From positions 248,001-312,000 of the forward strand of contig CANTFL010000320.1 of the NCBI GenBank assembly GCA_947650285.1: 64,000 bases of DNA, read 5' to 3'. This DNA is from Hyaloperonospora brassicae (taxonomy: Eukaryota > Oomycota > Peronosporomycetes > Peronosporales > Peronosporaceae). Positions 1-64,000 of this stretch are shown here, piece by piece. The translations under genes and the position numbers were made by a program. Numbering within the stretch: position 1 is the first letter of the stretch; every line of letters starts with the position of its first letter. The notes below the pieces were generated by a model. It was not told where the DNA came from. It ran no database searches and saw nothing but the letters and a program-made list of their open reading frames with translations.

Positions 1-2688
1 GCTGTCTTTCTTCGCGGAGTACAACTTCTTCGTGAAGTATAAACCAGGACGACTTAAAGTCGTCGCTGATGCGCTATCGCGTCGGCCCGATTTCGAGCCG
101 ACAACACGCGCCAACAGTGAGGTCTTGACCACTGTTGCGGCACTGTCAGTCAGTGTGCTGTCATCGCCTTTACTTGATGGCGTTCGGAATGCATACGCAG
201 GGGATATAATTCTACTTCATTTTATGGGTCACCTCGCAAGTTTATCCCGGAAATCCTTGTCGGATTTGACGGCTCTATACTGTTCCTCGTTGGATCGGTA
301 TACGACTTGCAATGGCCTGCTGTACTACACAGCAGTTGCCGACGATACGCCTCGTGTCGTCGTTCCCGATCATGATGATTTGCGTTTACGCATCATGTTC
401 GAATGTCACGATGCGCCCTCAGGCGGGCATCGTGGTAGGGAAAATACCTACCTTACGGTAAGTCGTAACTTTGACTGTCCCCGCCAGTTTCAGTTCGTGC
501 GCAAGTACATTCCTTCTTGAGAAGTCTGTAAACGGGTGAAGACTAGCCCTTCATCCCGTGCGCCACTAAAACCTCTGCCGGTCCCGGTAGAGTGTTGGGA
601 GTCCGTTTTTATGGACTTTATCTTCGGGTTCACCGAAGCCTCTAACAAGATTAATGGTATTCATGTGTTTGTGAACCGTTTCATCAAGATGGTGCATCTT
701 TCTGCAGTCTCTGAATCGATCACTGCACACGGCTGTGCGCGTGTCTTCATCGACCCAGTGCTTCGACTTCACGGATTACCCCGTGAACTCGTGTGCGACC
801 GTGACCCTCGGTTCACGGCGGAGCTTTGGCAATCCGTGTTTCATTCACTCGGAACACGATTAAGATGTCCACATCCAACCCTCCCGAAACAGATGGTCAG
901 ACGGAACGTGCAAATCGTGTCCTCGAAGAATTCTTCGAGTATACGTCTACTCCCTCTTAAGTTGGAGTGAGTTCTTGCCGATGGTCGAATTTGCCATCAA
1001 CAATTCCGTGCATGCGTTAACAACGCATACACCGTTCTACGTGAATAGCTTACGCCACCCACGTGTTCTCGCTCTTATACAGAGTGACTATGGGTTTAGG
1101 GGGGAGGGACTCGCTCGAGCAAAAACCGTTTTGGCTCTTGCTCATCACGTGTCGACGCTAACGTCGTCACGTATGATGTTGATGTCGGTAATGTCGACAT
1201 CGAAGAGGTTGATCTTAGCAGTAGCAATGACATTGCTGCTTTACCAGACAATGATGACGATGCTGGGATATTCAGCATCGTTAACGACAATGCCAGCGAG
1301 GAAGAGGACAACCTCGATGTAGAAGAGAATAATCTCTTAGCATTGCGCACGAAGCGCACTGAAAGACAAAACAAAGAGTCAGCAGAGAACTTCCTGCTGA
1401 CTCGAGAGGCGGTTGTCCGTTTCGTTGAAAACTCCATCGCAAATGCGGTGGACCACCAGAAGCGAAACGCAGACAAGAATGGAAGAGCAATTGTTCTTTA
1501 ATCTAAAGTTAGCGACCTTGTGCAACTGTCTACGGTTTACTGGCCTGGACATGTAGTCACGAATGTCGGCAGTAGTAAAAGTACTGCCGAAATACGTTGT
1601 TCCCTTTCGTGTATTGCAACGCAAAGGCAATGCATACACGATTGAGTTGCCTCGCAGGATGCACACGAATCCTACGTTTTATGTTGGTCGTCTCCGCCCG
1701 TACTGTCAGCACAAGGCCTCTTCCGAGAGAGGAGATGACCAGCACGTTCAAGAATCCCCAACAGATTCTTGTGATCACGGACCAAACACTCAAGTTGGTC
1801 CTTCAGCGACGCGGTCTCGCGACGAGCCACCTCTAGCTCGTCGCGAAAACGATGCTTCTCGCGTCCGCTTTCGAGTTAAAAGAACGCGAAGTACGATTGA
1901 TATTTATCCCGATCGGTACGGAGACTTCGTACGGTCGCCAGCAAGTCGTGCCGACGATCGTATTCGTGATCGAAGTCCACCCTCAACTCGGTTCAGGTAA
2001 CGCTCATGGTTTATCAAAGTCTCCTGCAGGCCCGGCGGTTGATCCGGACCTTGTCTTTTTACCACCTCTATAGCCACTAGTGGATTCTCACGGTGGTCGA
2101 CGCTTTCACGTGGGGCGTATCTTATGCCATCGCGTGAAGAATGTGGAGCGGACAAGTTACCTTGTCCGCTGGCGTGGGTACCCACCATCGTATGACAGCT
2201 GGGGACCTCGATCCCAGCTGATGGCTGACGTTGAAGGTCTCGTCCACCAGTATGAAGAAGTTCATCCGATACGTCCGAGGGTCCATCGGTCAACACGCTC
2301 TTTTGGCGTTTTTAGGCGGATTCCAAGTTTTCAATCGCGTCCCGCATCCTAGCCGTGATGTGTGCCCTTTCATTGGGCGAACTTAGGGAATACACGTCCC
2401 TATGTGCACGTTGCGAGTTGTCAACACAACTCGCACAAGGATCACCCCAAGTGAGGAAAGGAATGTCTGCCTCACTCGACAAACGATGCAACCGGTACCT
2501 TGCACCAGTTGGCATTCGCTTCTTAAACTTGATGCGTACCGCTTCAATTTTTTGGAGCCATCCTTCTCGTCCAAAATTCTTGACTTATTGGACGAACGCA
2601 TTTTACGCCGCTAAAAGCGAGGCCTTGCCACGCTTTTGGTTGACATTGTACCATCGATGTCTAAGGAAGACATCGAGATAAAAGAATT

Positions 2689-3111
2689 TTAAGCGCGAAA
2701 GTTCTTCGCGCTGGAACTCAAGCCGTGAAGCTCAGTCGCATCGAATAAGAATATTCGATGGTGTTGACTTGTCTCGTGAGACAAGCTATTGATGAGCTGT
2801 TCAGGCGAACGCCACGGCTTCAGCTCATCTCGCTTCGAAGTGGTACCTTTGCCGATACCACGGTTATCAGTATGACGACGGCTCACACCATCGTCTAATC
2901 GCTCGTGCGAAGGCGCACGAGTTGATCGTGGTGATGAGTAGCCCATCTCATCACCAAAACCATCATCACTGCCAAAGAGACTGTGGCGCATGTCGCGAGT
3001 CCGTACGTTCTGCAAGTCTCTTGATGAACGAGGCACCGCAGGTGAACGCGATGCCTCTAAAGGCTTTTCCGAGTCAGACACATCTGACTTGCCAGAGTAG
3101 CTGACCCCTTA
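2689..3111 (-). other. Antisense open reading frame between the gypsy chromodomain and the 3' LTR
   Basis: On the minus strand an ORF runs from just after a stop at 3109-3111 to 2689 (about 140 codons). It has balanced, Ser/Arg/Glu-rich, protein-like composition, including DDGFGDEMGYSSPRST. There is no ATG near its 5' end and the nearest start is GTG at 3081. Beyond the stop the same frame continues in an Ala-rich, protein-like way, so an older, longer antisense frame may have been broken. I recognise no domain. It could be a captured fragment, an antisense gene of the element, or chance. Confidence 0.25.
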
Positions 3112-3379
3112 CTCGGGGTCACTGTGTGCATGAGGTTCGATACCACATGCGCCTGCAGCAACACCTGCAGCATTCTGAGAACGAGCAGCAGACGACGAAT
3201 TGTCTGCCGCAGAGGCGGGTGCAGAAACAGGCTGTGTCGTCTTTGGTCACCCCGCATAGGCATGTTAACTATGCGAGGCAAATATAGAATGAATGAATCT
3301 GACCAACAAGTACTCCCCGTCCCGTTGGCATCCAACGGGCGGCCACAAAAGTTTAGATAGTCACACGGTGACTATCGGT

Positions 3380-3393
3380 TAAGGGAGGGGTGA
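3380..3393 (+). promoter_or_regulatory. Polypurine tract of the gypsy element
   Basis: The purine run TAAGGGAGGGGTGA lies directly before the first TG of the 3' LTR. This is the place and composition expected for the plus-strand DNA primer of an LTR retrotransposon. Confidence 0.7.
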
Positions 3394-3835
3394 TGTAACG
3401 GGGTAGCCCGTTACATGACACTGTCATTACGAAGAAAATGACAATAAATAATATCACGTTGAATATTCTTTCAAGAATATCACAGAGCATGCTGATTTTG
3501 TTGAAGATGACCGAAGGGTCTACTCATTGGTTGATATCGTGATGATGTCATTCCACCAATCGCTGCGAGACGCGCGCAATGGGTGGTGAGTAGACGTCAT
3601 CATACATTTAGTTACATTAGTATAATTAAATCAGGACAAACAGAGATACAAGAGTTATAGGACTTAATTATATTAATAACAGTTTTACTTTTCCTACAAC
3701 TAAAGTCTTTCACCTTAGTCGTTCTACCTTCCTCAGTGTAGTTCTACACCTAGCTGGGCACTGACTATCACTACAGTCAGTGATAGTAAACTCCGTGCTG
3801 GCTGACCAGTACGTAGTCGTCGGTGCCCCGTTACA
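3394..3835 (+). repeat. 3' LTR of the gypsy element (442 bp)
   Basis: The segment begins TGTAACGGGG and ends CCCCGTTACA, a perfect 10-bp terminal inverted repeat with TG...CA ends. A polypurine tract precedes it. The partner 5' LTR is upstream of the window, so LTR divergence cannot be estimated here. Confidence 0.8.
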
Positions 3836-5437
3836 TAAGTAGTGTATGCATCTTGCATTTTAACGAGAGCAGGTCTGACAAAACGCTTGCTAGACATTCT
3901 TGCATTAGGATGGAGACCCGAAAGGCGATCTAGATTTTAAGATTGACGTCTTTAGACCTTGCGTTATCATATGAATACGTAGGCATTTGATGTCGCACGT
4001 TGCAGTAAGAGCTATCACCGGAAGTAATAATAATCGACTACTGTGATGACAAACCGACGACCAGGACGGTGACGATGCCGTATTACACGTGTGTGATAAG
4101 ATCGGCGTCAAAAACAGATCGCTTTCGGCGCGCAGCTTCCCATATAATTGATCTATTTAAAGTTGCACTTTTGTATCCTACACCGAAAACCACCACTGCG
4201 ATAGAGCGCACCAGCTATAAGCCTGAGTGCCAGCGGCACCGCATCGCGACGCTCAATATTCAGGGCTTTAACACTTTAACGCTACGATGAACTTGTTTAC
4301 AAAGTCTGATGACAAGATGATTGGGAACTGAAAGTACTACGGTAGTGCTGGTTCTTCAGCACAGGCGCGCCGCGTTGGTGCTCCAAGTAGTCATTGAAGG
4401 AATGCGAACGACAAAGCGGGGCCTCGTATCTTGGTATGTGGGATCTTTACGACACCATGCACGTATCTTATCGGTGGCACTCGTTCGTCGGCCGTCGTCG
4501 TACCGGTATTTATAGCGTCAGCAGTCAGCACGCGGTATCTGCATGTATTGTGGTCGCTGTTGCACGAAATATTTGTGTGCAGATCGACAAAACACGACGT
4601 GAGAGCCAGTGACGACCTCACGCCTCGTGCTGCTGCGCGACTTTAGAAGCGCCGCTCGTCTACCGCACCGTTTCACTCGTGTCACTTGTTTTGTTTTTCA
4701 AAACGCTTGTCGAGTGTATCGGGTGCGGGCGTTGACAGCGGCTGTCCATAGCTCGTTAGAGTAGGCGTTGATGCATTTTGCGTCGTTTGTGATTCGCCCC
4801 GCAAGTTAGGGTGCGAATGGGCGTAGTGGCCGACTGCCTGAAGACGATTTACACCGTCTAAAATGCTGGGTAATTCATGTTCAATACATAATTGGTACAA
4901 TGTACCAGATGTGTACCCATCGTACGATACGTCGGAGGGTCGGACTTTTCATGGTATGGATGAATATGATCACAACTACGACAAACGATATTCCTTTGCT
5001 CTCAGTATGCGATGGTAGACCAATAGGAGATTGCCATTTGATTATAGCCAATCCATGATTCTTCATATAGTAGTTTCAGCGAATCAACCCATTAGGGGTA
5101 GGGCAAATTCATTCCATCATTCCGACATATCTTGTCGTAATGAAGCCAAAAATGTGTATGAGCTCCATATAAACGCCTAGTTAAACGCAAACTATGTTGC
5201 ATATTCTAAAAGATTTCGACAAAAATGACAGCTTCGTAATCAATTACCTATCTAACTCAATTTTATAAGATTGTAGCCCTACGCGACTGCAGAGTAATCT
5301 CCACGATACCATAATCACTGAGATTAATGTTGAAGTATGTCTGCGCAGTATACAAAGGCCAAGTCATTAGCCGCATTGAACTGAACTCAAACACTGGAGT
5401 ACGCTAGCATACTTCAAGAACTAGACATCACAGGATC
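3836..5437. other. Gene-poor AT-rich stretch
   Basis: No convincing coding region, RNA gene or repeat was found between the gypsy LTR and the recombinase remnant. The ORFs present are short, lack protein-like composition and overlap on several frames. Confidence 0.5.
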
Positions 5438-6025
5438 ATGAGCATTCAGTCGTTGGTGCCAGCCAACACCAAGTCGGCCTTGCTTACGGCAATGAACAAC
5501 TTTAAGAAATTCCTTGCGTCAGAGTCCGTCACAGTAAAACGGCCAAAGCGTCTATCCTCAGTGATCCATTTGATGCGTTATTCGTTGCTGCAATGGAGAA
5601 GTTTGCTATGCGCCTCGCCTACATCAAGGGCAAATATAAAAAATTAAGCTTGAAACGCTGGGCTATACTTTTACAGTTAAGTTTCGAAGTGGCTGCTAAA
5701 ACAATTTGCTTCGCAAAGATTAAACGTGTACGACATATTACTCGAGATGGCGCGCACCCTGGAGTGTCCATGCATGACAAGAGAGGGAGGGTTCATAAAG
5801 AAAGCTTCGTCAAATATGAAAGGTCAGATTCTTTTACTTATGTAACACATAGACACGACTGCCGCATGTTCAATAGACTACCAGGACGCTGCACTTGTGT
5901 GCCTAATGTGGCATGCCTTCGGTCGGGCGTCCGAAATGTCGCTTGTCCGTCAGAGGATGCGTTCGTTAGAGCCGAAAACGTTGAGCACATGCAGCAATCT
6001 CAATAAAAAAGCTTTACAAAGAAAA
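5438..6025 (+). pseudogene. Decayed Crypton-like tyrosine recombinase fragment
   Basis: Three plus-strand frames together carry parts of a repetitive oomycete recombinase-like protein. The first part starts at ATG 5438 (NTKSALLTAMNNFKKFLASE). A second frame at about 5540-5640 reads DPFDALFVAAMEKFAMRLAY. A third at about 5860-5960 reads DYQDAALVCLMWHAFGRASE followed by MSLVRQRM. I recall this motif order (NTK..., MDKF-like, DYQDAALLCLLW..FGRAS) from abundant Peronosporales proteins attributed to Crypton-type tyrosine recombinases. That assignment is from memory. The middle and C-terminal catalytic parts are missing or scrambled. No terminal repeats were found. Confidence 0.45.
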
Positions 6026-7813
6026 TTGTGGCGTACAAGGCGTTTCTTGCAGCTAGAGCTATTTCGGACCTTTATCCATAATATCTTATGACATATCGCA
6101 CATAGTAGAAGACATCGAAAGTACCTTCCATTACAACTAATATACCTGGTAAGGGTGACCAGGATGCTGTCTATGTTATGTGCATCAAATAGCACTGCCG
6201 GCATTTTTTCTAGTTTGTATGCATCTATAATTAAATGATGATGGGCAAAATTTATTACAGAGACATTGTATTTTTAAACTAGCGGTCCTCTATCTCTTCA
6301 TGAAAGTCACCGATTGCACAAGAGCGGGAGATACATAAGTAGATAGTGTCAACGGCGTCATCAGTATCAACATCTACATCAGTATCAACATCAACATCAA
6401 TAATATCAGCATCAATAGCATCAGCATCAATAGCATCATCGTCAACAGTATCTACAGCAACAGCAGCAAGAGCATCACCAGCAACAGCGATACAGCATTA
6501 GCTTCAACAGCAACAATAAACTCGGCAAGAAAAACGCCAGACTGCCCACGAGATAAAAACCTGAATAACATTGGACTGATATGGAGAACAGAACAGAAAC
6601 AAGAACACAAACAGCACCTGCCTACACTTCGATTGTCGCTTGATTCACTTACAGCACGGCCGAATGGTTTCTCTTCTTCGGTAAGTTATAATTTACAGAC
6701 TCTTCGGTATAACTGCATGCTGTGATTGATCTATGGAATTAATTGCCCCACACGTATATGCCTGAAAATTAGTCTTAAACGTAAGAAATAAAGCATCAGA
6801 CCGTTGGACTTACCCTTTAGCCGCACCCCGTTATCCCAGACCGCCAATAGATACTACAGGATGAGCTGTGTCTTGTACAGTATCACGTTTCTTTTTGTAG
6901 CACCGTTCTGCAAGGTTTCAGCCCCACTTGTTCTTGGCGCACAACCTGTTGTGAGTGTCAACACAGGCCAAGGCCAAAGACAGTAAATAGGCATGTAGCG
7001 TTCATTTAATAGCTCCCCTAATGGTAAACCGTCCGTATTATAAAAGACATTCTTTATTTGTCGATATATTTGTCGGAATAAAATAAGTGTCGGCATCTGC
7101 ATGGTATGGAGCTCTGTGTGGAATGAAGAAAAGGTATCGTGGACAATCGATGCGTCTGTGCTTGAAGCGTCGACACCATCGGACATCCTTCAAGCACACG
7201 GTCTTTGTTAATTCAACACTTGTGATGTATTCGCGACGTGGAGTAGCGTCTCGGTATCCAAGTGCGAGAGGAAGACCGGACGATCGACAAGCGGCAAGAC
7301 CCGAGAGCAGTGCGAATTGCGGCGCCCCATGTCCCTTCTTCTTACCGCAATCTCACGCATGTGGATCGTCCACGTGTCGTGAGCGGTGCCAGTCTCGACA
7401 CTGCGTTTGCACTTTGCGTCGGACAAAACAGCGCTAACGAACGGCGTCGACGGGGAAATCGGCTGCCAACTGCACTTCTCCTCGGACCAGCCACGTCTTG
7501 CCGGCACAATGGATGTCACAGGACTCGTATAACCCGTGACAAGTCTTTGCGAGTCGAGTGCAAACGTCGTGTTTGTCAAGCACAAGAGTGCGTTCGTTGG
7601 TGGGCGAGAAAACATCGTGGACTACCGATGCACAGCACGCGGAACGCGCTCTCGGGCATTTTACAGCCGTTTTTGAGTGTGTGTATCCATGCGACAGTCG
7701 CTCGTCGACGCACTTGCCGATTGTATGTGCCTACAGTTTCCAAGCTATTTACAACATGCGCTGTGCCCAACGTGCGGGTCAAGTAGTGCCTCGACGCGCT
7801 TGTCCCCATCGCG
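6026..7813. other. Intergenic region upstream of malic enzyme
   Basis: Apart from the trinucleotide tract, no supported feature was found. GC content rises after about 7250 and overlapping ORFs of 100-170 codons appear on both strands (for example minus 7208-7615, plus 7262-7786). None shows a recognisable domain or a clear preference of one frame, so I do not call a gene. It probably holds the upstream regulatory region of malic enzyme. Confidence 0.4.
6350..6515 (+). repeat. Degenerate ATC/AAC/AGC trinucleotide repeat
   Basis: A run of imperfect triplets (ATC AGT ATC AAC ATC, then ATC AGC ATC AAT AGC, then AAC AGC AGC) covers about 165 bp. It is simple sequence and not coding on any frame with a start. 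Confidence 0.7.
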
Positions 7814-7829
7814 TCATTCTGAGATTTAC
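7814..7829 (+). promoter_or_regulatory. Putative oomycete initiator element of malic enzyme
   Basis: TCATTCTGAGATTTAC resembles the oomycete core-promoter initiator (TCATTYY followed by a T-rich flank). It lies 98 bp before the malic enzyme ATG, a usual spacing for this group. No transcript evidence is available. Confidence 0.4.
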
Positions 7830-7911
7830 CGCCTCGAGCACAAGTGGCGCGACACTCGTTACTGCAAAGTAACCCAACCCAAAAGGCCGCTCGCGCCCCC
7901 TCGTTTTCCCA

Positions 7912-9528
7912 ATGACTCGCACTGGCTACGCGGCCATGCTCACCCCCACGAGCAACAAGGGGCTGGCGTTCACGCCCGAAGAGCGGCAGCAACTCGGTCT
8001 GCGCGGGTTACTGCCGGCAGCGGTGTCCACGACCGCGCTCGAGGCCCAGCGGGCGATGGCGGCGCTCCGTCGCAAGCCGTCCCCCATTGAGAAGTACCTC
8101 TTTATGCAGCAGCTGCAGAACACGAGCGAAGACGTGTACTACCGCCTGCTCATTGAGCACACGTGCGAGCTCCTGCCGATCGTGTACACGCCGACGGTGG
8201 GCCAGGGCTGCCAGGAGTTTAGCCACAACTACACGTCAAAGCCACGCGGTCTCTTCATCTCGGTCAACGACATTGGCCACGTGGCTGAGCTCTTGGACCA
8301 CTGGCCGGCACAGGACGTTCGAGCCATTTGCTTTACCGACGGCGAGCGCATCCTCGGCCTCGGTGACCAAGGAGCCAATGGCATGGGCATTCCCATTGGG
8401 AAGCTCGCGCTCTACACGGCGTGCGCCGGTGTCCCGCCGCATTTGTGCCTCCCCGTCGTGCTCGACTGCGGCACCAACAATGACGCGTACTTGGCCGACC
8501 CCTTGTACATTGGGCTGCGGCAGCAGCGCGTGCGGGGGGCGGTCTTTGAGCAGCTCGTGGACGAGTTTATGCACGCAGCCAAGACCAAGTATGGCCCCAG
8601 TGTGCTGCTGCAGTTTGAAGACTTTGGCAACTCGACGGCGTTTGAGCTGCTGCGGAAGTACCAGCACACGCACTGCACGTTCAACGACGACATCCAGGGC
8701 ACGGCGTCGGTCGTGCTGGCAGGTCTGTTGGCGGCGGTGCCGCTCTCGGGCAAATCCATTTGCGAACAGACGTTTCTGTTCCTCGGCGCTGGCGAAGCTG
8801 GTACGGGCATTGCCGAGCTCATTGCGCAGGCGATTGCCGACGAGACGGGCAAGTCGGTGGCAGAAGCGCGCAAACAGATTTGGCTCGTGGACTCGCGTGG
8901 GCTGATTGTGCAGTCCCGCAAGGAATCGCTGCAGCACCACAAGCTCTTGTTTGCACACGATGCGCCCGCGTGTCCAGACCTGCTGTCGGCCGTGGAGCAG
9001 ATCAAGCCGACGGCGCTCATCGGGGTGTGCACCATTGCCAAGGCTTTCAGCCAAGCTGTGTGCCAGAAGATGTGCACGTACAACGAGCGCCCCATTATCT
9101 TTGCATTGAGCAACCCCACAAGCAAGGCCGAGTGCACAGCCGAGGAGGCCTACACGTTCACCGACGGCAAGTGCATCTTTGCTAGCGGTAGCCCGTTCGA
9201 TCCGGTCGAGTACAACGGCAAACGCTACGTGCCTGGCCAGGGCAACAACGCGTACGTGTTCCCTGGCATTGGTCTCGGCATTGTAGCGGCGGGCCTGACC
9301 CACGTCAACGACGAGGTCATGATCATTGCTGCAAAGACGCTGGCTGGCTTGACCACGCCTGCTGACCTCGAGACTGGCTGTGTCTACCCGCCGCTGTCCA
9401 CGATCCGCAATGTCTCGCTCAAGATTGCTGAAGCTGTCGCGGAGTACGGGTTTGAAAAGGGCTTTGCCACGATCGCAAAGCCAGAGAACTTGGCCCGGTT
9501 TCTGAGCGATTTCATGTACACCCCCTGA
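7912..9528 (+). CDS. Malic enzyme (malate dehydrogenase, oxaloacetate-decarboxylating)
   Basis: Converts L-malate to pyruvate and CO2 while reducing NAD(P)+, linking the TCA cycle to NAD(P)H supply. The 538-residue, intron-free protein carries all family landmarks: YTPTVGQGCQEFSH (92-105), GLGDQGANGMGIPIGK with the catalytic Lys (149-164), the metal ligands in FEDF (235-238) and FNDD (257-260), the Rossmann motif GAGEAGTG (292-299), SNPTSKAE (400-407), and GQGNNAYVFPGIGLG (442-456). Length fits cytosolic NADP-type enzymes. The N-terminus shows no obvious mitochondrial presequence, so a cytosolic enzyme is likely. Coenzyme choice cannot be settled by eye. ATG 7912 is the first in-frame start. 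An initiator-like motif lies 98 bp upstream. It converges with the transporter gene at 9867. Confidence 0.95.
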   Translation: MTRTGYAAMLTPTSNKGLAFTPEERQQLGLRGLLPAAVSTTALEAQRAMAALRRKPSPIEKYLFMQQLQNTSEDVYYRLLIEHTCELLPIVYTPTVGQGCQEFSHNYTSKPRGLFISVNDIGHVAELLDHWPAQDVRAICFTDGERILGLGDQGANGMGIPIGKLALYTACAGVPPHLCLPVVLDCGTNNDAYLADPLYIGLRQQRVRGAVFEQLVDEFMHAAKTKYGPSVLLQFEDFGNSTAFELLRKYQHTHCTFNDDIQGTASVVLAGLLAAVPLSGKSICEQTFLFLGAGEAGTGIAELIAQAIADETGKSVAEARKQIWLVDSRGLIVQSRKESLQHHKLLFAHDAPACPDLLSAVEQIKPTALIGVCTIAKAFSQAVCQKMCTYNERPIIFALSNPTSKAECTAEEAYTFTDGKCIFASGSPFDPVEYNGKRYVPGQGNNAYVFPGIGLGIVAAGLTHVNDEVMIIAAKTLAGLTTPADLETGCVYPPLSTIRNVSLKIAEAVAEYGFEKGFATIAKPENLARFLSDFMYTP

Positions 9529-9866
9529 GCTCTCGGATCGACGTTGCAGTCGGTCGAGCGCATGAGCTCTCGAGAGGACTGACCGACACGGATCTGTGCG
9601 ACTGCTGTCTCGATGGACCTTAAGCGCGAATTGGCCTGTGACACTGAAGAACAGTGTCTGTGGTCGTCATCGGCTTCTTACGCGGTCAAACGTGTCGTGC
9701 ACTAACTGGTAACAAGCGTTCAACCACAGCACTTCCTCCATGTTGTCATTCATTGTCTTCATGTCGCCCGTCTGCTCCGCTCTGCTCCGCGTGCCAGCTC
9801 CAGCGCCATAATCCACAGACCCAGTCAAGGGGATGAGAGACGTATTGCAGACCACTTGAGTCTGAC

Positions 9867-11681
9867 CTAACACCCTTTGCCTCCAGCCAGAACGAGACAC
9901 GACGTCGGTCCGTACACTGACAGCGCGTGCACTGCCACAACGAACAGGAAACTCGTGCTCAGCACTGCAAAGAGGCCCAGCGCTCGAACAGTTGATATGT
10001 CGCCACGAGCTTTCACTACTGCCTGTGGTGGCAATGACTCGCGTGCCTTCTCTTTTGGCAGTGCCACCAGCCAAAGCAGTGCCAGGAGCTGCATGGCATA
10101 GGCAATGCAAAACGTCAGCGTAATGTGCGTCCGCACGCGCGTTGTGTCGGTCATGACGGCCTCGTTCGTCACGTTTACCTGTGCGTCAACGAACTTTGAC
10201 ACTGCAACGCCCATCGGACCCGCGACGAACGCTACGCTCGTCACCAGTCCCCGTACGACCGCCTGCGCCCTCTCGTCCGCGATCTCAGCCACGACACCTG
10301 TGGTGATCGTGTAGTCCAGCGCCGACGGCATGGCCTCCAGCACGGGCAGACCGATCCAGAGCCACTGGCTACGCACGACGTCCCACGTCGTGAACATCGT
10401 CGCGCCCGAGTCGAGTGCCAATGTCGCGACAGTGGCGACGAGTAGGACCGCGCGGTAGTCGACGGCCCATTCCTTCGTGCGGACCCACTGGAGCGCGCCG
10501 AGCACGACGACAATCGCGACGAACGACACGACCGTATCATTGAGCGGCTGCACGCCGGCGTAGTAGAACGCGACCGGGTACACGGCCGTCGCGCTCGTTC
10601 CTGCGCACACGCCGCCAACGAAGCGGCAGCAGAGCACGCGATGCAGTCGGCGGTCGCGCACGACGGCCCACGTCTCTCGAAACGACTGGCGGACCGACCG
10701 ACGCGCACTCGCCGACTCGCTCACTGTCCAGCCGAGCAGCACCGCTGGCACTGTGGCCACGAGGCCCGTCACGAGCATCACCTGCGTGTACTCGAGCGTA
10801 AAGCCAAAGTCGCCGCCGTAGTCCGAGCCGCTCAGTGCGACGCCCATGAACAAGAGACTCGCGAGCGTCGCACCCACGCGGTACGCCGTCAGGACCGTCT
10901 CGAGCGCTGTGGTTTCCGGTCGAGCCGACAATGGTCCAAAGACGTGCGCTGCCACGTCGGGGAGCAGGTCGTCGGCCGCGGCGTCCGCGAACACGTACCC
11001 GACCGACGCAACGGACATCAACAGGATGTACACCGCACCCTGCGACGGTGCGTCCGCGTTGATCGCGCGCGTCCGTTGCGCCATTGACAGGCGGTCCAGC
11101 GGCGTTCCTACCAGCGTGCGGTCGATGAAGTACGGCGTCGGTTGGTCCTGCACGAAGAAGATGGCCACGAGCGCAGCGGCCGTGAGGCTCCAGCCGACGT
11201 GCATTGCACTGCGGTAGCGCACGCCAGAGCCCCACGGAGCGCACTGGATGCACAGGGCCAACAGGGGCTTGAGGGCCCAGGGCAGGCCGAGCAGCGCACG
11301 GGCGGACAGCGTCTGCGTGCCGTCCATGTTGAGGTGGCACGTCAGGAACGGGTAGACACACAGCGGGAGCACAGTGCTGACAATGCCCATCGCGACGCTG
11401 TGCACCGCGAGGCCGAAGCACCGGCGGTTCCATAGACTCACGACGACAGCGCAGGGATTTTGCAGCTCACGTGGCAGTGACTGCTGCTCCGTGGGAAGAA
11501 GAGGTGACCCCAAGACAGTGAACGTGCCGCTGGGGGTCGTGGCGTCCGCTGCCGCGGCTGCATCCTTTGCGTGTTCGGGTGCTGAGGGGAGACGCTCGTT
11601 CCTCTGGTCGTGTCGGGAGAGACTGCAGCGCGATACGCGTTCCATGAGGACCTTCGCCGACGGATCGCTGAACGGCCCCAT
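9867..11681 (-). CDS. BT1/folate-biopterin transporter family membrane protein (MFS-like)
   Basis: A 604-residue polytopic membrane protein encoded without introns. After a hydrophilic N-terminus of about 100 residues come roughly 12 hydrophobic segments in the arrangement of the BT1/FBT branch of the major facilitator superfamily. Family-like features are RALLGLPWALKPLLALCIQ near the second helix, YVFADAAADDLLPDVAA, and CRFVGGVCAGTSATAVYPVA. Members studied elsewhere move folates or pterins. The substrate here is unknown. The open frame extends upstream to 11822 through a TTG, but ATG at 11681 is the first true start. Oomycetes have many paralogues of this family, so no gene symbol is given. 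The last 40 residues form an additional hydrophobic segment. Confidence 0.8.
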   Translation of the reverse strand: MGPFSDPSAKVLMERVSRCSLSRHDQRNERLPSAPEHAKDAAAAADATTPSGTFTVLGSPLLPTEQQSLPRELQNPCAVVVSLWNRRCFGLAVHSVAMGIVSTVLPLCVYPFLTCHLNMDGTQTLSARALLGLPWALKPLLALCIQCAPWGSGVRYRSAMHVGWSLTAAALVAIFFVQDQPTPYFIDRTLVGTPLDRLSMAQRTRAINADAPSQGAVYILLMSVASVGYVFADAAADDLLPDVAAHVFGPLSARPETTALETVLTAYRVGATLASLLFMGVALSGSDYGGDFGFTLEYTQVMLVTGLVATVPAVLLGWTVSESASARRSVRQSFRETWAVVRDRRLHRVLCCRFVGGVCAGTSATAVYPVAFYYAGVQPLNDTVVSFVAIVVVLGALQWVRTKEWAVDYRAVLLVATVATLALDSGATMFTTWDVVRSQWLWIGLPVLEAMPSALDYTITTGVVAEIADERAQAVVRGLVTSVAFVAGPMGVAVSKFVDAQVNVTNEAVMTDTTRVRTHITLTFCIAYAMQLLALLWLVALPKEKARESLPPQAVVKARGDISTVRALGLFAVLSTSFLFVVAVHALSVYGPTSCLVLAGGKGC

Positions 11682-11870
11682 GTTGCGTAGCACTGACGCG
11701 TTCGTTGCCACGGACACGCGTTGTCCAGAGCAATGGACGTCGGTGCTCTTCGAAGAGCGAGTGGCAGTGTCCTGTCGTCTGGCAGTCGTCAAAAGCTGGT
11801 CACGGTCTTGCTGGATGGGCAAAGCTGTCTCGCTTGTGGTCGTGCGGGTCGTTGGGTGACGAGCTCCGGA

Positions 11871-13947
11871 AGCAGCTGGAGGCTGTGAGCGTCTGGCTCA
11901 CGGCGGTCATGAAGCTCGATTTGCACGACACGCGATCGTACAGGAGGCGTCTGGACGAGCGACTTGGGCTTTGGTGACAAAGTTTGGGTTCTGCATCGAG
12001 AGGGGCTCGTGGTTTGGACACTTGTGAAGTGTGTGCGGGTCAAACCTGCGACCGGAGAGCAGTGCACTTGTCGCCAGCACACGCACAGCGACAGTCTGAG
12101 GTCACTCACACGTGTTGAGTCACCTCCGACGACCGAGAGACGACGACCAGGTGGCGAGTTGATCAGCGCCGACGAACTCGTTCGTACGGGCAGCAGTGTC
12201 GACTTCAGCAGTCTACGCTGACGAAGAAGGCGGTGAGACGATTCATGTTGCGGTGCCCGTACCGGTCAACACGCGGTTCATTGTCAACGGGTGGAGCGGC
12301 ATTGCTGTTGCGAACGAGGGGCCACAGGTCGCTGAATGTCTGGAAGAGCGGCTGCAAATGCTTTGCGTCACGCTCTGTTGCAGGCCATTAGAGGAGTGTT
12401 CGCGCTTCATTGTACCTTACAATGATAGGGATAGCTGACCTCCTCGTGCGCTTTGTCGAGCTACCAGCCCCAGCGCCAGTGGATTCGACATGGTGTTTCC
12501 AGTCGAAAACTCAAGTGGAGATCTTGTGGTGATGCGCGACACGACGTGCAGAGGTCTTGTGATGCAGCAGCTGCTCGACAGCCACAGCACATGACGATTG
12601 GGCGCAAAAGAGACTTTGAGTATGTCCTGACGTCTCACCTGTCGTGGCTCGTGTGGCCGATGCCACGCGTCTCGGCCCGCGGTCGCTGAACATGCAAAGT
12701 CGATGTCCAGTGTGCTTACCCTCTTCGCGCCAGTGCACACGCAAAGCACGCACAGGTTTGCGCAGGAAGGTGCCCGACACGAAGCGAACGTCCGTGTTGG
12801 AAACACCATCAACAAGTGTAACCTTGAAAGTCTCCTCCTCTTGTTGTCGACGAGTAGTGCTGCGAGTGCGACCTCACGTTCTGCATGTCCCTACGAGAGC
12901 CATTGGATCCATCCGGTAAGGCTGTTGCATGGAGCACACGCTGGTTGGCGATTGAGCAGTGAAGAAGCTCGGGGGGGCACCACGTGGTAAGACGATGCAG
13001 CCAGAGACAGACGTGGTCGGGTATCGTTGCGCAGAGAGCTATCGTGAAAGCCGATCATCACTACTATCTACTGCGACGCGCAGCTGAAGTGTTTCTAGAC
13101 GACCACATGCACGTTCTGCTAGCGTCAGCTGCGTTTTGAGCGACGTCAGCCGCTGAACGCGAGAGCATCGACTGACATTACACGTCGAAAGGGGAGAGGG
13201 CGTCACGTGCGACGTGTGGCTAACGTCAAGCACATGGCACATGTGCATGTGTCTCGTTTGCGGTCGTTCCTGCGGGTACGTCCACCAAACGGTCAATTTC
13301 TACCGCAAAAACATCCTTTTGTCCGTCGACAATTCAGCTGTACGATGATGTACGAAGCCAACGATCGTCCGACTTTGGCAGTAACGTCGTCGTGGCACGA
13401 CTAAGTGGCGGCTGCTTAGACGACCAGCGAACCTTTGCAGTCGCTGATGCGTTTGGGGATACGATAAATGGACTCAGGGGTACTGGACACGGGCGAGTTA
13501 TCATTCAGGAACGCTCTCAGCTGCAGCATGAGTGTACAAGACGAGATGATTGGAAACAACCATGTTTCCACTTCCCACGTCCGTGTGGTGTTCCTTCGAA
13601 AGCGTCTGCTCTGCGAGGACGAAGCGCTCGGGCGTTGAGCCTTGAGCACAGACAGGTGGGAGCTATCCAATCTCAGTGGCCTTCCAGTTGTTGACGACGT
13701 TCTGCTAGTCGCTGGGGCAGGAGAGACGGGTTCGCTTATGTTGCAGAGAGACATTGCAGTGCTGCGTGCTGCCGACGGCGGCGTGCTCATAAACAATCGC
13801 CACCGACGTCGTGTCTCTGTCGCTTTCCCATCGCTGGACGACAGCACCTGCGTTACGAGCGTCGCCGACTGCCTTTTTCTCCACGACGACGCGTGCCAGA
13901 TGCAACTTGAAGTCAACGAAGAGAGCGGGACCTTATCCTTAACATAG
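11871..13947 (+). pseudogene. Decayed protein-coding gene of unknown function
   Basis: Protein-like stretches follow one another on the plus strand but in shifting frames. They are 11964-12221 (contains GDKVWVLHREGLVVWTLV), 12196-12438 (contains EGGETIHVAVPVPVN), about 12490-12590 (FDMVFPVENSSGDLVVMRD), and 13468-13947. The last reads 159 codons from an ATG with a single in-frame TGA at 13636-13638 (VVDDVLLVAGAGETGSLMLQ after it). Stops and frameshifts separate the parts and no good intron borders explain them. The first part faintly recalls an SH3-like N-terminal domain, but I assign no family. It lies divergently to the BT1 transporter. An unusually intron-rich gene is the alternative. Confidence 0.4.
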
Positions 13948-14188
13948 GCAGATGAAGCGCGACTTCAACTCGACCGGTCAGTCGCACGCCTGAGCGCTTC
14001 AACCTCTTCGGACGTCCATCGTCAGCGAGTTCGAACGGCAGATACCATACCGGTGGTGTCTGCTCGATAGGGACAAAGCACGGGCTGGGGGGGGGCGGCA
14101 GCGAGCGACGGGGTTTCTTGAAATGGGATTCGACAACGCAGTCGGATCCGCTCTCATCCCCACATGAGCTACCGCGATACCATCCGGT

Positions 14189-14211
14189 AGAAGAAGAAGA
14201 AGAAGAAGAAG
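14189..14211 (+). repeat. (GAA)n microsatellite
   Basis: About seven perfect AAG/GAA units. They lie in the spacer downstream of the C2H2 gene. Confidence 0.8.
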
Positions 14212-14473
14212 GGGCAGTGCCGAGTCAACTGTCGACCTCGGCGGGCGACTAAACCCTTCAGGCGCACCAGCTGGTCGAGAGGTAGCGTTGGTAGCGCGCA
14301 GCATGACTCGCAAGAGATGGGAATGCAGTTTGGTGGAACCCCACTGCAATGGGTGGCACGGAGGAAGAACAGAGCGGAGAAGAGGGGGGGCCCGACGACG
14401 ACTGCTTGCTGCTTTCGGCGCAGCCACGTATCTATTGATCTCTTTGTTATACACGACAAAAGCGCTGCACGGT

Positions 14474-15358
14474 CTAGACATTCTTCGTGAGCTCGAACTC
14501 AATCATCTCGTCCAGCACGCTCATGCTGCATCGGTGGACGTCTGCTCCTGCGGGTGCCTCTCCCATGACGAGCCCGACCATCCGTGGGTCCATCTCCCGT
14601 GGCCGCCACTGCAGCAGCGGCGGTGGCATGACGAGTCCGTCGGTCGTCTGAAAAGCAGCCGACCCGTGGTCGTGGAACGACGACAGCTCGACCGAGTCGG
14701 GCGAGTACACTGGCGAGAGCGGCGGCCCAAGTCGCTTGGCGAGCTCGACGGTCGTCAATCGATGCGGCGAAGGGATACGGATAGGACTCGTCATGGGGCG
14801 AGGCAGAGCTTCCAGACGACTCGCGGCGTGGGGGTACAGGAAAGCATTGGGCCTTCGCACGAGCTCTGGATGACGGGTCTTGACGTGGCGCGTGAGGTTC
14901 CCTGCCGTGCTAAAGGTCTTGGTGCAGCCCCCGATGCTGCACATGTGCGTCCGTCGCCCCGTGTGGATCTTCCGGTGGTGGTCGAGTTTCTCCTGGCTCG
15001 GGAACGACCGCTTGCAGCCGTTGAGGTCGCACTCGAACGGCTTCAGCGACGCGTGCAGGCGCTTGTGGCGCGAGAGGTTCCCCGACGTACTAAAGCGTCG
15101 ACTGCACTCGGCCAAGGGACACACGTAGGGCTTTTCGCCCGTGTGGGTCTTCATGTGCTCACTGAGTGTGAACTTGCGGTTAAAGCGCCGTCCGCAGTTG
15201 GGCTCGTGGCACACGAACGGTCGATCTTTGACGGCAAACGTCGATGAAGGAAGTTCACCTGGCGATGGTGATGGGACGGCGACGACACTGTCGTAGGTAC
15301 CGAACATGAGGCTACTGCTGCTCCGAGGCGACAGCGGCTGAGCGAGCAGCGACATCAT
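14474..15358 (-). CDS. C2H2 zinc finger protein with four TFIIIA-type fingers
   Basis: A 294-residue probable DNA-binding protein. Four tandem C-x4-C-x12-H-x3/4-H fingers span about residues 50-170: CHEPNCGRRF...HMKTH, CPLAECSRRF...HKRLH, CDLNGCKRSF...HRKIH and CSIGGCTKTF...HVKTRH. The linkers TGEKPYVC and TGRRTHMC are typical of fingers that bind adjacent triplets. The N-terminus is Ser/Pro-rich and the C-terminal 120 residues are unstructured, with an acidic end (DEMIEFELTKN) that could serve in activation. The start is ATG 15358; the frame extends to 15379 only through a TTG. A nuclear transcription factor is inferred; its targets are unknown. An initiator-like motif lies about 100 bp upstream. 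Confidence 0.88.
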   Translation of the reverse strand: MMSLLAQPLSPRSSSSLMFGTYDSVVAVPSPSPGELPSSTFAVKDRPFVCHEPNCGRRFNRKFTLSEHMKTHTGEKPYVCPLAECSRRFSTSGNLSRHKRLHASLKPFECDLNGCKRSFPSQEKLDHHRKIHTGRRTHMCSIGGCTKTFSTAGNLTRHVKTRHPELVRRPNAFLYPHAASRLEALPRPMTSPIRIPSPHRLTTVELAKRLGPPLSPVYSPDSVELSSFHDHGSAAFQTTDGLVMPPPLLQWRPREMDPRMVGLVMGEAPAGADVHRCSMSVLDEMIEFELTKNV

Positions 15359-15454
15359 GGCAGCTACCGTAGAGCTCAACCCGTGGCCTTTCAGGGGGTC
15401 GAGGGGTCCGGCCGAAGGTGGTGCTTGTCACGCAGCGGTTGCGACTGCAGTTGG

Positions 15455-15470
15455 CTAATCAAGAAATGAT
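15455..15470 (-). promoter_or_regulatory. Putative initiator element of the C2H2 gene
   Basis: On the minus strand ATCATTTCTTGATTAG contains TCATTTC, matching the oomycete initiator core. It is about 100 bp before the ATG at 15358. Confidence 0.3.
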
Positions 15471-15479
15471 GAGCTCATC

Positions 15480-17323
15480 CGACTGCGCAGGGCGCTCGAT
15501 CGGGTGGGTGGGTGGGTGGGCCAACGGGGCAGACAGCTGGTGTCGTTGTCGCTACTGCTGCTGCTGCTGCTGCGAGAGTCAGGAGGTGGCCGAGGAGGGG
15601 CACTACTGTGGTAATGCTACCACTGGCATGCAGACGAGTAGTTGAGGCACTGGACCGGCCATTGCCCACGGCAGGTGAAGGAAGGAAGTCAGGTGAACCG
15701 GATCTCTCTTTCTCGCATGCCAAGGGCTACCGTTGAGCTTGAACATGGCAATGCACGAGCTCTTACTGCTGTAGTTGGCAGACCCGCTAGCTGAGTTTGT
15801 ACTTGGCGTGACAATCCGTTGGACGAGAGCAACGACGGAGTGGTTCAATCGATCGACCGCGTTTCGATGCAGGGAATCGTAGCTCCCTCCAGCTGATCGA
15901 CGTAGAGAGCTCTTCGACGACCAAGCTGATCGACATTTCCTCTCGCTTACCCCACTGCCAGGCGCCAATGGATCGAAACGGTCCCGCACCGCCACGTCCA
16001 TCTATCTATCTATCTGTGTATCTGCGCGAGCGATAACTTGCGTTGGCGCACCTGCTGCGACACGTGCGCTCGCGCCGGCAGGTCAAGTGAGTCGAGAGTG
16101 TGCATTGCCGGGCGGCAGTGGTCGGTCGCCTGTCGTCCAGCGCTACTACCGAGTCAGTCGTTTTTCCTGCGCAAGATCCAGCCACGAGCGACGCGCTTCT
16201 CTTGTCCAGGAGGTCCCCTCCCCACCCCACTCCCCCCTGTCACTGGCGTCGTCTGTCTATCAAGTGGCCTTTGCGGTCGGTCCTCTACGCTCGCGTCCGC
16301 TGGACAAGGGCCACGCTGCAAGTCCACATTGCAACAGTTTCGAGCTCCTGTGCGATGATGGGCACTCGAGAGAAGCAGAAGGGGACGAGCGCCTGGCCGG
16401 CGCCTGGCACTACCGGGGGATCCGTCTACCACTGCACCACCTCCGACTGCTCGGTCGCGCGACTCTCTCTCTCTTGGGATGACACTGGTCGGTCACGGGA
16501 CATCTCGGGAGCCACTTCTGTCTCTGCGTCGACGTGTTGTAAAGTTTTTACGCTATCCACAGAGAGCCGCTACTGCCCGACGTTGAGCAGGTGCGAGCGA
16601 CATAGAAAGAGACGGCTGATCCGCTTCCACCGCACGTCGTCGAGGCAACTGATGGAGGAAGTGATTGAATTGGGGATCGATTGAGTGAGTGAGTGACTGG
16701 AGGTGAGTAGCGTTTAATGGATAAAGAACTGGAAAAGTGGATGCGTCGGTGTGTGTGTGTGTGAGGGAGGGAGGGAGGGAGGGAGTAAGAGGCTCTGCGG
16801 TTCGACTTATGAGAGCGAGAACGTGGTCGCGCGACAGCAAAGTCTGACTCAGACTGGTCACACGGGCAAGCGATACAGTTGTGATTTGGCATGTGCAACG
16901 AGCCGGCGAGTGGATAGCGCTCAGCGCGTGGCACGTCCGTCTCCACTTTGCGTGGAGGTGTTACCACTGCACCGATACGATCGGATCTTGTGCGCGGCAC
17001 CGCGTTGAGGGGAGACGCTGCAAGGTGAGGTGCACTTCCAGATCCCTCAATGGAATGGAGATCGAGTCAAAGCTGAGGAGGTGTCCAGTGACGGTCAGGT
17101 AGTACTACGGATCCAGTCGTCACGGGCGTTTTTGTCAATAAAGACACCACGCAACGAACTACTCGATGAACCTCTGCTGACAGGCACTTGCTCTCGTCCA
17201 CTTCTATTGTGATTATCTCAATTCGCAGATCACACAACGCCGCTCGTATATCGACTGTAATTGGTCAAAACACATCCTGCTTTCCGTCCAATCCTACTGC
17301 GTCTCGTCCGCGCTGTATCCAAC
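15480..17323. other. Long divergent intergenic region with two G-quadruplex-type tracts
   Basis: This spacer between the divergent C2H2 and ZIP genes has no supported coding sequence. ORFs such as 16100-16684 (+) have arbitrary composition. It contains GGGTGGGTGGGTGGGTGGG at 15502-15520, a GT run and GGGAGGGAGGGAGGGAGGGAG near 16764-16785, CTG repeats near 15557-15571, TGAG repeats near 16683-16696 and a TATC run near 16001-16015. It is presumably the shared promoter region plus simple sequence. Confidence 0.5.
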
Positions 17324-18628
17324 ATGAGCAGACGCTGTCGTCCTCGTCGTCATGGCCTGCTGCTGAGTGTAGCCATCCTCAGCCTCACGCTCCTCTCGAG
17401 CGCGGACGATGCCGGCAAACTGCCTGCGACGCCTGCGGTCCTACTGCCAGAGCCCTACGAACAAGTGCGTGGCAGACCCCACCACGACCATACCCACGAC
17501 CATACCCACGACCATACCCACGACCATAACCACGACCATAACCATAACTATAACCGTAACCATGACCACGACCATAACCATGACCGTACCCACGAGCACG
17601 AACCTGTCATTCAGCCTACACCCGCTGACCGATTCTCGATCGCAGTGTGGTCCCAAGCGCTGCTCGCGACTGCCCTCGTGGGTACAGCTCCAGTGCTCGT
17701 CTTGCTGGCTGTCCCGCTCGGCACGGGGAACTCGCACACGCAGCAGTCGCTCCTGCGCGTGTTCCTGAGCTTCGCGGCCGGCGGCTTACTGGGCGACGCG
17801 CTGCTGCATCTGCTGCCCCACTCCCTCCCGGCGACAACAGGGGGTACGCACAACCATACCCACGACCATACCCATGGGGGTCATGGGCATACCCATTCGA
17901 TGGCGGACTTGTACGTGTGGCTGTGGACACTCGCAGGGATCCTGAGCTTCCTCCTGCTCGAGAAGTTTGTGCGGGCACAGAGCGGTGCAAGCACTGGCCA
18001 CTCGCACGGCCACTCGCACGCTCCGTCGGCGTCGGTGCAGGACGGCACTGCCGTCGCGACGAAGGCCACGACCGCGCGAAAGCGCTCGCAGTTGAAAGAG
18101 GGAAAAGACGGGTCGGACATTGTCGAGGAGAAGGAGCTGGTGGTGCCAGCGCAGGAGCAGAAGAAGCAGAAGACGACGTCGAAACCGGTGGCTGCTGCAG
18201 CGTACCTCAACTTGGCGGCAGACTTTTCGCACAATTTCACTGACGGCTTAGCAATTGGCGCGACGTTTGTCCGTGGAAAGGGCTGGACGACAACAGTGGC
18301 CATGTTGCTGCACGAACTGCCGCACGAGATTGGCGACTTTGCGATCCTCATCCAGTCAGGCTTTACGCGACGTGAGGCGATGGCCACGCAGCTCGTGACG
18401 GCTGTTGGGGCGATGATTGGCACGGTCATTGGGTTGCTCGTGGAAGGCGCGGGCGAGTCCAATGCTGCGTGGATCTCTCCGTTCACTGCTGGTGGCTTCA
18501 TCTACATTGCCTGTGCGAGCGTCATGCCGGAGCTGTTGGCGGACTGCTCCCTCGCTCAGTCGCTGAAAGAGGCAGCCGCCATGTGTGCGGGCATTGGACT
18601 CATGGCGCTCATTGCGCTCAATGAGTAG
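17324..18628 (+). CDS. ZIP-family zinc transporter, KE4/SLC39A7-like (LIV-1 subfamily)
   Basis: A 434-residue metal transporter predicted to move Zn2+ (possibly Mn2+ or Fe2+) into the cytosol, likely from the ER/Golgi by analogy with KE4. An N-terminal signal peptide (RRHGLLLSVAILSLTLLSSA) precedes a His-rich luminal tract of HDHT/HDHN units (about residues 54-90). Further His clusters are HNHTHDHTHGGHGHTH and GHSHGHSH. The ZIP signature follows: DFSHNFTDGLAIGATF in helix IV and LLHELPHEIGDFAIL in helix V, the HELPHE motif being characteristic of the LIV-1 subfamily. A charged loop (about residues 250-290) separates helices III and IV. ATG 17324 starts directly before the signal peptide; the frame upstream opens only with a TTG. 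Confidence 0.92.
   Translation: MSRRCRPRRHGLLLSVAILSLTLLSSADDAGKLPATPAVLLPEPYEQVRGRPHHDHTHDHTHDHTHDHNHDHNHNYNRNHDHDHNHDRTHEHEPVIQPTPADRFSIAVWSQALLATALVGTAPVLVLLAVPLGTGNSHTQQSLLRVFLSFAAGGLLGDALLHLLPHSLPATTGGTHNHTHDHTHGGHGHTHSMADLYVWLWTLAGILSFLLLEKFVRAQSGASTGHSHGHSHAPSASVQDGTAVATKATTARKRSQLKEGKDGSDIVEEKELVVPAQEQKKQKTTSKPVAAAAYLNLAADFSHNFTDGLAIGATFVRGKGWTTTVAMLLHELPHEIGDFAILIQSGFTRREAMATQLVTAVGAMIGTVIGLLVEGAGESNAAWISPFTAGGFIYIACASVMPELLADCSLAQSLKEAAAMCAGIGLMALIALNE
17484..17600 (+). repeat. 12-bp minisatellite coding for HDHT units in the ZIP transporter
   Basis: Units close to CACGACCATACC repeat head to tail, first perfect and then drifting (CATAAC, TATAAC). They encode the luminal His-rich tract. 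Such in-frame 12-bp units can change number without breaking the gene. Confidence 0.8.
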
Positions 18629-18935
18629 TGATGCGAAGTGCAGAGAGTTCGTGTACGAAGGGACGTGTGGAAGCTGCTCGATCGACTTCCTATGCCAAGT
18701 GAGAGTGTACGAGAGCGCAAGACCCCAAAATATATCAATGCTCTTTGTTTGGTTGTCCCTCGTGTCGACTATCGTACCTCCACATGCATGACAAGCTGCC
18801 AAGCGCGTGCTCGGAAGAGGTCCTCATCGTCTTCTATCTCGTTCCTTCACACTTGCGACTCGCTTGCCACGTCCCGCTCTTCTGCATTGCCTTCCACGCC
18901 ATTCCTTTCTGCTGCAGACGCGCTCGACGTGGGCA

Positions 18936-21900
18936 CTACGCGTCGTCTCCGTCCCTCTTCTCGTCACCATCGGTCGGGCTGTAGCCACTTGCGGTCGGGT
19001 TGTAGCCTTCCATCGGATTGTACTCTGGAGACGCGGGACTGTAGCTCGGCGACGTCGGACTGTACGCGGGAGACGTCGGCGAGTACGCCGGCGATGTCGG
19101 ACTGTACGCGGGCGATGTCGGCGAGTACGCGGGCGATGTCGGCGAGTACGCGGGCGATGTCGGCGAGTACGCGGGCGACGTCGGCGAGTACGCCGGGGAC
19201 GTCGGCGAGTAGGCCGGTGACGTGGGGCTGTACGCTGGCGATGTCGGCGAATACGCCGGAGTGTAAGCCGGGGAGGTCGGGCTGTAAGCTGGACTGGTCG
19301 GACTGTACGCAGGCGACGTCGGGCTGTACGCCGGTGAAGTCGGGCTGTACGCTGGCGACGTCGGGCTGTACGCAGGCGACGTCGGCGAGTACGCGGGCGA
19401 CGTCGGGCTGTACGCTGGGGACGTCGGGCTGTATGCAGGCGACGTCGGACTGTACGCTGGGGACGTCGGACTGTATGCCGGGGACGTCGGACTGTAGGCT
19501 GGTGATGTCGGACTATACGCCGGCGATGTCGGGGAATACGCTGGTGATGTCGGACTGTACGCCGGGGACGTCGGCGAGTACGCCGGCGATGTCGGGCTGT
19601 ACGCTGGACTGGTCGGACTATACGCTGGAGACGTTGGGCTGTAAGCCGGAGACATCGGGCTGTAAGCAGGAGACGCCGGGTTCAGCGGGGACGCAGGACT
19701 GTGTGCTGGTGAGCCCACCATAAAGCCAGGAGACGCTGGGCTTGCCATGGGCGAAAACGCACCAGCTGCTGGTGAAAACGATCCACCACCGGGGCTGAAT
19801 GGAGACGACGCTGAGAAACCGGGCGTCGATGCGAACGGGGTCGCCATGGGTGTGCCCGGGCCCTGGTCGGGGCTTCTCCATTCGTTGTCCAGACCCTGCA
19901 TCACCTGCTGGATCTCCGATGCCTCGTACTCGATCGCGTTCGCAAGCTTCTTCGCATCGAGCACCAAATCCATGATACCCGTACCGAGCGGCGCCAGCTG
20001 TCCGAGCATCACATTCTCCGATACACCCGTCAGCGGGTCTCCCTCCGAAAACATTGCGGCATCCATCAGGATTTCCACCGTCTCCTCAAACGAACAGCGG
20101 ACGAGCGGACCCGAGTCATCGCGGTTGATACCATGACGGGTAATGGCCATGAGGTGACCACGGAAAGTCATCACATCACACAGACAAGCCAAATGCCGGT
20201 AGTTGACGTACGCGCCATCGAAGGAAATCACTTGCCGAATCTCGTTCAACAGTGCTCGGCGAACAGCCTCGATGCCCAGCACCTGGATGATTTCTACAAT
20301 GTCATTCGATATCGTCCGCGTCGAGTCCACTTGTGGGTAACACATTACATCGAGAAGATTTGTACCATCCGTGTCGAGCATCCACTCGTTCATCATCTTG
20401 AACCCGACGTCGTCAAACCAGTGCGTCGACGGACCTTCGCGAATGTACACCTTCTTCACACCCTCAATGCCGCGCAACTTCATCTGCGTCAGCATATTGT
20501 GCTCTACACGCTTCAAAAACGTGTCGTCTTCCTGTCCGACTGCCGTCTCGCCTGACCGTTGTAGCTTCTCCTCTTCGTCACTCATAATGCGAATGCGCAG
20601 CACCAAGCGATCAGCGTTGTCGTCAGTAAAGATGCACATCAGGTCTTGGCCGTACTCCGCTTCAACTTGAGAAGCAATTTCACTCATCGTCAACTTCTTG
20701 TCCGCCATCATCTTCGGGTTCAACTCGATGCGCAAAAGCCACGGGGAGCGAGCGATCGGGGTGTCTTCGTCAGGCATCTCGTAATACGAAGCCACAAACT
20801 CCTGGTCCTCCTCGACCACCGTATTCATCGGGTCCGGGTCGTAGTAGATCGAAGTGTTGGCCGTCACGTCCGCCAAGGTCGTGTATTCTAGTTGCGACTG
20901 AATAAACTTGGCTTTGTCCGCATCGTGTGCGCAGTCTGGTGTCAGAAAAATGCGTAGCGACGGCGTCCGCACGACCTTTGCAATGTTCATAATCTCTTTC
21001 AAGCGAGGCACACCGAGCGTCACGTTCTTGGCGGACACACCGGCGTAGTGGAACGTGTTCAGGGTCATTTGCGTTGCAGGCTCTCCGATAGACTGCGCAC
21101 CAACGACACCTGCCATCTCTCCGGCGGACACCAACGCGCTCGTGAACTTGGATTCGATCTCGCCCATCAGCCATTCGAACGCCGTCTCGGTCAGGTGGTG
21201 CTCGAGTGTGACGCACTTTGACGCCAGCGTCGATCGCAGCAAAATCTGGAAAAACAGCGTTGCGTTCTCCTGGGCCTCAACACTCAGCTGATCCTCACCC
21301 TGCACGACTATGATCTTCTTGCACAAGTCCTTCACACCCTCAATGATACGCGACGGGTGAAGGCTAGACGGCTTCCGTACGTCAATACTGAACAACTGCT
21401 GCGCGTTCTCGACTAGACGGCGGATGTTCACAGGAATCTGAGCGGCGTTGTCCGACTCCTGTCCCTGACCGCGACTTGCCAGAATGACACGGAGGTTCAC
21501 GCGGTCTTTCTGCAGCTGCACCTGCTCTTCTCTCAACAGTTGCTGTGTCCGCTGGTTCGTGCGGATGTCCTTGATGATATCGGGCTCCAGGTACAGCTGA
21601 TCGGGACAATTTGGCATGCAACCCAGGTACTCGTCGGACGGATCAAACACGTACTTCTTCTCAAACTGCACCTTGTTCAATTTGTGCGACTCAAAACGCT
21701 GCTTCTCGACCCACACGGCGTCCATACCGTCCTCGCCGTACAGAAACTGGATAATCTCGCCTTGTGCGTTACGGACTGTGCCATCGTATCTCGTCATAAC
21801 CGACTCCATTGCCTTCACGAGTCGCCGCTGGATGTAGCCGGTCTCGGCAGTCTTCACAGCAGTATCAATCAAACCTTCGCGACCACCCATGGCGTGGAAA

Positions 21901-24616
21901 AAGAACTCCTGTGGTGTCAAACCCTTCAGGTACGAGTTCTCCACGAAGCCACGACTCTCAGGTCCCAAGTCGTCTTTCCCGTAGTGCGGCAACGTGCGGT
22001 GGTTGAACCCATACGGAATACGCTTTCCCTCGACATTCTGCTGGCCCACACAGGCAATAATCTGCGAAATGTTGATGAACGAACCCTTCGAACCAGACGT
22101 CACCGTAGCCTTAATGTTGTTCGTCTCATCTAGACTACCTTGCGCTTCGCGACCGGCCTGGTCACGGGCAGTGTTCAGCACGATGTTCACCAGACCTTCA
22201 AACGACTCGACCATTGTTCGACCAGGCTGAGTCTCTAGTTTCCCCTTTTGACCACGCACGACCAAATCGTGCACCTGCACCTTGGCTTGCGTAATGATAT
22301 CGACGATGGTCTTGAGCGTAGACACATCAGCAATCGTGTCGCTCACACCAACAGTGAAACTACGACCGGCCAGCCAGCAGTTCACGAGCTGCTGAATGGC
22401 ACCGAGCAGGCGCTTCGTTTCTTCAGGGCCCTTCTCAAGCATCGTGATGTGAATCAAACCACCTGCTGATGAACCGATAATCTTCTTGTCAATGATGCCT
22501 GCTAACAGCTCGCCCTGCTGAATGATCACGCGAGAATCAATTGGTGACAGCTCTGAAAACTTCTCGCTGCTTTTGTGTGTGGACGAAAACCCCGTGAAGT
22601 TCACCGCCGGAATAATCGTAGAAAAGAGCTGCTTGCCAGTCCAGATGGGAGTGTACTTGCCCAACTCGCCCTTCTTCGGCACCAGAATGGCCGGTGTTGG
22701 CACCTTGCCGTCCCAGTTGGACACCCACATTAGCATGTTCATTACCCAATCCTTGCTCACAAATATATCTCGCTTCGTAAACTTTTGCGCACCCAGCAAC
22801 GAATCTTGCACAATACCCATGACAGGGCGGTTGCTCTGGGGTGTGATGATCACTTTGTGCACCATCATCAGCTCTTGCGCGTCAGCACGTGCAGTCATGG
22901 ACTGAGGCACGTGCAAGTTCATCTCATCACCGTCGAAATCGGCATTGTACGGAGACGTCACGGAGAGGTTTAGACGAAACGTCGACCAGTCAAACACCTT
23001 CACGCGGTGCGACATGATCGACATTTTGTGCAAAGAAGGCTGACGATTGAACAGCACGAGATCGTCGTCACGAAGGTGACGCTCGACGATCCAACCGCAC
23101 TTCAGTGCGAGATCCGACTTGTTCTTTATGTATCGCAAATCGATACGATTACCGTCCTCGCGAATGATGTATTTAGCTCCTGGATGTTCCAGCGGACCGT
23201 TAGCAATCAGTTGGTGCATGTAATTCATGTTGAACGGCGTCACGCGCTCCGGTACAGTCAAATTCATTGCAATTGACCGGGGAACGCCCACTTGGTCGAT
23301 CGCAATGTTCGGGTCAGCGGTAATGACCGTACGCGCCGAGAAATCGACACGCTTGCCCATCAAATTACCTCGAATACGTCCTTCTTTACCACGCAAGCGT
23401 TGTCGCAGCGTCTTCAGCGGTTTGCCGGACCGCTGCTGAGCTTGCGGAAGGCCCGGTTGTTCGTTGTTCAAGAAGGTCGCCAAGTGGAACTGCAGCAGCT
23501 GCTCAAACTGCTCGATAATGTGAGATGGCTCGCCCTTCCGTACACAATTCAGCAACGCCAAATTCGCCTTCACGATCGAGGCCAAGTTGTGTGTCAGGTC
23601 ATCCTCACCGCGCGCCATGCCGTCTATCGCTACAGACGGACGAACGTGCGGAGGCGGCACAGGCATCAAAGTCATCACGAGCCAGTCTGGACGAGCCCAG
23701 CGCGGGTCCAGCCCGAGTGCATAGCAGTCTTGGTCCGAGATGTTCTTGAAGATCGACATCACTTTCGCGGCCGGCAAGTTCTGCTTGCGGTCTCCCGACC
23801 CCGGCACGTCTTCCATCTGTTCGGGAAACTCGACCATCAGTTTGATGCCTTGTTTGCGGTACTTTGGCTGGAGACCACCACAGCCGCCATGCCCGCCTTC
23901 CTTTGGCTTGGACTTGTCGTCCAGTCCGCCTTGCAGACCAATGTTCAAATCCTCGCGCATCTTCTCCATATCCGCTTCTTCGCCGTACTCGCACATGCTC
24001 TTGTTGCTGCAAAACTCGTACACGGCCTTGAGCCGGCGCTTGCCGTTCTTGATCTTCATCGCCGACCGGAAGCGGTGGTCGCGCTCGTCGCTCAGCACTT
24101 TCGAGCAATGGAAACACACCGACCGCAGGATCTTGAGCACTTCTTTCATAAAGCCCATGTGGAACATGGGACGGGCCAGCTCAATGTGGCCAAAGTGGCC
24201 TGGACAGTCGTTCACTTTGCCCCCACTGCCGCTGTACGTACCTACAGATAGATAGAGAGAGTAACAGCACACAAAGCAGAGCCAGAAGAGCAACAGCGTC
24301 AGCCTCGACACAGTCATGTGCCCATCGCCACAAATCGTCGCTTGGGTCCAGTATCGAACAACGTACAGTCGCAGGTTTTACAGCGCGCGCGAAAGTCGCA
24401 CGTGCCCATGCGCGGGTCGCCAATGCCGCCGATCACGGGGTGTCCGTTTAAGTACGTTTCGGGCCGCGAGATGCCGTCGGGGATGATGCGGTCGTTGACT
24501 TTGGTCTGTTTCGTCACTGACATCGCGCGGATCTCTTCGGGGCTAAAGACACCGAACTGGAGGTACTTCACGCGCCGCAGCCGCGCGCTCGAGTACGAGA
24601 ATTGCGTGGACGACAT
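18936..24616 (-). CDS. RPB1: RNA polymerase II largest subunit RPB1
   Basis: Catalytic subunit of RNA polymerase II, 1851 residues from two exons: 24616-24367 and 24241-18936. The 125-bp intron starts GTACGT and ends CTGTAG after a pyrimidine tract, and the join preserves phase. Landmarks include the clamp zinc site (CKTC...CPGHFGH), GHGGCGGLQP, VDFSARTVITADPN, the active-site loop YNADFDGDEMNLHVPQ (about residue 515) binding Mg-A, the bridge helix and trigger loop around GGREGLIDTAVKTAETGYIQ (about 870), and the cleft end SNDIVEIIQVLGIEAVR. After a Gly/Ser/Pro linker the CTD has about 31 heptads, nearly all YSPTSPA, and an acidic end. The upstream ATG-less extension to 24784 is not needed; MSSTQFSY at 24616 fits the family start. 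Confidence 0.97.
19021..19679 (-). repeat. RPB1 CTD heptad array (21-bp DNA units)
   Basis: About 31 units of YSPxSPx are readable. Almost all are YSPTSPA. The first is YSPMSPA, the last two are YSPTSPS and YSPASPE, and one four-residue YTPA interrupts the register near 19260. Third-codon positions vary between units, so the protein repeat is older and better kept than the DNA repeat. Confidence 0.95.
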
Positions 24617-26605
24617 GTGGGGCGGCCGACTGCTACACACGTCTCGTAGTGCTGTTGGTGCAAAGGGGAAAAAGGGGACGGAAGAGATCGGCGTCAAGTG
24701 GGGAAACGAGTGTGTGCCTCTCTCTCTCGCTCTCTCTCTCTGCCAATGGCTATAAGTCGGGCGGGTAAACCGACTGACTGACACTCGGCGAGCGAAAAGG
24801 TCACGACGTGCGGGTGTTCACGAGGTGGCGAGTTCGCAAGTGAGAGGACTGGGGAGAGGAGGGGGGAGTTTCTTGGTCGAAAAGGGTTCGGGGGACGCGA
24901 CGATTGGCGAAGATAGCGCATCAGCTCGAGCGTTGATTGGGTGGAAGGAGCGTATCCGGAATTCCGGGGCTGTCCGGTTACATGTAGGCGTATGTAGTGC
25001 TGGAGGACAGCGGATGACCCACTGTTTTCGCTTTCAGACGTCAAAAAGAGAAGGCGAAATGTTGTTGTTGTTGTGTAGAGGGAGCAGTTTTACGTGCTGA
25101 TTGTCTTCTGCTTGTCCGAGTGGCGTTTGTCGTGGCTTTGCGTCATAGTAGAACTTGTCAGTCGTACCGCAATTGATTGATTAACCCGTTCGAAGAAGTG
25201 GGTCAGATGTATATGCTCTGCAAGTAGGAACCTCAGTCAATATCGGTGTTTTCACAAGCTAGTGAAGCAAACACAGGCCCAGTACATGAGTCAATATATG
25301 CCACGGTCGCTCCCATGCTTATGCTTATGCTGGCACCTCGTCAGACTGGCAACCGAGTACATGTTCCTCGGGTGCACTTGAATAGCTGCCGTGTCTGCCG
25401 GCGTGCAAAATGTGCATGAGCACTGTGTACGCGTCGGAATTGCCAGTGTGTTTTCCCGTTCCTTGTCGTGCTTGTGTAGCCACGTGCGGCCAAGTTTTTG
25501 CTGCGGTGTATGTAGCAAGACGAGTAGTGTGCCAGCTGTCGTCGTCCTTGTACGCTCTCTTTTCTTAGAGCCGCTTTCAGTCAGATCCTACAGCTGTCAA
25601 TGTCAGTGATCAGCAACAATGCTTACCTACATTCTCAATGGACGAAGGGATCCCGTCCTCACTCACTCAGCGTATCCCAAAGACTTGGGCGATGACTAAC
25701 GAGTGCAGTTGACCATATCCATACCTTCCTCTGACACCTCTGGCCAGAAGCGTCTTGCTTCCTTGTTGTTCGTTCCGTGGAGGCCGCCATCACATATGCA
25801 TTCGGCAGTATTGCTTTTTCATTCATTGCAGCAGCACGACGCGAGGTGTTCCGGTCGTTTGATCGTGTACCGACCGTGACAGCACACTTTCCTGCACATT
25901 TTCGCCTTAGCTGTACGCATCTAGCGCTGCAGTCTGCATTGCAGGACGTGCGATGGAAAAGAAGCTTTGTGGCTCGCCCATTGACATCAGTGATCCTCCA
26001 GTGCAGGACACTGGATAATGTTTCGGGCATCTGCGTACCCGTTTTGGATGATGGGAAGTTGCGGGTGGATGCGAGTTGTGCGTTGTGAGGTGCAATGACC
26101 ACAAGTGTCGTTGTGGTTAATGCGTGTTGAAGGTACTCGGTAGTGCTGCTATCGTGTTAAACTGAGCGATCAGAGGAAAGAGAGACGGCGGCTGTATCAA
26201 TCGGTTTGTGCAATGTCCTGCCTGAGTCATTCAGTCACACACACATTCGCTGTGTCTGCAACCCTACGTGAGTGCTGCTTTGGGTTCCAACAACATACAC
26301 CGACTGTGTATCTCTCGACAAGGTGTGCTTGTCTCTGCGGATCTACGTGCACTTTGGGCCTCGCTCCCATATCTACAACGTCCTGAGAAAAGCAGCAACG
26401 GCGAAGCATGAAGAGGCAAATCGTGTCGATTGACCAAAGCTTTGCCGACGTCAGCTGTATCGTTGTTACTCGCTTGCTCTGGCGACGACAAACCACAGTC
26501 ATTAGCTCCCGCGTTGGCAGCATGAGGTGCTACAAGTAACGCTGCGCACCTGAACTTGCACGTATTGCGTTCGCACGTTCACACCCGATTCCAGAACAAA
26601 CGACA
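24617..26605. other. RPB1 upstream spacer
   Basis: No supported gene. It contains (CT)n near 24718-24741. A plus-strand ORF at 25777-26088 (103 codons, first codon GTG) has moderately protein-like composition but no ATG near its start, no domain and no neighbouring exon that I could join. Confidence 0.4.
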
Positions 26606-26914
26606 ATGCAGTTGGCAGGACGCGATGAAGAGTCCGATCGTAATGCTCTTCAAGTATCCCTACAAACAGACGAGCTGGCGGTAGTAGAAAACTGCATCGA
26701 CAGCTCTCTTGTGCGTCGTCTTGAGTTACCACCACGCGCCCATGCCACTAAATCGTCACGTTCAGATCCGCAGCTGCAGCTTCGTGCTCTGCTTTTCCTA
26801 CAAACATTTATCCGTTCTCCCTCCACCAGCTCTAGCGCTAAATCGGTAACCGAGTCGCGCTTTGCCCCACATAGCACTAGCACTTCCACGTCACTTAATC
26901 CTCACGATCGGTAA
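26606..26914 (+). CDS. Uncharacterised small ORF, possibly a first exon
   Basis: From ATG 26606 there are 102 codons with a charged, then Ser/Thr-rich composition (DELAVVENCIDSSLVRRLEL). No family is recognised. Just before its stop is a strong donor, CG followed by GTAAGTACG at about 26910, so the true protein could continue into an exon ending close to 27118, just before the SRP9 start at 27126. It might equally be upstream transcript of SRP9. There are no membrane segments or signal peptide. Confidence 0.35.
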   Translation: MQLAGRDEESDRNALQVSLQTDELAVVENCIDSSLVRRLELPPRAHATKSSRSDPQLQLRALLFLQTFIRSPSTSSSAKSVTESRFAPHSTSTSTSLNPHDR

Positions 26915-27125
26915 GTACGTACGGCTTACGACAACCACTTGCGTGCTTGCAAGCACCTCGTCCCACGTGGTACCTGCATGCGTCCAATACAGTCAGCGAG
27001 TGTATTCATCATCCTCAACCCCAATCAATGGCTTCACGCGCCGTCCACGACTGTCGCAGCTACAAAGCGACCAATCACAAGCCGCAAATCGCCCACCGGA
27101 GCTGCCCAGTCGACGAATAGCTACA

Positions 27126-27554
27126 ATGGCGAGCAATGGGAATGTCGTCTGGGAGCGCTTCGAAGAGCAGACCAAACTCGCGTTCGTGGGGGACCCACTG
27201 CGCTCGCGTTTCTTCTTCAAGACGCGCGTGGCAGCTGCGGGACACGTCAAACTGACGGCGCGCGTGTCGCATCAGTACACAACCGCTACGTCGTCGTCGA
27301 GTGCTGCGGGACGCAATGAGGCGGTCAAGTACGTCACGTCGGACATGGCCAACTTGTCCCGCCTGACGCGGCTGCTTCGCTTCGTCATGCAAGAGGTGCT
27401 GGGGACAATGACGACACTGCCAGTGAGACCAATGACAGGACCGGTCTCTCCCTCGTCGACGCTTGCGGATACACTGGCGCCTGCGGGTCAAGCGAGCAAG
27501 ACGACGAAGACGAAGCAAAAGAAGAAGAAGAAGAAGAAAGCAGCCAAGCAGTAG
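27126..27554 (+). CDS. SRP9: Signal recognition particle SRP9-like protein
   Basis: A 142-residue protein whose first 85 residues match the small alpha/beta fold of SRP9: an aromatic start (VVWERFEEQTKLAFVGDP), RSRFFFKTRV, a basic strand region (GHVKLTARVSHQYTT), a Ser-rich loop, and a C-terminal helix (LSRLTRLLRFVMQEVLG). In the SRP, SRP9/14 binds the Alu domain of the RNA and mediates elongation arrest. The C-terminus ends in a long Lys run (KTKQKKKKKKKAAKQ), as is common for SRP9/14 RNA-binding tails. Sequence similarity in this family is weak, so SRP14 or another Alu-domain-like protein is the alternative. ATG 27126 fits the domain start; the open frame upstream has no similarity. It converges with CTF18. 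Confidence 0.65.
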   Translation: MASNGNVVWERFEEQTKLAFVGDPLRSRFFFKTRVAAAGHVKLTARVSHQYTTATSSSSAAGRNEAVKYVTSDMANLSRLTRLLRFVMQEVLGTMTTLPVRPMTGPVSPSSTLADTLAPAGQASKTTKTKQKKKKKKKAAKQ

Positions 27555-27709
27555 CGTGTCTTGGTAGCTGATGTGGATCTTGACTCACAGGGAAGCGAGA
27601 ATGGATACACGCACACGTGTGTGCCATCGATAACGTACGCGCGCACTCGCACGGCAGTGCTGGGTCTTCATCGACTCCCATCGGCCGGCAAATTGGTCAG
27701 TCCGTGCAT

Positions 27710-30639
27710 TTATAACAAATCGCGGACGTACACTGTTGTCTTGATGCCGCACGTGTAGCCTTCGTTGTACTTGTAGCGCACCATCGAGTGCACGTTCGCA
27801 GCCGCTGTGTGCTGCCGCTTCAGCTTTGCATCCAGCTCCTTGTCGCGCTTGCGTTTCGCTTCTCGATGGGCGAATGCGAAGGGGTTCCGCTTGCGCAAAG
27901 CCTCGTTCTTCTTTGCCTGCTCTACCTCTGTTGTTCGGCACCCATCCGTGTCGAGGTTAGTATTAGCAACACAGAACTCACGCAGAGATCAAGCAGAGGG
28001 CAACACGTACCGCTGAGTTCCGGTAGAGCGTAGGTGATCTTGGCAGCCTTCTCTTCGATAGTTGCGTCGCTCGATTCGCGAGCCACCTCGCTCATCACCT
28101 TGCTGCTACCCTTTCGCCTCAACGAAGCCGTGGCTTCATTCCGACGCATCTGCTCCAGCTCCACTTCTCGAGCAATCATCTTTCGCACAGTCAGTGGAAG
28201 CACGGGTCGGTACGCTGCATTGCCCTCATCGCTTCGAAACTCCACGAGTTCGTTCAGTGGTCTGTCCAAATGCAGATCGATAGAATCATTAGAGGAGATG
28301 TCAAGCTTAGCAAATGCGATCCACCAACACGTACGGTTCAAGTGCGTAATCCTCGCTTCCATCGGGCAAGTACTTGTGCTGGAACGACAGTCCCAGCGAC
28401 GCCATTAGCTGGATGAGTCGCTGGATCATGACCTTTTCCTCCTTTGTCTGCAGTGACGGGTTGGTGCGGCGAAGACTGGGCGACAAACTCGCAACCAGCC
28501 ACGGCACGACATCAACGACGAGGTCACTGGTGCCCAACCGCAGAACGGGCTGCAACTGTGCTCCTTCTACCAGTGCCCCAAGGATGCTCTCGGCGCGATC
28601 GCTCCGCTTTTTGGCTTCGAATTGAGTACGAGGGTACTCCACACGACGTCTAGAGCTTGTGCAGCAAGACGCGTGCGTCGCGATGGCAGCAAACGGAATG
28701 TATGATTGAAACACGTACTGCTGCTCTGCGTGGGCGCGGCTCTCGTACTCATCCGCAAGTCCTAGCCACTCGAAAACATCGCAAATCTTGGTCATGGTGG
28801 GGTCGTTAAAGATCATTTTGGGGACGTTCTCGTCCAAACCGTTTAGCAATAAGGACGAATTACCCAGCGACAAAACAGCTGACGTTATCTTCTCAGCAGC
28901 AGGGAGCTGTCCTTTCGCTGACTTCGACCGCGCTTCGTAGAACACAAGATCCAGCGCCTCAAACATGCCATGCGCATGGTCTTTTTGCGCAATCACGCCA
29001 CAGCTGAATGCCACAACGGGGGTCGATTTGTTCACCGCAGCTTCACGCGACTGAGTGCTTTGGAACTGTAGCGTGTTCAAGCAATAGCGAATATCGTTGC
29101 CAGCGCTGGAGCAAAGACTTGCTAGCGCGCCAGTGGAAGCTTTGATTCCCTCATGACGACAAATTTGCTTTAAGCGCGTAACGAGACGTTGCGGATGCGG
29201 TGCATCCAGTGTGAAAACCTTCGCCATTCGACGCAGTGGACGCAACACCGAAGCGTACAAGTCATTGCAGATACAGATGAGGGGACGGGTCAGCGGATGA
29301 CGATTCTTAGCGGACGTCTTTGTGCCTCCTTTCTTCTTTACCAGAGGAGCATCCACAATCTCTTGGATGACCTCGATGGCCGACTTGCCGTCGCTGCCGT
29401 TCATGGCACCGTCAATTTCGTCAAGGATGATGCAATTGGGTTTACGATCGCCCCAGATGGATTGCATTTCCATAGCACTAATGATCTTGTTGCGCAATAC
29501 GGATGCCGTACGGTCATCACTGGCATTCACTTCGAGAGGATTGTAGCCAGCGTGGTGCGCAACAATGTTGGCCAGCGTTGTTTTACCCGCTCCAGGCGGA
29601 CCGCAAATGAGAATGATCTTGTGGAACGGTCGCTTATCCTCCTCGTTCTCGACCCCGTCACTGCTACTAGTGTGCGCGTGTGTACTGGCGTGGTGCCACG
29701 AGTTACGATAGGTGTGTGTCGTAGCGGGTACTGATGGTGCACCATTCACACGCCCCTTCTTCGGGAACACGTATTGATCCCACGATTTGATCCAAGTGAG
29801 GACCTCGCGGTTCGTTCGCTCGTCGCTCAATAGGTCCAAAAAGCTCTTTGGCCGGTACTTGTCCAGCCACAAAACAGTGTTTGACATGTTACAGTAGTCG
29901 TTGCACGCTTCTTCATGCTCCTGCAGCAAAGCCTCGTCCTCTTTCAAAGCTGCTTCCTTGATCTCCATCTGCGTTCACACACGCATGCAGCGCACAAACA
30001 CGTCATCAATACCACAGCATCCAGTCATCCTCACAGCAAATAGTATCAAGCATAGCACACCCTCTCAACAGCTTCCATCATTTCTCGAATAGGAACAAGA
30101 GACGCTGTCGTCGCTCGAGTCGAGCTACTAGAAGCAGCAGTCGTAGTTCTCGGTCGTTTCTTGCGCAAAAACAACCGCTTGCCATCGCCCAGCACCACAG
30201 ACAGCGAGTCCACATCAATAGGTGGGCGGTTGTGCAGATACGCGGCTGTAGCTGTGTCCTTGCTCGAAGCAGAAGTCCCACGCTTCGGACAGACCTCCAT
30301 GTCCTCCACGAGTCGAGACGCTCTGACCACGTCTTGATCTCTTTTGCCCTCGCCCAAAAGCGTCTCACATCGTGCCAGCAACTGATCCAATCGACGCTGT
30401 GGCGGTATCGCCAGTCCATCTCCCACGTTGTCGGCCTCGGGATCCCTATCCAGAGGTTGACCATCGACCGCACCTCCAGCAGACTTCTCTTGCTGACTCT
30501 CTCCGGCTTCACACTTCTCGAAAAACCTCATCGCATGCATCTCCTCTTCAGCGGCTTCAATGTCAAGTGCATGTGCGGCCTCCCACTCGTCGGCCTCGTC
30601 GAGCTCGTGCTCGTACGCATACACATCCGCGTCCGTCAT
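27710..30639 (-). CDS. CTF18: CTF18, large subunit of the alternative clamp loader Ctf18-RFC
   Basis: AAA+ ATPase of the Ctf18-RFC complex, which loads PCNA and supports sister chromatid cohesion. Four exons join in phase to 893 residues: 30639-30061, 29968-28335, 28261-28011 and 27927-27710. Introns are 92, 73 and 83 bp; donors are GTGTGC, GTACGT and GTACGT, and a CTAAC branch-like site lies in the last. An acidic N-terminus precedes LWLDKYRPKSFLDLL (about 225-239), Walker A GPPGAGKTT (about 316), Walker B CIILDEIDGA (about 373) and the RFC collar region. The C-terminal IAREVELEQMRRNEA and the final YKYNEGYTCGIK...VYVRDLL correspond to the conserved tail that binds Dcc1-Ctf8. It is intact throughout. 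Confidence 0.92.
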
Positions 30640-33044
30640 GGTCGGGCTGCCGGCGATCGATCAACAAGTGCTTGTGAAACGTGTGAGAGCTTTTGATTGG
30701 TCAATATTGACGCTGATGACAAACGGGGGATGCAGTGGGTTCAAAAGCGATGGGTACACTCTTCTGTCCATGACTCTCTACTCGTCCGTGTAAACTGATA
30801 GTGGTAATGGACTCGAACGACCATATCTGTCGATCCCATGTGCTGCTGGTCCCTAGCGAATGACCCATAGTTCAATCAGATGAGCATAAACTGCTGGTGT
30901 TCGGCAGGTGGGCAATGTATAGGATGCCAAGTCGGTCGTGATGCATTCAGCCGAGGTAGTATCGACTGCAGACTCTAGCACCAAAAGTCATTGAGCGGGT
31001 TCTACAGATTCGACACTACGACAGCGCGATGTCGTATGCAGCGGTTTCCAGTATCTTCAGAGCACTTAGGCAGGCAAAGTCACATTGACCTCGCGTAATC
31101 GCAAGTTAGGCTAGGCGCTCTTTCATTGCCTGCTTTGTCTAGCGCTGCACAAGTAGCCTTGTCATACAAACCAGCATTGGTCGATAGGAACCCGACGAAA
31201 CGGCACTTGTACACGCATGAGTCGGTATTACATTGAACATTCACACAATGTTGTCGCTTGATAATCAGCTCCTTCCCGTGCGCGCCGTTGTCAATGGCGT
31301 GTGTGGATAGTCAACGTACACTCATTATTCCGTCCTTGAAGACGTCGCTGCCACGCCATTCGGATACGAACGATCGTATTTTCTTACTTTCGATGCAAGT
31401 GCTCAATATAGTGTGCTATAATGTAGGCACAATCTGCACCACCAGCAGCAACAACGAGCAGCAACAAGTTGCTGCTACAGTACGAGCGCATCAATTGACT
31501 CGTAGGAGCTGGTCATTTTTATTCAGCAAGCTACTTTCGGGTTGTTTTATGAGTTTATACGAGCTGTGACTAAATCGATGACAGTTAATCGCAAACAAAA
31601 GCGCGTAATTACGCGTTTCACGGTGACTTTTGACCTTGACAACCCCCCAGCCAACCGATCGACTCTGCCTGTGTTGTCGTCCCCAGGAAGAGCATTATCC
31701 AACTCACCTGCGTCAGTCAGTGTGGGAACAGAGCATCGACCGCTGTACCACTACGACTGGCCAACAACTATCGACCGGTCAACAACCAGCGCGCGAATTT
31801 CTTACCAGTGGTATCTCAGGTGATTACACAACAGATGACGAGTCTGAGGACGCCGAGTGTCTTATTGCATTGCGTTCTGCCGTGCTCCGAGACGACTCGA
31901 ACTCCTAATGTGATGAACATTTCGAGGCATTTGTATGATGAGACCAGGCAGACGTGTTGTAGTGTGTAGGAATGTATGTGTGTGGGGTATTGTTCTGTCG
32001 ATGATGTATCAAAATATTTGCTACTCTTGATATGCTTTCGAGTATTGTGACGACATGTATATATCACCAAGATCACTGAGACGGCCCCTTTGTATTTCTT
32101 TCGGTTCATCGCGAGTAGACGAATGAAAGGCAGTGACGAATGCTATAGGGACATCTGAGATGCAGTGGGGATGTAGTGTCCCCACGGCTTGAAGAAAACG
32201 TATAGTGGAATCTCATTACCTGAGCCTTTGCAATCAGTAGCGAGTGTATGTGTGTGTGAGCGGTTGTATGGTCCGTAGCGTTCAACCAAAGTGTCAAATT
32301 CTCACCGTTCCTTTCCCGTGGGCAGTAGAAGCCGAATCTTTGGGACAACAACATACACGAGAGATGCTTCAGCGTGTGTATCCATCTCTTCTGGTAGATG
32401 TCGGCAGCAGCAATGTTGTCGAGCAAGCTAAAGTCTCTCAGTAGACATGTCAAGTAGTAGGGACACGTCGAGTGTAGTGTAGTGCAGCCTCTCACGAGAC
32501 ATCGGAGAACCACTTCGACACCTGAGCAGGTCGAGGAGGGAGTGCGTGCACTAGTCAAAGAGATCCGTACGGACGTACTCAGCATCGTTTGTGTTCTCGA
32601 CCGTGTACACGAGAAGTGCACACCAAGCACCAAACAACCTCAATGCGGTCGCGTACTTCCTGTTGCATGCCGTGGTACCCCACCCACCAGCTACGTCGAG
32701 TGGATTGTTAGCAGCACCGCTTGCACCTATAGTTTCTGCAAGGCCAAGTGTGCATACCAGCGGCTTCAACGTAGACGATATATCTACAGTCAAAGCCTCC
32801 GTTCCCTCTTCCAACAACTGTCGCTTCCCACTTTCCTACATTCGCAAACACGTTGTCATGTCATATCTCGCGTTTTTTCGTACTCTCCGTCAGTTTATTA
32901 TTATTATTCGGAAAAAAAAACACTTTTGCAGTCTGAATTCGTCGAACGACCGTTCCAGATGTGGTGCCACTAACGTTGTGAGAACGGGGCGAAGCAGGTG
33001 AGGGTCGTGCTGAAGTAACGCCAAAGTAACCAAAACCCACTACC
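30640..33044. other. Divergent intergenic region between CTF18 and the METTL4-like gene
   Basis: No supported gene. A GACCAATCAAAAG box (minus strand, about 30688-30700) may belong to the CTF18 promoter. ORFs at 31542-31908 and 32482-33001 (+) overlap in different frames; short pieces look protein-like (for example QVEEGVRALVKEIRTDVLSI near 32530-32590), but they end in stops and have no recognisable domain. Confidence 0.4.
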
Positions 33045-34239
33045 ATGGAGCCCACCGTCTCGTGCGTCAACCAGATGGCCCTCGTGAACAGCTACTACCA
33101 AGGACTGCTCCGTCTACGAGCCGACTCCGTGCAGCTCCCGCGCGGTGCCTACACCCCACCGCCTCGTGCTCCAACGTCACTGTCCACGTCCGCGTCCGCT
33201 CGACGGCAACGGCAGCGAGCGACGGCACGTCGCCGTCGAGCCGAACGACTGGACACACTCCGAGCAGAGGGAAAGTTTGTCCCGTTGCCGGCCGTTGTGC
33301 GAGAGGCACTCGAGCGCGCAGTCGCTCACTTCGGTCGCAAGCGCTTCGACTTGCGGGCGTTTGTCCCGTCGTTCGTTGCCAATTGCGTTGCGGTATCAGG
33401 TGCACCACCTGCAGACGATGTCGTGCACTCGTTACCAGAGCTGTTCCTTCGGACCGTACTGGACGACGGCCAATTGCATTGCAACCGAACGGATCGTCTG
33501 CACGTTGCAACAGTGGACGGCGTGCAGGTCCTCGTGCCAGCTGGATCGAGCTTTGCCCAGCGCGACGTGCGGGAACTCGGCTGTATTGAGCTCCTGGAGC
33601 GGTACAAGTTGGTCGTGCTGGACCCGCCGTGGCACAACAAGAGCGTGGCCCGTGGAAAGCGGTACCACACGTTCGACCACACAGAGCTCGTGCGTGTCGA
33701 TGTACCGCGTCTGGCCGACTCGGTCGAGTGCATTCTGGCCATTTGGGTGACCAATCGACCGCGGTACATGACGTACCTCCGCGAACAAGCTCTGCCGTCG
33801 TGGGGCTTTACGTTTCACGCGTGTTGGTACTGGCTCAAGCTTGGCACAAATGGGGAACTAGTGGTGCCACTGGACTCGACGCACCGCTTGCCGGTTGAGA
33901 CGTTGGTCGTGGCCTATCGTGGCCAGGACGTCGAGCACGAACAGCTGCTGCGCAAACGCCTTGGCACACAGACACGGATTGTCTTGAGCATACCATTGCG
34001 ACACTCGTGGAAACCACCTCCAGAGAGCTTCTTTGACAATGATATGGTCGCTGAGAGCGACAAGAAAGTCGAATTGTTTGCCCGCGAGTTGCGGTCGAAT
34101 TGGACCAGCGTCGGCAACGAGGTGCGTCTTTTGGTGAGCGAGTTGCACCCTGTAAGTGGCTAACGGCGAGCTTTCGATTTGTTTGCAGGTGCTCAAGTTT
34201 CAGGCGGCCAGTTTGTACCAGCCAGTACCGCCATTGTAG
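33045..34239 (+). CDS. METTL4: METTL4-like MT-A70 N6-adenine methyltransferase
   Basis: SAM-dependent adenine-N6 methyltransferase of the MT-A70 family, 375 residues from two exons (33045-34121 and 34189-34239). The 67-bp intron begins GTGCGT and ends TTTGCAG. The catalytic motif is DPPW (193-196) in YKLVVLDPPWHNKSV. WVTNRPRYMTYL, WYWLKLGTNGELVVPLDS and the C-terminal SVGNE joined to VLKFQ are characteristic of METTL4, not of METTL3/14. METTL4 relatives methylate DNA adenine and/or the cap-adjacent adenosine of U2 snRNA. N6-methyladenine has been reported in Phytophthora DNA, so a DNA role is plausible but not shown here. The first 75 residues are Arg/Ser-rich and may direct nuclear import. 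Confidence 0.9.
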
Positions 34240-37200
34240 GACAGCGATGGAGAGCACGATACGTGATGGAGTGTGCACAAGAAGTGATCGTAGGTGTGGC
34301 GTGATATATGTTCGCTGTTTGCTATGCGATGAGCGTATGCGGTGGATTGACTGGACACCTTTTTGCATGGAAAGCTCAGCACGTGACTGGCATGAGATGC
34401 ATGAACAAGGTGAAGGCATGACTATACATGCAGTGAAAAGTGATGGGAGTTAGCGCAGAACGAGTTCCTAGCTCCACCACGAGCTTCTTGCTGCTTCGGT
34501 GACGACGAGTGCTGCCACCTGTTAGTACATTGAAGTCAAATCCGTTGTTGTCAGCAAGCGGGAATGTTGAAGCAAAGAAGATCTGCAATCGTATCGTTTG
34601 GCGATAGCGTCACATTAGAACTGTGTGCCAATGCAGATCTCGAAAACGACCGAAGCTATGGAAGCGGAAAAGGACAATGTATGGATCTGACCGGACCTTT
34701 GCACTTAGGGAGCGATGACGTGTGACTCGGTGTGCAAAGCGCTAGAAAAAGTGAGGACGATACGGTGCTTCGGTGATGAGATTGCTGCGCTAGACGGTCG
34801 ATCAGCATATTGGAGCCCGTCGGGCAGGACATGAGTTGATGCATCCGAAGCGCTGGTTGTGAGCTACGCAGGACACCGTATCTGCTTGTTAAGTCATACA
34901 AAACATGTCGCCGACTGAAATGGAGACCGAGCAACATCCTGTCTGCGGAGACGGCAAAGTTAGAAGGGCCGAGAGTTGACGTCGACTGAAGAGCCTGTCG
35001 ACGTCAAAAGCTACAGACGGCTACGACTAACTACGAGATCAAGCGCGACGTGGCCAGCCGACATCGTTGCAAAAGAGCTGGGATTGTCGGGATTGTTCAT
35101 GCTGCGAATGCGCTTTTCACTCGACAAGAGTGCACTAGCTCAACGATAAGCACCTTGCCCGCTGCGTCTTTGTCTACGAGATGCCCGACACGAGCTTGCC
35201 CGAATCCGTTACCAGTAAGCCGCGTGGAGTTGATTCTGTCAGCTGGATTAGTACACGCAAGAAAGTAAGTTTCCCCCGCACACAGTCTTTTGCATCAGTG
35301 CTCGCACTACTGCACCAGCAAAGTGATGGATGTATGGCTAGCCTTTGTCTGCTGCATCGTGAATAGCAGTCGTTGCTCGAAGCGTAGAGCACTGTCGGAT
35401 CAGGGGTTGTACAACGGAGCTCGAAAGGGCAAGTGTGCGAAGGACAAGATGAGTGGTATGCGTTGGCATACGATGAGGGGATGAATTGTATATGCATCGT
35501 GACAACTCCTTGGAAGTGACGCAAATTAACATACCTCGGAGAGCGTGCATTTCGCATCTTCTCCCACAGACGAAAGTGCTGCAAACTGAATTTGTCGTGA
35601 TGATACACGTGTCTTGGGTCATTTGCACAGCGAGATGGCGAGTGTCACTTATTCCAGGAAACGACACCGCGTTTGTCTCGTCAGGCACTAAATACCGTCA
35701 ACATTGCCTGGAATGACACCTCATACATGTCGCCGTGTATCAACTTCGAAGTACCTGACACATGTACAACCAACTCACACGTCTGGCAAAAGCTGCCGAC
35801 TGTGCTTGGGTTGCATCCAAATGCCAATTAGAGGAGGTGCGAACGTCATAAAGCTGTGTGATGTGTGAATGGAACCTTGTAGCAAAACAAGTGACTTACC
35901 ATGCAAGCGATCAGCTCACAAGATTGTACGACACGCTTCCGACAATGTCAGCTTCTCATCATCGCAGTATCGCTGTCGTTACAGCACTTCCTGTCTTTGC
36001 CGTTTTGCGGACGCTCTTGCAGTATAAGAGATGCCATGCGCGACGAAGCTGCTGGTCGACATCGGATCCACTTCTTGCTCGCCACAGATGAGGGTCCTGC
36101 ATTGTCGACCCTCGTTGTTGCCGTCAAGCTCACCGGGTCACTCACACAATGGCTGCAACAGGTTCAAATCCGACGTGTAGGATGCAGTCGAGTCAAGAGT
36201 TGATCTCAAGGGGTTACAAGTGCTCAACAGAGAGGAACGAAAAGCTCTTCTTTGTCGTAAGCACGACACTCGTTCTGCCCGGCCAGCTTTGCGATCACGA
36301 GAGGCCCGAGAAGAGTAATCCCTGGGCGTTGCTAGGACCTGTTGTTGCAGTGGCAAGAAATCGTATCGGTGCAGTCTTGACACATGTGACTCGAACGAAG
36401 ACAAGTGCACAAATGAGTGGTGAACGCCAATCTGTGTCGCTACACGGAGACGTCATATGCAAACACTTCGGACACACTCGCAGTCAGCACATCGACATGC
36501 TCGATGGATCCCATCCCCCATTTACATGCGTCTGACAACATACATTGAGGGAGTGCAATAGCGAAGAATGGTATTCAGTACGCAGTGCTTGTCCAGCGGA
36601 CCTACGTCAGGTGCAATATAGATCGTGTCAAAGTGACGAGGCACGGAAAGCGGTTCACAACGTATGCGATCAGGCAAAGATGACCGACAACTGTTCATCT
36701 GGTTCACGTGGTTTTTATCCTGCGGTTCAGTATCTCCATCGAAACTCGTGTCCTTAGCTATTCCCGATCAGTCTCTGTGTCGTTCTTTGCTGTAAAGGCC
36801 GCTCCGCTGTCGATCGTGAAGATCTGTTTGGGTTGCAAAGACGCATGTCCCCATCCCATTCCGGCCATACTGCTGTTCCTTGCGACGGCACGAACGCGCC
36901 ATAGGAGATGCAGTTGAACTTCTGTTTCCCATTCATCAGCAGATGCACGTACCTGCTGCTGTACGCATTAGTTCCACCAACTCCATGTCGCGGGCATGCA
37001 GATGGTAGCGCAGACTATCCTCATCTCCCCCTTCCGCGTCCAGACGTATCCTCTCTACTCAGCGGTACCGAGAACAAGCGCTTGGTGTCTCCTTTTGCAC
37101 GGATAAAGGTACCGTCGGTGCCGATCGAGCAGTCGTTATCTTCGACCTCGTCCACGCGGCGATGACAGGTGGCAGCTCGTTGACTCTCAATCGCTCCCGC

Positions 37201-38867
37201 AGAGTCCCCAACATTGATGATCAGGAGTCCTTCGTGCTGCCTGATGCAAGTCACATGCCTTCAGCTCGTACAGTCGTGTTCTCTTCCCGGAGCGTCAAGG
37301 ATCCGATGGATGGGCAGCAGCTAGCGAGCTGCTCGAGAGCGTATCCATACGTAGGATCCCGTCCGAGCATGTTGATCGTCTGTGCCCAGACCTGCGCCGG
37401 TAATCTGCAAGATGAAGTCGTACCCGCTATCGTCTGAGACCTGACGTGGTAGTGTGCCTCGGCGAGCACTGCCGTCTGTGCTGAATGTAGATGCACGTTA
37501 GCGATACGGCATCAGTCCCTCTGGTCCATCGCATGATCTATCTGCGCCGGTATACCCACTACGTCTTGGGGCTACTTGCCGTCTACCGTTCACATCTTAC
37601 CGACACAAGTCGCCTGGGAACCCCTTGAGCTCCTGAGTGTACGTGGATGCGAGTGTCGGAATGTCTTTGTCGTATTGAAGTAGGAACGCGTGCGTTGTCT
37701 TGGCGGTGTGTGGCGCTCACTGGTTTTGTCACAAGCCGCCTCCACGATCCTTGTCGGTGCTCTTTGACATCCATTCATCCGTCAACCTTTGTCGATCGAC
37801 ATCGCTGTTCGTCCAGTCGTCATGGTCAAGTACGCGGGTGGTCTCGATTCCGCTTTCCTCCGGGTCAGCTCCTCGCAGGTGTATCTCGTTGCCCGAAATC
37901 GAGACGACAAAGTGCGTACGTCGATAGCATTACCACTTGATGAACATCAGATGTAACACGCCTCTCTTGCTGTAACTGATGTATAATTCTGTCTACTAAC
38001 GACCTTACAATCGTGCGTTTTGCGTGGCGGTCAACTGCGCTATAACATGCAACAACTCCGCCACTTGGCCAATGCACAAGGTCACGTGGAGCGCATGATA
38101 AGCCAATGTCTCTGTAGCTCTTGGAACGGGAGAGCGAAGACAGGGGGCTGGTCGTCGTGGGTTGGGAAAGCGTCCAGTGTGTCGCTGGTTTTTGACCAGG
38201 AGATGTCTGGTTCCACGAGTTTCTGGGTGGTGATTAGACGCCTGAGCTCGACAGGTTGAGGAGAGCGCTCCACGTCCGGATAGGTCGTCCATTGCTTGGC
38301 TCACGATAAGAGGGAGCGAAACGTGTGCATGTGGATGCCAAGAGCAGCTGACTGACTACCTACGGACTGACTGATCGTTCATCAGCATCGAGATAGCAGA
38401 TCCAGTCACGTAGCTGCTACCTGTCTTTCTGATCGATCCATCAGACGGATCAAGTGGCTGTCTCTGGCTCGTGAGGCAGTCTGCTCTGGATGCATTCATT
38501 GCAAAGGCGATGATAAGTTGAGCGTCCAGCGCCGACAGCTCGTCTAGAGACCGGTCAGGAGTCAAGAGGAACTTGACCTTGTGCTCGGGACTGTACGGGC
38601 GTGAAGGATCGCAGTTGACTCGCAGTCAAAGCCGTGCAATGTAAACTTGCAACAGTATCTTGTGGCTGCGTTCGAAGGGGTTGGAAGGTCAAGTCAACAC
38701 TTGCGTCGACACGTATCGCCACGAGAGGTGCGTACGGTTTACGTACTGGTAGTCGACGGACGGGTCGAGTGCAAGTGGGTGAGAATCGACACTCGATGAA
38801 TGAGACAGGAGGGAAACGATAGAGTCGTTACCGCTGCTCTCCTGCCTTTCCACTGCAACATGAAGAC
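34240..38867. other. Gene-poor 4.6-kb stretch with scattered coding remnants
   Basis: No intact gene. A plus-strand exon-like piece at about 35145-35263 (contains RCVFVYEMPDTSLPESVTS) ends in a good donor, AAAGTAAGT, but no start or next exon fits. Minus-strand pieces at 36754-37496 are listed separately. The rest shows no repeats, tRNA or protein-like frames. Confidence 0.45.
36754..37496 (-). pseudogene. Possible decayed gene, function unknown
   Basis: Adjacent minus-strand frames carry protein-like sequence. They are 37496-37251 (LGRDPTYGYALEQLASCCPS), 37254-37021 (GLLIINVGDSAGAIESQ, then DCSIGTDGTFIRAKGDTKRL) and 36948-36754 (GAFVPSQGTAVWPEWDGDM). INVGDSAG weakly resembles the NVGDSRA motif of PP2C-type phosphatases, but the other PP2C motifs are absent. 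Frames change and stops fall between the parts. I consider this a remnant of one gene; chance is possible. Confidence 0.28.
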
Positions 38868-39188
38868 ATGTACGATGAGGACGACGACGAGGCGGTACCT
38901 GCAGAGCATTACGACATTGCGGCTCATCGGTCCAACGAGAGGTATTGGGAGCACGAAAAAAAACGCAGAGCGAGCGAGAGAGAGGCTACGGTTCACGTTT
39001 GATTGGAAGCCAAAGAAGGTGTGCTCGAAAACATCAACCGATGTGTCCACGAGCAGATGTGCGCAAGTCGTCGTGTCAAGCAGTTTTGCTTGAAACCAAA
39101 TGGTCGAACAGCAGAGCCGACGAGAATCTGTTCCGGAGGTGGCGTCGTCCTGCAACCTAATTCAACCAGACAGCCCCTCAAGGTTTGA
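38868..39188 (+). pseudogene. Small gene-like frame with one in-frame TGA
   Basis: From ATG 38868 a strongly acidic then basic frame runs 44 codons (MYDEDDDEAVPAEHYDIAAH) to a TGA at 39000-39002. It continues in the same frame for 61 protein-like codons to TGA 39186-39188 (GVLENINRCVHEQMCASRRV). No donor/acceptor pair removes the TGA cleanly. A single-base indel near (GA)4 at about 38985 is a possible cause, since the neighbouring frame reads RFTFDWKPKK. No family is recognised. Confidence 0.33.
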
Positions 39189-39506
39189 CGTGCGCCCACT
39201 CACCTCACCTGCCGCCCCGCGGCTTCTGCTCAAGGTCTCCTCCAGTCTTCCGAGCGCGTTCACACGTTCCTCGTCGAGCAGTTCCAGTAGCAGCCACAAA
39301 AGATGTGAACTGATGAGCGCTGCAACAGGTCGCCGACGAGCTGAAGAGAGCCAGATGGTGGCCGCAGCCACAAGATAGACGACGGGTGACCAGCCACTGC
39401 AGCAGCAGCAGCAGCAGCCGCGCTCGAATGCTCACAATCTGGTCGTCCATTATCGCACACCAGTTCCTAATATTTCCAATAGCTCTACTAAATGTCGCCG
39501 CGCGCT

Positions 39507-40990
39507 CTACTGCAGCACGGCAATCTTGGCGTCCGGGGTGAAGAGCTGGCCGAGGGCATCGTCATAGTCGTTCGTGATGAACGACGTCGAGTACCCGACG
39601 AGCATCAAGATGCAGGCGAGTTGAGCCGCAGCTCGCATTTGGCTCAGGCCGTAGGTCTTTTCTGGACACCGATTCCAGCAAACACAATCAATTGGGTGTG
39701 AGATACCACATCGAGAGAGCGAGCGAGTCGAGATCCATTGAGCTGGCAAAAGGAGCACGCACGTACCATTGTCATATAGTGTAGTCGAGGTCGAGTTCAG
39801 CCGCATAGTCACTTCGCAGTACGTGTCGCCTAAGCCCTTATCGATGCAATCGTCGATCGAGAGGCGATACGACTGGGGCGCCACCGCCGTGCCAATGGGC
39901 ATGTACAGGAGGAACGCCATGAAAAAGAGCGAGAAGAAGAGCACTTGGATCGTCAGCGTCTTTTTCCTCCGATGGAGCTTCGACCCCACGGTCGAGCACG
40001 AATTCTCCAAGTCCACTTGCAATCCCGTCAGCAACTTGTACAGCTTGTAGCTTACAATCATCTGCATGGCGGACAACAAAAGACAAAGACAGAGAGAGAG
40101 AGAGAGAGAGCGCGCGATCGAAATAGTGAGAAACAAGCCGACCGATTGCTCATACTCTGCCGCACACGACACAGACAGACACAAATGCTCGTAGCCGCAA
40201 CATGCCACGTACGTTCAAGAGCACAGCTATGGTCTCAATGTAGAAAAACCACTCGGCACCCAGTGCATGGACTTTTGCGTGCTTGGACGTATCGAAGAAC
40301 GCCTGCCATCCATTCATTGTCATTCCCATATTCATACACGAGCGAGCACATCTTTCGTCAGTACCACAGCACCGCACGCTCCTCCTCCTCCTCCTCTCTC
40401 TCTCTCTTCCCTCGACTCCTTTCACACTTGTGCCACGCACCAGCACAGGAAGTCCCAAGTTCGCCATAACACCTGCAAAGAACGCAACAAAAGCGATCGA
40501 GCGGTAGACAGTGTCGTCCGACGGCAGCGCCGAGATGTGGTAGCGCCAGTTGAGCGTCCACGTGACCACGAGCAGCACCGCCACGACCGAGAGACCCGTT
40601 GCAAACACATAGTACGCCGGGGCATCTACAGACACACACACAGTCACGTACAATAGTCCAACCCAAGTACACACACACACACACACACAGATAGCGTCAG
40701 CCCTTTTCAACTTCCTGTAGCTCCCCATATGGGTTCACTCTCTGCCTGTCAATCTGTCAGTCGATCTGTCGGTCTGTCGGTCAATCTGTCTGTCTGTCGA
40801 TCTGTCTGTCTGTCTGTCTGTCGGTCGCACCTCTGCCCATGTCCGAGAGAAAGGGCCACGTGAGGCCACTGACCCAAATGTCGTTCGCTTTGACGATAAC
40901 GACGCACGTGACCATTGTCACGAGGATACTAATGGACGCGCCAATGGGACACACGAGGCGCACGAGGGGCAAAAGTCTGGCAGAGTCCAT
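39507..40990 (-). CDS. Frag1/DRAM/Sfk1 family membrane protein
   Basis: A 294-residue protein with about six membrane segments. Five exons join in phase: 40990-40831, 40625-40441, 40302-40213, 40061-39767 and 39661-39507. Introns of 205, 138, 151 and 105 bp begin GTGCGA, GTGCGT, GTACGT and GTACGT and all end in CAG or TAG. Domain markers are the first helix with WPFLSDMGRDAPAYYVF (the P.[IL]SD.G motif of the family), an internal helix LLVVTWTLNWRYHI, AEWFFYIETIAVLLN, and a late helix FFSLFFMAFLLYMPIG. Relatives include DRAM (autophagy modulators), PGAP2/Frag1 (GPI-anchor remodelling) and Sfk1 (lipid asymmetry). Which role applies here cannot be told from sequence alone. The first intron is filled with TGTC repeats. 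Confidence 0.85.
40741..40826 (+). repeat. TCTG/TCGG tetranucleotide repeat inside an intron
   Basis: Imperfect tetramers (GTCT, GTCG, GTCA) fill the middle of the first intron of the Frag1/DRAM/Sfk1 gene. A (CA)n run lies at about 40669-40688 in the same intron. Confidence 0.8.
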
Positions 40991-42090
40991 GGCGCTCTGT
41001 TGCGGCAAAGGCGCAAATGCCGACGAGGGCCGACGGGCGACATGGAGAGAGAGAGAGAGAGGAGCGAGCGGAGCGATTGGAGGGGAGACGAGCCAGTGCA
41101 CCGAATGTCACGCGTGGGGGTTCTGGCCAAACAGCTGGTCGGCGAGCACGCGACGCCGGCTTTGTCAGGTGAATTAAGTGAGAGCGCGGACAGAAAAAGG
41201 GCCGTCAGCGGTCGAAATGGATACGGGGCGCGCGCAGCGGCTAATGCGACCGACTCGCGCGGGCGAGCGACGGGGTTTCGGGATTGCAGTAGGGCTAGGG
41301 CCCGTGACGGCAAGTGCGGGACAATGTAGTTTACGCGAGCTGAAATCGAGGGGTGTCGCGCTTGTTTGCACAAACACACTATGGACTGCGCGGTTTGGAC
41401 GAGGCCGTGTGGTGGCCTGGCAGAAGAGGAAACGAACGCGCGGTCGGGTGCACCGACTGGTGGAAGACGTGGTCGAGGTGTAAAGGTGTGGGGGGGTATA
41501 GTCGGTGTCGTGCAACGGACAAGTGCCTTGTGCGTAGTGCGTCCCCAATGCGAGCAACTGGAATCCTGGGATGTCAGCGGCCGCGTCTACCTCCAACTGG
41601 GTCATCAAACCGCAACAAGTAGCTCGAAACTAGTGACGAGGCAGCGACTGGGCAAAGAGAAAGAACTAACCTGACGTAAAGCTTCGTCGACTGCCGTGTG
41701 TCTCGACGACAACTGCTGGCATCATTGCTGTGCATACGACAATGACTTTCGACGATAGCGTGTCAGCAAAGATGATGTGTGTGCGCATGCTTGACCATCC
41801 TTTCGAGCGTGAAGGCGTAGAATGAGCTTGTGGAATCGCAGTGAACTCTGTCCAGCGTGTACTGCTGGGACCTGCAACGTCAGTTTTTTTTGCCAATGGA
41901 TGCCGGATCTAGATGCGAAGGAGTCAGTTTGCAGCCGCCACTCTGCTAAGCTTGACCGGTGGGTTGAACCTATCTACGATGTTGTGGAAGCTGCCGTGGC
42001 CTCGGGACAAGACTGCGAAGCAACGGCGGACTCGGGTGATACAGTGGAGTAAATTAAGAGCAAAAATGCTAAATAGTAACACGGAGTCCA
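40991..42090. other. Intergenic region with one small Cys-rich ORF
   Basis: A (GA)n run lies at about 41045-41060. A plus-strand ORF of 76 codons at 41822-42052 (MSLWNRSELCPACTAGTC; CxxC and other Cys, acidic end) has protein-like composition but no recognised domain and lies just downstream of the tail-anchored gene. It may be a small gene or chance. Nothing else is supported. Confidence 0.3.
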
Positions 42091-43419
42091 CTACGCTTCT
42101 CGGCCAAGCAAGTGACGACCAAGCAGGTAGCCCGACAGCAGCACAAACGCACCCACACCATACACGAGCACCCGTGCAATAACTCGGCAAGCGATTATAT
42201 CGCCAGACGGCAAATTCCCGCGAGTTGCGTTGCGTTGGACCAGCACTGCAGCCATCTCACGAGCCTGACGATCGAACGGATCGCGTTGCCCGGCCACTTT
42301 CTCAGCGTGCGCATGACGGCGGTGCAGTGCCTTTCGCAGCGGCTCCTCGTGCCAATCGGGAACCAGCACGGGTGGTGACGCTCCCTCGCTTCCATTGACA
42401 TCCTCATCGACTTTCGCCTCGTTTTCGCCGTCGCCGAATGCGTGCGCAATACCTGCGTCGGCACTGTCTCCACCAGCGTCGTGTTGACTCGGCTCCGGCA
42501 CGACTAAGCCCGCAACATATTCAGCCTCTTCATGTTGACGTTGCATTGCCGCACGCTTTTCCTTTCCTTCCTTTGCAGCAATCATGTCGAGCACACGCTG
42601 GATCTCACCAAGCATCGAGGGGTCCACTCCCATTGTTGTCAACACCTCCTTTTCAATGCGTGCCGAGCGGTAGCTGCTGTTTTGCTCGGCAGGCGATGAC
42701 TTCAAACTCGGACGATGCGTACCCGACTGGGTGTCGGTCATCGAAGACGTCGGCGAGTCTACGCATTTGCCCGCCATTTGCTCGTTCGCCTCCATCCCCC
42801 GCTGCGGCTCGTGCTCATTCTCCACGTCTCGATCGTCCTGCGCGTTCCGCTTGTGGACCATCCCATCTACTTTATCTGCAGTCGCCTGTTGCTGCCGTAT
42901 CTCCTCGCTCTCGAGCGCATGCAAGAGATTTGACGCCAGCTCGGCCAAGAAAATCGAGGCTTCCGGCGACGCGGCCATCTCGGTCGCACATGTGATGCAC
43001 TCGCCCGTTGTCTCGATCACGCGCCGTCCGTCGTCACTCGCAAAGAAGTCTAATACCGACTGCAGCGTGGACACCATTTGCTGCGTAGCTGACTTGGTCT
43101 CGGGCGTATTGAGTGCTTGTGCGACTTTGGCTACAGTCGCCACACTGTGCAGCACAACGTCCCGACCTTTGCGCGAGACGGCCGCCCGTACAAAGTCCTG
43201 CTGCAGCTGCGTGGCACGCGCGCGGAGCTGCTGCCCCTTCTCCGCGCCAAACACACCGAGTGCGTCGGCCATGGCAGTCGTCAGCAGCCGCGTCAGGTCG
43301 CGCGCGCGCTGCGGCGTCAGCGCTTTCAGTCGATCCCATAGTAAAAAGCTCAGCACGGCTGGATTGGCTACAGACGCAGCGAGTCGAGCAGCTACGGGGT
43401 GCACGAGCGACGCGTCCAT
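42091..43419 (-). CDS. Uncharacterised tail-anchored membrane protein
   Basis: A 442-residue protein without recognised catalytic domain. The first 190 residues are an Ala/Leu-rich all-helical region (LLTTAMADALGVFGAEKGQQ, SVLDFFASDDGRRVIETTGE). The middle 150 residues are polar and probably unstructured, with a short helix (VLTTMGVDPSMLGEIQRVLD). One hydrophobic segment, VIARVLVYGVGAFVLLSGYLL, lies nine or so residues from the C-terminus, so the protein is likely tail-anchored in the ER or an organelle membrane with its bulk in the cytosol. ATG 43419 is the first true start; the frame to 43449 opens with GTG, and a CGTAG just upstream leaves open a short extra 5' exon. GC-rich codon use matches neighbouring genes. 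It is divergent to the WW gene. Confidence 0.75.
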   Translation of the reverse strand: MDASLVHPVAARLAASVANPAVLSFLLWDRLKALTPQRARDLTRLLTTAMADALGVFGAEKGQQLRARATQLQQDFVRAAVSRKGRDVVLHSVATVAKVAQALNTPETKSATQQMVSTLQSVLDFFASDDGRRVIETTGECITCATEMAASPEASIFLAELASNLLHALESEEIRQQQATADKVDGMVHKRNAQDDRDVENEHEPQRGMEANEQMAGKCVDSPTSSMTDTQSGTHRPSLKSSPAEQNSSYRSARIEKEVLTTMGVDPSMLGEIQRVLDMIAAKEGKEKRAAMQRQHEEAEYVAGLVVPEPSQHDAGGDSADAGIAHAFGDGENEAKVDEDVNGSEGASPPVLVPDWHEEPLRKALHRRHAHAEKVAGQRDPFDRQAREMAAVLVQRNATRGNLPSGDIIACRVIARVLVYGVGAFVLLSGYLLGRHLLGREA

Positions 43420-43938
43420 CCACCTACGCGCGACATGACAAACAAGCACAGACAGACGGTACCGACCACGTCAGACGGACGACAAGTGTGTGGGTGGGGG
43501 GCATGCGGCGCTTTCTCGAGCTCCATGTGAACGTACCGAACGGCGTCAAGAAGCATAGATGTGGAAATGTAGATGGGCCACGATGTGGGTGGCGTTACTT
43601 CAGTCACACTCTTGCAACACGCGTGGGCTGCCGGCGCGTCTGTGGCGTTACTTTTTACGACTGTCTGTCGGCGTCGGTTGGACAAGTCGTTCGGTCTTCT
43701 GTGCCCCGTCTGCAGTCGTTTTTCGCGAGAAAGACCCTATCGTCCCGCATGGAACATTCGATCGTCGAGGTTTGCGACAGCTCTTTTTCTCTTTTTCTCT
43801 CTCTTTTTCTTTTTTTTCTTTTTGACTTTTTTTCTGCTGCTTTTTTTATCTGGCTGTTTTTCTGAGTCCGCTTGTATCCATGTCGCTGGTCTTGTATTGA
43901 GAGCGTGTTTTCGTCAACGTGACACCCCCTCGAGACAA

Positions 43939-44777
43939 ATGGAGGCACCGCAGCGGGGCGTCCACGGCGCCACGAGCGGTACGCTGAACGAGCGCTTCAT
44001 CAAGTGCACCAACTGCCGCGTGAACGTGCCGAAAGAAGATATGCTGTCGCTGGGCACGTGCACCGTATGTAAGCGGCCGTACGAGGCCGTTGTGGCGCGG
44101 ACGGATGGCACGACCCCCGCGACTGCGACTGTCGCGTTCGACCGCAGTGGCGCACCTGCGATTGACCGCAGTACGCCGAAGCGACGGAAGCGATGGGCCG
44201 TTCTGACGTCCAAGAGAGGGCGTGTGTATTACCACAATACAGAGACGGGCGAAGACCGGTGGGACGAACCGCCAGACGTGGCCGCCGAGGCGGTCGAAGA
44301 CGCATTTGGTCCGTGCTGTGCTCTTGTGGATACTGCCAATGGCGGCAGAAGAAGAAGAGACTTTATCGGACTGACGGACTGTGGTGTGTGTGTGTGTCGG
44401 TGTTGTGTCTTGTTGTGGCAGTGCCGTTCAAGAACGATGCAGTGAAGAAGGCGGTGCTGCGTGAGCAGATGAAACTGGATGCTGCCAAGAGAGGTGTGCC
44501 GATCGAGGTCGTCGCTGCAGTGCAGCAGCGCTGGCAGCACGAAGACAGGACTGACGACCCGTTCGATCGGATGGTGGCCCGTGGAGGCGAACGCAGGAGG
44601 GAGAGCACGTTACCTGAAGCTACGAGCCCCGTGCAAAAGGCGGTGGCGTCGCCGCGGAGGGAGGAGCAGCAGCAGCAGCAAGAGCAGCACGGAGAGCAGG
44701 AACAAGAGCAGCACGGAGAGCAGGAACAAGAGCAGCAAGCGACGCGAGACGCAGCCAAATCGTGCGGTGTCATGTAA
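43939..44777 (+). CDS. WW-domain protein with a two-CxxC N-terminus and a C-terminal CaaX-like end
   Basis: A 241-residue protein from two exons (43939-44308, 44422-44777). The 113-bp intron starts GTCCGT and ends TGGCAG, and the join is in phase. Two CxxC pairs (C23/C26 and C41/C44 in FIKCTNCRVN...GTCTVCKRPY) suggest a small zinc-binding module. A WW domain follows (W86, YYHN, W108, P111), which would bind proline motifs. A helical basic region (NDAVKKAVLREQMKLDAAKR) precedes a Gln/Glu repeat tract (EQHGEQEQ units). The last four residues, CGVM, fit a CaaX box with X = Met, so farnesylation and membrane attachment are possible. No named orthologue is recognised. T-rich sequence (43785-43860) precedes the gene. 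Confidence 0.8.
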
Positions 44778-45949
44778 CTGCTGCGTTGTCGATTGCTGCG
44801 TCCAATGGCTGCTGCTCAATGTGTGTATCGTCGTCAAGTGAGCAAACACGGGGGCGTCGCTTTTTTCATCCTCGATTGGGTCTCTGTGTGTGTGTGTGTG
44901 AGAAACTGCATGTGAGACGCCTGACGCTGAGCTTTGTAGGGTCAGCTTACTCTACTCACACTGAGCGATGGAGACGTGCGCACAGACACAGAAGTAGCTG
45001 CAAAGCAGTTTGGCCGTCACACGGTTAGCACACTCATTCGTGGCTTTGGTCGTCGGACTCGCAATTCGTTGCAACTAAAACGGCATTTCGGATACTACAG
45101 CAATCGATGGAGAGATGTTCCCAATCGATTCGTTGCTACATTTCGGATAAGCGGTTTCTCGATCATCTTTGTAGGTACGTGTCGCCACGCAGGACCCCAC
45201 CTTCGCCTCAGCTCAAGAGTAATGTAAGGCACTGTATGCGGTACGAATAACACGCTGAAGTTTGGGAAGATTGAGATGTTGGCAGTGCCCTAGAGAAGTG
45301 ACGGCACTTGCTGTTGGAAAAGGAGTTGTCATAGCGGACACTCCCTTTCGGGTCGACGCCCCAGCTGCCACGTCCGGTCGTTATGGTGGGTGACTTGTGT
45401 AGGTACACTAAGTTCCAAAAGGCTCTCAGTCGTTAAGAGGAGCAGGATAGAGAATAGCGTCTGGCGCGCGTTTGAATAGGGAAGTCATAAACCATACTTT
45501 CTTTCTTTTCTACACTTGCACCGCATCCACACTGTATGTAAGGCGGACGCAGTCAGTCTGTAACGGGGTTTCCAGGAGACGTAGACTGTGTGACGATGTC
45601 GGTCATATCGCAAGGTACTACATTGACAAGGGTAATGATAAATCGCGTAAAAGCGCGAGAGGGCGAAGGCCGGCTTGACATATTGGATCAAGCTCAAGAA
45701 CGCGCGGTTTGCACTTCAGCTCGCCGTGAACCGGATCTCTTTGTACACCCTCATTCCGTAAGGGTTCGGACTCTCCGATCTTAATGAACGTCAGCTAATC
45801 GTGAAGAGGAAAAGACTGGTACTGTATTTCAAATTAAAGGAAACGTGCTGGTGGTTGACCGAGAAGAGTCAAGTCAGCAAATTCGTGGGCTACGGATATT
45901 GTAGGGTCGATTGACTCTTCACAAGTCGCCGGTTTCACATAAATTAGCC
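44778..45949. other. Spacer between the WW gene and the retrotransposon nest
   Basis: No supported gene or RNA. A GT run at about 44886-44899 and AT-rich sequence after 45000 mark the change from gene island to transposon nest. The 5' end of the LINE may reach into 45600-45950, but the frames there are too broken to call. Confidence 0.4.
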
Positions 45950-47310
45950 TACGTCATCGTAACTGGATCAAGAAAGGAATTATACCGTAAATCAATTACA
46001 GATTCAGTAAAGAATAGAGCAACGTATGCATTAGGCTTAGAAGAGCACCGTGTGTGAACGAAGGACCTAATAAATTCACTTTTGATTTTCCCGACAAAGC
46101 ACCACAGATATCGTGACGGGCGGGGTAGAGTCTCTAAAACCGGCAGTATTGAGAATCCATAAGGGTACACTGATGCACTTTCACCGTCGATTTAGACATT
46201 TGACCTAGACGATGTGGAGCAACTTGCGAGGAATCTATGAAATGAACATTTAGACCACCCGCCGAACACGAGAGGACTGTCCCAAATATGCGAAAGGAAA
46301 CCAGCATAGAATGGCGCAACCCAAGAAGGATAGAGGCAGAAAATCACCGGCGTTAGATGATGAAACGTGGTATCTGCAATTGAATCGTCAGATATCCTAG
46401 TTGCGATACAGAAGTGCAAACATGGCAAAGCTTCCGGACCGGACGAAATTGGCAATAGTTCGTACAAAGATTTCTCCGTAGAACTTGCACCCATCCTGGC
46501 GGAATCATACACCAGCTAGCTTGAGTGTGGAGTGATGCCTTGCTCCTTTGGCGAGGCCAACATTCAGTGTCTTAAGAAATCATCAACGCCTTCCCGACCG
46601 CTTGACCACCGGCCAATCGCTCTACTCAACAGGGACTACAACATTTTTATCAAAATTTTAGCCATCAGGCTTCGAGCGATGCTACCATCAGTGGTCGAAA
46701 CTTCACAAGTTGGATTTGTACTAGTTCGCAACACAGCGACTGCACTCGACATCTTTGTAGCGGCAAAGCTCGCGGGGAAGAATGACGACGACATGGAAGA
46801 TGCAATCGTCCTCTTTTTGGACTTTGCTAAGGCGTACGACACCTTGCAGCGACCCGTTTTACTATCGGTTCTTAAATGGTTGGGGTTTTCGCCAAAATTT
46901 GTCACCATCGTCTCCGCGCCCCACGCGAATACTACATGTTAGTTCATTGTCAATGACATACAATCTCGGAGTGTTGAAATGAAGTGTGGGATCCTACAAG
47001 TATGCCCAATGGCATCTTTGCTACTCATTCTCACCCAGACAGCGCGCTCAAGGGTTTTCTCAGGCGTTCAGTAATTCATGGAGAACTAATCGCTGCATCT
47101 GGAAGGGCAGAAACTATTGCTATATCTGGTTACGCCGATGACACAGCCGTTTATCGCACCCACTAACGCGAGATTCCTCAGGTGCTTGAGACAGTTGAAG
47201 CTCTTAAAAATGTATCGGGGCTGGCCATTAACAAGAGCAAGTCGATCATCGTTCAGCCAGGAGATCAGGCAACTGTGGTATAGTAGCTTGTCTCAACGTA
47301 ACAACACAAC
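45950..47310 (+). mobile_element. LINE (non-LTR) retrotransposon, reverse transcriptase part, decayed
   Basis: The plus strand carries a non-LTR reverse transcriptase in broken frames. The parts are AIQKCKHGKASGPDEI (about 46402-46449), RPIALLNRDYNIFIKILAIR (about 46612), QVGFVLVRNTA, VLFLDFAKAYDTLQRPVLLS (about 46810-46870), a degraded CGI.Q.CPMASLL block (about 46984), and GYADDTAVY with the catalytic YADD intact at 47131-47142, then VSGLAINKSKSI. Spacing and motifs fit L1-type LINEs. Upstream (45950-46400) the sequence is alignable only in shreds. The element resumes at about 48255. Confidence 0.8.
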
Positions 47311-47559
47311 AATCGCCGAGCTAGTCGGCGCAGCCGGGCTAGTACGTCGGGCATATTCCCTTCGAGGCTCGCTCCTTCGTGTTCAGTTGTGGCTCTCGCC
47401 TAGCTAAATACCTTCTACCACTCACATTCCTTTCCAGAAAAATGTATCAGCAGTTTCCGTTTCTCTAATCCTGTGACTTCGTATCAATAGGCAGACGTCG
47501 GCGTTTTCACGCATTTACAGGTCACCGGGCTCAGTATACGCCCGACTGAAAGAATTACG

Positions 47560-47800
47560 GTGTCCTTGGTTAAAGACCCACCAGCTCGTCACTTGACGAG
47601 TCTTTAGACAGTCCCGTCTATTGGGTCACCAGCTCGCCGTTCGAGATTCTTAGAGCGGTACCGTCGATTAAGTCACCGGCTCGTCGTGAGACGGGACTTA
47701 AAGCGGTACCGTCTACTGAGTCACCAGATCGCTGTGCGACGAGCCTTAAAGCGGTTCCGCCTATTGGGTTACCGGTTCACTGTGCAATGAGACTTATCTT
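47560..47800 (+). repeat. 48-bp tandem repeat, about 4.5 units
   Basis: CC(A/G)GCTCG-type cores recur at 47581, 47629, 47676, 47724 and 47772, a period of 47-48 bp. Each unit holds a CTTAAAGCGGTACCGTCTA-like block and a short inverted segment (CTCGTC/GACGAG). Confidence 0.75.
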
Positions 47801-48084
47801 TTGTTGGAAGAGATTAATGCCTACCCCGGGCCGACATAACTCTTGGTGCTTCCAATCGATACCTCTAAAAGCTATACTCCTCGAGGCTCGACAGCCGACA
47901 TAACCTAGCCCACACAGGGACTTAACCTAAAATTGTGAACGTGTCTTGACTTGGAAAATTTTACTCGGTATTGATCATCTCTTATTATCTTCCTGATTAC
48001 AAAAGGACTCTCAAGTGGTTCTTCTCATCACCCTCGTCGTCCTATACTAATACCTAGTGATATGGACTTGTCATCATCCTGCTC

Positions 48085-48205
48085 TCTCGTCGAGTCTTGG
48101 TTTGCCAAGTCTTCCCTCGTCGAGTCTTCAGTCGTCAAGTCTTGTCTCGTCGAGTATTCCCTCTCCATGTCTTCCCTCGTCGATTTTTCCCTCGTCGAGC
48201 CTTGA
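48085..48205 (+). repeat. 15-bp tandem repeat, CCCTCGTCGAGTCTT-like
   Basis: About eight imperfect 15-16-bp units close to CTCGTCGAGTCTTCC follow one another directly before the LINE reading resumes. Confidence 0.7.
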
Positions 48206-48254
48206 TTTGTCGACTTCGATGTGCTCCGGCTTCTCTCATCGGGTTCACTTCTCC

Positions 48255-49739
48255 TATAATCAAGTCAAAAGTAGGGAATACCACGTTCGGAAATTCTCTG
48301 CACCACACAACACTGGCACCGGATCACACACTCGGTCTTACGCTACTGAGCCCAACTAACCACTGCCGATATCTTGGTATTTGAGTGATCAAGGCGATTT
48401 TTCTACAATAAACTGGTACTTATGTATCCAAGTAGTATAGGCACGTTTAGCCTTGGCCCGTCAAAAAACGCACTCGGTCGAACAGAAATTCCACCTTGTT
48501 CGTGCCACTTCTGTACCTAAATTCTTATATGTTGCTCGGCACTGCTGGCCGTTGAAGGCTACTGTTCTACGAAGTAGCAAGATGATTAAAGGTTTTATCT
48601 GGAGAACTCGGGACGGCAAACGGAACAGACCTTGGGTCCCTTCTGAATAGGCATAGCTACCGACCGCCCAATAAGGGGCTTGCGGCGCCATGAATTACGA
48701 CTGAGATAATTACGATCGCTGCAAAAACGGTGGGTACATAAGCTGCTTCATCAGGCTCCTTTAATCGCCATATCGGGGATGTCTTATGGGGAGGTGGAGG
48801 CACAAAATTTACTTAAATTACCCCGATTTGATCTGGTACAGTGCCAATCCGTATTAAAACCACATTGTGGGACACTGGAGAGACCGTTGTTGGTGTATCG
48901 GTGGCTGAACATGCCCGAGGCGGGATCGCTGAGCGTGTGAGTCGGAGGGCCGAGTGTTTTTTATCCAAAGTTAAGGACACATTTGACAGCGATGGTGTCG
49001 TTGAAGTGGATGCCACCGACGTTTCAAAGACCACCTCTTTCAACGATAGGCAGAAAGAAGTGTCCCACCTCGGCCGGGTGGACACGAAATGGTTACATCA
49101 TGCTTCGCTTTTAAATCTTTCATGGCTCCTATCTCGAGATGGAGTCAGGTACGACCTCAAAAGTGCGAGTTTTGCGGCAGGAAAAGCAACTCTCGGAGAT
49201 GCCCTTACCTGGACATGGATCTGCCACGGAAAAGTGCGCTTCACTCAAGAACGGCGTACGCTACGACGGTTCATGCCGCAAAGACTCGACATTTTGCAGG
49301 CTTCTGCCACGCTTTGTTGTACAACTTTCCTGATCTACTCATCCTCCTACCTCCACCAGGGACACTTACAAAGTACATGGAGAGGCCACCCCAACATATT
49401 AGATGGGTTCTGGACCAAAGTGGCACGTAATCTACAACAAGGGATTACCGCAATCGATTACCCCGGTAAATAACATGGCGGCCTGTGACCAGGTTGCTTC
49501 TCGAGCACATATCACGCATGTACGCTTTGCTGCACACCCAACTATAACACGAATCACCCAAATATGGACAGGCACATGTCGCTGGACAACCCGTGCTCAG
49601 GCTCTAAAGAAAATTGCACCAAGGTTGCGCTACACAGCAGGGATTATCAAGCGAGACCAACGATCACAAAGCCGTGAGCACGCACTTGGAGCGACGTACG
49701 CCGTATCCGTGCCACATCTCCGTATGTATCGCAAACGCT
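48255..49739 (+). mobile_element. LINE (plus strand), region after the RT, interrupted
   Basis: After NHCRYLGI (about 48358) come degraded thumb-like sequences, then a long open stretch at 48841-49473 (TTLWDTGETVVGVSVAEHAR, SFAAGKATLGDALTW) and 49403-49747. The same block occurs on the minus strand at 51411-52097 (ATLWQTSFEIVGINAARHAR, AFALGLTYLGEAMSW), which shows that it is part of this LINE family between RT and RNase H. The segment stops at the 13-bp target duplication at 49727-49739 and continues at 52115. Confidence 0.75.
49727..49739. repeat. Left copy of 13-bp target site duplication
   Basis: TATCGCAAACGCT, identical to 52102-52114. It flanks the minus-strand LINE insertion. Confidence 0.8.
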
Positions 49740-52101
49740 ATGAGTGAGAAAGTGAGGTATATTTAGGTATGCTTACGACCTACTAATCCCGTCACCCGAC
49801 AACAAAGTTAACGGGGTGACCGCTACTTTATATACTAGGTAGCACTAGGTCTCGAACATCAGAACGCCTGCGCGCAGACTCATGTCGCGAGATTATCAGG
49901 CTCCTCGGTGTCAGTACGGGGCCCTGTATGACGAATTGTTCGGCCTGAGAGGTCTCCAACCAATGATTGACATCAGAATCGAGGAAGGTCGTGGCCTCCT
50001 GGACTAGAACGGGGTTAGAAGAAGCGTGCGCTTGAACCTAATCTCCTGTGTCCATAGCGATATTCTCTAGCCGATCCGCCATTTTGTTGTAGGTGTGATA
50101 ATGATGACCCAGCTGGAGACATGGATATCGTTAGCGATGTCGCTTGCTTCGGTGAATAACTGCACCAAGTTTTGCTCGCGTGGGGGATGTCGTGTTCGGA
50201 GTTGCGCAAGCACAAGGGCACTGTACCCAATGACATGCAGGGGTAAGTAGTCGCTGGCCTTTGCTCGCCGAAGACCGTGGACGAGCCCCCAGTATTCAGC
50301 GATATTGTTAGTAGTATCGGCAGCGGCATAGGCCACGCTCGCTGCCCAAAAAACGCATGCGGCGTGCGTCGGAACGTGGATTCGGACAATAACAGATCCA
50401 GCTCCGCCTGGCCCTGGATTTCTGCGGGATCCTCCTTTGAAGAAGAGGAGGTAGAGCACTCCTGGGCACCGTTCGATAGGACGTACGTGCAGCAAAGGAG
50501 GTTCGTCGTGGCAGAGGAGGGTATCAGCCAAGGACGAACGTACCTGCGCAAACAGTTGCCCGTCCTCCCCCATGTCGAGCTGGTAGGTTGATCCACGAAA
50601 CCTTTGAACCGACGAGTGAAAGATAGCCTTGTCCCTAGCTGTGTGAACATCCTGTGATAGAGACGGGCCTTCCATGCGGTGTAGGCGCTCGACCCAGATG
50701 GCATGAAGTGTCGTTGATACGACAAAACGCCACAGCTCTACAGCTGCCGGGAATACCGAAGCCTGAGCTCCAATCAATCTGCCCCTGTGTTTATAGATTG
50801 CTTGACAACAACCCAGGCGTTGGGCGGAAAACCTGGGAGGTCCAGTCCAAACATCCAGACATGCAAGTCATCCTCCCGCAAAGTATCAAGCCATCGCCAC
50901 CGATCAAGCAGGTATTTCTAGTGTCGACGCGCTAGGGCATGTCCAAAAGATATGTCTTGCCAGAGCTGGACCAGCATCCACACACTCAAGGACGGGGCAC
51001 GACAGATCTTGCTTTGCCCAATTCCGGAGCGGGAAACTCTTACTCTTTAGCCGATATATCGTCCAATCGTTGGTCGGAAAGGACGCACGAACGTGATCAA
51101 TAGTGAACCTTCCGATATCACGTGAAAGTTCGCCTTTGTAACCCGTTCCTCGAGAAGTCTAGTTCCTTCAATATAGCGCCGCCGGGAGATAAGCTGTTTA
51201 AGTTTCTTTCGATGTGGCCGCCACCGTCGACGACCGGCCCACAGGTGGACAGCCCGCGTGAGCATCGGATGCGCGCCAAAGTGGGCAGTAGTCCCACTGT
51301 ATGAGGACGCGGCGATATCGCACGCCGTAATCGACGAGAAAGGTTGCAACCCACATTCCATACCCGTATCAAAATGCAGGATAGATGTACCTTCACTAGT
51401 GAGAATCCAGTCATAGAATTGGTGCACCTTCATTGAGTACGAATTTAGGGACCCAGGTTCCAGCGCCCGATAGACCAGAGACGGGAAATTGTAAAAAAAG
51501 TGCGAGGCAGGAGGACCCGGAATGCCGTCTCTTTGACATTGACTGGGTCGCCATGTCACGCGTGGGACAGAACAAGACAATGCCAGTCTGCAAATTCTTC
51601 CAAGACATTGCCTCGCCAAGGTAAGTCAAACCCAGGGCAAAGGCGGCTCCGTTCAATGTGTAAGACGTACCCCGTCTATCTCGCAGCCACGTCGTATCCT
51701 TGAGCGTAGCGTGGACAAGCCATCGATGATCAAATCTCCCCGACGCCGCAACTTCAGCACGCATCCCGGCGCGCAGTCGATCATCAAGCACCCGCCGAAC
51801 ATCAACGGTGACACTACCGTCGTCATTATAGGCTACCGCAGCTCTCGATGTAAAAGAGAAGGCACGTCTGCAGACTTCCCTGACCGCGCCTTGGCGAGCG
51901 TGCCGAGCCGCATTAATTCCAACAATTTCAAAACTGGTTTGCCATAGAGTCGCTTGATATCGAGGATGCTTGTCTTCAGTCCAACAAGGCGTGATGTAAG
52001 CCGGACCCGACCCGTTCGATCGCCACAAGTAATCAACAAGTAGTAAGTCCCTCGAATAAAGAGTAGCTTCCCAATGTCCAATTGCTGTAGCTGTCATAGT
52101 T
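49740..52101 (-). mobile_element. 5'-truncated LINE copy inserted into another LINE
   Basis: On the minus strand the fragment reads from the post-RT block (52097-51411, with VSVAEHAR-like VGINAARHARQGAVREVC), through a zinc-knuckle-like HIFWTCP region (about 50950), to an RNase H domain (50777-50015; NPGPGGAGSVIVR, ADTTNNIAEYWGLVHGLRRA, ALVLAQLR). The first catalytic Asp of RNase H is replaced (FFKGGSRRNPGP instead of FFDGGSRGNPGP). The RT is missing, as in typical 5' truncation. A 13-bp duplication borders it exactly where the plus-strand LINE is split. Confidence 0.85.
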
Positions 52102-52114
52102 TATCGCAAACGCT
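52102..52114. repeat. Right copy of 13-bp target site duplication
   Basis: TATCGCAAACGCT, the same as 49727-49739. Confidence 0.8.
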
Positions 52115-53391
52115 GTAACGACTTACGTGTAACCGTTTTCCACTCTGGAACCTGTCTACGAACAACATGTCGTGTCCATCCCCCGAATTCTCTTCAACGG
52201 ACTACGCACCTGTTGTCCATCTTTTCTGGGAGTGCCCCGTCGCCAAGCGACACTGGAGGTGCATTTGCGAGGTATGGGGTAGACTCGGTCGTTTAAGGGA
52301 GGCTGGGTTACCGTACGATTTTTTCCACTAGAACTCTCACATACTTCGGAACATGCGTGGGGTATAGCTTAAGCTTTACTAAGGTGCGCGACAGGACACC
52401 GGAAGCTCGAGACGTCTGCCATGACGCTTCAAACGAGCTCTGGCGATTCGTAGTGTCGATTACATTTCACACAATATTACTGGAACGGATCAACAGGATC
52501 GGGGATCCTACAATTTCAGTGGAGAGCCAATATACGGAAGCCCAATCGAGGTTGCGCAGAGATCTCTCATGCTTCCGCACTTTCACCTACCAACCTGAAG
52601 GTGATGTATGGGAATAAGTGCTGGCTAGAGTGCGCTCAGCATTGGCAGATAAGCTTTTGCAACACAGTGAGCCTCTATTACTTCTACCACGTGCTCTACC
52701 AACCTCTGCAACGGATCTGTTTTTGCTCTTCTTCGATGGTATCTCACGGGGAAACCCCGGCCCGGAGGCTCGGGCTCCGTTATTGTACGTCTTCAAGCAC
52801 AGACACATGCCTCTACAATAGTCTGGATGGCTAGTATATCACTTGGAGCGAAGACGACAACAAGCATTCCGGCCGTATATGCTGGTTATATTCATGGACT
52901 ACGGCAGGCAAAATGCAGCGAATTTTGACCGGTGCATGTAACCGGGAACAGTGTACTAGTAATCAACACAATCCGGGGTAATCGCTCACCTCTCAAGCCG
53001 CACCTCGCAGCATTGTTACGAAAAGCACGAGCACTTGCTGACGATATCTCAATCGCCATCTGGGCTCACCATATCCGGGAATATAATAGGATTGCTGACC
53101 TTGAAGCGAGCATTGCGATGAATACCAAAGCAACTCTTCAGGTTCACGCACAAACCACCAGGAGCATCGTTTCAGACATCACCCATCACATCCATCACGA
53201 CGTCAACCACTGGCTCGAGACATCGGCCGAACTCGACAGTGGATCGGCGACTCGCAACAAGCAGAATGTCCGCGAAAGGGCATTGACTCCACAACAAATG
53301 ATGGCCAGGAGAACCGCTCTTCGCGCGGTAGCGCCCTCACCCATCATAGACAGTAACCCCCGGATAGTCAACTCTCTCTAGCAAGGGTGTT
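52115..53391 (+). mobile_element. LINE (plus strand), zinc-knuckle and RNase H part
   Basis: This continues the split LINE. HLFWECPVAKRHWRCICEVW (about 52210-52280) matches the minus-strand copy's HIFWTCP region. The RNase H follows at about 52715-53130 in broken frames, with FFDGISRGNPGP, SVLVINTIRGNRSP and ADDISIAIWAHHIREYNRIA. The C-terminal tail runs to a stop at 53379-53381. The element's 3' tail is split off by the gypsy insertion at 53392 and resumes at 58754. Confidence 0.75.
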
Positions 53392-53692
53392 TGAGGTGCC
53401 TGGGGTTCAATGCCTTGACGGAGAATACAAAAGTGATTGCATTAGGTCCTTAGTTCACACGCAAGATGCTAATCTAAGCCTTTTGGATTCCATGCATAAT
53501 TTGTCTCGATTTCAACTGGGACTAAACTCGATGGATTTCACAACGTGCTCTTAAACGGTCGGTCCGCAACCATTCTGGATCGGGATTGTACAACGTGCGC
53601 GTATACGAAGTCAACCGCAACCATTCTGGAGCGGGATTGCACACCGTGCGCGTAAGCGACGTCGAAAGTCATTCTAGAACGAGCGTATTGCA
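53392..53692 (-). repeat. 3' LTR of the minus-strand gypsy element
   Basis: On the minus strand it starts TGCAATACGCTCG after a purine-rich GGGGAGGATGAAT and ends GGCACCTCA. It is highly similar to 58454-58753. Confidence 0.85.
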
Positions 53693-56600
53693 ATTCATCC
53701 TCCCCGAGCGGAGTTCGCGTTGGTGCATTAGGAAGTCTTGCACTAAATCGCGCCGATGTGTAACGTGTCTGATGTTTTTTTTCTTTTTCCCGGGTACACT
53801 CATGCTCTGGAAGTGTATGCCACCGAACGAGCCACTCCGATTGTCTGCTCACTATGCGCTTTTTGACAAGCGCTTCCACAATGTGCAACTCGTCACCGGT
53901 GGCTTCATCAAGTTTCACTGGTAATGCTTTCGGCACCGGTCGACTGTCAAACCGCACAGAGTTTGGCACAAAGTGGCTTAACAAATTGATGTTGAAGCTC
54001 GGGTGCAAATTGATGAGTGCACGAGGGAGAGTAAGCTTGGCCACATTTTGGTTGATCGTTTTCTCAATCTTGAACGGCCCAATCTTCTTCGCAATTAGCT
54101 TTGAATTTGTTGCATCTTGTCCGTTGTTGCGATAGCTTAGATTAAGATGTCTAGCTTCAAGCATAACTATGTCTTCACCATTTAACGTAACACTGATGCG
54201 TTTCCTGTCGTGATACCTTTTTTGTTTCTGTTTAGCATTCTCCAACTTCTTCCGTGAAAATTCGATGATCTTCTGTCTTCTGTCTGCAAATTTCTTGGCG
54301 TACTCGGGTATACCGATCTTCGTCACGGCGTCACTGGAATCGCCTGTTATTGCATTGTTGCCTTTCCGACCCGTGTCAATTTAGAATGGTGAGAGCTGGG
54401 TAGACTTGCTTACCAGTGTAGCGTGCGCAAACTCGATAGTACTGAGATGCTCTGACCAGTCACTTCCATGGTACGACACCATGCATCGTAGAAAATCTTC
54501 CAAAATTAAATTTTGACGCTCTGTTTGACCGTCCGCTTGTGCGCGGCACGATGAATTCATTAAAAGCTTAGTCCCCGTGACCGCCATGAGATATCTCCAA
54601 ACGTTGGACGTAAATTTCGGGTCGCGATCACTTATGATGACCTTCGGTAGACCGTGATAGCTAACTACAACATCAAAGAAAAATTTAGCGACTCGTAGCG
54701 CGTCGACGTTGGTGTGCGTGTCAGCATATCTTGAACGTTTCGACAGTTTATCAACTACAGTCATGATCGCGTCAAACCCGCTTGACACTAGCAATCTTGT
54801 GATAAAATTTATCGATACGATTTCCCAACAGTCTTCTGGTATATGTGTTGGCATGAGCTTTCCATTTTTCTTCAGTGTGCTCGTCTTCCATCGCACACAA
54901 GTACCACAGCTTGGCACATAATCGCGTATATCCTGTTCCAAGTTTGGTTAAAAGTACCATTGCGCCACCTTTAATTGAGTGCGACGTATTTCTGGATGTG
55001 CCGCTGTGTTCCCATCGTGATGTTCTCGGAGGATATTGGTGATCAACCGATTGTCCGCTGGAACGCAGAGTCGATTGACAGCATGCTTTGTCTTCAGATA
55101 AAGAAGCTCATTCTTCAACACATACTTCTCGTGAACGTTGCTTAGAGCAATCTTGAATTCCGGATCATGCGCGTAGCCTTCCTTAAACGATATTTTTATC
55201 GAAGGGGAGAGGTGCACACTCGACACCACGAACTCGATGTGCTGAACCTGATCCTGCGCTTGTACTTGTTGAATCCAATTGACACCAACGTGGTGAAGTA
55301 CACCACAACCCCCCTTAGGTCATGCACATCGAGCAGAAGTTCTTGATCAAGACGCGAGAGAGAGCACAGAGCTGTTAACTGAAGACCGTGGCGACGCAGA
55401 GTTGTATCACGAGCAACGCACTGCTGCCCTCAGTCATAAATACGAGGCATGGAAACTAATACAGGGTCTGCGAGCGGAGTGACCCCGTTCGGCCGTGACA
55501 ACGCATCGGCGACCACGTTAGAGGAGCCTTTGACATGGTGCAACGTAAAGTCGAATTGTGAAAAAAATGTCAACATTTGAGCCAATTTTGGTGTAACTAT
55601 GGGATGATCAGGCATCCAGAGGCACGCAATATTGTCCGTAAACACATTGAATGAACGTCCATGAAGTTAATGGTGCCATTTGGAAAGATCTGTCTTAGTC
55701 GCTAATAGTTCTTGTTCGTGGGCAGGCCACGCTTGCTCATGAACCCCAATTTTTTTCAAGAAAAACGCGATGGGGTGATCTTTGCCATCTGTGATCTGGG
55801 ACAGTACGCCACCCATGCAGCACCCGGAAGCATCTGTGGTGACAGTAAACGGTATCGCGAAGTTCGGTAGCTGTAGCACAGGTGATTGTTGTAGGACGAC
55901 CTTTCAGTCTCGAAATGCTTTGTCTTGATCGTGCGACCACTCCCACCGCAATTCCTTTCTAACGAGCTTAGTAAGGGGTAGTGCAATTTGTGCAAAAGCG
56001 CAGATAAACCGTCGATAGTTTCCAGCTAATCCGAGGAAGCTCATTAGTTCTTTCCGCGTGCTTGGTTCCTTCATCTACTCAATAGCTGCTGTCTTCCGCT
56101 GATTCACACTTAAGCCATTCTTTGATATTGTATGGCCTAAAAACGCTACACTGTCCTTGCCAAAAGAGCACTTCCCCCGATATGCGTAGAGCTTCTCTTG
56201 GCGCAGTCTAAACACTTCGCGCAGATGCCGAATGTGATCTGCGCTCGACTTGTAAAAGACGCAAATGTCGTTAAGGTAGACAACCGCGAAGTCAAATTTA
56301 TCGAAGAGGACCCACATAAGTCGAGACCAGACGCCTGGCATTCCTGCCAAACCCATAGGTGCAACACACCATTGGTATGTCAACTTGTGAGTCCAAAAAG
56401 CCATGAAATGACGGCTGGGTTCGTTTACAAGTATCTGATGATTTCCTTGAGCCAAGTCTATCACAGTGTAAACAGTACAGCCTGTCATTTGATCAAAAAG
56501 CTTCTCAATGAGAGGCAGAGGAATTTTTAGAATCTTGGTCTGACTGCTCGCGTATCGATAATCAATAACCCAGCAAATATTTTGCGAGCAATTCTTCGAC

Positions 56601-58433
56601 AGAAGCCATTCACCCCAGGTGGGAGCATGTCCGGTAACATGGTCCTTTTTTGGTATACCAAAAACGTTGGAAACCCACGGTGAGTTTGAGACTTCTATTC
56701 AGCCTTTCTTAAGGTTCTCTGTCATGAATAGATCGAGCGCTGATTGCTGCGTCTTTAACAAACGAAAGGGGGCTCGAGAGCTGGGAACGGCATCCGGTTT
56801 CATCTCAACTTTGAACTGCACAGCACATGTCGGCGGGAGACCATCAGGAAGCTTTTCTACGTTAACATCGCTTTATTTTAATATAAGATCACAAACCCAT
56901 GCAGGGATGATATCGCTTGTGGTAACAGGGGATACTTTTGCCATGTAAATCTCGGCGTATTCGTTTCTTTGCACATACAATTAACGCGAAGGTCCACTTT
57001 GTACAAGGCCTTGATTTTATTGATCAGGCTGGGCCAACCTGTTATCATTCATGCCATCGGAGTTAGCGGGAGCCTTTTGGTGTATAATTTTTACGGAGAT
57101 CCAGTCCACCTGCGGGGCGTAATCGCGAATCCATGGAAGCCCAAAAATGACGTCCTGATCATCATCTAAGGGAATCTCCGTAAAAATCATGTGAGCAAAT
57201 TCTGTCACTCATTCGAACAGTTGCTTCGACTGTCGACAACTCGGCTGGCGAAGTTAGAGAACCATCGAACCTCTTCAGCTGTCCCCGATGTTTACTGATG
57301 ACTCGTGACGCAAGACCTGAACGAATCACGTTTGTCGAAGCTCCACAATCCAATAAAATTGTCACGTGCACACCATCAATCATTTCGCGTTTACGCAGCA
57401 AAGATGGCTGTTGACCGATCACCTGTACTTCAATAGTGTTGAAAGTGCATTGATAGAACACGATCCCACTTTCATCGTCTTCTTTCGTCTCTTGCACACT
57501 ATCGATCATGCCGATTCTCCTATTCGGTCGCGATGAGCTCCGGTTTCGTGGCCTCGTCGGAAATTCTGCTAGTCGATGTCCGGCGATTTACAATAAAAGA
57601 ACAATTTGCGCTGGAAGCATTCTTCCTTAGACACCACATGTATATTTTCGATTTCCATATGCTCTGGTCGGGCATCTTCGAAGCGCGGACGCGGCCTTAT
57701 TTCTTGTCTACGAAACGGCTGCACGCGTCTGGCGATCCCGACGCCAAAATGCGATCGCTCGAGATCATAAGCAACATTGATCGCTTGACTCAACGATAAG
57801 CATCGTCTATACTCGACTTCGGCGCGAGTTTGGTGCTTTAATCCCTGAGTGAAATAGAAAATGGAGTCGAAATCACTCATATTTCGGGCCTAAATCATCA
57901 GCTGTCGAAAGCGATTAACGAAATCCCCAAGGTTCCGGCATTGAGCCTGATCCACTTTTCGAAGCTGGTCACGGAGACGTATCTGAAGGTCTGCTGGTAC
58001 GAACTCTTGCTCCAGATGAAAAAAGAGCTTATCCACAGTCGTGCTCCTGCTTCTTGACCAAACAAACCATTCCGCTACAGTGCCTACGAGCATGCTTCCA
58101 ATGGTTGGAATGATTGTAGCTGCCATCGTTGCGCACTTCCAATTGACACGCCTCACTGTAAAGTACTGCTGTACTTGTTCCTTAAAAAGCGCAAACGATT
58201 CTTGTACTTGCCCTCCATACCGGGGAGCCGATCACTGCGTCCAAACGTAAGTCCTTTAGTGTTGTAGCCTAAGCCATCTTTCTCATCATTTCTTGTTGCT
58301 GCGACATCATCGTCAACATGCTTTGCGTGAGCTCAGCATTTAACGGCCCACTCATGGCGTCCATAAACTTCGCACAGCTTTTCGCAGTCAGATTGGGGTC
58401 GGGTCGGGTTCAGGGTCTGCGTGTGGGTCTTCA

Positions 58434-58451
58434 GACCAACAAGTGCTACCA
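58434..58451 (-). promoter_or_regulatory. tRNA primer-binding site of the gypsy element
   Basis: Two bases inside the 5' LTR the minus strand reads TGGTAGCACTTGTTGGTC. The opening TGG pairs with the CCA end of a tRNA. The tRNA is not identified. Confidence 0.6.
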
Positions 58452-58453
58452 GA

Positions 58454-58753
58454 TGTGGTGCCTGGGATGTAATGCCTTGACGGAGAATACAAAAGTGATT
58501 GCATTAGGTCCTTAGTTCACACGCAAGATGCTAATCTAAGCCTTCTGGATTCCATGCATAATTAGTCTCGAATGGGACTAAACTCGATGGATTTCACAAC
58601 GTGCTCTTAAACGGTCGGTCCGCAACCATTCTGGATCGGGATTGTACAACGTGCGCGCATACGAAGTCAACCGCAACCATTCTGGAGCGGGATTGCACAC
58701 CGTGCGCGTAAGCGACGTCGAAAGTCATTCTGGAACGAGCGCCTTGCGCTACA
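58454..58753 (-). repeat. 5' LTR of the minus-strand gypsy element
   Basis: On the minus strand it starts TGTAGCGCAAGGCGCTCG and ends GGCACCACA. It differs from the 3' LTR by substitutions and small indels, for example near both ends and around 58572 (CTCGAATGGG against CTCGATTTCAACTGGG), so the insertion is not recent. Confidence 0.85.
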
Positions 58754-58796
58754 GTGTTGTTGGTCAATAACGTTCCTCAATATACGTCACCTTCAA
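58754..58796 (+). mobile_element. 3' tail of the plus-strand LINE, beyond the gypsy insertion
   Basis: CCTCAATATACGTCACCTTC (58774-58793) resembles the 3' end of the other LINE copy (minus strand, ACCTAAATATACCTCACTTT near 49750-49775). This places the LINE 3' end here and shows that the gypsy element sits in its 3' tail. Confidence 0.5.
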
Positions 58797-61095
58797 CAAC
58801 ACAACCTGGACCTGTTCTTCCAGCGAACAGGGATCGGTAGGCATTTGACAGAGCCGCATACAAATGCGTCGATTGGCAAAGCCGAAAGAATGCATCACAC
58901 CATCATGAGTATATGGGGCGGTGTATGCTCTGGATTACCTTTGCGTTTCTGTGGGTTCGCGGCTACATATACAGCTCACGTGCTCAATCGGATGCCGACG
59001 AGAGCCAATTTAGGGCGTAAGTCACCACTTGAGTGCCTGACCGGGAGACCAGTAGACACTGTCGACGAGGTGGTCCTTAAGTCACCGTGCAAATGTACCA
59101 GTGACCGAAAAAGAAGACCGTTGGCAACGCAGCACTGCCGGTGTCATTATCGGTAAAGTCGAAGAGACAAAAGGATACAACGTTCTGCCACCTAGCAACA
59201 GCACAGTCATCGCCCCACGCCACATCGGGCAAGTGGAAACGTTGATAGCAGAGGCGAACGAGCCGATCAAGCGCACGCTTGAAGGAGATAGCGACGATGA
59301 ACTCGAGCGGCTAGTAGTTATGAAAGAACGGGACCGACAACGGGAGAACCAATGCCGAGGAGAAGTCAGCATCCCGAGCTGGTGCTCACGACGTGAATTT
59401 CGCGTCACCCCATGATGGACAGAGTCAACGACTGAGCGAGCCACGAATTGGCGGGCGAGACCATGCAATGCCGTTGCCTAACTAAAGCCTTGAGCGTGTC
59501 AACGAATCGTGACGGTCAGATCGCAAACGTGTAAATTCTGCGAAATAGATGGACGCGGATGAGTCCCACGCAAGCGCAAATGCTCGCAACCCGCCTTCCG
59601 TGCCATCTACCACTATGCGCTGGAAAGAGGTAGTCCTTTTGGTTGCAAGCGCGGCGACGCAGACGTTTGCAATGTCGGCGTTAAGAAGAAGGAAGGAAGA
59701 GTATGCGTAATTCCCGGATCCTGAATCCTACAACGTATCGCTCACGTCACCCGAAGCCCATTCGTGGGAGATCGCGTCACTTGGGGAAAAACTTCACTGG
59801 GAGCTTGTGAAAGTTGAGAGCAGTATGCACGTTCTGACAAGCAAGTGGGTCTAATTGAGAAAGAAGGACGGGCATTGCGCTATCGAACGGTACAAGGCGC
59901 GGCTAGTGGCGGGTGGAGATGACCGGGTGTTCGAACGTGACGACAATCTCACGTTCGGCGCAGTACTCGAGATGATCAGCGGAAATGTTCTGCTGGCTGC
60001 AGCGAGGGCATGACCCCTAGTGACGAAGAACTACGCAAAGCCGGGGCGAAGATGCGAGCGACATGTGCCTGGGTCGAGTGAATAGTCCATATGGCCTCAA
60101 ACAAGCAGGAAGAATGAGGAATTAGCCCCTGCATCGCACGCTGATGAAAGCAGGGTGTTTGCAGTCAATCACTCATGCATGCGTGTATTACCAAACCACA
60201 ACGGAAGGGACAGTGGTGATTGGGACGTACATGGACGACTTGCTGGCTGTCGCGACGCATGACGAATTTCTCGACGAATCCGGCAGCACGATGACCATCA
60301 GCTTGGAACTCAATTGCTTTGGTGTTGTGGAGAACTGTTTCGGGATGCACATTGGTTGCAACGACGCGACTGGTTGCCGTATTGGTCAAAAGCAAATGAT
60401 GACAGACCTGTTGCACAAGAAGCGTCTCGAGAAGGTCAATGCAGTACGAGCGCCAATAGCTGGTGAGTCGTCGTTGGAGTCAGAAAGCGAGAAAGTTATG
60501 GCACTGCCGACAAGTAAACCCGGAACAGCAGAATCGCCAACCGTGAAGAGCTTTCAATCTCGCGTCGGCAGCCTGTTATGGATTGCCACGTGCAGCCGAC
60601 CCGATGTGGCGTATGCCGTACACAGAGCTACACGCCAGAGCCACGCACCTACGGATCAAGATGTGAGGATTGCACGAAGGGTATGACGGTACCCGACAGG
60701 GACGGCAAGCGCATGACTGCACATGAGAGGGGACGTTTTGCGACGCGAATCGAACCCAAGAGCGAAACCAACGCCGACTTTGTTGCCGACAAGAGTTCGC
60801 ACAAATTCGTCAGTGGCGCAATTGAATTCATGAACGGCACACGCCTGTAGGATGGCAAGTGAAGCAGCCGTCATCAGTCGCGCTCTAGAGTGCCTAGACG
60901 GGGTTAGTAGCTGATGCAAATGGTGCAAAAGAGCTGCTACATGTACGTAATCTGTTGTGTGAGTTGGGCTACGCGTGGAGCGGCCACTGTCGATGCTGAT
61001 TGACAACCAAACCGCTATCAAACCCAATTGAGAACGAGGCGACGTCGAGTAGCCAGAAGCACGTGGTCGTACGTCAGGCATATGTCCACACAAGA
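58797..61095 (+). mobile_element. Ty1/copia retrotransposon remnant (integrase, RT, RNase H)
   Basis: In order on the plus strand: integrase C-terminal half (TEPHTNASIGKAERMHHTIM, then HVLNRMPTRANLG, about 58848-59010), a copia-type linker (GVIIGKVEETKGYNV, about 59139), the start of RT (AIERYKARLVAGGD, about 59880), RT palm with TYMDDLLAVAT (about 60225), the conserved SRVGSLLWIATCSRPDVAYAVHRAT-type region (60560-60640, given here by position), and RNase H pieces (NADFVADKSSHKFVSGA, about 60771; a final LIDNQTAIKP-like block near 60994). Stops and frameshifts are frequent. The 5' half is absent, which fits interruption by the LINE. No LTR was found. Confidence 0.85.
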
Positions 61096-61515
61096 CACGA
61101 CCCAACGTACTGCTACTTCATCCGTCGAGTTATTAAATGTGCCTTTATGACCACAACAACGGTATTTGCTGCATGTACCCAATTTGCTGGGGCATGCACA
61201 ATTGTTGCCCCCCCCCCCGCATTTATATAACTTCTCGAAGGGAGCACGGTACGCCACCGCAGCGGTCCAAGTGTCCTCTGTTTCCATCGACTCAATTCAT
61301 TTCGTCCAATCAGCGCTCGTCGTGTCCATCGCACCGCTGCGGTCGCGCTGTTCTATCGTCCCACCGCGGCGTCTCGTCCGCGCGCGTCGTCGCGCGCCCA
61401 GTCCTCGTCCCCGCACGTCCGCATCACCACGGGTATCTCTCCTGCTTCCTCTTGTTGATATCGGTGCTTTCACGGCTCTCGAGCGCTGTCTACGAGCTGA
61501 GCAAACGCTTTATTC
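61096..61515. other. Upstream region of the Beclin gene
   Basis: A C11 run lies at about 61209-61219. An initiator-like motif is at 61297-61310. No gene is present. Confidence 0.4.
61297..61310 (+). promoter_or_regulatory. Putative initiator element of the Beclin gene
   Basis: TCATTTCGTCCAAT matches the TCATTYY core of the oomycete initiator. It lies 219 bp before the first ATG (61516) and 405 bp before the second candidate (61702). Confidence 0.35.
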
Positions 61516-63566
61516 ATGAACACACGTAGCTCGCCCGAGACGCCGATGACTATTTGGGCGTTGCCGCGACCGCCAGCCTCGACTGGAGCGCCCCCGAGCG
61601 CCGTCCTGCCTTCTCTGTCGCTGACGCCAGCCCCGGCGTCTGCCAGCGCGTCCTGCTCGCCGTACACCAAGAGCTCGACGCGCTACGCCAGACGCGCCGC
61701 CATGGAAGGCAAGAGTTTGTTTACGTGCCACCAATGCGGTGCGCTGCTCAAGTTCCAGTACAGTCCCGTGTCGATTGAAGAGAAGATCATGCGGCTTCGA
61801 CCCGTGGCGTACGAGCATCCGGTGGACCCGGGCGAGCAGCGATTCAGCAAAGGAGAAGAAGAGGATCAGGGAGCTCGACTGACCGAAGGAACGGACGCTG
61901 GAGAAACTACGGACGCAGACGAAGAAGAAGAAGCTGCAGCACCAGCACAGACAGTGAGATCGTCGCTCAGTCAACAGCAACAGCAGCAGCAAAAGACGTC
62001 GGCCGTTGTTCCCGAGATTGTCTGGGAACGACAACATCTGGACATCAGCGAAGAGAGTGGTGCTTGGATGCCTGCTGAGTTCGACCTCATGAATGGGATT
62101 GCCGCTTTTACGAGCTGCAATCGGGGAGATATCGGACAGAGCATTGCAGATGTCGTGCCCGCGCGGCTATTGAACAAATCACACTTGTGGATGTCCGATT
62201 GGGAGATCGACCTTTCTCTTCCGCAATGTGATAGGGAAGGGTGGGTGTATGCAGCATCGTACGCTGCATTTGGTGCGATAGAGGGACTCGTTGCTTCTGA
62301 GAAGGAGGTGGCAAATGAGAACGAACACAGCGGCCCTGCAGCAAGAACTGATGCGTGTCCACAGGTACGCCAAAGGCGTTTGATCCGCAAGCGCCGCATC
62401 GATGGCAGCGATCTCTGCTGGTTTCAGGAACTGTTGGACTGCAGGTACGCTTGAGCAACTGGCTTGTACATGAGATACACTGTAACTAAATACGGTGATT
62501 GTTCTTGCAGCACGGTTCTCCTGAAGAAGAGGCTACCAACTTGCCATGACTGTGAAGCCAAGGTAGTTTCCCGATTTACTCAGTACGTGAAACATCGTGG
62601 TAGGGAGTCTGCTGTTTGTCCTCAGTGGGAGCTGACTGATTGTCATACGTTTTTCGTTCGATCTGCTGCAGAGCATTGCACGAACTTGAGAAAGACCACA
62701 CCCAATATGAGGGGTTTATGGCCCAGTTCGTAGACGAAGAGCGAGCGTCAGGACGAACGTTTTGCGATGACGTCGACTACGATGATGATAGCGATGAGTG
62801 GCGCGCTGACCCAGAGCTTCGTGCTCTAGAAGAAGAAGAGCGACAGCTTAAGGCTGAGTTGGAAGCCATTGAGGATGAGACTGCACAAGTCGCAGCGAAG
62901 AGGCGCGAGCTTTGGTCAACCGGAATGGATCTCGAGCATTTGGTCCACGGCACGTTTGCTGAAGGAGCGTTTCTGCAGCATTTGTTGGGTCTGAGTCGCG
63001 ACGAGCGCCAATCGGTGGGCGTATTCGCCGTTCATGCGTCCGATATGCTACGCCGTCTCCAACGCTACAACGTCTGCAACGATGTGTTCCACATTTGGCA
63101 CGACGGTCTTTTCGGGACGATCAATGGCCTTCGGCTCGGTCGGCTGCCATCAAAGCCAGTGGAGTGGGTGGAGATCAATGCTGCGATGGGCCAGGCAGTG
63201 TTGTTGCTGGCAACGATCGCTGATCGCGCTGATTTTGAGTTTTCACGGAATCGCCTTGTACCTCGAGGGAGCTACTCCCGCGTGGTCAATATGTACGGAA
63301 AGGAGTACAGCCTCTACAGCGACGGTGGTATGTTCCGCCGTCGTGGCTTCAACCAGGCCATGATCCTTTTTCTCGAGTGCGTCGAAGACGCGGGTCGTCG
63401 TGCGATGAAAGAAGAACCTTCCCTCAAGTTTCCGTACAAGGTCGAGCGAGGCAAGATTGGTGGTTTGCCCATTTCACTCGGCAACGACGAGCAGTGGACG
63501 CGAGCGCTCAAGTATATGCTCACGCACCTGAAATGGCTACTGGCTTGGATTTCCAAGCGCTACTGA
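61516..63566 (+). CDS. ATG6: Beclin 1/ATG6 with an embedded dysferlin-type (DysF) domain
   Basis: Core subunit of the Vps34 PI3-kinase complexes in autophagy and endosomal sorting. Three exons (61516-62444, 62511-62582, 62672-63566; introns 66 and 89 bp, donors GTACGC and GTACGT) join in phase to 631 residues. FTCHQCGALLKF (69-80) matches the Beclin N-terminus. An acidic/polyQ linker leads to a DysF-like region (about 166-296: EIVWERQHLD, LWMSDWEIDL, CDREGWVYA, VRQRRLIRKRR). CHDC (321-324), a coiled coil (335-405) and the C-terminal evolutionarily conserved (BARA) domain (FHIWHDGLFGTINGLRLG, PVEWVEINAAMGQAVLLL, EQWTRALKYMLTHLKWLLAW) follow. Beclins are usually near 450 residues. ATG 61702 (MEGKSLFTC, in GCCGCCATGG) is a strong alternative start giving 569 residues. 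Confidence 0.92.
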
Positions 63567-63752
63567 GAGAGAGAGAGGCGGGCACAACAAGGATGGACGG
63601 ACAAGGCCGGCAGGACTTTGCATCGCCAGGAAACAGTTGCGCATGGCGGTGGACGTACAACGTGTCTGCTTGCTCTCAGTCATTGCAAAGCAGCATTGGG
63701 CCACAACGCACAGAGCGTGGCGAAGACGTCATAGGTGTACATGTTGATTTAT

Positions 63753-64000
63753 CTACAAAAGTTGCTGGATGGCCTTGTGAATCGCGTTCGCAGCGTATAG
63801 TACCTCTTCCTGTGTCGTCGAGCGACCGACGGACAAGCGAAGTGTCCCCTTGGCAAACGCTGGAGCCACCTTCATGGCCGCCAGCACGTGCGAAATAGTA
63901 ACATTGTCTTCTTGATGCTCAAAGCTCTTGTCCTCTTCTGTAGTGTCGTCGTACTGCTTGTGGCTATGGCATGCAGATCCCGCGCTTGCACACACACCGT
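63753..64000 (-). CDS. Cysteine desulfurase/selenocysteine lyase-like protein, C-terminal part (cut by window end)
   Basis: The last 80 or so codons of a class V aminotransferase-fold enzyme. The minus strand reads VCASAGSACHSH, SHVLAAMKVAPAFAKGTLRL and SVGRSTTQEEVLYAANAIHK to a stop at 63753. The SAGSACHS segment corresponds to the loop with the conserved Cys, and LRLSVGRSTT is typical of NifS/SCLY-type enzymes. These PLP enzymes release sulfur from Cys or selenium from selenocysteine. The acidic insert between the two motifs is unusual in length. The catalytic Lys and PLP site lie beyond the window. It converges with the Beclin gene, with 186 bp between the stops. Confidence 0.8.
   Translation of the reverse strand, partial: GVCASAGSACHSHKQYDDTTEEDKSFEHQEDNVTISHVLAAMKVAPAFAKGTLRLSVGRSTTQEEVLYAANAIHKAIQQLL

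Follow-up and report, generated by a model that had tools for sequence, protein, structure and literature searches.

A DysF domain inserted into an oomycete Beclin and its possible role in membrane targeting

The insert in the N-terminal half of a Beclin of the oomycete Hyaloperonospora brassicae is confirmed by sequence homology as a DysF domain. The gene lies in a window of 64,000 nucleotides, the whole stretch of DNA that was analysed, and is predicted to encode a well conserved oomycete Beclin. Autophagosome formation is started by a lipid kinase of which Beclin is a core subunit, and how this kinase is directed to its membrane is, to our knowledge, an open question. With a DysF domain on Beclin, the onset of autophagy could respond directly to the condition of a membrane. 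A conserved Beclin with a lipid-binding-type domain of its own would bring the question of membrane targeting within reach of two simple experiments, one on the purified domain and one on a deletion of it. Many oomycetes are pathogens of plants or fish.

Gene model and Beclin identity

The Beclin gene occupies 61516-63566 on the + strand, the strand of all of its parts given below, and its three exons yield a protein of 631 amino acids according to the list of open reading frames and a check of the splice joins. A single open frame runs across the join 61516-62444 + 62511-62582 + 62672-63566. Exon 1 (61516..62444) codes for residues 1-309 and contributes two bases of codon 310; it contains, in order, a low-complexity N terminus, a CxxC, an acidic/Gln linker, the DysF domain and a BH3-like helix, and the orthologues have the same protein order. 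It is followed by a GT-AG intron of 66 nt (62445..62510, GTACGC...TTGCAG) whose junction is crossed by the homologous proteins P0016 and P0018. Exon 2 (62511..62582) carries the second CxxC (PTCHDCE) and the start of the coiled-coil region, as placed by the splice join and the orthologue alignment. The second intron (62583..62671, GTACGT...CTGCAG) is likewise GT-AG, is 89 nt long and has its donor position set by orthologue P0001. An end of exon 2 at 62562, used in the first splice model of 624 amino acids, was dropped, as P0001 favours the donor at 62583; the 624-residue model was the query of the first homologue search, and the 631-residue model served the later analyses. Exon 3 (62672..63566) codes for the coiled coil, the BARA domain and the stop codon. 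The coordinates, exon order and motifs of the sequence-only reading were reproduced by splice joining and translation, with the coiled coil and BARA domain following in phase over two good introns.

In the frame of exon 3, Pfam assigns the coiled coil (62673..63050) to APG6_N (PF17675, 55.2 bits against a cut-off of 45) and the BARA domain (63057..63557) to APG6 (PF04111, 208.8 bits against a cut-off of 34); the scan was made on the two long frames separately. The first homologue search gave 134 homologues at E <= 0.001 among 8000 scored candidates, the best 120 of the 134 being listed. Among the matches listed, the closest homologue comes from Hyaloperonospora arabidopsidis, at 88% identity with 90% of the query covered. 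The top PDB matches of the whole 631-residue protein are Beclin-1 chains (best E 1.4e-48), and with the Pfam matches above cut-off they bear out the Beclin 1/ATG6 identity proposed earlier. Beclins characteristically carry two CxxC motifs in their N-terminal half. The window protein has FTCHQC and PTCHDC, and both motifs occur in most of 22 aligned proteins, with P0030, P0036 and P0037 among the examples in which they are missing. The N-terminal CxxC segment MEGKSLFTCHQCGALLKF (61702..61755; CxxC at residues 69-74) resembles other Beclin N termini by eye, and the BH3-like helix region SDLCWFQELLDC (62407..62442), ahead of the second CxxC, was likewise read by eye from the alignment. The aromatic finger of human Beclin is FFW; at its position the window protein has FRRRGF, and P0146, which has no DysF match, has the similar FFNRRRF. 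By homology only, the window Beclin would be a subunit of the Vps34-Vps15 complex.

The same domain order is predicted as single proteins in many species. P0016 and P0018, two 'lgn' proteins whose longest contigs measure 2268 and 2486 bases, are continuous across both exon junctions; because both proteins cross the junctions unbroken, their contigs appear to be intron-free, and we infer that they derive from spliced transcripts. Other 'lgn' proteins (P0040, P0041, P0121, P0122, P0125 and P0126) seem, by eye, to enter or start in an intron. As far as protein continuity shows, the view that exons 1-3 form one gene is supported, which agrees with the single Beclin and DysF gene read earlier. The idea of two separate genes was rejected, since P0016 and P0018 span both junctions. 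It forms one half of an alternative that we regard as very improbable, in which either exon 1 is part of another gene or there is no DysF domain at all and the likeness arises by chance from Trp-/Arg-rich sequence.

Other features were seen in the window. A reverse transcriptase remnant (60144-60686, + strand; RVT_2, 32.1 bits against a cut-off of 31.6) lies upstream of the Beclin gene, under 1 kb away. A convergent open frame at 63753-63998 on the - strand leaves the window end and has no Pfam match at E 1e-4; by eye it presumably encodes the last part of a protein resembling cysteine desulfurase. Ordinary genes recognised by Pfam include a malic enzyme (7912-9525), a ZIP transporter (17261-18628) and the largest subunit of RNA polymerase II (18936-24317, - strand).

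Homology of the insert to DysF domains

The DysF domain spans residues 167-294 (62014..62397), as placed by profile search, own-genome search and hhalign with its controls. Its DysFN half (EIVWERQ from residue 167, then ...GAW...) lies at 62014..62187. The DysFC core, with WMSDWEID at residues 225-232 and DREGWVYA at 239-246, lies at 62188..62253 and is followed by a variable loop (residues 247-283; 62254..62364) and by the basic end VRQRRLIRKRR (residues 284-294; 62365..62397).

Direct scanning did not recover the domain. The sequence-only reading had named a domain-library scan as a check, and the Pfam scan gave no match above cut-off in exon 1 and, at E 1, no match in the window to Pex24p, a Pfam family of which a DysF forms part. 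When Pex24p was run against the aligned Beclin orthologues, 6 of 40 matched at E up to 10, the best at a non-significant 0.16. The model is insensitive here, because three DysF proteins of the same genome themselves score only 39.3, 27.2 and 20.5 bits against its cut-off of 26.8. An NCBIfam scan of two orthologues gave no family; that library is made for bacteria and archaea.

A DysF profile was built from 17 orthologous stretches and searched against the PDB (177,635 distinct sequences, E up to 10), which returned six matches. The best and sole significant one was the DysF domain of myoferlin (E 4.7e-4). The DysF domains of TECPR1 (E 2.8) and dysferlin (E 5) and full-length myoferlin (E 9.4) followed, with two Arg-rich ribosomal proteins (E 1.2 and 2.3) ranked between the DysF matches. 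The region common to the DysF matches is profile positions 56-136, the DysFC half only. An hhalign comparison with three DysF domains from this genome scored 106.3 over 110 columns and aligned both halves; the controls were column shuffles and a reversal, and the best of 100 column shuffles reached 19.5. The DysFN half is inside this alignment and outside both the PDB profile match and the hhalign match to the TECPR1 piece (91.1%, 55 columns), which covers DysFC only. The DysF stretch of the window gene, searched as a single sequence against its own genome, retrieved besides itself three places, on C62 (E 1.0e-4), C24 (E 0.045) and C843 (E 0.092).

The missing direct Pfam match and the weak matches of the DysF profile to Arg-rich ribosomal proteins would speak for chance likeness. 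Against it stand the shuffle and reversal controls of hhalign, the alignment of both halves with DysF domains of the same genome and the return of DysF proteins by both single-sequence and profile searches, and on these grounds it was rejected. The DysF reading made from the letters alone came out positive in the PDB profile search, in hhalign with its controls and in the own-genome search.

The other DysF proteins of the genome differ in their make-up. The protein on C24 combines VASt (two stretches) with DysF, that on C808 combines C2 with DysF, and that on C62 has a long C-terminal part after its DysF. Pex24p matches the C62 and C24 proteins and does not match C843 at E 0.1. By its match to PhoLip_ATPase_C (212.1 bits), the C843 protein (191765-191968 and flanks) is a phospholipid flippase of the P4-ATPase type, and its DysF is called by profile only, at E 0.0046 with the 17-stretch profile and 1.1e-5 with a broad profile. 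It likely has a partly degenerate DysF after its transmembrane part, which makes a flippase-DysF fusion possible.

Among 21 Peronosporales-type proteins, with gaps scored as differences, the mean identity of the loop at 247-283 is 0.28, and that of the DysF segments on its two sides is 0.78 and 0.84. The other segments of the same proteins give 0.67 for the acidic linker, 0.75 for the CxxC segment, 0.71 for the BH3-like region, 0.70 for the coiled coil and 0.93 for BARA. Conservation of the DysF core is on a level with that of the neighbouring segments and no higher. Identity of the CxxC segment falls from that value within Peronosporales to 0.65 against Pythiales-type and 0.14 against Saprolegniales proteins; between Peronosporales and Saprolegniales it is 0.24 for the segment from DysFN to Trp, 0.63 for the basic end and 0.68 for BARA.

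Distribution and a second Beclin

Among the matches listed, 173 Beclins were collected; 40 have a DysF match, every one in the oomycete-like set, and outside this set 0 of 104 with a length of 350 amino acids or more has one. Within this comparison the domain marks a feature of oomycetes, in line with the earlier view that the Beclins of animals, fungi and plants lack it, and a search for the same architecture in other oomycetes, suggested at the same time, yielded proteins with the same order in many species. The Tribonema protein P0157 has no DysF match, and the CxxC segment is also not seen in its model; P0142 and P0153 are short. In P0031 the DysF match lies at 153-266, and a homologue search with part of the domain (215-345) matched 4 of 59 candidates including the query, all of them Saprolegniales-type Beclins. 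Origin of the DysF-Beclin by transfer from animals was rejected, as the BARA tree groups the gene with other stramenopile Beclins; the tree has several long branches and its deep order is not firm. A literature search, with most subscription papers outside its scope, found no earlier report of DysF in an oomycete or stramenopile Beclin.

A second, strongly diverged Beclin is present on C808 (240000-246000), where two pieces matched with about 75 bits each. Six-frame pieces of this 6-kb stretch gave no DysF against the DysF profile (best E 29), and in the BARA tree, into which three joined exon pieces were entered, its branch is very long (2.18). Two ATG6 genes have been described in Phytophthora sojae, PsAtg6a and PsAtg6b. 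Silencing of PsAtg6a is reported to have led to fewer sporangia and lower virulence, attempts at silencing PsAtg6b, PsAtg1, PsAtg8 and PsAtg9 gave no stable transformants, and domain composition is described as similar within ATG classes except for Atg1, Atg11 and Vps34 (PMC5431975). PlATG6a of P. litchii is reported to have 514 amino acids and 22% identity to PlATG6b, whose function is said to need study (PMC8836449). The word 'DysF' is absent from the main text of both papers, and 'dysferlin' from the main text of PMC5431975. Length hints that the window gene may be of the ATG6b type, Phytophthora orthologues having 544-850 amino acids against the 514 of PlATG6a. The second Beclin, whose locus gave no DysF match, would serve other Vps34 complexes.

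Proposed function and comparison with known systems

The DysF domain is inserted between the N-terminal CxxC and the BH3-like/CxxC segment, a region that is disordered in other Beclins. The window Beclin would sit in the Vps34 PI3-kinase complex, to judge from its coiled coil and BARA domain. We consider it reasonably probable that its DysF is a lipid-reading module, a second membrane contact of the Vps34 complex that would help to place PI3P synthesis. Such a module would recognise a phospholipid or a sphingophospholipid in the membrane to be acted on, and PI3P would be produced at sites that expose this lipid or contain more of it. The candidates would be phosphatidic acid, since the DysF domains of Pex30, Pex31 and dysferlin are reported to bind phosphatidic acid liposomes (PMC12101078), or ceramide phosphoethanolamine, which a review describes as the major sphingolipid of oomycetes (PMC9505663) and whose presence there is reported by a second source (PMC9174665).

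The domain was compared with that of TECPR1, whose DysF binds sphingomyelin. The stacked residues reported for it are Trp 116, 118, 122 and 138 and Arg 159, 161, 165 and 167 (PMC10476172). Seven of these eight are present in the residue map of the window protein: W225, W229 and W243 align with W118, W122 and W138, and R285, R287, R291 and R293 with R159, R161, R165 and R167. TECPR1 W116 has no counterpart in the alignment. The seven scaffold columns are all among the twelve invariant columns of the 17-stretch alignment. The variable loop occupies the site of the sphingomyelin tip K152-K153-W154. Twelve residues whose mutation abolished recruitment of TECPR1 are reported (R76, W77, C84, L88, L89, S90, I142, D143, K152, K153, W154 and C157; PMC10476172), and in the window protein 11 of the 12 differ, with L89 alone identical, W77 replaced by Leu and W154 by Ala, in an alignment that is uncertain in the loop.

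The sequence-only reading had suggested that the domain, if real, would place a lipid or membrane-damage sensor directly on the Vps34 complex. Its lipid link is plausible; a TECPR1-like sensor is not supported so far, given the single tip residue kept. In a damage sensor of this kind, rupture of an endomembrane would let DysF detect a luminal sphingophospholipid (ceramide phosphoethanolamine in the case of oomycetes) and recruit Vps34, so that a single polypeptide would do what TECPR1 does for the ATG5-ATG12 ligase. Among human DysF domains, the one reported to sense exposed sphingomyelin belongs to an autophagy protein (PMC10476172), and the reported standing of ceramide phosphoethanolamine as the major sphingolipid of oomycetes (PMC9505663) also fits. 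However, the exchanged tip residues, the long and variable tip loop and the report that other human DysF domains tested showed no recruitment to damaged membranes (PMC10476172) make such a sensor unlikely.

A diverged tip on a conserved scaffold is expected of a DysF that reads another lipid and also of one whose lipid binding has been lost. The domain could accordingly be a structural or protein-binding element that positions the N terminus or holds an oomycete-specific partner, with no lipid role. The conservation of the scaffold residues and not of the tip loop suits this idea, as does the degenerate look of DysF in two environmental relatives, P0037 and P0038 (E 0.04 at best). On the other hand, the DysF domains of Pex30, Pex31, dysferlin and TECPR1 are reported to bind lipids (PMC10476172, PMC12101078), and three of the four other DysF-type proteins of the genome have lipid or membrane domains; we consider a role of this non-lipid kind to be doubtful. 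The lipid-reading module is preferred. A bolder form of it is offered tentatively: oomycetes may have fused a reader of lipid damage to core Beclin. Endomembranes that are broken or altered in their lipids would then trigger PI3P synthesis with no receptor of another kind in between, and the reader would sense ceramide phosphoethanolamine or phosphatidic acid through a tip unlike that of TECPR1.

Compared with known systems, the window protein has the coiled coil, BARA domain and two CxxC motifs in common with Beclin 1/ATG6/Vps30 and differs by the DysF domain added in its N-terminal half. The two Beclin loci found here parallel the two ATG6 genes each of P. sojae (PsAtg6a/b) and P. litchii (PlATG6a/b). 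By profile, the insert belongs to the same family as the inner ferlin DysF domains (myoferlin 2k2o, dysferlin 4cah) and the Pex30-family DysF; the ferlin DysF, however, is nested inside another DysF (PMC10476172), and Pex30 is an ER membrane protein (PMC12101078). With the N-terminal DysF of TECPR1 (8p5p) it shares its place in an autophagy protein and most of the Trp/Arg scaffold, whereas the sphingomyelin-tip residues differ and the setting in TECPR1 is one of tectonin repeats, an ATG5-interacting region and a PH domain (PMC10476172).
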